A stretch of 64,000 bases of DNA from Diphasiastrum complanatum. Taxonomy: Eukaryota; Streptophyta; Lycopodiopsida; Lycopodiales; Lycopodiaceae. This document shows positions 1 to 64,000 of the stretch, one piece after another. Numbering within the stretch: position 1 is the first letter of the stretch; the number at the start of each line of letters is the position of its first letter. The notes beneath the pieces are model-generated. The model did not search any database. It was not told the origin of the DNA and was given only the letters and a program-made list of their open reading frames with translations. The position numbers and the translations under genes were made by a program. The stretch spans positions 25,106,930 to 25,170,929 of the forward strand of contig CM055113.1 in assembly GCA_029204225.1 (NCBI GenBank), given 5' to 3'.

Positions 1-240
1 GGGTCAGATAATTTACAAAGGGTCGAATTTATTAGACCCGACCTCTGATCCAGAGTCGAAGATGTCGGGATAAATTAGACCCGATTCGATCCGATCCAGG
101 GTCAAAGACGTCCGGATTTCTTCTGCCTCAATCCGATCCACTGATCCAGGGTTGGAAAATCACATTTTGATGGGATTGACATTGGGTCGGAAAATAGGCT
201 TGGGTTGGAAAAATTCGTTCATGAATTTTTTGATCCTTTG
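1..240. repeat. Degenerate GATCC/GGGTC-rich short repeat
   Basis: The first 240 bases repeat variants of GATCCAGGGTC and its complement (for example around 48-58, 96-106 and 140-150) with no open reading frame. It looks like the edge of a decayed repeat that continues beyond the window. No protein or known element is recognised. Confidence 0.4.
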
Positions 241-389
241 TTAAAATTTTGAGCCTTCATACTTTTGTGTATATTTTCAGAATAAGTATGAACAGGTTTC
301 AGGATGCTCATTATCTAATGGAATTGGGCTTGAGCATGCATTCCAACAAAAATAAGCAATGTAATTTAGGTTTGGAAAAATTGGAAAAG

Positions 390-675
390 GTTTATATGGA
401 ACAAAATACTTTTGTTTTTGAGCAAAGACAATGCAAATAGAATAGAAAGTGTTCATAGATTGAAGGATGTCCCATGCCTCCTTTGAAAATTAGCAGCTTA
501 TTAGAGGCATTCATCTTTAAGCAATGTAAGGCTATCTTAGACCTTTTCTTAAAATTGGATACTTCTTGTGGGTTTTGAGACACCTTCTCACAACCCAAAA
601 CTATATCCATCAGATTCTGGAGCACTAAAATAGACTCCATTCTTACTTTCCACGATGAGTAACCCTTTCACTATA
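390..675 (-). pseudogene. Copia gag fragment
   Basis: Read on the minus strand, this gives W-K-V-R-M-E-S followed by a segment with FKKRSKIALHCLKMNASNKL. It matches closely the Copia gag (UBN2-type) of the element at 60443-60772, which has YKKRSRLALHCMKMNVSNDL, and more distantly the gag at 19317. Only the N-terminal part of gag is left. The reading frame is lost upstream of the W-K-V-R segment and downstream of 392. No LTR, protease or polymerase follows, so this is an orphan fragment of a Ty1/Copia retrotransposon. The family call is firm because of the two internal relatives; the edges are approximate. Confidence 0.75.
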
Positions 676-2340
676 TTCCAACAAAAAAACCACTAATAAA
701 AGTCATTTTGATGGATACACAAGAAAGAGCTGTTGAATGGTTAATCAAACTTGGTATTCTAGAAAATTGGAACCCAAATTAAATATCCTTTATCAATTTG
801 GCAAGATATAAAAGGATTTTGACCCTATTGAAAACCAAACACAAAACTAGTGCAAAGGTGGACAACAATATATCCATCATGTAGTACATGATCAACACAG
901 AAGCTCAAAATCCAATTCGTTTAGTTGGAAGTTAAAGATGCCAACTACTTGAAGCTAAAATCACTACCAAAACAAAAACAACCAAATTGTAGTGATGCCA
1001 AGACACACCACCTATGCATTGTTGCAAGGTGAGGTTGATAGGTTACTACATTATGAAACACAACACTTATGATCATTGTAAGGCAACCCAAAAAGAATGA
1101 GCTACATTTACTTGCAATGAAGGCTTTGAATAAACTAGAGAGACAATGAGTGTATTTATTTGTGTGTCATTAAACCCCATTCTATTAGCTTTTCAAATTC
1201 TTCCATTATCACATGCATGTGCCCACCACCAATTCCATTTGAGTTGCATGTACTGCTAGGTTAATTTGCATATTGCATTTTTAGGTGTACAAGCTTTCAC
1301 TAGAAATTAGCGCATGATTTATGAAAAACTGAAAACCAAAACTTGAAGGCAACTCTCATCTACTAAAGCAAGTATATACATCTTAGTCACTTTCTTCAAC
1401 ATCCAATTTTTCATAGACTTTCTTGAATCACCTCAACAAATAGAGGCAAAAAAGAGAATGGTGAAAGTTGGCCTAGCTTGGATGCTTGGAATTTGATGTG
1501 CATAGTGCATACCACCAATGTTGCGAGAGTATATAGTTGCTCGGTATCAACAATGGTATCATAGAACATACTTGACTAGTATATCATTTTGTAATACTAA
1601 GGTCTAGAACCGAACCCCCCAATGTTAACTATCTTGATATTCATATTGATACTCGAGCGTGAAGGATTTTAAGGACTTTTGCCCCTGTATCAATATAATA
1701 GTGAATTTTTAGTAAATTTTTCTTGATATTTTAAATTTAATTATGTAAATTAGGGTGTCCCAAATATAGTGATGTACAACAACTAATGTTGCCTTGTCCA
1801 AATGAATTGCATATTGCATACAAAAAAAGGTTAGGCCTTTCTATAATCACATATTATCCTTCAAAAAGTATTTGTAGCAAATCGTGCATATCTATATCTG
1901 GGTTGATAACCAAATGCCTTGGATACCAGTCTACAACTCATATACCTCCTCATATTGATAGTCTACCAGTATTAACTTTGTACAAAAATTATAATACTTA
2001 AACCCGGTTGGTATCAAAGAAATTTATACCCACCCAACACTCGTGCATACCCAAGTTCTCAATTTATAAGTCCTAATTTGTATATAATCTACCTATAAAT
2101 CTTGATTGTAGCATATATGTATATGATTGGAGGGTATTTTTAGGGTTTGTGACCATGATCTTGGCGTATTTAAGAAAGGAATGGTTTATGCAATTTATGC
2201 TTTGAACATGATTTTAGGACTGCCTTTGAATTTTGGCACTTTTGGTGAGTTTTTTGGATTCTTCCTCTTATTAGAAGCCAAACACGCCCAAATGCCTTGC
2301 TTCACATCGTGCAACATGACCAACCTAACTAAAAATAATT
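676..2340. other. AT-rich intergenic DNA, no gene seen
   Basis: Stop codons are frequent in all frames, and the short open frames (for example 1786-2001 and 2127-2348) show no recognisable motif. No paired terminal repeats were found. It is probably old decayed repeat DNA upstream of the GT92 gene. Confidence 0.5.
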
Positions 2341-2766
2341 ACGTTTAATGCACGTTCCTAGTAGATCCACGTGTGGCTTTTTTGTCCGCCCACGTGTCAG
2401 GAAGCTGACCATAGAACGAGAGAGCTCCGTAATTGGCCCACCTGGAATTCCGTCGCTCTTTGAGGTGACGAAAGGGACGACGTCGGGGTACTTTTTTAGG
2501 GTTTCTGAGAATCCTAAAATGTATGATTTAGGGCTATAGAACGTTTTCAGATGGAAAGGCTGCTATAGGGTAGGGCTGATTAGGGTTAGGGTGGTGGGAA
2601 GAAAAAATAGCGAATATATTGATGTGTGAGAGAGAGGGAGAGCGAGCAAGAGAGAGTGAAGCTTGTGTGTTTTGATGGAGGTGAGATTCTTGGCAGCAGC
2701 TGTTGGCAGGAATGCAATATTGCCATAGTCTTCTCGTCGCGATCCTGTCCCAGCTGATCAAGAATT
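2341..2766 (+). promoter_or_regulatory. Promoter and 5' leader of the GT92 gene
   Basis: Base composition changes sharply to GC-richer DNA. Two CACGTG G-boxes lie at 2368-2373 and 2391-2396; the second continues as CACGTGTC, an ABRE-like form. A telo-box (TAGGGTTT) lies at 2497-2504 and a TAGGGTTAGGG at 2581-2591; such motifs are common near transcription starts of plant growth genes. A GA-rich stretch spans about 2627-2660. No clear TATA box was seen. A 17-codon upstream ORF (2675-2728) lies in the presumed leader. Binding by bZIP/bHLH factors is inferred from motif knowledge only. Confidence 0.55.
2675..2728 (+). CDS. Upstream ORF of 17 codons in the GT92 leader
   Basis: An ATG at 2675 opens a 17-residue frame, MEVRFLAAAVGRNAILP, that stops with TAG at 2726-2728, 38 bases before the main ATG at 2767. 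If the transcript starts upstream of 2675, ribosomes meet this frame first. The peptide is not recognised. Whether it is translated cannot be told from sequence. Confidence 0.35.
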   Translation: MEVRFLAAAVGRNAILP

Positions 2767-5509
<2,743 letters not shown>

Positions 5510-7433
5510 ACTCACTTTAGCTAGCAGCTGCTTGCCGACCCATTGCTATGGATTTAGCCATGGTTATGCACGTACTGTCTCCTTAAAGTAGCTCTCTAAT
5601 CTATTATTAAAAAGTAATCAAGATGACCTCTGACAGATGAATGCCTGCATGCGATCTTTAGCAAAGGCGGGATTTTGACCATTGGCTACTAATACAGAAC
5701 TGCTACATAACTAATGTACTCCAGAATTTATGGCAAATCAGAAAAAAACTTCACTGCTGGTAGATCTCGAAGACTACATTCTTACGTGATCCCCTGCAGT
5801 TTGTCAAATCACAAGATTATGTCACAGATGCGAATGCAATGACTAGCTGGATAGAGTCTAACTGCTTTACAACGAGAAGACTGCTTTGTAGTGAAATTCT
5901 CCTGCTGTAACTCACAAATAAGATGTGGGTGGTGTTGATTCATGCCCTCACTGTATGGAGACAGTTAAGGAGATTTTGCATTCATAAAAGCATATAGCTT
6001 AATCTCGTCATTTCTTATGACAATGTTCCAAATCCTTCTCAAGAATGGGTAGAATATGCATTCAGAGGATCAGATCAGCTTAAGTAGAATAGATCAGGAC
6101 TGGGACAATCAGTCCTGACGACTATTTGTTCAAATGTACTTTCAATTCAAAATGGTTCTAAATGTCTTCCCTTCTTGGCAGTACAAAGAACTGGAGCTCT
6201 TTAAAATGTGTATTAGCATATACTTCAAGCCAAAATATGATGATAATTTAATAGTAATAACTCGCAATAAGGCAATGTACATGGAGTAATATAAAACCTA
6301 CTCACATTAAGTGTCTATGCTCCTTTGCAAATTGATTCAATTTTGCCTTCAATAAAATGGCTCTCTCATAGAAAACAGTTAGCTACTCAATGTTAGCATA
6401 TTTTCTATCTTGTTAGTCCTTATGACCAACTAGACCAAGTCAAGATTTGATATTTATTCTATCTTGTGAGCTACTACTAGGAAGTTAATGTATTTGTGAA
6501 CACTTCATGTTCACAATAAACCGCTTGACATTTTGGAGTCCAAAGATTAAATCAAGTGACATTCTCATTCAATAAAACCACATAATTTTGGTAGTAAATT
6601 GATATCTAACAGAGTAACATAATTATGGTTTTGCTTCCAAAAAATTATCGTAGGCTTGCCATTGAGAAAAGAGTAACGTTGTTGCATTGTGACAATGATC
6701 AAATCGCTAGAAATTGCATGAATGAAGACATATAGAGACATGACTATTCCATATATAAGGTCGATAGAATTAACCTCATGAAAGAATTGCAAGGCACTAT
6801 TAAGATAACTTGACACATTGCAATGTGAGTGGAATTTATGGATGGTAACTTACTAAGCGGTTGGTTAGATTATAGGCATCCTTTTCTGATAATGTGATGC
6901 CTTTTCACAATGGAGTCAAGATTTAATATTGATTTGAAGACAAGGCATCATCATATTAGGGTTTAGGAAAGACCTAGTTAAGATGAATTTTAGCTCATGA
7001 TATTCTCCTCAATGTAAGACAACAAAGGAGCATGTAGAGTATCCATAGATTGTTCTCAAAATAAAATTCTTTGACCGGAAAAGCTTCATATTTACAATAG
7101 AAATGACACTATAGTGGTCATGTTATATATTCTCAAGGTGTATTGATGGAGTATGATAGGTTTTTCTAGTTATTGCTTGTTTGTGATTCTTAAATTCAAT
7201 CTTTAATTATGTACATGTGAGAAATTGGGTTCTCTGGTTTTTGTTTATCTATCTCTAGTAATAGGATCAACAACCATTGTTTAATATCTAAAATAAATGT
7301 TGTTTTTCTAAAAGTTTTTAATTTCATGAGTAAATTTTCTCCATCTTTGCCACATGTTAATTAATTAATTATTATTAACATCTTCAAATTAGTATATATT
7401 TAGTAATAATGTTAATTAAATAAAATTATTAAT
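5510..7433. other. 3' flank of the GT92 gene and intergenic DNA
   Basis: The 3' UTR probably occupies the first few hundred bases; no single poly(A) signal stands out. Around 6640-6800 on + a broken frame reads T-L-L-H-C-D-N-D-Q followed by R-H-D-Y, faintly like the CDN-x-SA and RSKHI...YHF blocks of Copia RNase H, but with stops; this is weak. Nothing else is recognised. Confidence 0.4.
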
Positions 7434-7841
7434 TGTGAAAGTATTGTACTTTAGGACCATAAATGGATCTACAAAAGATCCACAAGAGTGATTGGATGCT
7501 TGCTTAACAATCTATCAAAAAACTAGACACAAAAAAGTTGATCTAGATTGGCAATTTGACAAACAACAAGCATTAACAATCAAAAGCATTGATCAACATT
7601 GAAATCCAAGCCCTTACGTGTGTACTATAGGTTATAGTACGGCCTTCAACCTGAGAAACAAGTAGAAATTGATTTGGTTTCATTTGGATCACAAAAACTC
7701 AATGTACATAGTGAACTAGCTTGAGATTGCCAAGAGCTCCAAAAATTCTCTATCTTCTCACTATGGGAGCTTGGAATACATAGCAAATTTGACTTCCTTC
7801 TTGAAGTTAGGTGGATTTTCAGCATGTAATAAGAAAGTTAA

Positions 7842-8856
7842 TGTTGGATTTACTCCTTTTACTCTCCTAAATCCCAATTTTAATCTGCCTCCATTCATGC
7901 TGCATATTTACTAACGTTGTCATGCAGTCTGCATATTTACACGCAAATTCGCACAGACGAAGAAAAAGGCAAATGAATCGCGACACCGTGTTCTTACACA
8001 GGTTATGGTGATAGGCGAAAAGGGGACACTATCTTACTGAATGCCAAAAGTGCCCTAAAAGCTAAGGCACCTTGTAAATCTTATCCTAAGGCCATTCGTA
8101 AGAGTGACGCACTTTTGCATCATCACCAATGTTCACTTCAGTACTAACTAACGTCGCACCTTTTTCATGCCTACCCTATGCAGCTGCGCTAACAGATTGG
8201 ACAACAACTGCAGCCATCCACGATCTCTTATAGACATCACATCCACTCTGTATTTCAACATCTGCACACCTGTAATATTATGTATATATATTGGATACCA
8301 TCTGAGTATTCATAATGCATCGAGATGAAGAGATAAGAAGAGACTAAGAGAAGAGGTTTATTTTTATTCCTCATTATAGACATAATAAGCTTGGTAGGGC
8401 ACGCGGTTTTTTCCGCTATTGTATTGTGTTCTACCACATTATTAACATGTATACATCATATATTTAATCTGATACAACTCTTTGTTCTGCATTCAGATCT
8501 ATGTTAATATTGCTATGCTTATTCTTCATTCTATCTTATCTTTCTAATTGCTCTTTCTAGTAATAGACGATTAACTTTTAGTCTTGTCTTTTGCAAATCA
8601 TTCGCGACTAATTATCAGTCGAGCACAGTCTAGCTCTTCGCGAATCATTCGCGACAGATAATTTGTTGACAAATTATACATCTAGCGCTTCAATTATTAA
8701 ACGTTTGGCTACGTAATCTAGAATGACTATGATTTCTATCACTAAAGTTTTGTTCATTCTGATAGGCGTAGTCATGCTTAGGGAGAGAGTCAAATAATTC
8801 ATTCCGCTGCGCACGAACATTTTCTATTCGAGTTCGCTTCTCGTTCATTTCTTGTT
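7842..8856 (+). repeat. Copia B 5' LTR, truncated at its right end
   Basis: It aligns with the 3' LTR at 13941 from TGTTGGATTTACTCC through to CTTCTCGTTC...CTTGTT, where similarity stops and integrase coding sequence begins. A TATATATATT stretch near 8282-8291 may be the LTR promoter. Repeated TTCGCGAC-type inverted motifs lie around 8600-8680. Confidence 0.9.
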
Positions 8857-10297
8857 ATTGATGAATTCTCTAGAAGAACTATGGTGTATTTCATAAAGAA
8901 GAAATCAGAGGCATTCAACTGCTTCAGAATCTTCAAGGAGCGTGCATAAAAGGAGACTGGAAGGACAATCAAGACCCTAAGGTTAGATAACGGTGGAGAA
9001 TATATCTTTGTCGAGTTCAAGGAGTACTGCTAAAGCCAAGGCATTGAGCAGCAATTCATCACTCCTTACCCTTAGTCTAATGGCTTAGCTGAGAGGAAGA
9101 ATCGTACTCTGGTCGAATCTGCTAAGTGTATGCTAGCACATGCATCGTTGCCCAAGAGATTCTGGGCTGAAGCTGTCTCCACTGCAACTTACATCCAGAA
9201 CAGATGTTCGACCAAGGCTCTCTCAGACAAGACACCCCACAAGGTGTGGACAAGCTCTAAGCCTTCTTTGAAGAGCCTAAGAGTGTTTGGGTGCATTGCC
9301 TACGCGCAGATCCCAAAGGACACAAGGAAGAAATTGGACTTCCAAGGTCTAAAGACCATCCTGATCGGATATACTTCGTCTGATAACACTTACAAGCTGT
9401 ACGATCCTGATACCCAGCAAATCTTGTATAGCCGGTATACAGTCTTTATCGAGGACTAGTTCATCGACCTCAAAGGCAAGGATATTGCTCAAGAAGAACC
9501 TTCATCATCTGCCATTGACATGACAATCCGAGCTTTTGGCTCAGGCATGTCTATTGTCGACCCACTTCGAGACAACGAATCAAACAAAGATGTTGCTACT
9601 ACCCAACAACATATTCCAGGAGCAGTTCATCAGTCAAATCCTCCCAGAAGATCAAGCCGAGTGCGCACACAGCCCACAAGGTATACTCCTGAGTCTACCT
9701 GTCTTTTAATGCAGGAACTGACGACAGTCTAAGAGGCACTTAGCCAACCAGACTCTGATCTCTGAGAGAAGCTATGGACAAAGAGTATTCCTTTTTGATC
9801 AAGAATCAAACATGGTCATTAGATGAAGCTCCTATTGGCTACAATATTATTGATTGCAAATGGATATTTAAGATCAAATATAACGCCAACAGAGCGATTG
9901 ATTGAATTAAGTCTAGACTGGTAGCACGAGGATTCACCCAAATCTCGAATGTTGACTACAGTGAGACTTTTAGTCCAGTCGCCAAACATTCGTCGATCTG
10001 AATGCTCCTGTCTTATGCTGCAGCTGCCGACCTCGAAGTACATCAACTTGATGTACAAACAGCCTATCTGAATGGAGATATACAAGAAGATACCTACATG
10101 ATCCAGCCCAAAGGATACGTTCTGGAAGGCATGAAGAATCATGTCTGTAAACTCCACAAAGCATTGTACGGCTTGAAATAGTCTGCCAGAGCTTGGTTTC
10201 AGAGGATCAACACATTTCTCATTGAACAAGGATTTAAACCAAGCATTGTTGATTGCAACGTTTATTCAAAGTCAGTGCAACAATCCTTCATTATCAT
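8857..10297 (+). pseudogene. Copia B integrase and reverse transcriptase remnant, part 1
   Basis: The frame opens inside the integrase core (I-D-E-F-S-R-R-T). It carries the LRLDNGGEY block (catalytic D) and, after internal stops, NGLAERKNRTLVE (catalytic E), then the open stretch 9130-9459 covering the integrase C-terminal part (VWTSSKPSLKSLRVFGC). A linker at 9520-9732 leads to the reverse transcriptase N-terminal half: WIFKIKYNANRAID, SRLVARGFTQ, AYLNGD and KALYGLK. Several TAG/TGA codons interrupt it, so no functional protein can be made. It breaks off at 10297, where Copia C is inserted, and resumes at 12935. Confidence 0.9.
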
Positions 10298-10947
10298 TGT
10301 GAAAGATTCAACTAGTTTCATCACATTTTGCAATATTTCCATATTTGGCATATTGAGGCCAAAACTTGTTTTAGACTTAGAGGTTGACTTTTCAAAGTTC
10401 ATTAGTCTAAATTTCATTTGAATAAACACTTTTTGAAAGTGTGGGAAAGATAGAATGCGAGTTTGAGTAGATTCAATTTGAATAAGTTGGGTACATTGAA
10501 TCTAGACCCAAAATTGGTAGGGTTAGCATTTTGGTGAGAAAGCCAAGTGGCCAAATAGGGTTTGGACCTGCTATAAAAAGATGTAACTCATGGAGAGAGT
10601 CATCTTCTCTCTTCTCTATCTCATTTCATGCTTATACATGGTTCTCTTGGGTTCTACTATCCATTGGTGCACTATCTTGGTGATTGCTTGCAATTCTATG
10701 TGTAGAATGATCTATATTTGATATTTTTGGATCCACAAGTGTGAAATACAGTAGCTTGTTGGTTTTGTACAAACAGCAATAGTACATAATCATTTCATTC
10801 AAGTTTGATCAAGTTCTATTAGTGTTTGCATCTCAAATTGTGTGTAGATGCTGATTTTTCTACATTGGTGAAATTGGTAATGTATTTCTCTTTCTAACCA
10901 AAGATCATTCAAGTAGATTGGATCTTAAGGATCTGAAATCTTTCACA
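10298..10947 (+). repeat. Copia C 5' LTR
   Basis: This 650-base LTR starts TGTGAAAGATTC and ends GAAATCTTTCACA. It has a TATA-like CTATAAAAAG near 10571 that probably marks the promoter. It matches 12283-12934 almost base for base. Confidence 0.95.
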
Positions 10948-10960
10948 TGGTATCAGAGCT
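10948..10960 (+). promoter_or_regulatory. Copia C primer binding site
   Basis: TGGTATCAGAGCT directly abuts the 5' LTR. It is complementary to the 3' end of plant initiator-methionine tRNA, the usual primer of Ty1/Copia reverse transcription. Confidence 0.92.
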
Positions 10961-11278
10961 TGTGTTTTAGGTTATGAAGGTAGAAATCAGATCTATCAAT
11001 GATTTGGTGAAGATATCAAGTCTAGAGCATGCTAGAGAGGATTCTACACCAAAATCAGATTTTTTGCTTTTGTAGATTGGATCTTCTATAGATCAAAACA
11101 CTAAATAGGTCAATATACTTGTTCAATTTTGTTTTTTAAATTCACATGCTAGATTTGGCCGATTTTTGGATCATTGGTTCAGCCTAAGTGGTGGCTTATA
11201 GATTGCATATCAAATTTTCAACATTTGCATGTAGAATTGGAATAGTCAATTTTTTGTGATTTTGTCAAAACCCTAATT

Positions 11279-11716
11279 TTGATTGGATCTCTAGATAGTG
11301 AGGTTGCCGGACCTCTGTGGCAAGATGAAGATGGAGGCTCATTCATGGAGTATCATGGTGGATACAAGGCAACAAAGGACAAAGAAGGAGGAGACATGCA
11401 AGCAAAAGTTGATCACTCACATTTATTGTTTGTTTGTTGTAATTTCCCAGAGAGTTTAGAGTTGGAAGCATGGTGGAATCATTTCATTTACATTCTATTT
11501 GATTCTTCATGTTCTAGTCACATTTTTACATGTAAAATTGATGTAAGAAATAGTGAAGCATCCCAAGTGGACACTATTCTCTATATCAGTTATGGTTGTT
11601 TCTATTTTGAGCATTACATGATCATTGAAAGGAGATCTATTCTTAGGAAGAAGATCATTCTTATGATGGATCAAAGTTCTATTGGCAAAAACTATGCTAG
11701 GAGCATTGGAAACTAG
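11279..11716 (+). pseudogene. Copia C leader ORF, possible gag/protease remnant
   Basis: A 145-codon frame lies between the primer site and the RNase H frame. Most of it is not recognised. One stretch, LFDSSCSSHI, resembles the Copia protease motif LDSGCSSHM but has Ser where Gly should follow the catalytic DS, so it would be inactive. The remainder may be fused scraps left by large internal deletions. The assignment is weak; the frame could be fortuitous. Confidence 0.35.
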
Positions 11717-11727
11717 GAAAGCGAGTT

Positions 11728-12264
11728 TTGAGGTACATCATTGGAACTCGAGACTTTGGCATATTGTATGAGGGATCATCACCTAATCTTTTTGGATTTT
11801 CAGATTTGGACTATGCTGGAGATGTAATGGATAGGAAATCCATTAGTTCTTATTGTATTTTCATAGGTGATGGAGCTATATCATGGATGTCAAAGAAACA
11901 AGCCACTATCTCATTGTCATCTAGTGAGGCCGAGTACAAAGCTCTTACACATTGCACAAAGGAGATGGTATGGATCAAAAGGATGATCAAGGATCTTCAC
12001 TTGCTGGATTTTTCAGAGAGCCCAATCATCTTTTGTGACAATCAATCAGCCCAAAGAATGGCATCCAATCCTATCTTTCATACTAGGAGCAAGCATATTG
12101 AGATACAATATCATTTTGTGAGGGAGCGAGTCATTGCAAAGGAGGTGGAGCTTCAACATGTGTCTTCAAGGGAATGTGTAGCTAATATTTTCACCAAAGC
12201 ATTGGGAAAAGACTTGTTCATGAAGCATAGGACTTCACTTGGAGTATTATCAAGTCTATGCTAA
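11728..12264 (+). pseudogene. Copia C RNase H domain, open frame
   Basis: An uninterrupted 178-codon frame covers the Copia RNase H. It starts in the connection segment (RYIIGTRDFGILY) and carries SDLDYAGD with the first catalytic Asp. It then has ISWMSKKQATISLSSSEAEY with the catalytic Glu, CDNQSAQRMASNP with the next Asp, HTRSKHIEIQYHFVRE and the C-terminal ANIFTKAL. All expected acidic residues are present, so this domain alone is well kept. With no reverse transcriptase or integrase in the element it has no evident autonomous role. The upstream frame has lost its start, so this is called a remnant. Confidence 0.9.
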
Positions 12265-12269
12265 AACTA

Positions 12270-12282
12270 GTTGAAGAGGGAG
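12270..12282 (+). promoter_or_regulatory. Copia C polypurine tract
   Basis: GTTGAAGAGGGAG ends exactly at the 3' LTR start (TGTGAAAG at 12283). Purine runs at this place prime plus-strand DNA synthesis in LTR elements. Confidence 0.8.
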
Positions 12283-12934
12283 TGTGAAAGATTCAACTAG
12301 TTTCATCACATTTTGCAATATTTTCATATTTGGCATATTGAGGCCAAAACTTGTTTTAGACTTAGAGGTTGACTTTTCAAAGTTCATTAGTCTAAATTTC
12401 ATTTGAATAAACACTTTTTGAAAGTGTGGGAAAGATAGAATGCGAGTTTGAGTAGATTCAATTTGAATAAGTTGGGTACATTGAATCTAGACCCAAAATT
12501 GGTAGGGTTAGCATTTTGGTGGGAAAGCCAAGTGGCCAAATAGGGTTTGGACCTGCTATAAAAGGATGTAACTCATGGAGAGAGTCATCTTCTTTCTTAT
12601 CTATCTCATTTCATGCTTATACATGGTTCTCATGGGTTCTACTATCCATTGGTGCACTATCTTGGTGGTTGCTTTTGCAATTCTATGTGTAGAATGATCT
12701 ATATTTGCTATTTTTGGATCCACACGTGTGAAATACAGTATCTTGCTGGTTTTGTATAGACAGCAACAGTACATAATCATTTCATTCAAGTTTGATCAAG
12801 TTCTATTAGTGTTTGCATCTCAAATTGTGTGTAGATGCTGATTTTTCTACATTGGTGAAATTGGTAGTGTATTTCTCTTTCTAACCAAAGATCATTCAAG
12901 TAGATTGGATCTTAAGGATCTGAAATCTTTCACA
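12283..12934 (+). repeat. Copia C 3' LTR
   Basis: A 652-base copy of the 5' LTR with a few substitutions and small indels (for example GGTGGGAAAG instead of GGTGAGAAAG). Its CTTTCACA end is followed by the TSD copy ATCAT. Confidence 0.95.
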
Positions 12935-13932
12935 ATCATCACCTTGTATGTTGATGATATGTTGCTCTTCAGCAACAATGCCAATATGGTCAAGGATTTG
13001 AAACAAATGTTGTTCTCAGAATTCGACATGACTGATCTGGGTGAAGCACACTTCTGTCTTGAAATTCAAATCCACAGAGACAGAGCAAATCGACTGATTT
13101 ACATCACTCAACAAAGGTATCTTTATAATGTTCTTAACAGATACAATTGAATGATCTGTAAATTAGCTCACATACCAATGGATCCAGGCCTGCATCTGTC
13201 AAAGGACCAATGTCCCCAGACCAAGCAAGAAGAGGAGCAGATGAGAGATTATCCGTATTGATCGATACTTGGATCTCTCATGTACGCAATGGTCTGTACA
13301 AGACCAAATATCTCTTTTGCTGTCAACTCACTCAGCCAATATAGCTAATTTTGGAATTACCCATTGGAAGGGCAATTCGAGTCATGAGATATATTCGAAC
13401 TACCATGGACTAGTGCATCTGCTATGGAGATGTCAGCAACGACAATCTCAGTGGTTATTCTGATGCAAGCTGGGGAGGAGATGCAGATCATCGTAAGTCC
13501 ACATCTAGATTTACATTCTTCTTCAATGGCGGTCCTATTTCATGGAACAGTCGTAAGCAAACCTCTATCGCACTTTCTTCTACTAAAGCAGAATATATTG
13601 CTGCTTCTCAATCTATTAAGGATGTGTTTTGATTGAGAAATTTGTTGTCAGACATCACTCTGTATCAGTACAGCCCTACAATTTTGTTTTGTGATAATCA
13701 AAGTGCTATTGCCTTATTGGCCAATCCTAGATTTCATTCTAGGAGTAAGCACATTGAGATAAGATATCACTACATCAGGGGCAAGGTTCTCGACAGAGAG
13801 GTGAGCTTAACGTACTGCAGAACGCAGGACATGGTTGCAGACATTTTCACGAAAGCACTCAGTGTTAATGCACACAACAGATTTTGTGCTTTGCTCAGTC
13901 TGAAGATCAAGGCATTCACGGATCCAGATTAA
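12935..13932 (+). pseudogene. Copia B reverse transcriptase and RNase H remnant, part 2
   Basis: After Copia C the host frame resumes with the reverse transcriptase active site LYVDDM (12947-12958) in the open stretch 12905-13150. The thumb/connection region follows in shifted frames; a GSLMYAMV-like segment lies near 13270. RNase H is split by frameshifts between about 13430 and 13660. The last 99 codons (13633-13932) are open and carry LFCDNQSAIALLANPRF, HSRSKHIEIRYHYIRG and ADIFTKALS. Stops and frameshifts make it non-functional. It ends just before the polypurine tract and 3' LTR. Confidence 0.9.
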
Positions 13933-13940
13933 GGGGGGGG
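13931..13940 (+). promoter_or_regulatory. Copia B polypurine tract
   Basis: AAGGGGGGGG lies directly before the 3' LTR that begins TGTTGG at 13941. Confidence 0.85.
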
Positions 13941-15011
13941 TGTTGGATTTACTCCTACTCTCTTAAATCCCAATTTTAATCTGGCTCCATTCAGGCTGCA
14001 TATTAATGCTGTCACGCAGTCTGCATATTTACACGCAAATTCGCACAGACGAAGAAAAAGACAAATGAATTGTGACACTGTGTTCTTACACAAGTTATGG
14101 TGATAGGCAAAAAGGGGACACTACTTACTGAATGCGAAAAGTGCCTAAAAGCTAAGGCACCCTGTAAATGTTATCCTAAGGCCATTCGTAAGAGTGACGC
14201 ACTTTTGCATCATCACCAACATTCACTTCAGTACTAAGTGACGTCGCACCCTTTCATGCTCACCCTATGTAGCTGTGCTAACATATTGGACAACAACTGC
14301 AGCCACCCACGATCTCTTATAGACAGCACATCCACTCTGTACTTTCACATCTGCACACCTGTAATATTATGTATATATATTGGATACCATCTGAGTATTC
14401 ATAATGCATCGAGATGAGGAGATAAGAAGAGACTAAGAGAAGAGGTTTATTTTTATTCCTCATTACAAACATAATAAGCTTTGTAGGGCATGCAATTTCG
14501 TCCGCTATTGTATTGTGTTCTACCGCATTATTAACATGTATACATGATATACTTAATCTAATACAGCTCTTTGTTCTGCATTCAGATCTATGTTAATATT
14601 GCTATGCTTATTCTTCATTCTGTCTGATCTTTCTAGTTGCTCTTTCTGGTAGTAGACGATTAACTTTTAGTCTTGTCTTTTGCAAATCATTTGCGACTAA
14701 TTATCAGTCGAGCACAGTCTAGCTCTTCGCGAATCATTCGCGACTAATAATTTGTCTTGCAATTCGCGACAAATTATTCATCGAGCACTTCATTTATTAA
14801 ACGTTTGGCTACGTAATCTAGACTGACTGTGATTTCTATCACTAAAAATCTGTTCATTCTGATAGGCGTAGTCATGCTTAGGGAGAGAGTCAAATAATTC
14901 ATTTCGCTGCGCACGAATATTTTTTGTTCGAGTTCGCTTCTCGTTCGTTTCTTGTTCGAGTTCATTTCTCGTTCGTGTTCATTATTTATTCTTTTCCCCT
15001 CTCTCCCAACA
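13941..15011 (+). repeat. Copia B 3' LTR, complete
   Basis: A 1071-base LTR with ends TGTTGG and CCAACA. It keeps the 55 bases (TTCGTTC-rich, then CTCTCTCCCAACA) that the 5' copy lacks. The GTTAA target duplication follows at 15012-15016. Confidence 0.93.
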
Positions 15012-15267
15012 GTTAACTCACCCCTAAAATGAAACCCTAGTCTATTTCTAGAGTCATGCTTGGTAGATAGCTAGTTGGCCAATTTTCATCTTAAATCTAC
15101 CAAAATGACATGACCAACCCTATGGACTTGACCTAACCTACATTAGGAGTGGGTTGCCACCTGGCATCTTGGCCTTTCATGTGTGAAACCCAATTATACA
15201 CAATATCTACAAAGTTCTACATTGTTTTGATCAAGCTAGATTTGCCAATTTTTGGCAATTCTTCACA

Positions 15268-16660
15268 CTCCTCAAATTTAGCTTGATTTAAAATTCTCTT
15301 GATAGATGAATGAATGCTTTAAAAGTTTCTAAAAAAACCATCTACAAACAAGGAACTTTTGAGATTCCAATAGAGAATGATGTCCATGAAAGATCTTTCA
15401 CCACCTCTCAAAGGATCTCTTACAAGATGTTCCACAAATGTGTCTATATACATGTAGCACACTTCAAAAATTATACATCATGCCAAGCCATGGATTCCAA
15501 GGCATTTTGTGCACTTGAAGATACATCAATTAAACTATTAAGTTCATGCACAATGTTGCCAAAGACAATTTGCCTTGTTTGATCTATATGATTGAGCCTA
15601 GATGGCTCCATCTTGATACTCAAGATTCTTCTTGGAGTCCTTGGTCTTGAGCTTGCTCCTCCACTTGACTTGACCCCAAAACATCAATGAATTGAATAAG
15701 GTGTTGATCCAAAGGTGCTTCTTTAAGTTTACAAATATTCCACTCTTGAAAGATCACATTTCCACCATTGACAAATTCTTTGGTTGAAAACAAGTAGATT
15801 CTACAATCTCTACTTGAAGAGCAAGACACTAACATTATTCCTATCATTGGAATAGAATAATCTTTGGTCCTTACATTGGAATGATCATGCACAAAGCATG
15901 TGGATCCAAATATCTCCAATACAAACGATGTTTCATCTTATATGACACTATTCAAACAATAATTACAAAAATAGTTATCCAATGAAATTGCTTTATCAAC
16001 AACAAATGTAGCATCTAATTTCATTGTCTTGTCATAAAGAGTACTAAACACCATAGATCTTAAAGATAAGCAACAAGTCACTCCATGTCTACTAATACTT
16101 TCCAAAAAGTATTCAAAGATAGTAGACTCTCCAATGCTCACCACCTTTGCAAGATGCACACTTGAATGGACAATTTGCATGCAATTTGATGACTTGGCCA
16201 TTGTCATTGAGGACTCCTTTGGAACTCTCATGATTTGAGGCTGATCCTCAAGATCTTCCTCCTTTTGATGCTCCTCCTCAATGCAAGCAAGATCACACTT
16301 TGCCAAGATCTCCTCTTGAGTGATCTCCTCCTTTGTCAAGCTCATTCTTTCAAAAGCAACACTAGCTTCCAACTTAAACAATCTTCCATGTTTAAATCCC
16401 TTTGCAATGCAAACATCATTCTTCAAGATGAAATAAACACCATGCTTAAAGTGGACATCCAAACCACTTTCTAAGAGTAGACCAACACTAAGCATATTCT
16501 TGGTGATTGATGGTACATAATGTGAAAAAATTGGATCTTGAATGGATCCAAACTCCCAAAATGCTTGACTAAGATCTTTGCACAACAAGTTACAAAAGCA
16601 AGAAATGGCAAAACATCCTAATGCTACTTTTGATACACATGAACTTGACAAAGCATTCAA
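15268..16660 (-). pseudogene. Copia A protease/pre-integrase and integrase-end remnant
   Basis: On the minus strand, 16660-15938 is a 240-codon frame. It holds the segment that follows Copia protease (YVPSITKNMLSVGLLLESGL, then FILKNDVCIAKGF and GRLFKLEA). Normally the integrase zinc finger and core come next. Here they are replaced by about 140 unrecognised, partly acidic residues. A second frame, 15919-15620, begins with FGSTCFVHD and a D-C-R-I-Y-L-F-S-T-K block, matching the integrase C-terminal region. Reverse transcriptase and RNase H are absent before the LTR at 15267. The product is a deleted, non-autonomous Copia. The first about 40 residues of the long frame come from the inverted repeat at 16598 and are not Copia-like. 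Confidence 0.75.
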
Positions 16661-16706
16661 GAGACGAAAGAAACTAATAAAAGGTACTGATGACAGCCGA
16701 AAACAA
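16598..16706 (-). repeat. Left arm of a 106-bp inverted repeat (pairs with 18101-18206)
   Basis: Read on minus, this stretch matches 18101-18206 on plus over about 106 bases with few differences: GCTGTCATCAGTACC against GCTGCCATCAGTACC, and GCTTTGTCAAGTTCATGTG shared. On the opposite reading both arms encode a hydrophilic peptide, KHPN(A/S)TFDTHELDKAFKR, which looks more protein-like than the antisense frame. It may be a captured gene piece. Identity is unknown. Confidence 0.75.
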
Positions 16707-16835
16707 CAGCATACCTGCCCTACAACAGCAGCCTACCAATTTTGGAAACCTCTTAAGATCATACACAAAAGCTTGAAGACAATACACAAAGCAATGCTCT
16801 CAATGGAGGAAGAAACTGTGACAATGATCTATTGA

Positions 16836-17060
16836 TCTCTCTCAACAATACAATAAGTTTCTCCAACCTGTTCTCCACAAATTTCAATCTAATATAGGTG
16901 AGAGAGATGAATCTCTTTCCTCTCTCTAGAACTTAGGACCCAATTTTAGAACACCAGTAGCCTAAAATAGCCAATTTTGGCCTATATGTCCAAATAACAT
17001 GATTTTGGTGTCATTTCGAAGGTCCTGAAAACGAAGAAAAAGGATTCGAGCTACACCACT
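16836..17060. other. No gene seen
   Basis: AT-rich DNA with short CT/GA-rich runs (near 16898-16926). No motif was recognised. Confidence 0.4.
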
Positions 17061-17340
17061 TATGATGCAAGATGGGCGAGCTGCAAAGATGACAACAAGT
17101 CCATTACTGAAGGATGTACCATAGCGTGCGGAGCTGCAATCAGCTGGATATGCAAAAAAACAAACCTTGGTGGCTCAATCCTCTTGCGAAGCTGAATATG
17201 TCACAGCTTCAAAGGTGGCGAATGAGGTAGTGTGGCTATAGATGATGCTGGAGGCAATCGGGATATCACAAGTAGGGCCAAGCACGATGATGATAGACTC
17301 TCAGTGTCATCTATCTGTCCTATGATCTTGTCTTCCATTC
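17061..17340 (+). pseudogene. Copia RNase H remnant
   Basis: One frame reads DARWASCKDDNKSITEG, then AISWICKKT, matching the D-x-D-W-A-G...KS and AISW-x-SKKQ blocks of Copia RNase H. After a frameshift it continues QSSCEAEYVTASKVANEVVWL, the block with the catalytic Glu. A stop follows and similarity fades beyond about 17340. No LTR was found nearby. It belongs to a different element from Copia A, which is on the other strand. Confidence 0.8.
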
Positions 17341-18100
17341 AAAGACAAAACACATACCTCTGAAGTACCATCACATTCAAGATTTGATCTTGAAAGGAGA
17401 GCTCCAGGTCCAGTATATAAAATGATTTGGTCAAGGTCTGTGATTATAAAGGTTACTTTATCTTCCAGGCTCTTAGGATAACAATAAGCAATCAGATCAG
17501 ACAACAACTAGCAAATAGATTCATCAAACAGAATCAAATTGGCTAACGATTCTCCTTAATTGAACACAGAGAATTAGTTTTTATTATAGGAAGCAAACAG
17601 AACAGAGCATCAAACAAGTTCATTATCTGAATACATAGCTCATTCAGAATTGAAAGGAGTTTTGCTTATGGTTATGCTTAACAACTTCGGCTAATTCCCT
17701 GCACACATTAATTAGAATTGTCGCTCTCTGATGATGCTTGAAAATCCACGTTAGAGTAACTGAAATTCAGTAAGAAATGAAAAATATGTGTGACGCAGAA
17801 AGAGAAGTATCACAAACAGTTACAAATCGTTCAGAGTGTATTCGCTCAATTGATAAGAAGTAATGTTGTAAGAGATGGCAGAGGGAAAGAATGCTCAAGC
17901 TTATAGAAATTGGCTCTCTTCTCTCTCTATTGATACTCAAATCTCTGCGTGTGTACAATGGCACAAAGTGTCAACTTTATAGGAATGATCATTGGCCTAA
18001 ATGTCGTTTACCAACTGTTAAAGTATCGGTTGAGATCTACTAATGCGTCTCTATAGAACGTCGCACAAAACGTTGCGAGATTTAGGACTGGTATGCTATT
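17341..18100. other. No gene seen
   Basis: AT-rich sequence without convincing coding potential. It may include LTR or 3' sequence of the RNase H remnant just before it, but no matching partner repeat was found in the window. Confidence 0.35.
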
Positions 18101-18206
18101 GGTTTTGGCTGCCATCAGTACCTTTTATTAGTTTCTTTTGTCTCTTGAATGCTTTGTCAAGTTCATGTGTATCAAAGGTAGAATTAGGATGCTTTGCCAT
18201 TTCTAT
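18101..18206 (+). repeat. Right arm of a 106-bp inverted repeat
   Basis: Inverted copy of 16598-16706, about 1.4 kb away. It carries the same hydrophilic frame on the minus strand (KHPNSTFDTHELDKAFKR). Confidence 0.75.
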
Positions 18207-18460
18207 CTTTTGTATATTTGGATGTTTGATCAAGTTCTAGCATGATTATGCATTGCACAGTTGATCAAATCTGACTAACCTTTGTTTTGTGAGTTGAACT
18301 TGTGGATCAAAAGTATATTTTAGGTCTATTGAAGATCAGAGGCTGAGAAGAAGCTATTTTGGATCAGATCATAACACCTACTCATTTGCTGATTGTGAGC
18401 TTGTGCATATTCAATACTAACAATGTTCTGTTCAATGTATTGTTGACAGTCTCCACTTCT

Positions 18461-18531
18461 GTGGATGAACACTCTCCTTTGTGGATGAACACTCTCCTTA
18501 AGTGGATGAACCTTCTCCTTAAGTGGATAAC
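18461..18531 (+). repeat. 20-21 bp tandem repeat, 3.5 copies
   Basis: Units of GTGGATGAACACTCTCCTTT type start at 18461, 18481, 18502 and 18523. Related pieces (CTTGGATGAACGATCCCCTTT) occur just downstream near 18583. The array lies in the presumed 5' region of Copia E. Confidence 0.9.
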
Positions 18532-19316
18532 AAATACTCTTTGAGTGATTTTGTATTTCTCCAAGAGGCTGAGCAAAGCTCCCACTTGGATGAACGATCC
18601 CCTTTTGGGTGAACAGATTGTCAACAATCTTTTGCATAAATTTTGGTGTACTTTGTTGAGCATGTAAGTAACTCTCCTTATGTAATTTAATTAAAGCATT
18701 TACTAGAAAGTTTTAACCATTATGAAAATGTGTTTTCAGGTTCTTAACATGTTGAGAAACATTCTCATGTGAAGTGATCTTAGATCTATATCTAAACACC
18801 AAGATTTGACAAGCTAGTGAAACTAGTCTTGTGATTCACTAAGTGTGCTCTTCTTTCACCTCTAAAACTTGTACTTATCACTTGCTGGAGTTTATAAACT
18901 TTTATAAGTGTGGTTTACATGTGGTTTTATAGGTTGAATCAATATCTTAGTGTGTTGATCATATGTTGATCAAGTTTGTTCAATTCTAATTATTCTTGAC
19001 AGCCTAGTCTTTTGAATTTTCTAAGAATGCGAGTAACTCTTCACACCATAACTCAATTTGGTCACCTTCTGGAAAGTTTGAGAGCTTAATCAAGAGTGTG
19101 TTCAGGTTGGTTTGAGTTTGTAATCCATTCTTAGTGTGTGCAAAGTGTTGCATGTGTTTTAGTCTTCCTTTTTATGCTTGAAACCAGCCAGGTTCAAGAT
19201 AGAAGTATTTTAGGATCCTAGATCTTCTGAGATCTTCTTATCCATCATTTGTTGAGAGGAAAGTGAGTGCTAGGTGCATTAGGACAGAGCCTAAAATTTG
19301 AAGAATCATTATTTTC

Positions 19317-21184
19317 ATGGCTTCCAATGGTGGGATCATGCTAGAAACTAATGATAGGTTGAGTTCATCAAACTACTCTACCTGGAAATTGAGGATGGAA
19401 TTCTTACTTGAGCTGAATGAACTCATGGACATAGTTGGAGGAACTGAAGAGAGACCACCCACAGTTCAAGAGCAACAAAGGTTTAATAAGAAGGCTAAAA
19501 GGGCTCTTCATATCTGCAAAATGAATGTTACCAATGAACTTCTCAAGGAAGTTGGTAGAAGTCAAAGTGCAAGTGAGGCATGGAATGCCTTGAAGAAGCT
19601 CTTTGAATTAAAGTCCACATCTAGGGTATTGACCCTAAGGAGGCAAATATTTTCTAGTAGGCAAAGAGAGGGAGAAAGTGCTCATGCATTTTCATGCATT
19701 TGTCTTGAGGGTTAAGTCCTTAAATGATGATCTAGCATGCATTGATTAAAGCATAAAAGATGGTGAAATAGTACAAGTTATGTTGAATGGTTTGCTAGAT
19801 GAACATGCTAACCTTGTGAAAAGTTTTGCCATTCAAAGAGTCTTGCCAATTGTGGTTGACTTGCAAGAAATCTTATTGGCTGAAGAACGTAGGTTGCAAT
19901 CAAAGCTTGATGGTGCATCCTTGCAAGGTGGAGGTGAAGAGGCTTTCTTCACAAAAGACAAAGTCAAAGGCAAAGGTAAAGGCAAAAGGGAAATGGTCCA
20001 AAGGTGGTAACTCGGATCATGATGATCACTCTTCCTCCTCCTCTTCTACTTCTTTTAGAAAGAAATATAAGTCAAAGTTCAAGTGCTTTTATTGTGGGAT
20101 AAAAGGTCATTTTGCAAATGAATGTCATAAGAAGCAAAGTAATGAAGGTAGCAAGCAAAACAACTTTTGTACTTCTGATGAGGATCTAGATTCTTGTGAT
20201 TCTCTCATGATGTGTTCTTCAAGTCCAATGTCAAGTAGAAGTGACAAGGATTTATGGTGGATAGATAGTGGATCTAGTTCACACATGACTAGTCACAAGA
20301 AGTTCTTTACTTCTTTGATCTCTTATGTTGGAACCAAGAAAGTGGTTCACATGCCAAATGGTGGTGAGTGTATGATCAAAGGTATTGGCTCAATTCCTAT
20401 TTGCCTTTCTACTAATAGGAATACAAGGCTTGATGGTGTTCTTTACATTCCTTCACTTTCAAGGAATTTGCTAAGTGTTGGTCAAATGTTAAAGAAACGG
20501 TACAAGACAAAGTTTGTTGGGGATGTTTGCTTCATTACTAAGGGAGATGTCTTGATTGATAGGGGCAATAGACAAGGTAGACTTTACAAGCTTGATGCAT
20601 TTGTTATGTCTAACAAGAGGAATGAAATGGATGTTGGTGGTTCTCTCAACTTTCAAAAGTCAATTCCTGGCATCAATAAGATTGGTAGATCTTATGCAAA
20701 GTCTAAAGAGCTTCCTTATGCTAGATCTAGGTTGAGATCTAATGAGCTTCTTGGAGATAGTTATTGTTGTGCTAACTTGGCAACTTTTGGTGAATCTATG
20801 ATCAATGTTTTGGATCCATTGGATCTTAAAGATGGACTAGTGCTACCTACTAGTCAAATGGAGTCATGTGGTGCTAAATTAGTATCATGTTTGAACTCTT
20901 CTACTCATAGATTTCCAAGTCTTGGTGGCTCTTCAATGGAACTACATGGAAAGTGCAAAAATGAAAAAGGTAAGAAGAGAGCTAACTTCTTCAATGGAGG
21001 TGATGAAAACTCTTCTTTGGAAATGGTTGTTGCTAATGACTTATTTACTCATTTGGAAAGAGATGGTGCTTTGAGCATGTTTGAAAAAAAAGTCTCTTTT
21101 GTTTCTTTATGTGATGAGTCCAAGAAAGTCATTTGTGCAACAAGTGGTGTCACATGTAAAAGGTTCTATCATGAGACTTGGTGA
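19317..21184 (+). pseudogene. Copia E gag-protease polyprotein, polymerase absent
   Basis: Gag starts at 19317 (MASNGGIMLETNDRLSSSNY) and has the KAKRALHICKMNV block. A 10-base duplication (CATGCATTTT then CATGCATTTG, near 19682-19701) breaks the frame, and gag resumes around 19780. The frame 19826-21184 holds a complete zinc knuckle (C-x2-C-x4-H-x4-C, 20084-20125), the protease motif WWIDSGSSSHMTSHKKF near 20254 and the pre-integrase segment ending GRLYKLDAF near 20605. About 190 further codons follow that resemble no Copia domain; integrase, reverse transcriptase and RNase H are missing. A purine tract lies 270 bases on. The layout resembles gag-only non-autonomous LTR elements that use enzymes from relatives; that role is inference. 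Confidence 0.8.
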
Positions 21185-21452
21185 GGAAGATCTCAAGTCA
21201 AAAGGGAGAGATGAATGTGAAGTGTTCAAAGTAGGATGTACTTTGAATGATGCTTTTGTGAATGATAGTGAGGGTTCATTATCATTACCTATTTCATTGA
21301 TTATAAGTCCAAGTTTGAAAAGAAAAAGTACTTCAATCATTCTTATGTTGAAGGTACTATGTATTCTTTTCATGGCTTCTAATATTTGAGATTCTTCCAT
21401 TTCTTATGATGCAACTATCAAGAGAGAGATTGGTAACTTCTGTGGTGTGATC

Positions 21453-21464
21453 ATTAAGAGGGGG
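21453..21464 (+). promoter_or_regulatory. Candidate polypurine tract of Copia E
   Basis: AAGAGGGGGTA-type purine run shortly after the gag-protease frame. At about 21468 the sequence changes to minus-strand Copia F integrase, so the expected 3' LTR is missing. Confidence 0.5.
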
Positions 21465-21469
21465 TATTG

Positions 21470-23345
21470 TGCCCAAAACTGACTTGGCAACTGAGCCCGT
21501 GCCATCATGCATTTGGCTCCTTCGACTAGCGTTTTGTTTCTTCTTTCTGCAACACCATTGTATTCTGGTGTGTATGCAAGAGTGAATTGGTATTCGATCC
21601 CCTGTTCTTTGCAGAATTTTGAGAATTCTTTGCTTTTGTATTCACCTCCATTGTCAAATCTAAGGATCTATATCTTTTTCGAGGTGTGTCGCTCTACAAA
21701 TGCCACAAACTTCTTGAAGGAATCAAACACTTCGGATTTATTTTTTAAGTAGTAGATCGTGGTCATCTGGTTGTAATCATTATGAACGTTAGAAAATACC
21801 TCAAACCTGAGAGCGAGTCCACATACATCAGAGTGGATGAGCTCAAGGACTTTCTTGGCTCTTCTTCCCTCATGTGTGAATGGATTCCGATGTTGCTTGT
21901 CTTTCTGACAGGCTTCGTAGAACTCGGTTTCGAGCATTGAAATCTTGAGACCTGTGACTATGTCTTTTTTGCTCATGTCATATAGGTTTCGCATGTTCAG
22001 ATGATACATTCTCCTATGCCAGAGCTGATCTTCATTTTCTGATGCATTTAATATGCTATCAGAGTTGCTGATTATTTTGGCCTGATAGAGGTTTCCTTCT
22101 CTGCATCCGACCGTCAGCAACTTGTTTGTCGTTTTCTCGATCATACGACATGTGTTGCCGTCGAACAAAACTTGAATGCCAAGATCTGTCATCTTGGAGA
22201 TGGATAGCATATCTTTTCTTCAGTGAGGGCACATAGAGTGCTCCTAACAGCTCTGCTTGTCCTGGCAGTGTTCACAGTTGTAGAGTGCTGATGCCTTTGA
22301 CATCGTGTCTGCTCCCATCACCTAGAATCACTGCTCTGTTGTTTTCGAGCTCTCTGAAGTCAATCAAGATCTTCTTGTTGTAGGTGATGTGTGATGTTGC
22401 TCCTGAATCAATGACTACGTTGTAGTTGTGTTCAATATAGCTGGTTGAAGCTTCATCGAGTATCGTGAAAGCTTTGTCACCTCTATCAGCATCCTTGGAT
22501 GACTCTGCAACATTTGATTTTTCAGCTTTGTTCTTTCTTTTTGAGTTGAATCTGCAATCATATGCAGAATGCCCCTTCTTCTTGCAGTGCATGCAAGCTA
22601 TTGCTGGATTGAACCAGCATTTGCTGGCCATATGGCATGGTTTGTGGCAGTGATCACAAGAAGAAGATTGTTGATTCGAGGACTTTGTCTTCTGGAATCT
22701 TGGCTTGTTCTTGTTTTTCTTCTTTCCCTTCATGAAGAGATTCTTCTCTTGATCACTGCTTCCCTCTTTTTCATCTCTCATCAGTCTCTCATCAGCAACA
22801 AGACTGACTGCTTTGTCGAATGTCATATCTAGTAGACTTAGTATGAGCATTCTCAATGGCTGATAGGATGTCGGTAGAAATTTCATGAAGTACATCAGCT
22901 GTTGTGGTGGTGGGACCTGGTGCTTCTGTCTTGATGCAACGAGCTAAACAAATATCATTCGGATCTTCTCAACGTGCTGATCCAACTGGTTCCCATCCCA
23001 TCATATGGATTGCAGCTGATTGTGAAGGTGCATGACTAAAGCTGCAGTCCTCACTTCATACTTCTATTTCAATCTTTCCCACGCTGCATGGATGCTTTCG
23101 CAGTCTTCAATTTGCATGAGTAGATCTTCATTTATGGACAAAACAATGATCGCCATTGCGCGCTCATCTTTTCTGATCCATTCAGCTCTCCTCGGGTCTC
23201 CCTCTGGAGGCTGCACATCTGAGAGTTCCGTCACTGACCAGATGCCTTCGCCTTTCAGAAGTGTTTTGATTTTGAATTTTCAGATTCTGTAATTTGTGCC
23301 ATCAAGACTAATTGCTACTCTTGTCTGGATTGTTGTAGCCATATT
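21470..23345 (-). pseudogene. Copia F gag-protease-integrase remnant
   Basis: On minus the frame begins near 23342 (MATTIQTRVAISLDGTNYRI) with several stops in the N-terminal gag. The frame 22895-22272 carries two complete knuckles (CDHCHKPCHMASKC and CMHCKKKGHSAYDC) and the protease motif VVIDSGATSHITYNKK. The frame 22210-21668 holds the pre-integrase region (MLSISKMTDLGIQVLF, then LWHRRMYHLNMRNL, which contains the His-His part of the HHCC finger) and part of the integrase core. The last piece, to 21470, has the catalytic-Glu block AERRNKTLVEG in another frame. Stops and shifts make it inactive. Confidence 0.88.
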
Positions 23346-23395
23346 GTGTTGTCTAGAAGAATCACTGTTTAAATATTAGTAGTAATAACTTGTTG

Positions 23396-23407
23396 GCTCT
23401 GATACCA
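23396..23407 (-). promoter_or_regulatory. Copia F primer binding site
   Basis: The plus strand reads GCTCTGATACCA, so the minus strand reads TGGTATCAGAGC, the initiator-Met tRNA site. It directly abuts the LTR end at 23408. Confidence 0.92.
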
Positions 23408-24189
23408 TGTCGCGAAAGCAAAACTGTTTCTTTTTCGTGTTCGTTTACGTATTCGTGAACAATTTTGTGTCTTTGAATTTTCTTTTGTGCAAAAGCTTCA
23501 CAGGAACCTAGACACGCGACTGCACATCACATAACACATTCTATTCTAGCAATCAAGACAGACGACTCAAGACAAGGAGAAGCACAGAAATAGAGCAACT
23601 GTATTATGAGTTTAATTTTTAGAGCAAGATCGTCAGTGTCTCACTCGTTGGCGAAATGACACTCTGCTCTTTCGTTGTGTTCTGTTCGTTGGCAGAGTTT
23701 CATGCATAGCTCTATTGTTTCTAGTATTTTTCTTTTCTGCTCTACTCGCTACGGCTCTCTCTCTGTCTCTTACAGAAATTCTGTCTATTTTCTACTTATT
23801 ATTTTTTATGATCCAGAAAGGATAGTTTATATCTCCACTGTGTGGAGTTTACAGATGGCTAAACGCAGAATCACAAAATTAGTTAATGCTAATCAACTAA
23901 TCAGTTACTCTTCGTCGTTGCCACTCATTCAGTTGGGCGTGAAGTCTACGACTCCAAGCCCGTTGAGCTGCCAGCTGGCAATGCGAAAGATTACCCTTCA
24001 TTTGTTTCGTTTCCTTCTTTTGCTTTCGCTCATTTTGTTTCTTTCGTATCTTTTTGTTTTGCGTCCCTTTGTAGTTTGCAGTCCTGGCGGTATGTTTATG
24101 ATTCACGAATCTTTGTCCTTTGAGTCAAGGCACGTTGACTTTTGCAAATTCTTCTCATTCAACCTTCGCTTCATGTTCGTGTTGCGACA
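23408..24189 (-). repeat. Copia F 5' LTR
   Basis: On plus this runs from TGTCGCGAAAGC to GTTGCGACA, so both ends share the inverted repeat TGTCGC/GCGACA. Length is 782 bases. The left edge is fixed by the adjoining primer site; the right edge by the inverted end. No second copy exists in the window. Frames inside it are not genes. Confidence 0.7.
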
Positions 24190-25330
24190 AAGTTGCAGGA
24201 GTTCACCATTTCTGACAATCTATCGTCACTTAGAACTCATTCATATAATATAGTGGAAGACCTTGTCTCCAGAATGCCCAATGTAGCTTTTAAACAGTTA
24301 TTAGAGGATAATCAGTATTATAAGAAAGAAATTAAGCAATTTCTGCAAAGGAAAAAAAGAAGAAGCAAAGTTACCGTTAGTCAATGTAGGACTAGTTAAC
24401 TATGGTGATGAAGGTCAACCCGAGATTCAGGTAGTAATCAATGGCTGTATTCTAGATATTGTGCCCATAGATTCTGGATCTAGTGTAAATATAATGACTG
24501 AAGAAACAACATATGAGTTAGGCATTCACCATAGAATAGCACCCACATTAAGACATTTAAGGCTAGCTGATGCAACTAGAAGATCACCGATAGGAGAATT
24601 GTCCCAAGTTACAGTCTATATTGGAGACCATAAGTTCCTATAGGAATTTATTATATTAAGGAATACAAGAGAATTATCGTATACAATATTATTAGGACGA
24701 CCATGGCTTTACCAAGTCGATGTCATAACCCACTGGAAGAAGAAGGAGATTACTTTCAGAGATCAAATGGAGGCACCGACGGGGAAAAGTCATAAAAGAA
24801 TTATGGTATCCTGGGAAAAGGATAAGTATGAAGGTGAGACACCTACATCATCCTTGAGCTATACTTCAGAGGATGAAGGACTTCAGTCCGTAAGAACTGA
24901 GAAAGGGAGACAGATTTGTCACATTAAGTATACCTGCATACAATAATAAAGTAGAATATGTAGATAGAGGAGATTGTGGAGTCCCAAAGATTAGTGCTAT
25001 TATAGGAGATCATACTATTGATAAAATACTAATAGACTCAGAATCTAGTATCAACTTAATAACAAAAACAATGGTTAAAGAATTAGGACTAGAAAAACAG
25101 ATTTAGTCTATTACTTACCATGAAATACATTTAGCAGACGCATTCAAATGCATCCTAGTAGGTGAGCTAAAGGGTATTAGTGTAGTTATAGAGGCAGAGA
25201 TGTTCGTTATGAATTTCTTTGTCATAAACCCAGTAGATACACCACCATATTCAATATTTTTTCGAGGACCATGGCTATATCAAGCAAATGCTATTATAAA
25301 CTGGTCTATCAAACAAATTTTTTTTCAGAC
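24190..25330 (+). pseudogene. Gypsy G gag end and two tandem retropepsin-like domains
   Basis: Gag-like residues near 24190-24350 include VEDLVSRMPNVAFKQLLED. Domain 1 (about 24390-24790) has VPIDSGSSVNIMTEET with a normal DSG, then, after one stop, ILLGRPWLYQVDVITHW. Domain 2 (about 24980-25325) repeats the plan: LIDSESSINLITKTM, where Glu replaces the Gly of DSG, then FFRGPWLYQANAIINW. The two are clearly related in order and spacing but well diverged. An active retropepsin is a dimer, so paired domains could form a single-chain enzyme; with the changed motif and stops this copy is unlikely to work. Confidence 0.75.
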
Positions 25331-25511
25331 ATTCTCACAGCCAGTCCAATAGGGGGTCACCTTTTGAGATGGGGTGAGGAGTTAGCCAGACCTACTGAAT
25401 CAGGGGATCAATTTCATAGAATGCTATGAGATTGACGAGGATGAGAAAATTCCCATAACATCCGAGTCAAGGGAAGTTCTGGGTGGAACCAGAGCAAGTC
25501 TGACCAAAGGA

Positions 25512-26582
25512 ATGGCGGATAAGACAGATTATGTAGAAATAGAAATTAATAAAGGTAAAATTTTGAGTTTATATAAACACCAATCAGACCAAGAACATGA
25601 AGAGTATATATTACTTCTTCAAAAATATCAAAACGTATTTGCTTGGTTGATGGACGATTTAACAAGAATACCAGTTAAATGGGGAGAACATAGAATAGAC
25701 CTTATTCAAATAACAATACCTATTAGGCAGTGCCAATATAAATTAAATCCAAAGTATTCCTTGTTAGTTAAAGACGAATTAGATAGGTGTCTTAGAGCGG
25801 GTATTATATATCTTGTTCTAAACAGTGAGTGGGTGTCACCAATAGTTATAGTACCTAAGAAGAAGATGGGCAAGATTAGAGTTTGTCAAGATTTTAGGAA
25901 ACTAAATGTTGCTACAGCAAAGGATTATCATCCTCTGTCTTTTACATATACTATTCTTGACCAGGTAGCTGGTCATGAACATTATAGTTTTTTAGACGAA
26001 TTCTCAGGTTATAATCAAGTTTTTGTTAAGGAGGAAGATAGATCCAAGACCACTTTTACCACTGATTGGGGGACGTACGCGTATACGCAAATGCCCTTTG
26101 GTCTTTGTAATGCACCTGCCACATTCCAACGTATGATGATGAACATTTTTCAAAAAAATTTATGGAAGTTTTTAGAAATTTTCATGGATGACTTCTGTGT
26201 TTTTTCATCAACTAAAGACCATTTAGACGCATTAGAGAAGACATTGAGAAGATGTCAAGAGACATCTCTTAAATTGCATCCGGCCAAGTGTTATTGTGGG
26301 ATGAGGGAAGGCATCTTGTTAGGACATAAAATTTTGAAGGACGACATTCAAGCCGACATCGAAAAAGTAGAGATGATTTTAGAGTTATTAGAACCAACCA
26401 ATCTACGAGAGCTTAGAGGATTTACAAGACACGTAGGATATTATCGTAGGATAATTAAGGGTTATGCCATAGTAGTAACTCCTTTAACAAGCTTATTTAA
26501 AAAGTCTGTTGAGTATCAGTCTGTTGAGTATCATTGGACACAAGACCATCAACAAGCTTTTGATAAGTTGAAACAGTCATAA
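25512..26582 (+). pseudogene. Gypsy G reverse transcriptase, open frame
   Basis: A 356-codon open frame. An N-terminal piece (LLQKYQNVFAW) leads to the reverse transcriptase palm and fingers: SEWVSPIVIVPKKKMGKIRVCQDFRKLN, then FLDEFSGYNQ with the first catalytic Asp, MPFGLCNAPATFQ and IFMDDFCVFS with the Asp pair. The thumb and connection (LRELRGFTRHVGYYRRIIKGYA, then TPLTSLFKK) follow. All key catalytic residues are present. The first in-frame ATG is at 25512, but in the element this is part of a longer polyprotein, so the start is arbitrary. A single TAA at 26580-26582 separates it from RNase H. Confidence 0.9.
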
Positions 26583-27229
26583 GCAGAAGCAACTGGAGTT
26601 AGACCTCCAAATTGGGCTAAAAAGTTCCATGTATATGTAGACACATCATCATTTGCAATAGGTGTAGTGCTTAGTCAAAATATAGATTCCCCAATTTATT
26701 ATGCGGATAGACAACTTGCAGCATCAGAAAAAATCTATTCTGCTACAGAGCGTGAAGCACTAGGAATGATTTATTCAGTAAAAAAATATAGATATTATCT
26801 TTTAGGAGACCCTTTCATTTTTCATGTAGATCACTATGCATTGAAATATTTAGTGAATAAACCTGATCTTTCGGGTAGGGTAGCTAAATGGGTATTGTTA
26901 TTAGATGAGTTTAATTATGAAGTCGAATTAAGAAGAGGCAAAGATAATCAAATGCTGATTATATATCCTACCTCCAAACAAAAAATCAGTTTGATCCCAT
27001 TTCTGATGAATTTCCAGACGAACATATAATGCATATTCAATCGGAAACATCAATTTATATGGACATTATTAACTTTTTATAGGACCAGATTTATGTTGAT
27101 CATTTTAATAAACAGCAAAAAACTGTTTTTCTTTCAAAAGTAGGACCTTATACGATTATAAATAAAATATTGTATAAATTAGGAACCGACGATAACCTTC
27201 GTCGATGTTTAGAACCAATCAAGACGACC
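26583..27229 (+). pseudogene. Gypsy G RNase H and start of integrase
   Basis: Directly after the stop at 26582 the same frame continues with WAKKFHVYVDTSSFAIGVVL (first RNase H Asp), YYADRQLAASEKIYSATERE (Glu) and FHVDHYALKYLVNKPDLSGR. A further stop at 27028 and one near 27080 follow. The segment ILYKLGTDDNLRRCLEP matches the stretch just before the zinc-binding HHCC of Gypsy integrase; the zinc finger itself and the catalytic core are absent. Similarity ends near 27229. Confidence 0.82.
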
Positions 27230-27243
27230 ACTGGAAATAGATT

Positions 27244-27545
27244 TTCGATTTAGGAAAGGCAATCAGATTTATAAGCAACATGCCGAAGAGGCAATTCTGT
27301 GGCGAATAAGTGCCGAAGTGATAGTGGGAGCATATGTATCTCATGGGAGACACATGATCGACCCAACAGCTTGGAAGGGCGTACAAGAAAGAATTATCCA
27401 GACCTTCCAACTGCAATACTTGCAACCCCAAATGGCTGCATATGAGAAATTGAAGGAAGAACTGGAAGAGGCTAAGTTTCAATCAAGCCAAATCCAGAAT
27501 TTTGAAGACGAAGAACCTGTCCAGCGCCAAGACCAGTCTACATAG
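27244..27545 (+). CDS. Unrecognised ~100-codon coiled-coil frame
   Basis: An open frame from F-R-K-G-N-Q to a stop at 27543-27545 reads HGRHMIDPTAWKGVQERI, then a heptad-like stretch YEKLKEELEEAKFQSSQI rich in Glu and Lys. It has no ATG at its left edge (the first Met is about 24 codons in) and follows the truncated integrase of Gypsy G. It could be a gag or extra ORF of another retroelement. It is not recognised, and no function is proposed. Confidence 0.35.
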
Positions 27546-27740
27546 ATGGATGAGCTAACCAAAGATATGTCAGAGAAGGCCATCTAGACAGATATTGTTT
27601 TTAAGCAAATCCAGAAAGATCAATAGGTCCAAACTGAACTTGAGGATGCTGCGAAGCCAAAATCATGCAGTGACAAAGCTGCTGCAGACCAACCAACAAC
27701 TCTAGCCATCATTCCGTAGCAGGCTGAAGCATCACATTAA

Positions 27741-27837
27741 CATGCAATCATAAAGGTGCATAGATTCTTGACATGCAATCATAAGGGTTCATAGATTCTT
27801 GACATGCAATCATAAGGGTTCATAGATTCTTGACATG
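27741..27837 (+). repeat. 31-bp tandem repeat, 3 copies
   Basis: Units CATGCAATCATAAGGGTTCA... start at 27741, 27772 and 27803 and are almost identical. They pass into the next array, which shares the ACATGCA core. Confidence 0.93.
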
Positions 27838-28185
27838 AAACAATCATGAAGTGACATGCATGGTCATTTGGCAATGCATGGTGTGACATGCAAACTTCAA
27901 ATCTGACATGCAAGTTTTAGATCTGACATGCAAGCTCTAGATCTGACATGCATGGACAATAGGCCATAGATGCTACGACATGCAAGATTCAAATCTAACA
28001 TGCAAGCTCTAAATCTGACATGCATGGACAATAGACCATAGATACTATGACATGCAAGTTTCAAATCTGACATGCAAGCTCTAGGTCTGACATGCATAGA
28101 CAATAGGCCACAGATGGCATGACATGCAAGCTCTAGATTTGACATGCTTAAACAATAGGCCACTAATAGCCCGACATGCAAAAGT
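27838..28185. repeat. ACATGCA-core tandem array with ~72-bp higher-order period
   Basis: About 20-bp units of GACATGCAAGCTCTAGATCT type alternate with GACATGCATGGACAATAGGCC units to give a longer period near 72 bp, about 3.5 copies. Because 72 is a multiple of three, the minus strand stays open and spells a 24-residue repeat (YGLLSMHVRxRACMSDLKLAC style). This is an artefact of the repeat, not a likely gene. CATGCATG, the RY motif bound by B3 factors in seed plants, occurs at 27947-27954 and in nearby units. Confidence 0.9.
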
Positions 28186-28867
28186 ATTGATCAACCATTC
28201 TTACACAATTTCAAGAGCATACCATGGTTTTGAGAGAAGGTGAAAGTGAGAGAGGGAGATAGAGAGTGTGTGTGGGTTTGTGTGTGATGTGAAAGAGAGA
28301 TAGAAATCCGAGGGTTTGAGCTCCAAAAATCCTGCAATCACAAAATGACATAGTCTGCTTGAGGTGATGCCTCAATCCTCTTCTCCAAGGCACCTGTATA
28401 CAACCAACAACAAAATGGCAGAGAGTTTGGATGCATCATCCTTCAATCCTCCTAGTAGAGGGCCACATTTCCACTTATATAGAGAGTGGAGAGTCCTTCC
28501 AAAGTGAGTGAGGTGTCAAGTTCAAGTGCATGAGGAGTGAGGAAGACTCCAATTGGACTTAGGGTGAAGTGGAGTGCATGGATGAGGTGTATTAGTTAGA
28601 GAGGGTGAATGGGTGATGTGTATTAGCCTGGGAGAGTTATTCTGGTGATTTGGCATATGAAGTGAGAGTGTAGGAGGGCGTCCCATTCTAGGTGTCAAAT
28701 TGCCTAGAATGCATGAGAAAAGTAGGTGGTACAAGGTTCAAACTTGACTTTTAATTACATATAATTTTACATGGTTACAACTTGGAAATTCACCCAAGTG
28801 CAATTATCCTATGGAAGAGCCAAGGTATGTGTCCATCTTGTATTTGCATAATGTCCATCAATTCCTA
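28186..28867. other. No gene seen; GA/GT-rich patches
   Basis: A GA- and GT-rich patch (28230-28310) is followed by unremarkable sequence. Short minus-strand frames here lack motifs. Confidence 0.4.
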
Positions 28868-29280
28868 GGCACTTATTTTTAGAGGTTGCCCATCCTCAAT
28901 CTTGTTCATTGGCACTTATTTTCTAGAGGTTGCCCATCCTCAATCATGGTGGAACAAGTCACTAGGGTGATCAGATCCTAGGCCTTATCCTGTTCTTTGT
29001 AGACTCCTCTGAGCCTTCATTATAGACTTAGTAATAAGCCTTCTTTATAGACTCTACTGAGCCTTCTTTATAGACTTTATCAAAAAGCCTTCTTAATATT
29101 GTCTTTAAGCTTAGAGAGCTTCTTGTTTCGATTCTTGTTCTTCTGGCACTTTCTCGAGTACCTACACATACCCTCAAAGAGAGATCAGTCCTTAAGCCCA
29201 GAGGGCTTCTTATTCTTGTTCAAATTCTTCAGGTACATTCGTGTGTACCTGCACATCTCTTCAAAGAAAGGTCAGTGTTC
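28868..29280. repeat. Three short tandem duplications
   Basis: A 43-bp unit (GGCACTTATTTTTAGAGGTT...) starts at 28868 and 28911. A shorter unit GAGCCTTCTTTATAGACT repeats around 29010-29080. A unit of about 88 bp (TTAAGC-rich, ending AGATCAGTC or AGGTCAGTG) is present twice, at about 29102 and 29190. Confidence 0.8.
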
Positions 29281-29619
29281 ATAATACCATAAAACATGGT
29301 TCATAGAAAATTCTTAGTTCTACAGGTGTCAATGCTTGTTACTCAATTCATTAAAGTAATCAAATTCATACAATATCCTAACATAATATTGATCAATAAT
29401 AATTCTAAATCATCAAAGTCTATCTGTGCTTTAAAGCTGGGAAAGTCTTAATTACTTTGGGGCAATTTGTCCTACAAATTACACCTTGTCATGTCTTTTG
29501 CTGTTTTCATGCAGTACAAACAAGAGTGTTTAGAGTTAGCACCATGAGATACATTGAACATACATTTTAATGTCTTTAGATCTCATGCTAAATGTCGTTC
29601 AATGTTGAAAGTGCCAATT
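29281..29619. other. No gene seen
   Basis: AT-rich DNA between the tandem duplications and the Gypsy leader repeat. No motif or paired repeat was recognised. Confidence 0.35.
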
Positions 29620-30740
29620 CCAAGAATATTGAGTGGAACTCCCGACGAAGGTTCAAGAGTGATGTTGTTATTTTTACAGAAAAGAGTACTTTTTTTTGAC
29701 AAAAATAGCTCTATGTTGAAAATTGTCACTTCTCACTTGACATTGGTTCATGTAAATATTGATCAAACATTAGAATATGTTGATGATCTGATTTCACACG
29801 CGTGGAGCCTGTTCCCACGTGTGAAAGAATGTACTTTTCATGTTTTTATATATCTAAATTGATTTTGTATCATTCTAGTTAGTGTGAACATGAAATGACT
29901 AGTTTTTAGTCAAGTTGACTAGTCACCTACAAATTAGCTTTTCCTTGCATGTGCATGAGTAAATGCTCCCACATGGCAAGTGGATGTTCACACGCGTGTA
30001 TAGAGTACTAGAAGATAAGAGTTAACCATTTTCCTTAGATCCTATTTTGTAGGGAATATTCCTATATTCTAGGAGACTAGCTTTTTGGATTTTAGTCATA
30101 TTCTAGAAGGTCAACTATTGGATAAGGACCAAGGATGGATCAAATGGATAGATCTGAGTGATGTGGCACTCTTCACACGTGTGAAGGCCTGCTGGACTTT
30201 ACCAGACTCATAGATGTACTTGATCCATAAAAGGATCATCATTTTGCTAAGAAGATTGATGAGACTTTTGCACTCTACACTTTTGTGAGGTTTCTAGTCA
30301 TTTGTCTTCTGATTTTTATGTATGATTGCTATCTAGTATCATTGTACTTGTTGTTTCAAGTGCAGGCCGTACAGTGGACAGTACTCCACACGTGTGAGGC
30401 CACTCTCACTAAAAAATGATGTGTGGATCCATTGCTCTTGCTTAAATCCAAGTGTAGTGAATCTAGATCAAGATCTAATGTGTAGAACTTGATAGATTCA
30501 TTGATTAAGCAACCAATAACTCTCTATGATTGTAAAGTACAATTATTGTCCTAAAAACTGTAAAATTTATCACTCTATATAACAAATAACCTTGACCTAA
30601 CGTTCACCCAACTTACTAATTATCAAAAATAATAAAATGGACTGATTGTGACTCTGGCAAAGGTTCAAGCAAAGGTTCCTCTCTGAGAACTAATATTCTT
30701 GCAGAAAGGTGTAAAACTTTCTACAAAAGGTTACTGACAA
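29620..30740. repeat. Gypsy leader-like repeat, copy 1, interrupted by a solo LTR
   Basis: 29640-29713 and 30573-30738 together match 56640-56895 in the same order (GACAAAAATAGCTC then ATATAACAAATAACCTTGAC, then TTCTTGCAGAAAGGTGTAA). The copy at 56.7 kb is continuous across the point where this one holds the insert 29714-30572. On minus it runs down from the Athila-type primer site at 31.3 kb, so it is probably the untranslated leader of a Gypsy element. Confidence 0.75.
29714..30572. mobile_element. Solo LTR with TSD CTCTA
   Basis: An 859-base segment with LTR-like ends TGTTGAAAAT and ATTTATCA, flanked by the 5-bp duplication CTCTA (29709-29713 and 30573-30577). The paralogue at 56.74 kb lacks the segment and has one copy of the target, CTCGA. 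Inside are CATAAAAGG (near 30225), a possible TATA box, and several ACACGTGTG palindromes. There is no coding sequence, which fits a solo LTR left by LTR-LTR recombination. Strand is not certain; the TATA-like site favours plus. Confidence 0.8.
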
Positions 30741-31311
30741 CTAGTGGAATAGTCACTTTAGCCTTCTAATTTTTTAATTAACCTTCGCCGATCTAGCTAT
30801 AAGTAAATCTGGGTCAGAGATCTATATACCGTAGACCAAGCGAATGATGGTTTTCAATATTTTTCTGATTTCATGAGTTTTTTTTCACTTTATTTGGTAG
30901 TTTTTCTTCAATTTTTGGAAATTGGTTGGGACGTAACCTTCGCCCTTCAAACTGTAGCTTCATTGCATCAGGGTGGGCTTGCTTGCAGCGAAGGTAGGTT
31001 GCAAAGGAACATTAAGTTATCAGTGTCTGAAAATTTTGGCTCTTTTGTCACCAAAATAGTAGAAATGAGCGATTTCTTTTTGTTTCTCTAATTTCTTCAG
31101 ATCCAAATGGATCTTAGGAATGGTGATCTATCTGGACTTCTTTGCTCAACAATCAAAATAGATTCCAAGCAAAAACTCCACACAAATTAAACAAAATTCT
31201 TCCAAAATTAATCCTAAAATGTAAGATGCCTAAATACAAGCTAACATCCATCCATGGATTAAAAATATGCTGAAAATAAAAAATTGGCATAGCTCCCCGA
31301 CAACGGCGCCA
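30741..31311 (-). other. Gypsy (Athila-type) primer site and leader
   Basis: On minus, 31311-31293 reads TGGCGCCGTTGTCGGGGA, the familiar plant Athila/Tat primer site. It lies next to LTR-like sequence starting at 31316 (TGTAGCG on plus). The leader then runs down to the repeat at 30738. No clear gag was found below it. Confidence 0.75.
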
Positions 31312-31315
31312 AAAT

Positions 31316-31505
31316 TGTAGCGAGTATTTCCTATCCACCTTCAACCCTAAATCCAAGCACATCAAACATCAAAGGAGATAAAGAGGATTAATATGTTGTC
31401 ACGTAGAGATTCGTTCCCATGAGAGCGATAACATAGTTTAGATTAAAGCACATGCGTATGATTCCACAATTAACACTAAGATTAACACTACTCAAGCAAG
31501 GGTAA

Positions 31506-31574
<69 letters not shown>

Positions 31575-32026
31575 AAGTATAACAAACATCAATCCCAACA
31601 ATCAATAAATCCAAATAAAAACAAGATCCAAATAAAGCATGAGAGATGGAGCAAGAAAGAAGAGCAAGGACATCTTATTTCAATTTGAAAGAGGCTCAAC
31701 CTGCTTTATTGAAATAAATATATAAAATGAATCACAAAGCACCACTATACATAGTGGATTTTAGGGCTTTGGCCTCAAATCCTATTGGCCAATTTCCACC
31801 TCCCTTATTATTTGAAATTTTGGGAGAGCTCTTTTTATTCACTAACTTGACTATTAGGCCTTGCGACATTAAATTCCTGCAAAAAGACCTAAAGTCCTTT
31901 TATTAATTTCTAACTAATCAAATAACTATGTGATCATCGGGTTGGACTTACACACGCAGCGTGCCAAATCCCTCTCACTTATTAACTAGAGTTAGAGTTG
32001 TCTTGGGATATGCAAACCCTCCAACA
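31316..32026 (-). repeat. Candidate Athila-type LTR
   Basis: Read on minus it would start TGTTGGAGGG at 32026 and end CGCTACA at 31316, five bases from the primer site. Length is about 711 bases and includes the (CT)n tract at 31509-31571. The primer-site edge is firm; the far edge is chosen from the TG...CA rule only, since no second LTR is present. Confidence 0.5.
31509..31571 (+). repeat. (CT)n microsatellite
   Basis: 63 bases of pure CT inside the candidate Athila-type LTR. It produces artificial Arg-Glu repeat frames on minus. Confidence 0.97.
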
Positions 32027-32039
32027 AAAGTCCTAGATG

Positions 32040-33330
32040 AAAAGCACCAGATAGTAAGATCCATGGCCTTGGATTTCCAAAACCACTAACTTTACCTGCT
32101 CCTCCAATAAAACAAGCTCCTCATGCCAATATGGTGGAGCCAGAAGCCACAAGTAGCCATGAGCATTGGAATTATAATATGAAACAAGACAGTGGACCTT
32201 CAGAGCAATATGCTATCTATGCTACTGCACAACAACAACAGTCTAGACATTGTAGAATGTCCAAATAAAGACAAATTTAATCATTTTTTTCGACAATGCG
32301 GATATTGTTATAAAGATTGTCCCCAGCGAGACCAAAACCACCACTTGTAACTGCTCTATTGATATGACTACGATTAAAACAAGACAAGTAGTTGGTTCTA
32401 TTATGAGGAAATCCATTAATCCATCTGCACCAATTATCGTTATCAAAAGAGCTCATAAACAGAAAGAAGTTGCTGCTGAACCAACATTTGTAGAATCTGT
32501 ACCATTTACTGATCTACCTACTAGTTTTGGGGTCTATCCAAATATCAACTCCGAGAAGAAGAAATAACATAATATGTGGTAGTGGATTAAAGACTTACAA
32601 AAAGAAAAAGCCTTGGAAAATGCCAGAGCTGCAACAGAAGTTCATTCTGTACATGCGCCATTAACAGACTTACCAGATCCTTTGCATAGATCTCGTCAGC
32701 ATATTGATGTTAATACCCAATTGCATTATCGTGAAGAGCCATTTAAGATGACAGAACCAGAGACGTCACAAACAGAGCTGATCATAAATATTCTATCTAG
32801 TAAGATGGATATTACATTGAGAGATTTCTTAAAGTTGGTGCCTCAAGCTAAAGAAGTATTAATTGAGAAATTGACCAAAATTAAACCAAAAGTCCAGCGG
32901 GAACCACTATATTGTGCCGGATATGAAGAATTAAACAAAGTACTCAATGTAGGAGCCGCTTGGGAGAGCGAACAAAGGAACATCACCTTACCGATTTAAC
33001 ATAAACATTTTGATTACGAGGCAACAATGGTAGATGGAGGGTCAGGAGTCAATCTTATTTCTACTAAATTGTGTGCGAAATGGGGTTTTACCAAGATGAA
33101 ACCTACGACTTTTGTAATTAAGTTGGTTGATCAGTCTACAATTCCAACCTAAAGGCATGGTGGAAGACATACCAGTTTATCAGATTTTATTGGGACACCC
33201 TTGGTTACGAGTTGCGCAAGTAATTCATAACTGGGGTATAGGCAAAATCACGTTTGAAAACCGTGAGCGAGCAGTCAAAGTTGATCCATTGACTTGGACC
33301 AGTGATTCAAAAGGGAGATAATGATTCTTC
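32040..33330 (+). pseudogene. Gypsy H gag end and protease-like domain
   Basis: A zinc-knuckle-like stretch (CGYCYKDCP near 32296) comes first. The frame 32613-32999 follows, with ITLRDFLKLVPQAKEVLIEKL, a gag C-terminal segment. After a stop, MVDGGSGVNLISTKLCAKWGF (near 33028) is retropepsin-like with the triad D-G-G instead of D-S-G. After a frameshift comes YQILLGHPWLRVAQVIHNWGIGKITF. The layout matches the two protease-like domains of Gypsy G, so this is a related element in the same orientation. Reverse transcriptase is absent. Stops and shifts make it a remnant. Confidence 0.72.
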
Positions 33331-33890
33331 CACAATGGATCATACTTGTGACCGAACAACAAAAGCTTTGGGAGTACACTACAATTCTCAAACTGATAAT
33401 GTTAACTGGAATCAAGCACTTGCAACTGTGGATTGTACAGAGGGCTACATGTGTTCGTTCTCCGTGTGTCAAGTTAATCTTCTTCATCTTTTGATACTTT
33501 GCATTTGCCCGATGTATATTTATGTAGAATTGCATCTCCAAATTCCAATTGTAGATTGGGAGTCTGGGACTATTCTCATCCAAGGGTGCTCGAGAGCTCT
33601 AGCCTCGGCCATTATTTCTCCACATTTAAGGAGCTATCCATCACCCTCCTATAGCGTATGGGATGTAACTAAACCCAATGCGAAAACATTAGTTAAGACT
33701 AGAAGTACTCCAGAGTTTAATCCTTAGTTGTAGTATGTGGAATCTAGATCTATAACTTTAAAAAATTGGGACACATCCTAAAAGAGTACGTTTAAGTACA
33801 CTGGCAAAAGCACAGAAGTACGTGACTACGCTCCAACGAATCCCTAGCCAACCAAAAAGACGCAAACTCTGAATCCTAAGACACGCTGAT
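33331..33890. other. Gypsy H tail or intergenic DNA
   Basis: A 141-codon frame (33302-33727) follows Gypsy H but shows no recognised domain. It is probably the element's broken continuation. From about 33770 the composition changes to the promoter of the next gene. Confidence 0.4.
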
Positions 33891-34296
33891 GACCGTTGGA
33901 TTTGCGAGACGTAAAATTTCATTGAATCTGACGGAGCGGGGCGAAGGCTCCCCGTGCCAATGGGCGCTTCCCCTCCCCCTCTATCGTTGCTCTCTCTTAT
34001 TGCTGCGTTCTTTATTTCATTGTTTTCGTTTGCGATGGCGATGGAGCGATAGTATTTCACAAGTAGAAGGCAATGCTTGTTCTGGCTGAGCTTCTTCGGG
34101 TGTGGCGATCCGCTGCTGCGGCGCCTTCGTTGGATCCATAACGATCCGTGTGGAGCTTGTGCAGATCTAATGCGGAGCTGCATTCAGGACGAGATTTGTG
34201 CGTAGATCCCTCACCAGTAGAAATAGCATTTGGTATATCCGGTTTTGTTTGAATGTTGTGGGGATGCCACTCGCTCTTTGAACAGAAATTTGCTTG
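33890..34296 (+). promoter_or_regulatory. Probable promoter and 5'-UTR exon of the methyltransferase gene
   Basis: GC-richer sequence with a pyrimidine-rich patch (CCCCTCCCCCTCTATCG near 33969, then CTCTCTCTTATTGC), typical around plant transcription starts. It ends at a strong donor, TTG|GTAAGT (intron from 34297). The matching acceptor is GTGCTGCAG at 36970-36978, 42 bases before the coding ATG. Two upstream ORFs lie in this exon: 5 codons at 34034 and 22 codons at 34073-34141. The exon is inferred from composition and splice sites; no transcript evidence is available here. Confidence 0.5.
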
Positions 34297-37020
34297 GTAA
34301 GTACATTTTCGTTTGGCTGACATTATCGCAACCGCAAGAATATTGTAAAATTGAAGATGAGCAGTTTTTTTCAGATTACTCCGAAGGATTAGCAGATTCA
34401 CGGTGGAAGAAAAATCTACATTGGATCTCTGTTCAGGATATTTTTGATGTATATGAAGCCTTTGTACAGAGACAACCACACTCCAGTCACCATACCTGAG
34501 AATACCCTACGTTGCACTAACCTCTTACTGTCACTATTTACAAAATATTTGCTAAACTTGTTGTAGAGACGTTGCCCTTATGCTCTTTTTAGTATTGAAG
34601 TCGGATCATGACAGTATGACATGGCATAAAATTAAATATCGAATCAATGGTATAAAATGTGCAGTTCATTGGCGAGACATAATCAGGGTAGTAAGCATGA
34701 AGATCATGCCAATTCTTAAACCATGAAGTTGTGAACATCTTTCCAAGATATAATAACCATATGTAAAGTCTTGAGGTTCCTAGTAGGGGAATCAGATTGA
34801 TGACAAGTATGAACATTGTGGTGCCTACAAAGTTGAAAACCATATGACGACCATGATTTATTATGAAGCTGTGCATTGTAGCTTTAGTGTCTATACCATG
34901 TTCGATAAGGCATTACGCAATATTGCGATATTATGAATAGCGCCGTAGATGCCTATATGCAACAAAGCTAATCTCTCTCAGTTGATGCTTTCTTATTAAA
35001 ATCTATAGCAAGGATTATTAATAAGTTCATTTACTGTATTGAAGAATCTTTTTGGAGTCTATGGTTTTTTTATTGTAATGGAAAGCTGAAGTTTTAAATT
35101 CGGGACATTGAATCTAGACGATTTGTGATTTTGTATGTGAATATAAGCTCAAAGAATTATATATTTGTTTGCAAAATGCTTTATTTCGAATCGTTATTTG
35201 CATGAAGTCCATTTTCCAATGGGAACTTACGATGCTTAATCTTTTTCTAGTATGAGTGAGCTTTATCAACATGCCTAGTGGCAAATAGGTGATAGGTGCC
35301 TTTTACTTACAAAGGCCAATGATCTTCATGAAATCTTGAATCTCTAAGGCCATCTGATATAAACGAAACCCCTATCATAGACAATTTTCTATTTTCATTA
35401 ACAAGCAAGACAAGGAATGGCTCATAGAATTATAGAAAGAAATACAAATCGATGCCAAAAAACTACAGTGTTTCATTCATTATTCGAAAATGTGACAACA
35501 AGAGCAACTAATCACCTCAATAAGCTAAACCAAAACATTTAGAATCACAATAAATGGTACGCAAATCTAAAGAACGAAAAGGTACACTTATGGGTCAATT
35601 AGACAATAAGCTTGTCAGAATAAGTCTTCTATCAGCTTTGAGAGCAGAACATACTAAGATCATATTCGAACTGGATAATTCAAACAAATATCTTATAAAC
35701 ACTATACAAGTATGCATACTTTGGTTCATACTTGATTTTTGCACATGCTTTTAGTATGAGTTTCTCACATGGTGATTGTTTGAATTGAGAGCTGCAAAGT
35801 CTATAACTTTACTATTGTGACTTGTACTCCACGTAGTGGTTGTTTGATTTGAGGATTGTAGAGCGTGTCAACTAAGTTCATGAAATCTTTATTTTGTGTT
35901 ATGTCAAAGGCACTTCAGATTATGGCTTGATTTACAGGAAGCATGAGGGTCTCACGACGCTCCAGGCACAACTCTAAGTGTTGAGCAAGCTCGAATTCTC
36001 CTTTTCTTCTCTGAGGAAGTAGGGATTTCATTTAATTGGTTTTGCCCTTTGGTGGTAGCCTACATCATGACTAAGTCTTCTTTTCGTGTTTGGAGAAGTG
36101 ACTCAATACGTTGGTCTTTGTATGAAAGCTTATGTGGAGTTCAAGTCATCTGCTCCTATTGTGCATTGATGAAGTGACTGGGGATGTGATAGTATTTGGT
36201 TTGCGCTATGCACATGGTCTAAGACTTTGTGGTTGGCCTCCATAAGGTTGAATTTTGTCCACTTTCTGTGTAACGTTGGATGTACTCATAAACATCAATA
36301 TATAACGATTTGTGCATACTATCATTTATGCATAACGCTTGAAGCACGTTGCAGTTCTTGAAAGGTCCGACATTCATTGTTTGGATCAGGCAAGTTTAGT
36401 TTAAAAATTTCCATTTAGGCTGCCTTTTTTTTAGCTTAGGTAAAGCTTAAAGACGAAGGAGAGGTCTAGTAACCAGACCTGAGAGGTGGAAACTTGTCAA
36501 CTGATGCCTTTTGGAGAATTAGGTTCTTCTATTCCACAATGTATCTACTTTGCAGAGGGAGTTTAACTACGTTCACCAATATATCGGTGAAGTTTTTACT
36601 TAGTAACCAGACTTTTTCATTCTTCTGACACTGTTCACTATGTGATTTCTTATTCGAGTTTATTTTACCATTAGCAGCTTCAGTTTCTACAGAATTCATG
36701 CACATTATACTAAGTGACTGTGTCATAAAAAGTGGACATGTTGAAAGGAAATTATATTTTTACCATGGAATTCAGATTTTGCTCAAAATCGTCTTCGCTT
36801 ACTGTTTTCACAAAATTGCTTATGCTTGATAAATCATAATTCTATTTAGTCCCTTCTTTTGAAGAAATTCTGCACCGCTGTTGTATTTTTTCATGAAGCA
36901 CTACTTAAGCTGTTGCAAATGAGATTTTTGTTACAAACAATGTGAACTTTTATGTGCTATTTTCAACTTGTGCTGCAGGTTCAAAACTTGCATAACTATT
37001 GAAAGTCAGCATTTGACAAT

Positions 37021-40000
37021 ATGCCTTTGAAACATGCAAAGTCGGACAGGCGGGTCCCATCGTTTTATCGTTTAGTAGCTGCAGTGATCTTTGTGGCCTT
37101 TTTTCTTATTGCTTTGTGGGTTTTCAGTTCTCCATCCCAGCGTCCACAAGAGCTTTTGAATGAAGTTTCCAGTAAAGTGGAAAATCAATTAGGTGCTGAT
37201 GAATCCTCTTCAAGCCGTGAAACCTTTGTAGAGAAAGAAGAAGATGCACTGGAGCCTGATGAAAAAGAGGAAGGTGATCTTAAACTGAGTACGAGTAAGG
37301 AAAATGTTGCCACAAAACAAGACTCTAAGTCGCAAGCTGAAAATACTGAAACTATTGACGATGCTGTTGCAGAAGATATACAAGAGGATGGTAGTAACAA
37401 GGGCAAGAGTGATAGAGATAGTGAAACCAGCCCAAGGGATGATCAACAACAGGTTGATGACGGGATTGTGGGAGCAAGAAATTCTGCAGATGCTGAAAAA
37501 TCCTCAAGCAGTACTACAGATGAGCAGGAGAAAACTCTGAGTGAAGTAACTGGGACTGCTAAATTGCCTGAAGCATTACCTTCCGTCGCTCAGTCAGAAC
37601 TGACAACTGAAAATACTGAAGTGTCTGGCAGCTGGACTACACAAGCCAAAGAATCTATTAAGGAGAAAGAGCAGGAATCTCATTTGAAAGCTGAAAATGA
37701 AAGTGCTCAGAATGCAGGCACAAATCAAGCAGCAGTACCACAAGAGCTTGAAGATAGAGAAGAGGTAAAGAAGCAAGATGAGCAGGTGAAAGAAGAATTG
37801 GAGAAGAGTGATCCATACCACTGGAAGCTTTGTAAAGGAGGTGATACCACTGATTTCATACCGTGCCTTGACAACCAGGAAGCTATAAAAAAATTACCTA
37901 CGACTATTCACTATGAACATCGAGAAAGGCACTGTCCTTCAAATGATGAATCAGATTTATGCCTGGTTCCTCTTCCCAAGGGTTACAAGCCACCTGTCCG
38001 CTGGCCCAGGAGTAGAGATGAGGTAATATTTTAATTATAGAGTTTCAGCCGTCAAATTTGTTCTGCCTGATCTCTTCAAAGCAAAGAATTGTCAGGGTCT
38101 GTGGGTGAATGGCTCAAATGTTATATTCTGATATGGCCTTGAATCACACCTGACTATGCATGGTGTACTTACCAAATTGATCAGAACAGTTGCTGAATAG
38201 ATCATCTTCATTTCTTTTGTTGGTTTGATTCAATTTCTTACTTTTTTCCTCTATGGTTTTTCAAGACTCAACAGACATCAATTTGTAGGAAAAATGGATG
38301 TAAAACTCATCCAGTTGTAATAAGAGCTCATATTTATTGTATTCGTCAGCCTTACTACTCACATTCTCACATTTTTGCTCTTTTAGATGAATGCCTGGTG
38401 TCCAGAGGCGGTCCTTGATAACTGTCTACTGATACTGTGATGGTTTGAAATTATGAAGGGCTCATGGAAATCAAGTGTACATAATTGAACATTCCCTTTG
38501 AATCCACTTGTGAGCAACAGAATCTCCATGAATTCAAGTCTAGACGAGTAACTGTATTCGAATGGCAGTGATAGCTAGTGATGGGAGTACTATATTTACC
38601 TTCTTCTTATTCCCTGTTTCCTTATTTGACCTTGCTTAATTTTTGGTGTATCTTGAATGACTTGACTTGACTTGTCTCTTCCATCTAAGCATAAATGGCA
38701 ATTTCACATATTGATTTCAGCTTTTGACCATCTTAGAAATTCACCTTTGACTCAAAATCTTGTCTCGCAGATTGAATGTTACACACCAGAATCCACATTT
38801 TTGATTTTTGGAGTTCATTTGACCTATTGCTGTAGGCTATATCCATAGGCAAGTGGTGGGGAAATGAACATACCAAAACGTGTAAGGGGAACCAGAGATC
38901 TATTTGAAGAAGGTAGATATATAAGAAGACTTCAAGCTAGGCTGTCGTACAGGTCATGACGTAAATCTTAACAAAGAGCACTTTCTGTTTTCAGTACATA
39001 TGCATATGTAAAGTTTTTGCATGACCGCCTATTGGCCTGGAGGTATGTGTGCCTATTGCAATTGATGTTTTCACCTCCATGTCTTGCATGACCACTTATT
39101 GGCCTGGAGGTGTGTGAGCCCATTGCTTGTAAAATTGATGTCTTCAATTCCATATCTTGCACGACCTCCTATTGGCCAGGAGGTGTGTGACCCTGTTGCA
39201 TGTGAATTGATGTCTTTACCTCCATATGTCTCTCTCTCCAGTCTTGGTTCAAATAACCATGCCAAGCAGTATGTCATCAGGCTTTGTGCATCCTCAGTCT
39301 TGTGAGAGTCTAGTCTACACATATTGCTGACAACTATATGAATCTACCATTTTCGTGTTCCAAAGCTCGCATAAGCAACATCATCTTCATTTAATACCTC
39401 TGCCTCAACCTGAATGCATGTTATGGACACACAATCCATACTTCTCTACCATACATTTATTTGATCTGCAACTATCTGGGGTCCCGCAACTCTTCTATTA
39501 TGTTTAAACCCCTTTAAAATACATTTGATATTTAAATGGACCAAATGCCTAATAATGGGCCAATGGGCCAAATGCCCTAATTGGATGCCCTAGAATGATT
39601 GCGTAACTACTATAAATAGAGGCCATCATTTTATCATTATTTAGTTTATGTTTTGGAGTCTTGAGCTCTTTGTAGGGAAGTTCCATGTTTTTATTGGAGA
39701 TGTTCATGGTATGCCTTCTAGTCTTGCACCAGCTTGTACTACTCTCTTACTAGGTGAGGCTTGTTTAGTGATTCTTGATTGTTTTTCTAAATAAGCTCAT
39801 TTTTTAGCTGTGCCTTGTGGCATTAAAAGACATTGATAAGGCTCTCTCTCTCTCTCTCTCTCTCTCATGCATGCACACACATTATCAAAGCTCAATTGAT
39901 CCCAAGAACATACCATTGAATCGTGAAAACTCATTGACTTGTTTTTTCTCGTTCCTGAAGCTTTGAACCTTTTTTCAATCTTGTATAATGCTCGGCTGAG

Positions 40001-43000
40001 TTCTACTACAGATGCAGATGTCACAGACACGCTTATATGGTGATCAATTACAATTCATGTGGAGTGCTAGATGATAATGATTCTTTTTTAAATGGAAAAG
40101 ACAATTCGTTCGGTTGTTAAAATATAGAATTCTTTCCTAGATGGAAGAGTGCTATTCACACAAATTGCTTGTGGTGCGACCTCATCACTAAGCCGTATTA
40201 CTTTCTTTAAAAAAAGTACATCTTTGATAGCTTTTGACATGGGATGCTCATGTTACAAAATGCTATCTTGCTGTGAGTTAGAAATTCTGAAATGTTTTTG
40301 CTATGTGGTTTGACACGAATGACTCTTTGTAAACTTCTTATGGCTGTCTTGACTGTCCAATTGATCTTGCTATTGAGGAAGCTTCCCAGACCGAGAATAG
40401 ACTCTCTCAGTCCCTCCTTGAGGCGGGCAGGCTGAAAAAGCATGCACAATACCATCCAGGCTCTCTGCGCATCCCACACATAATCCATTCCCTTTATGTC
40501 TGCGTTGCTCCCACACTCCCATGTATGGGGCCCAGCTACGTATACTTTGAATTAGGTGTTTGAGTTTGCCCCTGTAGTCCCCTTTCCAAAGAGCTTTGAA
40601 ATTTTTTGCCCAACAATCTGAATGGCTGAGGTTTCATCTGCTATTCAACCTTTGATTCCATTGGTCTTTGCTCTTAAGTACGTTAAGAATGGCAAAAATT
40701 GTCAAATTTTGAGAGTGTTTTGTTGCTCCCAAAAGATAGTGTCAATAAAAGATAAGCTGTCATATTTCAGATTTCCAAGGGAGTATTAAGGACTTTCACA
40801 TTGTACTCCATATGGGCTTTGAATTGAAATACATGGTTTGATTATCCTGCATAGATTGGTCAAGATAGAAATGACATCAACTAAGCAACCGGTCTGTTTT
40901 TTCTTTTGGATTTTAAGCAACAATCAAGATAGTCATGGTATTGACTATCATTTCTCTCTTAGAAAGGTTACTAAGGTGGGGTAGTATGGTTTGGGTACTG
41001 TCCTAGTTGGCTTTTAAATCATTTTTCTCTACGTGTTTTATTTGATGGAATTGTCTTAAATAATTTTTGTAACGTCTGTAAATATTTTCAAACTCTTTTC
41101 ATTCAGTGCATTGTTGTTCTGAGATGGCTGCTAGTGGCTTCTGCCATGACTACTGTTTCGCAATGAGTAACGATAGCATGTGAATAATTAGTCTCAAGCC
41201 TGTACTGCCATGATACCTGGTGCTTAGTAGGATTTTCCAGATAACAACAATTGTTCCATCATTTTTTGTTTAAAAGTAAAAGGAGGTTTGTAGTTTGTTA
41301 TGTAGCTCAAGTCTAAATTTCTCCTGTGCATTGCTGTTTTGTACAGATTTATTACAATAACGTTCCTCATCCTGGGCTTGCCTCCTATAAAAAGGATCAA
41401 AATTGGGTTAAAAAATCGGGGGAACTTCTCATATTTCCTGGTGGTGGAACACAATTCAAGGGAGGGGCATCTCACTACATCGACTATGTTGAACATGTAT
41501 GTTTTTTCTCCAGTACATCATCCTTCTTGTCATAGTTGTGTCGAACAGCCGGTTCGAATCGGACCGGTTTGAACCGTTTTTTTTTGGTTTGAACCGGAAA
41601 AAAAAAACTTAAATTTTTTTTAAAAGAAAAAACGGTTTGATACTTTTATTTGGCATTTTCCACAAAGACTGACGTCAGGGTTTTTTCGAGTGTTTCATTG
41701 CACATTGTAATATGTATGGCGTGACATTAATGTTTTGAGTGACGAGTAACAATGATCAATCTTTCTAGTCATGTATGGAAGTTGGTAGTTACTAGCTAAT
41801 GTCACAGATGATATCAGATAGATCATAGCCAAAACTGCGGGCAACAGATGAATCAAGAACCCTAAATCACAGGTGACAGGTATTGTTAGGTAACAAGACT
41901 CAGGAGTTGCATGTCAGGATTCAAGTTTCACTGTCGATTAATCACAAATTATAATGTACATGTTACCCATTAACATTAAGAAAGGACTTGTTTTTGACAT
42001 AATCGAAGGGTAGAAACTAAGGGGGGGAGGGGGGGGGGGGGTCCTGATGCCATGAAATCAAAGCTAGCTGTCTGATGGTGTTCCAGCTGTAATGGTGCTT
42101 TATAGATGCTCTCTCATCCTAAATAAATCGTTGTCATTTTGAAGTGACTCTGCCACGTGGATTCACAAAGTGAGGAAACTGTACCTGGATAACTTCTAAA
42201 AGGATATGCATAACCTTCACTCAAAATCGAAGTTTAGAGAAGCATTCTCAAGATTACATGTCTTTGTGAATTATTGGTGGCAGGCATGTCACGATGAAAT
42301 CAACTTCGTTTTTCAGGGTGAAGGGGGAGATATAAGCTGCTTGGAGGGCAGGCAACTTGCGTGAAGTGCATGCTTTCACCAAGCAGTTGGGTTGATGGTA
42401 TTTTTAGTTGTCAGGCCTTTGGCTTTATTTGGGGCCCCATCATAGTATTTGACAATTGACCATTTTGTACCTTGTGCCTTTCAGTTCAGGCCCTAGACAT
42501 TACTAAGGGGCACTGTAGGGTGTCATTATGCATAGGTTATTGATTGGAGTACCGTTGGCTTTTACTTCTAATTTCAAGCAAGCATTTAGCTTTTAGTTCA
42601 GCTTAGTTCCTTTTTTAGCATTGTCATATAAGTATTCGTTAATTTCTTTTAGTACAGTTCTTCCAACAAACAATTCGTAGACCTTTTCGGACATAACTTG
42701 TTATAAGTGCACATTTTTGGCAGAGGGGATAATGTTCTTAATGTTTAGATCCATCTTTAAATGTTTTGGGTTTAAACCCTAACTGCAATCTTTCATGTCC
42801 AATTCCATCTACATCAATTGGATTTTCAATCAATTTGATCGAATATTTGGCTTCCACTCATCACATAGCCAAAGTATGTCAAGGTTCCTTCAAATTGGGT
42901 CATGAAGGTAGGTTTCTAAAAATCTCAAAAGTCCCAAATTGACACTTTGTTGCTTTCGTACTCTTCTTTTGGACATTTTCGGCGATCTTTATATCATTGT

Positions 43001-46000
43001 CATTCCTAGGGCAATTGAAGTGTGTTTCACATATCTTCATTCAGATGTGAGGTAATTGAGTTTCAATTATTTTCATTCTTTGTAACTAGTTGCAACGAAG
43101 CCTGATTCACTGCAACTAGCAATTTGCAAATCATGATTTGCAGTTGCGAATTGTTTTTCTAATTAAAAAAATATCCTATGCTTGAAAAATAGCTTTTCTT
43201 AGTAGTCCTTGTCCTATATGGAACCGCAGCAGATCACGTTCCGCTGCAACAGCGATCCGGAATGAGCATTCTGGATCGCCAACGTTCCGGACAGCATTGC
43301 CCCAAAAGGCATGCTTCTTCCTTGGATATGCAAGTTCAAAAAATGGGGAGTGGAGCAAATTCCTTTACACAACCTTTATGAAGCCAGTAAAGCTGGCGAG
43401 AAGAATGTGGAAGCTAAGTAGCCAAGAGTTTGAGTCTCTGATTGATACTAAGGATGTAATTTGGTGGAGACAATTCCAAATATCAAAGGAGTGGGTGAGG
43501 ACAACAAGCATTCTTTTAGTCAGTTACTGTCAATTTGCCCAACTTGTTTCTGATGGTAGCAATAAAAAAGGGATCAAGCATGAAATACAAAAAGGTTGTT
43601 GGAGGTTCTTGACCTCCTTTTTAGGATGAAGGGCATTTCTCATGCACAATACACACGACGATACTTGATGCACATATGCAATTTAGAACAAAGCATCATG
43701 TCTTCCTATTAGTTATTGTGTCTCAAAACACTTCTGAAGAGCTCTTCAATTTTCTTAAGCCTGTCAATCTTGACTTCCTGAAAGTGATTTGACAGGCTTA
43801 AGAAATAATGTGGCTAATCTTAGTAGGAATAATTGATGGGTAAAGTGGATGTTTTTAATGAGATGCACAAGATGGGTTCAATTTATACAATTGAATAGAG
43901 GCTTTCCCGATAAGATTTTGGTGATAAGACAGAGAAAGGAAGTCGAGAGGAAAGAATTGCCACTCTTAACAAATTACAAAGTCTTGTACGTCCCTTTGTT
44001 AACTGGTATAAAGGAGAAGTTCTAGAAAACTTACTGGAGTTTGAGTGTCCCACATTGTACTTGAAACTATGGACAACCTACATAAATTTACTTCCCTTAA
44101 TTAGTGCTTCAATCTGATACCCATATTGCCCCCCCAAAAAAATGATTCTCAAAACCCTAACGAGAATTGTGAATTGCAATTCAGATCGTGATTGGCTATT
44201 CTGGGTTGCATCATTGCTTTGTAACTTCAAACATTGCTTTGTAACTTCAACGTTTCATGCGTTTTTGTCTCTTTTTCAAGTGGTTTTTGTATCATTGTTC
44301 TTCCTACATTATGAGATGCTCATAATGCTCTCATTCGCAAATCAACAATTAGATAGAAGTTGAGCTATAGAGTTTTCTAGATTTAGCATGTTTTTGAGAC
44401 CTCACTTTTTTGTACTTTTTGTCATTTGATTATGTCACTTTCTTTGATATGGTAGCTACTAGAGTGTTCCATTTTCTTTTACAATTTGTTCTTTCTAGAC
44501 TTTTCAACACTTCGTCTCTTTATATTGTCACATGCATTTTTAGTGCCTTTTTACATTCTTCTTTTCCTACAATAGCTCACGTTATTTTATTCATTTCTCA
44601 TTTGGATAATGACATTTTAAATGTTGAAGGAAGTATTAAGAAGGCACTTTGAGGAGTACGCAATCACTTTAACCATTTAGGAATACATACAGAATTTCAT
44701 TTCATTTCATGCCAAAAGGCGTATAAGACGAACAAGTACATCAGATAGGATGGCACCAAGACGGAGCAATGCCGTCAAAACAACATAACTAAAACCAAAC
44801 TAACTAAGAAAAGAATAATGTCCAGGATTATACGGTACGAAGGACCATTCACAAATTCAACTGGGCACCTCTCCAGTGCTCTAACTCTCAACCTAACTCT
44901 GAACAATCTCAGATATCTCATTAATAGCGACGGATTTAATATCTACAAATCGAATGAAATCATCCTTGTAGATCATCCACTTTCCGTTTGTTAGAGCCTC
45001 CTGTTTTGCCTTTTTTCGTTCTTGAACCTGAATGAAAGTAAGGTCTTCATCCAGGTATATCGTGGTATCCCACAGTGTAGATCTCTTCCCTAGCACTTCA
45101 CGACGACCAGTTGTAGATGCAAAGCGTATGACAAGAGTACCTGGATCCTTCTTAGGCCGCCGTGCAATATCCATATCTTTATGGTGGTGTTGAAGAATCT
45201 CTTCAAGAAACTTCTTAGCTTCACCAACAATACATGGGAGTTCGTAATACCTCTGACCCGGACATTAAGAGTCTTTTGCTCTTGCAAACGGCTCTCGGTG
45301 AACGTAGCGATAAATGAAGATGGAGGTGGTAGAACAACAATATTAGGACCATAAGCACATCTGCCCAAGATCGGAGAACGGTATGATGTTGTTCCACTTG
45401 ACTTTCAAGCTGTTGGATCTTAGAGTCGAATGAGAGGAAGCTTCGATTTGATAGCTGCAACTTCTTTTTTGAGATCATCGATAGACGAATCCAGTTTCTG
45501 AAGATGAGATTGCACAACATGGATCATAGCTTCAAGAGAAGAAAGTCAGTGGCTGTTGAGATATTTATAAGAACATAGTTGATCTGCACGAATGACGGAG
45601 ATCATAAAGGCTGGAGGCAAAAGTGATTCGTCTTCTCAAAGGATGGGCTATAGTGGATTCACTATTAGCAAGAATAGGATTTGACGGAGAGAGAGGGATT
45701 GCAACTGGAATAGAAGGGCAAGGTGGGTCTGAAATGGAAGAAGAAGACGAAGCAGATGAAGCAATGTTGGAAGGAAGGGCAAAAGCCCCTTTACAGCGAG
45801 GCATCTTAGCAGATGCTTGTTCAGATAGTGTAGCGTTGGCAATAAGGCGAACTAGGGCCAGATCCGTGAGCAGATAGCGCTGGCAGTCAGGTAGATGAAA
45901 ATCTGATTCCCGCTCAGGTGCTGATAGCGCTAACAGGGCCAGATGGGGGTAGCAGATCAACATGGTGATGGGGGAGGGCACACCTGCGAGCAGCAGGGCA

Positions 46001-46036
46001 CCAGCGATGGCAGATCTGCAAGCAGAGTGCCGTCGC

Positions 46037-46091
<55 letters not shown>

Positions 46092-48104
46092 ATTATCTTT
46101 TTTTAGGTGAGCTATTATCTTTTTTTAGGTACCATACGGTACATAAGATTAAAAAGTATGTCCGAGAAAAAAAATTCACTAATCAAAATGTTATTTTTTT
46201 TGCTGCTAGGTGATTCATAAATTTTTTGGGGCCCCAAGATCCCAAAAGAAGTCAACTTCCAAAAATAATAAGATTTCTAAATTTTTTAAGGAGAAGGAAT
46301 TTTTTCAGAGAAAAAAAAAAATCCAAATGTTTTATGCCCCATACCATGTGGAACCTGTTTGCTTCCAAATGTATGGAACCGAATGTTCCGAACCAAAAGG
46401 GTATCTATGCTTTTGAGACTTTAATAAGACCATGGTAACTGTTCATTCACATCATACCCAAACTGTATAATGAATCTTGACATGAAAGGTTGTCCTCCTA
46501 ATTGTTAAAAAAATTGGTTAGCAGTTGGAATGTATTGAAACGCATCAAGATTACAGAACGGGTACCATATATCAATTTTTGTTGTGAATTAGTCAGCCTT
46601 ACCTGATATTGATCAAGGTCTTGGAAGTTTATGCATTTTGGGAGATATTAAGTAGTTCACATGCCCCTTTCTCAGTCACGATTTTCTTGTTTTTTCAAAA
46701 TCTTCTACAGCAACACTTACAAATACCTATTATGCATAATAATTACAGCTTATTGTTGGAACAGGTGTTACCTGATATTGCATGGGGTAAGCACACGCGT
46801 GTGATATTGGATGTTGGGTGCGGCGTTGCCAGTTTTGCAGGTTTTCTATTTGACAAGGATGTATTAACAATGTCATTTGCACCCAAGGATGAGCATGAAG
46901 CTCAGGTACAATTTGCACTTGAACGTGGCATTCCTGCTATTTCAGCAGTAATGGGTACCCAAAGGCTTGTGTTCCCAAGCAATGTTTTTGATGCTGTACA
47001 TTGCGCACGATGTCGAGTTCCTTGGCATTTGGAAGGTAAAACTACTGAACCAAGGATTAAGGATAGCCAGAACTAATTACCAGTGAACTAGATCCTAGTC
47101 ATGAGGTAGATATAGTTTGATTGCAACATGTTTATTTTTGTTGAAGAACGCAATCTTCAGAATGCCGTTTTAAATTTACGAATGTTTGCTACTATGCTAG
47201 CTTGTAAACATTCTCTAAACTGTGAGAGACTGTTTGAAAGTAACTTCAAGTTAGTAGGATTTTTACAAGCTTTGTGGCTTTGCCAAGGATGCAATAGGAG
47301 GCAAGCTTCTTTTGGAGATAAATAGAGTTCTAAGACCTGGAGGTTATTTTATCTGGTCTGCAACCCCGGTATACCTTCACGAAGCAGAGGATGTTCAAAT
47401 TTGGAAAGGTACGAGTACCTTGATTAAGGTCATCCTGTTTTACACTGTTACAAAATAGTGTGTGGGAAGGGTAACATTCCTCATTCTGTCCATAACATAG
47501 TTCACAATCTGTGATCTGCAGAAACTGCATCTTTGGCAGCAGCAATGTGCTGGAACCAACTTGCAAGGACAGCTGACTCATCAACAAGAATTGGTGTTGC
47601 TATATTCCAGAAACCCAAAAATAACTTCTGCTATGAGCATCGGAAAAGGAAAAGGCCACCAATCTGCAAGGATAATGAAAAACCTGATGCAGCATGGTAG
47701 AGTTGACATAGACCTTATTGCTTAAATTTAGTTGCATCAGAGTGACAATCTTGGTCTGCAGTGTGCTGGAGAACTGTTCTAATGTTCTGGACAGCTGACC
47801 ACATCCATACCTGAAAGCAAAGCAAAGAAAAACCCAGACCTGAAGCCTGCAGGTCCACGTGCTAAACAGGAGCTCTAATCTAAAAGAAAATAATCTCTGA
47901 ATAGTACAAAATTGACGCATAGACGATATGTTGCGAATGGTATAAATATGCTCTCAGCTGAGCCGGCTAAAGAAAGATGTGATGTGAGGTATCGATGACA
48001 TCATGATAGGAGGACCAATGCTGTAAAATAGCGTTGATGGCATCTGTGCCTTGGTCTCTGGTATCTTTGACTATATGCACTCGTAGTACGTCGAGGCTCT
48101 AGCT

Positions 48105-48149
<45 letters not shown>

Positions 48150-48338
48150 CGAGCTCTTTATTAACTTCTTTTGGGCACCCGTGGGTGCACAAGACCAAAA
48201 AGAAAATATGTACAAGCAACAGTGGGAGCATCATCCATAGGAGGATGTGGCCGTAAAATGCTATAAACTAGCTACGAATGAAAGTAGAACGAAGCAGAAG
48301 TGAAATAAGCCCACAACCCGGGTCAGGTATAACAGAAG

Positions 48339-48415
<77 letters not shown>

Positions 48416-51384
48416 TATTAATGTCTCTTAAAGCCACAAGGCACATAGGACCAAATAAGTACATCTCAAGTATGATGAATACTAATAGGAGCATATAAAT
48501 GTCTCCAAAAACAAATATCTACTAGGTGAAAGTACTAAACTAGCAAAGCTAGATAGATCTCTACTCTACTTGCATGATAAATAGGTATGAGAGATGACAC
48601 AATGAAGTGCAATATAACATAGCTATACACCGTGTCACAAAGGACCCTTGTCGAAAAAAGCAAGGATAGGCGACGATGCATGGGCTTGCTCGCATGATCC
48701 CTAGATCTGCGAAGTCTCCTTGAGGCCATGATGCTTAGTTTGGAAGCAATACACTATTGTCAATCTCGGTGAGGGTCTTGAACAGGGATATCTAACTCAT
48801 CGTTTGATAATGCTTCAACGACAATGTCTGTTCTGGAGCATTTTCTCGTGAAAAAGGGGCTGATCTGGGTTTGGAAGTCCTAGTGTGACCTCTTTGACAT
48901 ATATCACTATGGAGCAAGTACATCTCAGGTAGTGTCAAGGCCACACACCGAGGGTCTACATATAGGAAATGAGTGAATTTAGTGTGACTGGAGAGTCTCA
49001 GAAAAGACTATGATACCTTTGCCTAATCTCATAATAGACAGGGAATTCGAATACGAAATGCTCCTTTGACTCCACCTCCCGCAAAGCTTTGTGCTTCTTT
49101 TTGGCATAGACAATTTTTTAATCTCTAGCAGTAATAAGTACAATGCCAATAAGTAATCATCAATGTTGGTAGCAACAATAGTGTCAGGAGCAGCCATATA
49201 GTGATCAACGACACGAGAATCAGATAGCTGAGGAGCATCTGCAACAGGAGTAATTAGAACATGAGCATCTAAAAGAGTAGATTACCCTTGAACAAATTTA
49301 TGTCTAGCAACACTTATGTAAAGAAATACTTCTTGTCCTTCAATAAACTCGAGATATTCTCGATGTTTATCAGTAACGGTCTTATATTGTTATTAAAAAT
49401 GGTGTAAACGGTCATGTGCTTGCACAAATATGTCGTGAAAATTAGTAAGAAGAAAAATTGCAACAAGAGTATCATCATGTGGTTGAGGAATACTTGGGAG
49501 ACTTGGAGAATAGCCATGAGATTACAAAGATGGAGATACCCCAATACTACTATTGATGGAACTATTGTAATTGTATTCTGCAAAACAGAGATGTTGATCC
49601 CAATCTTTGCCAGAAGGAGAAACAAAGTTGTGTGGGTTATCTTCAAGAATGTGATAAAAAACCTCATATTGTTAACAGCCCATCTACAGATGAGTGGTAA
49701 GTAGCCTCCGTTAAAACTTTAATATCCAAAATACCAACAATAGTGTAGTAACTATAGAAGAAGTATCCTAAACTTTCACCTATTCTAGAAACATTGCTCT
49801 CAATTGTGTCTAGAAAAGATTGTATACAATCAAAATAAATTTTTAGCCCTCAATGTCGACATAATAGAATATAAATTGAATCTGAATATATTGCAATCCT
49901 CACAACCCACTTTGTGGCTTCTATCTTCCAAGTTCCAGTATAACTATAGTTTGGGCACCTTTTCTGGTATACGCTGTTTTGTAGGAATTTGGATTAGATT
50001 ACACTACAGACAACGGACAATGTTCTTTTCAGGATAGAGAAAGGAGAGATCATCGGGTAATATTTAAAGATAAACCCATTTGGACATTTGCCCAATAATC
50101 CTATGACCTTCATCATATCTTCGAGCACATTCAGCTTGGTTCTAATGGCTGTAATTCTCGTGCTCGCTCTGGTTCCAATGGCCGTAAGAAACTAAATTGA
50201 TTAAAGCTTTACAAGAAGTTGCTGTTGATTATAGGTGCCACATGGTTGAGCTCCTTTCTCTTTGAAAACTGTTTTGCAGCCTCTGATTTAGCTAGTTTGC
50301 TGTGTGTAGGTATGTTCCAATGCAAGCTTGTGTTCACAAAATTCCATCGGAAGATGGGGAACGTTCAACTGAGTGGCCTCAAGAATGGCCTCTGCGTCTG
50401 GAGGCTACTCCCAGTTGGTTGAGTAACATGCCTAAAGGCTTATATGGGAAACCAGCAGCTGAAGGATTCCGTTCTGATGCAGATCACTGGAAGCGTGTTG
50501 TTGAGAAGTCTTACATGCAGGGCCTCGGGATTGACTGGGATGCTGTCCGGAATGTTATGGACATGAATGCCCGTTATGGAGGGTTAAGCACTTCCTTTTA
50601 TCATTTCTATTCAATTTTATCTTTATCAGATTTTGCTTCATGTTTTAGACCTTCCACAATTCTTTTGTGGGAGGTATGGTGTAATTGTCTACGGACTATG
50701 GGAACATTAGTAAGAGACTCAGATTTTTATCCTCAGTTTCTACAATTGATTTTAATGAAACCAAGTGCAGTTAGCATCTGTATCGTCAAAAACCATGCAG
50801 CAATTTACCAGGGCTTTGCTATTTGTTAACCCTTGTTATTGTCTGTGTTACGGTTACTCCAGCTTCGCTGCTGCTTTAACAACTCGACCAGTATGGGTAA
50901 TGAATGTGGTGCCCACCAGTGAACCTGACACCTTACCTGTAATATTTGATCGTGGTCTTTTGGGAATTTATCACGATTGGTGCGAGTCTTTTAGCACGTA
51001 TCCCAGAACCTATGATCTTTTGCATGCTGACCACCTTTTCTCACGAATAGGAAAAAGGTAATAGCTCACTTCATCCAAATGATTTCTATTAAAATGTGAT
51101 AGCTCCTTTGATTTCTCGACTTTGTCGTTGAACTGAAAAGAATATTCTGATTTCGAACACTGTCCAGGTGCAATCATCTGAGGATTGTTGTTGAGATGGA
51201 CCGAATCCTGAGGCCACAAGGATGGGTCATTTTCCGTGAGAAGGTTTCCATTATGAATGAAATTGAGCCTATCATCAAATCCCTGCATTGGGATATAAGG
51301 TTTTCTTATTCTCAGGAGAAGGAACAGCTCCTGGCAGTGCAAAAGACAATGTGGAGGCCAGCATCTACTGATACTATTCAGTGA
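37021..51384 (+). CDS. QUASIMODO/PMT-type pectin methyltransferase, 8 exons
   Basis: Exons: 37021-38022, 41347-41496, 46765-47035, 47298-47408, 47522-47696, 50310-50582, 50863-51057 and 51168-51384. All junctions are GT/AG and in frame, giving 797 residues, within the usual PMT24-27 range. Residues about 18-40 form a membrane helix; a long Glu/Ser/Lys-rich stem follows to about residue 260. Then come WKLC...[26 protein letters not shown] and [17 protein letters not shown] (S-adenosylmethionine loop). Further blocks are [51 protein letters not shown] and [27 protein letters not shown]. The family methylates homogalacturonan in the Golgi; this protein's substrate is inferred. Introns of up to 5.3 kb hold LINEs. 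No lesion was seen. Confidence 0.92.
39018..39230 (+). repeat. ~70-bp tandem repeat, 3 copies
   Basis: Copies begin at 39018, 39085 and 39158 with TGCATGACCNCCTATTGGCC and end with CACCTCCATGTCT-type sequence. Lengths are 67, 73 and about 72 bases. They are diverged from each other, so the array is not recent. Confidence 0.9.
39785..39866 (+). mobile_element. LINE 3' end with (CT)n tail
   Basis: The sequence GTGCCTTGTGGCATTAAAAG...GATAAGG runs straight into (CT)13. Over 33 bases it differs at only four positions from the minus-strand LINE end at 48413-48445. The element body extends left for an unknown distance, perhaps to about 39.6 kb. Orientation is the same as the host gene. Confidence 0.7.
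40380..40620 (-). pseudogene. LINE ORF2 C-terminal zinc-finger fragment
   Basis: On minus from about 40619 an open stretch reads [19 protein letters not shown], then [20 protein letters not shown]. This fits C-x2-C-x8-H-x4-C, the zinc-binding end found behind plant LINE reverse transcriptases (zf-RVT). Reverse transcriptase motifs are not present. It lies in antisense orientation within intron 1. Confidence 0.65.
44690..46038 (-). mobile_element. ORF1-only LINE-like element
   Basis: On minus the order is a Ser/Pro-rich N-terminal frame (45981-45565), then coiled-coil segments [19 protein letters not shown] and [15 protein letters not shown]. An RNA-binding-like block (TLNVRVRGI ... [11 protein letters not shown]) follows, then a C-terminal domain with [31 protein letters not shown] and [14 protein letters not shown]. 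That is the domain order of L1-type ORF1 proteins. Two or three frameshifts break it. The frame ends at 44893, and only about 200 bases later the element ends in repeated GAAAT units (44690-44711 region). ORF2 (endonuclease and reverse transcriptase) is absent. The last 40 bases resemble the LINE end at 48.4 kb. Confidence 0.75.
46039..46089 (+). repeat. (GA)n microsatellite
   Basis: 51 bases of GA at the 5' side of the minus-strand ORF1-only LINE. Two adjoining copies of a ~23-bp unit (GAGCTATTATCTTTTTTTAG) follow at about 46088-46133. Confidence 0.97.
48107..48341 (-). mobile_element. LINE 3' end, (CT)n tail, interrupted
   Basis: On minus: TTTTGGTCTTGTGCACCC, then ACGGGTGCCCAAAAGAAG, then TTAATAAAG running into an imperfect (CT)n tail (48107-48151 on plus). 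GTGCACCC and GGGTGCC-type arms can form a short hairpin just before the tail. The body is cut at 48341 by the next LINE tail, which suggests that the second LINE inserted into this one. Confidence 0.65.
48342..49130 (-). mobile_element. LINE remnant with ORF2 end and (CT)n tail
   Basis: On minus from about 49130 an open stretch reads [18 protein letters not shown], then [14 protein letters not shown], the familiar end of LINE ORF2 (E-D/S-x-EHF-x-x-x-C-P-x-Y-x-x-I/L-R). The usual Cys is Phe here. A 3' UTR of roughly 600 bases ends TGTGCCTTGTGGCTTTAAG...TTAATAAAG and a 71-base (CT)n tail (48342-48412). The 5' part is lost. Confidence 0.7.
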
Positions 51385-52150
51385 ATTCGCACGATTCTGT
51401 TTTTTACGCTCCTGTCCCAGAATTACTGGCCTTGAAGTCTGTGAAACTGTTGCAGGCACTTTGAGGATCATGAATATTGGAGCAGTTGTGTAAAATTAGA
51501 GCAATGTTTTTGACAGTTTTGGGTTCATTATTTGGCAAGTTGTCCTTGAAAGAATCTATTGGATGTCTTTGGAGATGGTTAGAATCACTTGTGCATGTAA
51601 ATCAGGAAAAGCTGAAAAATTGCCAGTGGTGTCATGTGAGCTCTGGACAAACTGTTGATTTGTTGTGGTTCACAACTCTTAAATTTGAGCACTTGTCATT
51701 CTAGACCTCTTTCGTGTACATGAACATTCTTTGAGTGAGAAGTTGAAAGACGTTTCAAAAAAACTTTTCACACTATAAAAGTTCACATTTTGGAGAGGTG
51801 ATCCTAAAAATATTTGACACCATTGTGGGACCTGATAAGTGGAAATTAATCTGATAGACATGAATAAAATAGTAAGGCATGTCCACGAATTATCAGAAGT
51901 TGAATATTTATCAACTTGGTTCAAGCTAATCAAATACCAATTTTTTAGAAGTAAACAATGTGATTGAACTTTCCTCAATGGGATTTTGCATATTTTCACT
52001 TGCTTGAATTCAAGTTTTATCCCATTTCATAGAATTTACTTGTTTTTAATCACATTTGTGTGTGAAAGGGTGTTAGTTCTCTCTTCAGTTTGCTCTATAA
52101 AAGGTGAATAGATCTTGTTTTATCATTGGTCAACCGTCATCTATTCAGTG
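51385..52150 (+). other. 3' UTR and flank of the methyltransferase gene
   Basis: Sequence after the TGA at 51382-51384. AATAAAA-type signals (for example ATGAATAAAATAG near 51858) could direct polyadenylation. The exact end cannot be fixed. Confidence 0.45.
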
Positions 52151-53699
52151 TATCACATAGCTGCTTACATGAAAAAGTGGAAAGTATTGCTTTACTTTTG
52201 GTCTTTCACAAATGCACTTGCGTACCATCTAGGTGTTTTTGTTTCATAGGATCAACCATTCAAGTGGAATTAGAAAAGCCTGTTTATCTGCTATTATGAA
52301 CCTTGAAGCCTATTATCTGATAGGATTAGTGATGCACAAGTCATTGCAAATTGAAGTTTGATCATAAAAATCCTTTTTGTTTCCTAGCATGAACTTCGAA
52401 GCTATATGGATAAGAGAAGGATCAAATTGTACATGGTTTTATTCATGACTAGTAACCTTTGTAATCAGGTGTATTATCTGCTGAATGCTCAAATACAAGA
52501 TGTGAAGATGCTGTTTCTTAGCACTTACATTTTTGTGTTGTTTATTTATTTTTAGCAGATAATAGTCGCGACAGTTCAGGTCTGGTGATAATATATTGCA
52601 CTCTTGCATGTTCTGTTGGTTTTAGTCGTAAGATAGTCTCTCAGACCTTTTTTTTTTGTTTGAGTGAGATCCCTGATATTGTTTCCTTGAACTTTTAATT
52701 CTGTTTTTTTAAAGTTTTTTAAAGGCGGTTCAGAGAATTGCTGTATTTCTGCTTTGAATGTCTGAAATCATGATCCACCCTTTTGAACTTTGCTCTGTTG
52801 GGGAAAAATAACTTTGTTGATTTCTCTGTGGTATATCTTTTTTGTGTTGGTTCTATAGACAAATATTTGTCGTAGTTTGTTATGCATTGTGTACAACCTC
52901 ATGTGATGAATTTTATCAACAATATGTGATTGGCTCTTATACCTTAAGACGGAGTAAGGGTGAAATGGCTTTGGTTTGTTATTTGACTCTCATGGGCCAA
53001 CAAAGCCTTACTATGAGGGTCTAGTTCTTAATATTCAACCCGGAGTTTCACTTCTATGACCCTTGGGTGGGATAAGAGAGTTTGTGTTTGGCCAGTGAGA
53101 GTTAGCAACATTGACATTATGGAGAGGCATCCTCTTGATGGCATGACATTTTTAATGACCCTCTAGGTGCAATGTGTTATAGACTACGCATGTCAAACCA
53201 CTCCATCTTGTTCTCCATTGGGTACTCACATATATGTGAGGTGAATGATATCATTAAGGACTCATAAAGCTAATCCATTTAAGCCTTAATGATCAGTTAA
53301 AAAAATCCCTGAGAACGACTATAATTGGCAAAATCGATTCATTTTTGGTTAAATGTGAGGTCCAAAATTTCCAAAGAATTGTCTTACTAATAATGCCTCA
53401 TTGGTATGAAAACTCCATATGACCCACAGCTCCACCTTTGAATAAAGCTAAATCATGAAATTCGTCTTGCAAATCATCTTAAATGAGTAAATCAAACGTT
53501 TAGTATTCTTAGTCTTGGGGTGGGACCTTTCACTTATTTGTTTGCATTCATGCTTGTTTGCAACGAATTTTATTTGCGTGAACCTAGATACAACATAATC
53601 TTGTATTGTCCTCTTGCCAGAAGTTAGCCTAAAATCAACACCTTAAAATAGGCAATCAACTCTAGCATTGACCTCGAGATCTTGAGATCTCTCAACCAT
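52151..53699. other. No gene seen
   Basis: AT-rich intergenic DNA without motifs, long open frames or recognised repeats. Confidence 0.4.
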
Positions 53700-54958
53700 G
53701 TATAACATACTAAAAATAGTCCCACATTCTCTTTACAAAGTTAATGTAGATTTTGAATGTAAATCTAGATGTGGATCTACAAGTATCTCCATCTCTTGCC
53801 CAACTTGGGTCTGAATAATCATTTAGTATGTTGAGTTTGTTGATGTCAACTTCTCCATAATAGATGCATCGATCCATAGTAGCTCGAATATATCTCATAA
53901 CTCTGATAAGAGCTTTCCAATGTGTGATAACCGGATTAGCCATGTACTAGCTTAAGGAACTAATTGCAAAAGCCATGTCTGGTCTGGAGATCATCACATA
54001 CATGAGAGAACCTATTATCGAATGATATGGGTACTCTCGCATCTGATAGGAATATCGAATGACATGGGTACTCTCGCATATGATAGGAATATCGAATGAT
54101 ATCGGTACTCTCGCATATGATAGGAATATCGAATGATATCGGTACTCTCGCATATGATAGGAATTGTGGTATCGAAAACACGAGTGTTCGATAGTTCGAC
54201 TATCGACAATACATTCGAATTCTCTGAGGTTCAATAATGAAGGTTTGGAGCTTGTCCAAACTTTGTAAGACATCTGGTCTAAGAGCCTTTTAGTCGAACA
54301 TCTGTTTGGAATATTAGCTATAGTACAAACAGTTTTAGCCTAGAAATACCTAGGCAGTGTCGCACAACCATATACTTAGCCGCTTCGACTAACGTGCAAT
54401 TCTTTCTCTCAGCGAGTCCATTAGATTGGGGTGAATAAGGAGTGATAAATTGTTACTCAATGCCTTTACCAAGGCAATATTCCTTGAATTCAGTTGAGTG
54501 TATTCTTCATCGTTGTTTGATTTCAGTACTTTGATTCTTTACTACTTATGAGTTTTGCATGGTCCTTGAATTGTTTGAAGAGGTTGGCAACCTCTGATTT
54601 TATGCTTTATGAAATAAGTAGCTGTTTTTCTCAAAAATTCATCGACGAATGTAATAAAGTACTTTGCACCAACCAAATATAAGGCCTGGATTGGGCCACA
54701 TATGTTTGAATAGAACATCTTTTGCTATATGCTTATGAATTGATCTAAAAGGAATCAGATTCTACTTTTTGATAATCGAAATCAAGTACAAGAGATTGTC
54801 GAGACATGTTCAAAACAGATGCATGATTGAAGTGGCCTAGCCTATAGTGCCAAAGTAATGCTTTATTAACTAGAACATCAGTTTTCAAGGCTCGACTTGT
54901 GTCAGGATAATAATGAGGCAATCTATATAAGTATCCATGCCTCTTGCTGAGTGTAAGG
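53700..54958 (-). pseudogene. Copia remnant: pre-integrase, integrase, RT end, RNase H start
   Basis: On minus, a degraded pre-integrase stretch (54.8-54.95 kb) is followed by integrase pieces (54.3-54.65 kb), including the catalytic-Glu NGLAERKN-type block near 54.41 kb, and VWTSSKPSLLNLREFEC (near 54.24 kb). A 37-bp tandem array (54017-54164) intrudes. Then come IIGSLMYVMISRPDMAFAISSLS, the C-terminal part of reverse transcriptase, and HWKALIRVMRYIRAT...CIYYG and SDPSWARDGDTCRSTS, the start of RNase H. The catalytic half of the reverse transcriptase is deleted. No LTR was found at the 3' end. Confidence 0.8.
54017..54164. repeat. 37-bp tandem repeat, 4 copies
   Basis: Four nearly identical 37-base units (ATCGAATGATATCGGTACTC...GATAGGAAT) start at 54017, 54054, 54091 and 54128. 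They arise within a Copia reverse transcriptase coding stretch (R-E-Y-P-Y-H-S-I before GSLMY). Since 37 is not a multiple of three, each extra copy shifts the frame. Confidence 0.97.
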
Positions 54959-55634
54959 TGTGAAGATTTGATAAAATCTAGTTTGATCGTTTTGCAATTT
55001 CATGGACATAGTGAAATCTCACACGTGTGGAGCATGGTCCCACGTGTGGAGAGTAATCATAGTCACTTTGGTTCATTTATGATAGGTTTGATTAGTCAAT
55101 AGGCCTTAATCTTGAGGTTTGGGGGTACTCTATAAAAACCACTCCTTATACACTTGTAATTATGTGATTAGGCCAATTTTAGACTTGGATTAGATCATGA
55201 TTGCTTACACTTGGCATGATTCTAGAGTATTAGTGACATAGCATCTTTTGATCTCATTTGCTAATTTGGACAATCATGAAGTGAGGTACACCAAAATGGT
55301 CCAATCATAGTAAGAGGTGATGTCTTAGAGGTCCAATCATGTTTCACTATTGTCTACTCTCTTGGATCTCGAGCTACTATTAGAGAGTGAGAGAGAGCTC
55401 ATTCTACATGGAGTTTTTTTGGAGAGATCTTGATTCTACACATATATTTTTTCATACACACTCTCTCTACCCGAGAGCAAGCCACTTTTATACTTAGTTT
55501 TTTTACATCACAAGTTTCCTCTCAATGTGTTTGATGAATGGTGAATGAATGCATGTTTAAGTGCTCTTGCCTTAGATTTTTCAAGCTAGTATGCTTGTAT
55601 CTTGGGCTGTCCCCACACGTGTGAAAAGTACACA
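54959..55634 (+). mobile_element. Candidate solo LTR with TSD TAAGG
   Basis: A 676-base segment starts TGTGAAGATTTG and ends GTACACA, flanked by TAAGG (54954-54958 and 55635-55639). It carries CTCTATAAAAACC near 55129, a TATA-like site. Start sequence and length resemble the TGTGAA(A)G LTR group of Copia A and C. The right end is less sure: sequence around 55605-55680 also resembles 61220-61290, across the proposed edge. Confidence 0.5.
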
Positions 55635-55741
55635 TAAGGATCTTATTTGTCCTACCAAAATTTTTGCATTGATAAGATTCGAACGCTACCCCATAACCTA
55701 AATCAGTGATTCCCATTTTATTTTACTTAATAGTAGGAAAG

Positions 55742-56045
55742 GATCATCCAAGAATTTTCTTGATTTAAACCTCATAATAAGTGCAACTTTAAATTCTTTC
55801 CAATTAGATCGTTATGTCAAGTCTTGATTATAAAACCAATCTTGAGCAACACCAGTCAAGGTCATAAGAAATAGCTTAAGTTTATCTTCTGGATTAACTT
55901 CACCATAGACTTTGCAAGATTCAGTAAAGATTTTAAGAAATCTGACTAAATCTGATAATCCATTATACCTAGGCAACGAGGAGGTCTTCCGATAATAGGA
56001 TGGGGTTGAGGTCCATCAAGATCAGGGTCTCCAAAGTCAACCATT
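55742..56045 (-). pseudogene. Gypsy gag domain
   Basis: On minus the region starts MVDFGDPDLDGPQPHPIIG at 56043. After a frameshift it reads LVRFLKIFTESCKVYGEV, then NPEDKLKLFLMTLTGVAQDW and SNWKEFKVALIMRFKSRKFL. That is the retrotransposon gag domain (Retrotrans_gag type), with one in-frame stop in the middle. It lies downstream (on minus) of leader repeat copy 2, so both probably belong to one Gypsy. No protease or polymerase follows. Confidence 0.8.
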
Positions 56046-56639
56046 TTTTAAAAATTTCTTTCGAAAAAATGGAAAGTATATAAGGTAATTCTTGCAGTTG
56101 TGATGAGATTGGATCTAGATTTTTCAGAGATTGGATTTAGATTTTTTAATTAAATCATATTTTTTGGTCTAATCCACAACAACTTGATCACTTGATGATA
56201 ATCGGATTCTAAATTTGGAAATGAGATCTTGATCAAGTGATCGATACTCTAAAAATAGAAATTTCTCAAAATTGGCATCAAATCAACTTAGAATCTTTCA
56301 CAAATTTGATAATAGCTAGATCAGATAGGTCAGATAGATCAAAACCAAAAATGGTACTAGCGAAGATTCTTCAGGAGAAGGTTAACTTGGCGAAGATTCT
56401 TTCAATACTATTTTGAATGAAAAAACCACTTAAGTAGCTATTTTTGACAAATATGAAAACTAACCTTTGTTTGCCTGACAGTAGGTAGATCTGACAGAAA
56501 TAAAACTAGGGTAGGACTAGCGAAGGTTCTTTTGACGAACATTAATTTTTTTGTAGCTTGACGGGAGCTAAAATAAACTTTTTGAACAATTTTGATGGAA
56601 CTAAACTTCGCTTAACTCGAAAATGATGGATCACTAAAT

Positions 56640-56904
56640 TTGGAACCCTCAGAGAAGTTGATGAGGGTTTAGATAAAGGTTGAAGAGTGATATTATTATT
56701 TTTGCAAAAAATTGTAGTTTTTTTTTGACAAAAATAGCTCGATATAACAAATAACCTTGACGTTCACCCAACTTACTAATTACCAAAAATAGCAACATGG
56801 ACTGACTGTGACTATGACAAAGGTTCAGGTGAAGGTTCATCTCAGAGAACCTATATTCTTGCAGAAAGGTGTGAAACTTTCTACAAAAGGTCAATCAAAT
56901 AGTC
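56640..56904 (-). repeat. Gypsy leader-like repeat, copy 2
   Basis: Direct repeat of 29640-29713 plus 30573-30738, without the solo LTR found there. It ends at CAAATAGTC, where Copia LTR sequence begins (56905); copy 1 continues ATAGTCACTTTAGCC at the same place, so the junction is an insertion point. Confidence 0.75.
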
Positions 56905-57725
56905 TGTGCAATATATCGACATTGAAGCAAAAGCAAGATCGACTTCATCGACATCGACTTCATCGACTCGACTTAAGTCCATAGACATCCCGGACTCCAT
57001 CGACATCTTCTCTAGGGCACCCCAGTCAATTCAACTTGTTTGACGCCTTCGACGATTGTCAACTATCACTAGTCAAAATGGAGCTCTTCCTCTGCTCTGT
57101 CCGACACAAACTATGTCACAGTTCAATTCAATACTTTGTAGTGACTACACCACTTCACGACCATCACTCACGCAGTTGTTATAACTGATATATGTATATA
57201 CATAACTGTAGCACATAAGTGTATGGTGAGAGACATCAGAGTCAATTAGAGTGGAAGCATGAATCAGAGTTCCTTCGTGAACGCCTTTGTATCAGATTAT
57301 CTGATTCCATAGAATCAGAGATTTTAGAGAGAGTGAAAGTAATTCAAGAAGTAGAGATAGTATTCAATCTATAACTAGCATAGTAAGATCACAACACATA
57401 GGGCGCTACTATTGTGAACCATTCTCGGGCATAGGATCATGATCTGCTGATCGTTGTATTCTGAATAGCTTAACACAAATTATCTATTTTCTTTATGTGT
57501 GTTTTGCACTGACGAATGCTTTCTGATAATGCCTTTCTCTTATATTGATACTCGTTCTACGATTCATTCATAGACACCTAACTGTTTCGCTCCCTTCATG
57601 GTTGTTGTTGACACCTACTAAGATATTCCTCTGGTCGATCTAAGTAATAGCCTGAATTAACAATTGGTAAAGATCCTGTAAAAATTTAATGTTGAGTTTT
57701 CTCTTGACTAGATTTCTGTTCAGCA
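56905..57725 (+). repeat. Copia LTR (5'), single copy
   Basis: LTR-like sequence starting TGTGCAATATATCG and ending near TTCTGTTCAGCA, a few bases before an initiator-Met primer site. The left edge is supported by comparison with the uninterrupted leader repeat at 30.74 kb. The right edge is uncertain by several bases. No matching 3' LTR occurs in the window. Confidence 0.6.
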
Positions 57726-57729
57726 AGAG

Positions 57730-57742
57730 TGGTATCAGAGCT
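57730..57742 (+). promoter_or_regulatory. Copia primer binding site
   Basis: TGGTATCAGAGCT, complementary to initiator-Met tRNA, follows the LTR at 56905-57725. Nothing Copia-like follows it within the window, so the element is truncated here. Confidence 0.85.
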
Positions 57743-57839
57743 GATAAATAAATCCCAATACTAATACTTATTTCGCTTCACTACAAAAACCCAACATGTG
57801 GTGGTGCCAGTTGAAAGCCATTGCAAGAAATGATCAAAC

Positions 57840-58190
57840 AAGTAAAGATTTGATATACAAGACGTTCTCAAATGTAGAACCAAATCATGCTCTTCTACCT
57901 TGGCCATTTTTCTGCCATATTTTTTAGATATCTCTTTCTCGATTGTAGGTTCCTCGTCTTTTTTTTTTTTTTTTTCCAGATCCGATAGTGAACCAAACAA
58001 CTCAAAGATCTTTGCTTGGCAGTCCTTCTTGTAAACTTGCTGCATATATAGATGAACAGAATGATAAATTAACAAACAACAACAAAAAATTAAATATAGT
58101 AAACGAGAAAAAAAGATAGGAGTTATACCACATAAATCATTCTCTCAAAATAACCCAAGTCAAAGGGTACCAAGGCTATTTTCCTGTTTG
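57840..58190 (-). pseudogene. Unrecognised spliced gene fragment
   Basis: On minus, NRKIALVPFDLGYFERMIYV (58190-58130) is followed by a GT-starting gap of about 85 bases ending ATATGCAG, then QVYKKDCQAKIFELFGSLSD, a 17-base A run and EEPTIEKEISKKYGRKMAKV. The joined sense reads smoothly across plausible GT/AG sites, which suggests two exons of a real gene. The A run and the later loss of frame suggest a decayed or captured copy. The protein family is not recognised. Confidence 0.4.
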
Positions 58191-59590
58191 GTGTTGTTGG
58201 AAATATTTATACATAAATATTTGAGCCCGTCAAAAATTAAAAAACACTTTACGAGAAATTAAAATAGGTGTGAGAGTCATGACATCTTTTCATGCGTAAC
58301 CCCATAACCCAATGAGCACATTTGTAAAGTGTAGAATATTGTATCATAGAATAAAATAGACTTGGGCCTTGTAAACAAAATAATAGAAAAAGCCCAAAGT
58401 ATAAGTTACAAAGTTTTAAGTTAGATCAAAGTCAAAATGGTAGTAGGTGAGCTGTGCTACTTTGTGAACCTTAGGATCAAGTGTGTTTTCTATATAGGTC
58501 TTGGATTTCAATCCTTGTCTCAATGAAGTAGCCAATAGTAGCAAAGGGGCAAGGGCCTCCCCAAGAATAAAAACACCTCTTGTACCCATTTTTCCATGCT
58601 AAATAGAGAGGATGAGACTCTACCATTTTGCTCACTCAAGCATCCTCATGTGCTTTGTTTTTATTTCTAATGCTCTTTTGAATGTTTGCTTCTTCTTAAT
58701 GCTTTTCATTGTTCATAGTTTATGATTTGCTTTTGCTTTTTCTATTAGAGTAAAAGTAGTAACATGTACCCTCTCTTTCTCTTTACTTATGGAAGTGTGG
58801 TGTGGTTAGTGTTAGATTGGTGGGTAGTGGTAGAGTAGGAAATCAACTAAGTCACAACTATATTTTAGTTAAAGCTCTATCCTAGTGGAACTAACCCCTT
58901 TTGATAGGTGGAGGGTCAGGGTCAAACGAGAAAGGGTCCGAGATTACATCGAACTGATCAAGCATCTTCGATCCGAGTGCAATACAGCCCCGACCTCTTG
59001 ATTCTTACAATCTACATCGTTGATCCAATTGGGGCCAGATCCTACGGTTGTAGACCTCCATGCATGCCAAACACTCTTGGGGTTGTTGCCCCTTTTACCC
59101 ACTATGGATCCAGCGCGGTTGGTGGTCACACGCATGGGCTCGCGCCTCTTCCAACTCCTCTTTTACTCTCTTCATTAAGGTTTTTCAACTATGGCTTTGC
59201 TGCCTTCTAGATCCTCACCAACCTCTACCTCTGGGCCACGACCATCCACGCTAGCTCCAAGCCAATTTGCATTGCCAGTGTGCACTCCATAGTGCTTTCA
59301 CAGATATGAAAAACATTGTATATTGAGAAAAATCCATGACTTTGTTAGTAAAAAACCCTAGATGTGAAGGAAATTAAGAGACTTATTGGGCTATGCTCAT
59401 CATGCTTTCTCTGAGCTTTCACTTGTAGCTACCACCATCACTGAGGTCGCCCTACCTCTGGCTTTTCAAAAAAAATTATGGCTCAGAAATTGGTGTGGTA
59501 TTGACTCCAAACAGATTGATTTTCTGATAAATCCATCAGCACCGCACGAAACTAGAAATTTTCGAAACTTCCTGCAAAGACCACTAGGAA
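58191..59590. other. No gene recognised
   Basis: Intergenic DNA with a GC-richer patch at 58.9-59.3 kb that has open frames in several phases (for example 58908-59210) but no motif. Confidence 0.4.
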
Positions 59591-59596
59591 AAATCT

Positions 59597-60772
59597 CTAA
59601 GATGAGGATAGGAGAACACAACAAGAGAGACTATGGAACCAAACTGCCCAACCTAACAACCTGGATCTAGGAACATGAAGAACATCCTTAAGATTCATCT
59701 TTCTGGATGATCCAACATACAATGGGATGGTTCTTATTCCACTTATCTTACATTCTTGACTACTTGCAGTATAGATTGATCTATGTAAATCATTGTAAGA
59801 AAGTAAAGTGGAGAAAATGTCCTTTTGATATGTCATGTGAGAACTATGAAGCCACCAAGAATCATTGGTGTTGCTCTTGGATGATGGTGGTTTGTTGGAA
59901 ACCATCAAGGATGACTCTTCTTCATCCTCCTCCTACTGATGTGCACTGTTGCTTTGTTTGCTCTCTTGTGCCTTCTTCTTCTTGAGACATTCTGATGCAA
60001 AAAGTCCTTTCTTTCCACAGAAAAAACATTTGTACTTGGACTTGTCATTGATCTTGCCCTTTGAGCTTGAAGCCTCATCCTCCTCCTTGGTCTTCTTGAA
60101 GTGCTTCTTCTTGCCATTGGTCTTCTTCTTGCCTTTGAATGAGAAATCAGCTTTCTCATCACCATCCTGCAGGGAAATAGCATTCATTCTTGCATTGGTA
60201 TGCATCATCCTACACTCTTTCGCCACTAATACACTATGAAGCTTTTCTATAGTGGGAAAAGTGTCTTAGATTGCAAAACTTTGGACCAAATTTGCAAAGT
60301 CATCTCCTAGACCATTAAGGACAATTTGTACAAGCTCTCCATCATGAATCTTCTCTCCATTGGAAGCTAACTCCCTAGTGAGAGACTTGATTCTGAGCAC
60401 ATAATTCTGTGCACCCTCATCACTCCTCTTGCTTTGTAGAATCTAATTCCTAAGCATGAGAACCCTCGAAGTGTTACTAGACTCATAGATTGATTTTAAA
60501 GATTCCCAAGCCTCTTTAGCACTTTTACATGATGATACTTCCCTCAAAAGATCATTGCTTACATTCATCTTCATACAGTGAAGTGCAAGCCTAGACCTCT
60601 TCTTGTATCTCACTAATTCGTGTGCACCTAGAGGTTCATCTTCATCATCAATTAGAAACTCATAAAGATCCTGGAGCACCATGAGTGACTCCATCCTCAC
60701 TTTCCAAATAACATAATTGGTAGAAGTTAACCTCTCACTAGCTTCTAGAAGGTAGGCTCCCATTGATCCCAT
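59597..60772 (-). pseudogene. Copia D gag-protease remnant
   Basis: On minus gag starts at 60772 (MGSMGAYLLEASERLTSTNY) and has YKKRSRLALHCMKMNVSND and KEAWESLKSIYESSNTSRVL, open to 60443. After stops the frame 60226-59933 carries a knuckle with Leu in place of the His (CFFCGKKGLFASEC), so zinc binding would be impaired. The protease region (59908-59597) reads SWWLHSSHMT where WWLDSGCSSHMT is usual: the catalytic DSG is missing. MNLKDVLHVPR marks the pre-integrase segment. Similarity ends near 59.6 kb. The orphan gag at 390-675 is a close relative. Confidence 0.85.
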
Positions 60773-61306
60773 CTTACTAGTGAAATTCTACACACAAGAT
60801 ATAGACTTGGTTGAACTTGAAACTCACAAAGGTTTCTTACTTGCAGTGTTTCACTCAAATTAGATTTCTAATCCAACAGATGGACTTGTAATCAGAGTTC
60901 TATCACTCCCTCACAAAGCTAGAATGAAGATAAGATGAAATGAAAACTACTCTCAAGCAAATTTTGCCAATCTTGGCTATTTTTGGACAATAGAATGACT
61001 CTATCTCTCTCTATCACTTTAATGTACTTTCAAGGCCTGTTTTCCACTTTAGGGTTTGAAATCAGCCTAGATTAATAGTTCTCATGAAATAAACTCAAAA
61101 CTAATTTACGGTAACTGATCTTGGTAGCTTATCCTAGAATTTGCACCAAAAATTACATCAAACTGACACCAGATGAAACTGTAATGATCCAATGAATATA
61201 GGGGTTTAAATGCTGGTTCAGAGTTGCCCACATGTGTGAACAGTACGGATTTTGATCCACAAAAATTTTGGAATCAAATCCCCTCACCAATTCCAGGATA
61301 CCAGCT
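60773..61306 (-). other. Leader or LTR region of Copia D
   Basis: Sequence upstream (on minus) of the Copia D gag start. It contains a CACATGTGTGAACAGTAC motif (61230-61247) shared with 55.6 kb. A TGGTATCC at about 61295 on minus resembles, but does not match, the initiator-Met primer site. It is cut at 61306 by the CACTA-type repeat. Confidence 0.5.
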
Positions 61307-62090
61307 CACTAGGCCAAAATGGGAAAAAATGACGACCAAAAACCATCATTTAAGTCGGTTTTAATGACGGTTTTGAGGGTCGTCACTTAAGTTATGTCAT
61401 AAAACCAATGGTTGAAATGATGGCCAAAAACCGTCATTTATGTTATTTTAAACGACCAGCAAACAGTGTCATTTATTTATTTTTAATCTAAAAAAAAAAT
61501 GACGACCAAACACTGTCATTTAGACCATCTTAAATGATAGTCAAAAATCGTCATTTAAATCGACTTAAATGACAACCATTAAAAACTGTCTTTTTTATTT
61601 TGCCAAAATGGAGAATAAATGACGGCCAAAAATCGTCATTTAAATCAACTTAAATGACGACCATTAAAAATCGTCCTTTTTAGTTTGTCGAAACGAAGGA
61701 TAAATGACAGCCAAAAACCGTCATTTAAGTCGACTTAAATGACGGCCAATTAGAATTGTCTTTTTTATTTTGTCAAAATGGAGAATAAATGACGACAAAA
61801 AATCATCATTTAAATCAACTTAAATGACGGCCATTAAAAATCGTCCTTTTTATAATGCCAAAACAAAAAATAAATGACGGTAAAAAACCGTCATTTAAGT
61901 TGACTTTAATGACTACCATTAAAATCGTCATTTTTATATTGTCAAAACAAAAAAATAAATGACGATAACAAATCGTCATTTAAATCGACTTAAACAACGA
62001 CCAATAAAAACCGTCTTTTTTATGTTGCCAAAATGAAAAAACAATGACGAACAAAAACCATCATTTAATCAACTTAAATGATGACCAAAG
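61307..62090. mobile_element. Probable CACTA transposon end with palindromic subterminal repeats
   Basis: CACTAGGCCAAAATGG at 61307 has the CACTA start typical of En/Spm-type DNA transposons. Behind it lie many inverted TGACGGCC.../...CCGTCA motifs. From about 61616 they settle into an ~84-bp period (61616, 61700, 61784, 61868, 61953, 62038). A perfect 28-bp palindrome lies at 61718-61745, with half-site CCGTCATTTAAGTC. Such subterminal repeats bind the transposase in CACTA elements. The opposite end and any transposase gene were not found; similarity stops near 62090, so this is one end only. Confidence 0.65.
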
Positions 62091-63370
<1,280 letters not shown>

Positions 63371-63531
63371 GTGCATTCTCCACTATTTTAGATATCTTTA
63401 AACCATAATGTTGACTAGCCTAGCCTATCAAGTTTTCACCATGGAAAACTGCCAAGTGTAAGCCAGGTGGGTTCTAGAGGACACATGGTCCAATCAACAC
63501 GAAAAAAATGTCTTTTCTCCAAAATAGCATA

Positions 63532-63534
<3 letters not shown>

Positions 63535-63615
<81 letters not shown>
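63535..63615 (+). repeat. (CT)n microsatellite, 81 bp
   Basis: Second uninterrupted CT run, 168 bases after the first. The spacer has no recognised content. Confidence 0.98.
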
Positions 63616-63616
<1 letters not shown>

Positions 63617-64000
63617 GTGACACACATCAAATTTGACCTACATCAAGTGATAGAATCAATTACATAACAAAAAACTGTTGACCTTGATTCGATAGTGACT
63701 ATTTAGTTTTGACCCTGAGCTTTGGGACATTTGAATGTTTTCTGATTCGATCAACAGGCAATTTTGTGTAAAAAGTGTCAAGATCAAGCTATGAACTATG
63801 ATCTATGTTGGGTGATAAGGAGCTAAATTGCAGCATAGGCATCAAACTCAGGGTATCTTGACCAATAGACATGAATGCCCTACACACAAAATTACTATAA
63901 TCTATTCACCCAATGGCCAGCCTCGAGTGATATGGGCCACAATCAATTTATCTAGTGATAGACATAAAATTTGAGTGATCAAGTAAAAAATTGAGAGCCT
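63616..64000. other. No gene seen
   Basis: AT-rich sequence to the end of the window with no recognised feature. Confidence 0.4.

Follow-up and report, generated by a model that had tools for sequence, protein, structure and literature searches.

In plants, LTR retrotransposons are frequently nested in one another, and a survey of 12 genomes carried out with TE-nester reported 1491 nested pairs (PMC6911290). In this survey, the mean age estimated from LTR divergence is lower for nested elements than for their hosts (0.99 versus 2.14 My), and coding regions and LTRs are described as not commonly targeted. The locus described here resembles the nests of the survey in that younger elements lie inside older ones, and differs from them, as they are presented there, in that three Copia-type elements are stacked, one of them (B) within an LTR and another (C) within a coding region. 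Since the survey describes both kinds of site as not commonly targeted, these insertions are in less favoured, not exceptional, positions. In relation to the Ty1/copia elements, B shows an integrase-side domain before the reverse transcriptase domain (RVT_2), a target site duplication (TSD) of 5 bp and TG...CA ends, and the primer-binding site (PBS) TGGTATCAGAGC is present in intact relatives; it differs from them in that A is cut and both B and C are defective, B having neither gag nor PBS.

The window, that is, the whole stretch of DNA analysed, covers 64 kb of the Diphasiastrum complanatum genome (C22:25106930-25170929), and it was compared with the complete assembly (1.74 Gb, 5176 contigs), the best 40 candidates being scored in each search. 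Three defective LTR retrotransposons (A, B and C, from the outermost to the innermost) are stacked at one chromosomal spot. The original prediction of a three-level Copia nest, in which A is split by B and B by C, has been confirmed by TSDs, LTR pairs and uninterrupted family copies, and it is almost certain that the nest of LTR retrotransposons results from ordinary integrations that followed one another. The first to arrive would have been element A, on the minus strand. Element B, which is on the plus strand and shows the Copia domain order, would then have integrated into the 3' LTR of A, duplicating GTTAA, and element C (plus strand, internally deleted, from another Copia family) would have entered the reverse transcriptase region of B, duplicating ATCAT. 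The whole left part would later have been doubled, through segmental duplication or because the assembly retained both alleles. Every insertion was presumably made by integrases of the usual type, and the defective copies may have been mobilised by enzymes from intact relatives. Near the nest, the frame 2758-3858 corresponds to a host gene with a match to glycosyltransferase family 92 (E 1.1e-20).

The outermost element is represented by two stretches that flank B, 7434-7841 (408 bp) and 15017-15267 (251 bp), which join into one LTR of 659 bp with TGTGAA...TTCACA ends. This is the 3' LTR of A and, read on the minus strand, it is immediately preceded by the purine tract AATTTGAGGAG, in agreement with the LTR of about 659 bp expected after the purine tract of A. 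The left part matches many genomic copies at 97% identity and below. The contiguity of positions 7841 and 15017, on which the prediction depended, was found in the 15 A-family LTRs examined (among 38 further matches listed, the window and its second copy not being counted): the target GTT(A/T)ACTCA is uninterrupted in all of them, these being other family members elsewhere in the genome and not orthologous loci. One of the 15, L024, was left out of the alignment of family copies because its match ends at query base 592. As 13 of the 15 copies span 699-703 bp, the LTR of A is about 40 bp shorter here. The 3' end of the internal part of A extends on the minus strand from 15268 to 16520, where matches in other copies stop exactly, so that A is cut at this point; of the 39 other best-scored places, 38 match 15268-16520 end to end and one in two pieces. 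Neither the 5' end nor the target duplication of A was found within the window, and its insertion is therefore deduced from LTR, purine tract and strand. There is no second A LTR within the 64 kb either, which means that A is not datable by LTR divergence.

Element B, of Copia type, occupies 7842-15011 on the plus strand, including the nested C, and it is flanked by identical GTTAA duplications at 7837-7841 and 15012-15016, exactly as predicted. Its ends are TGTTGG...CCAACA. The 5' LTR (7842-8856), delimited by alignment to the 3' LTR, by intact relatives and by a junction search, lacks its last ~55 bp, and the 3' LTR (13941-15011, 1071 bp) follows the purine tract AAGGGGGGGG; both LTRs are 91.4% identical (blastn). 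The domains follow the Copia order: SH3_retrovirus (frame 9076-9459, E 8.2e-23) is located upstream of two RVT_2 fragments (frame 10002-10181, E 1e-17; frame 12842-13150, E 2.3e-14), and the integrase core itself (rve) gave E 0.053 only. Two B-family LTR pairs fetched from contigs C3 and C7 both show exact 5-bp duplications (CGACT and ATTCC). Elsewhere in the window (53755-54616), minus-strand Copia fragments are 68-70% identical to B 8887-9283 and 13238-13518.

Element C is located at 10298-12934 on the plus strand, between exact ATCAT duplications at 10293-10297 and 12935-12939, and it splits the RVT_2 profile of B just before the YVDD motif, as had been anticipated. In the 12 B-family copies examined (among 38 other matches listed), which are again non-orthologous family members, the site runs uninterrupted into the YVDD codons; L064 begins to diverge about 10 bases further on, and a single base of the site is changed in L066. 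C begins with TGTGAAAG and ends with CTTTCACA. Its 5' LTR (10298-10947, 650 bp) is followed by the PBS TGGTATCAGAGC, its 3' LTR (12283-12934) measures 652 bp, and both are 97.4% identical (blastn). The internal part is 1335 bp long and Copia reverse transcriptase is absent from C itself. The family was classified from its relatives: an almost complete RVT_2 domain (E 2.5e-78) occurs in L054, which carries the C LTR and the 3' internal part. In L045, L051 and L054 the RT-bearing frame continues into the frame found in C at 11701-12264 (plus strand); this pol-end frame, without any Pfam match on its own, was assigned to the RNase H side by its place after the reverse transcriptase in those relatives.

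The insertion order A, then B, then C, proposed in the original prediction, is well supported. It is read directly from the target duplications, the uninterrupted sites, the orientation of the elements and, for B and C, the relative LTR divergence. The probability of an exact 5-bp match at fixed LTR ends, calculated from base composition, is ~0.0013 for each element and 1.7e-6 for both. The Kimura two-parameter (K2P) distance between LTRs is 0.0705 in B (67 of 1004 sites; 49 transitions and 18 transversions; 3' LTR taken from 13942) and 0.0235 in C (15 of 650 sites; 10 transitions and 5 transversions), and the difference is significant (Fisher p 3.9e-5). The older age of B is in agreement with the order.

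Another matter is when the defects arose. It is possible, although rather unlikely, that the nest arose largely from elements incapable of autonomous movement: the A family would lack most of pol, B would already have been devoid of primer site and gag on insertion, C would have been pol-deleted, and all of them would have been moved by enzymes of relatives. TR-GAG elements are non-autonomous LTR retrotransposons that contain gag between the LTRs and no pol. The A family resembles them in two respects: i) L071, an A-family copy that could be read past the cut together with L072 (96.8% identical to each other over 501 bp), contains a Copia-type gag (Retrotran_gag_2, E 1.3e-24) and the start of pol (the beta-barrel domain Pol_BBD, E 2.9e-23), ii) in A only 1253 bp separate the cut from the 3' LTR, and the frame tested there (15938-16519) has no Pfam match, to pol or otherwise. 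No pol beyond its start was found in the A-family parts read. The A-family copies were all read in part, so that pol may be present in their remaining stretches, in which case the family would differ from TR-GAG.

In B, the integrase frame comes directly after the 5' LTR at the junction 8856/8857, the PBS and gag being missing, and the LTR end and PBS are present in the relatives on contigs C3 and C7. Among the best-scored matches, the similarity at 36 other places is limited to the integrase side and starts at 8855-8858; one of these, on contig C4, has a piece of the LTR end at a distance of ~250 bases and seems to carry a different deletion. The junction is spanned by the matches at two loci identical to each other (L073 and L074), where the similarity is confined to 8824-9047. 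The 10 other loci with a C LTR that were fetched are also heterogeneous. L045, L051 and L054 share the last 584 bp of the internal part of C, with longer pol upstream, L052 shares positions 369-1335 of it in one piece and L047 the same with a gap. L053 shares the first 368 bp only, and L046, L048, L049 and L050 show the LTR only; among these lone LTRs, L046 and L050 have exact duplications (ATTTT and GTAAA) and the flanks of L048 and L049 (GTGAG and GTGGG) are no exact duplication. Because the deleted core of C is common to L052, and the deletion junction of B to L073 and its identical counterpart, both deletions may predate the insertions.

Towards the far end of the window, a gag region at 59670-61306, on the same strand as A, is 75-80% similar to L071, and tandem-like self matches follow at 61313-62093. 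This region was considered as the displaced 5' half of A, 43 kb away, and rejected: its identity is far below the 90-94% of the A family and it fades at the edge. It is taken as a separate related element.

It had been proposed that one family struck this spot before and after B, on the basis of shared LTR ends and length. The shared ends and the near-equal length stand: both LTRs are TGTGAA...TTCACA and 650-659 bp long here, the PBS TGGTATCAGAGC is common to C and to the A-family copies, and the purine tracts end in GAGGAG (A) and GAGGGAG (C). Nevertheless, the sequences between these ends differ so much that a single family is very improbable, and it was rejected at this level by blastn, nhmmer profiles and global identity. 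LTRs of one family are expected to be at least 80% identical over 80% of their length; global identity between A and C is 46.4%, close to the 41.2-45.5% obtained with 8 shuffles, whereas the true A-family copy L005 is 92.9% identical. The best blastn match between A and C, with the right part of the joined A query taken from 15022, is 15 bp long (E 0.051). The two family profiles do not recognise each other in reciprocal nhmmer searches (best E shown 0.016, antiparallel).

A fourth element, D, provides a further comparison. It is a truncated LTR (509 of ~655 bp) at 16521-17029 on the minus strand, which begins with TGTGAAAAAA at 16521 and is joined to A at 16520. Exactly this interval is matched at 36 of the 39 other best-scored places, the remaining three falling short of it by a few terminal bases. 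Complete LTRs of this family (~655 bp, TGTGAA...TTCACA) were found in L075 and L076, with exact duplications ACAGA and ATTCA, respectively. Judging from such copies, the most likely reading is that D inserted into A and was truncated later. D has the same ends and length and is only 47-51% identical to A or C, so that these two characters do not define a family here.

In their own orientation, the local alignment between A and C scores 627, compared with a shuffle mean of 503 (sd 26), and none of 300 shuffles reaches this value, an excess that speaks against A and C being wholly unrelated. Scores for A-D and C-D also exceed 300 of 300 shuffles; for A reversed against C the observed score was reached by 21 of 300, and for the 3' LTR of B against C by 43 of 300. 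A, C and D may therefore share a distant ancestor, and the own-orientation score, together with the PBS in A-family copies, the ends and the purine tract, suggests that A and C are at most distant relatives. Over 125 residues, tblastx shows 46% identity between the gag of the A-family copy L071 and the gag frame at 19317-19691.

Two observations concern the D family. At 18083-21184 there is a plus-strand relative of D, with a piece of LTR (18083-18214), an internal match to L075 (18214-19193), a gag_2 frame (19302-19715) and a further long frame up to 21184. Besides, the internal stretch 11319-11694 of C is 72.6% similar to the one that adjoins the 3' LTR in L075, which hints that the C and D families have recombined or share an ancestor.

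The use of LTR divergence to date B would fail if its LTRs came from different recombined elements. In this respect, the 5' LTR of B is nearer to the C3 LTR than to its own 3' LTR (94% versus 91% identity; 5.3% versus 6.9% differences). However, the LTR pair of the C3 element differs by 2.9%, so this element looks simply younger. When the C3 relative is included, 7 informative sites group both B LTRs together and the alternatives have 2 each. The private changes of the B LTRs are even (29 and 31), as expected of one evenly ageing insertion, and GTTAA is exact on both sides. Recombined LTRs are hence hardly credible.

The nest exists in a second copy. Window positions 1-15020 are also found at C22:24957973-24972929, ~149 kb to the left on the same chromosome, with 99% identity (K2P 0.0044), and the match runs on, interrupted, for at least 31 kb further left. 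This copy includes B, C and both target duplications, which makes the split younger than C, in line with its divergence. It stops within a few bases of the end of B, where exactly 10,000 N follow, a usual length for an assembly gap. The bases just after this gap have their best other matches on the minus strand of the same chromosome (100% and 99%) and form no collinear overlap, so that the second copy is either an unpurged haplotype or a segmental duplication. That the second copy halts at this run just past B does indicate a region hard to assemble, but a nest made of chimeric joins at repeats is a very improbable explanation, given that the window itself contains no N, that the B and C junctions read alike in the second copy (as far as it reaches, just past the right end of B) and that exact target duplications are not expected from false joins.

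The nest formed by successive integrations into A and then B is judged to contain nothing outside the known kinds, and the arrangement is very common. Its value lies in a series of retrotransposon insertions that can be ordered cleanly, with internal checks, at a single spot of a 1.74-Gb genome, and in illustrating that shared LTR ends and length are insufficient to assign two elements to one family. Otherwise, it is an ordinary instance of how such genomes grow.
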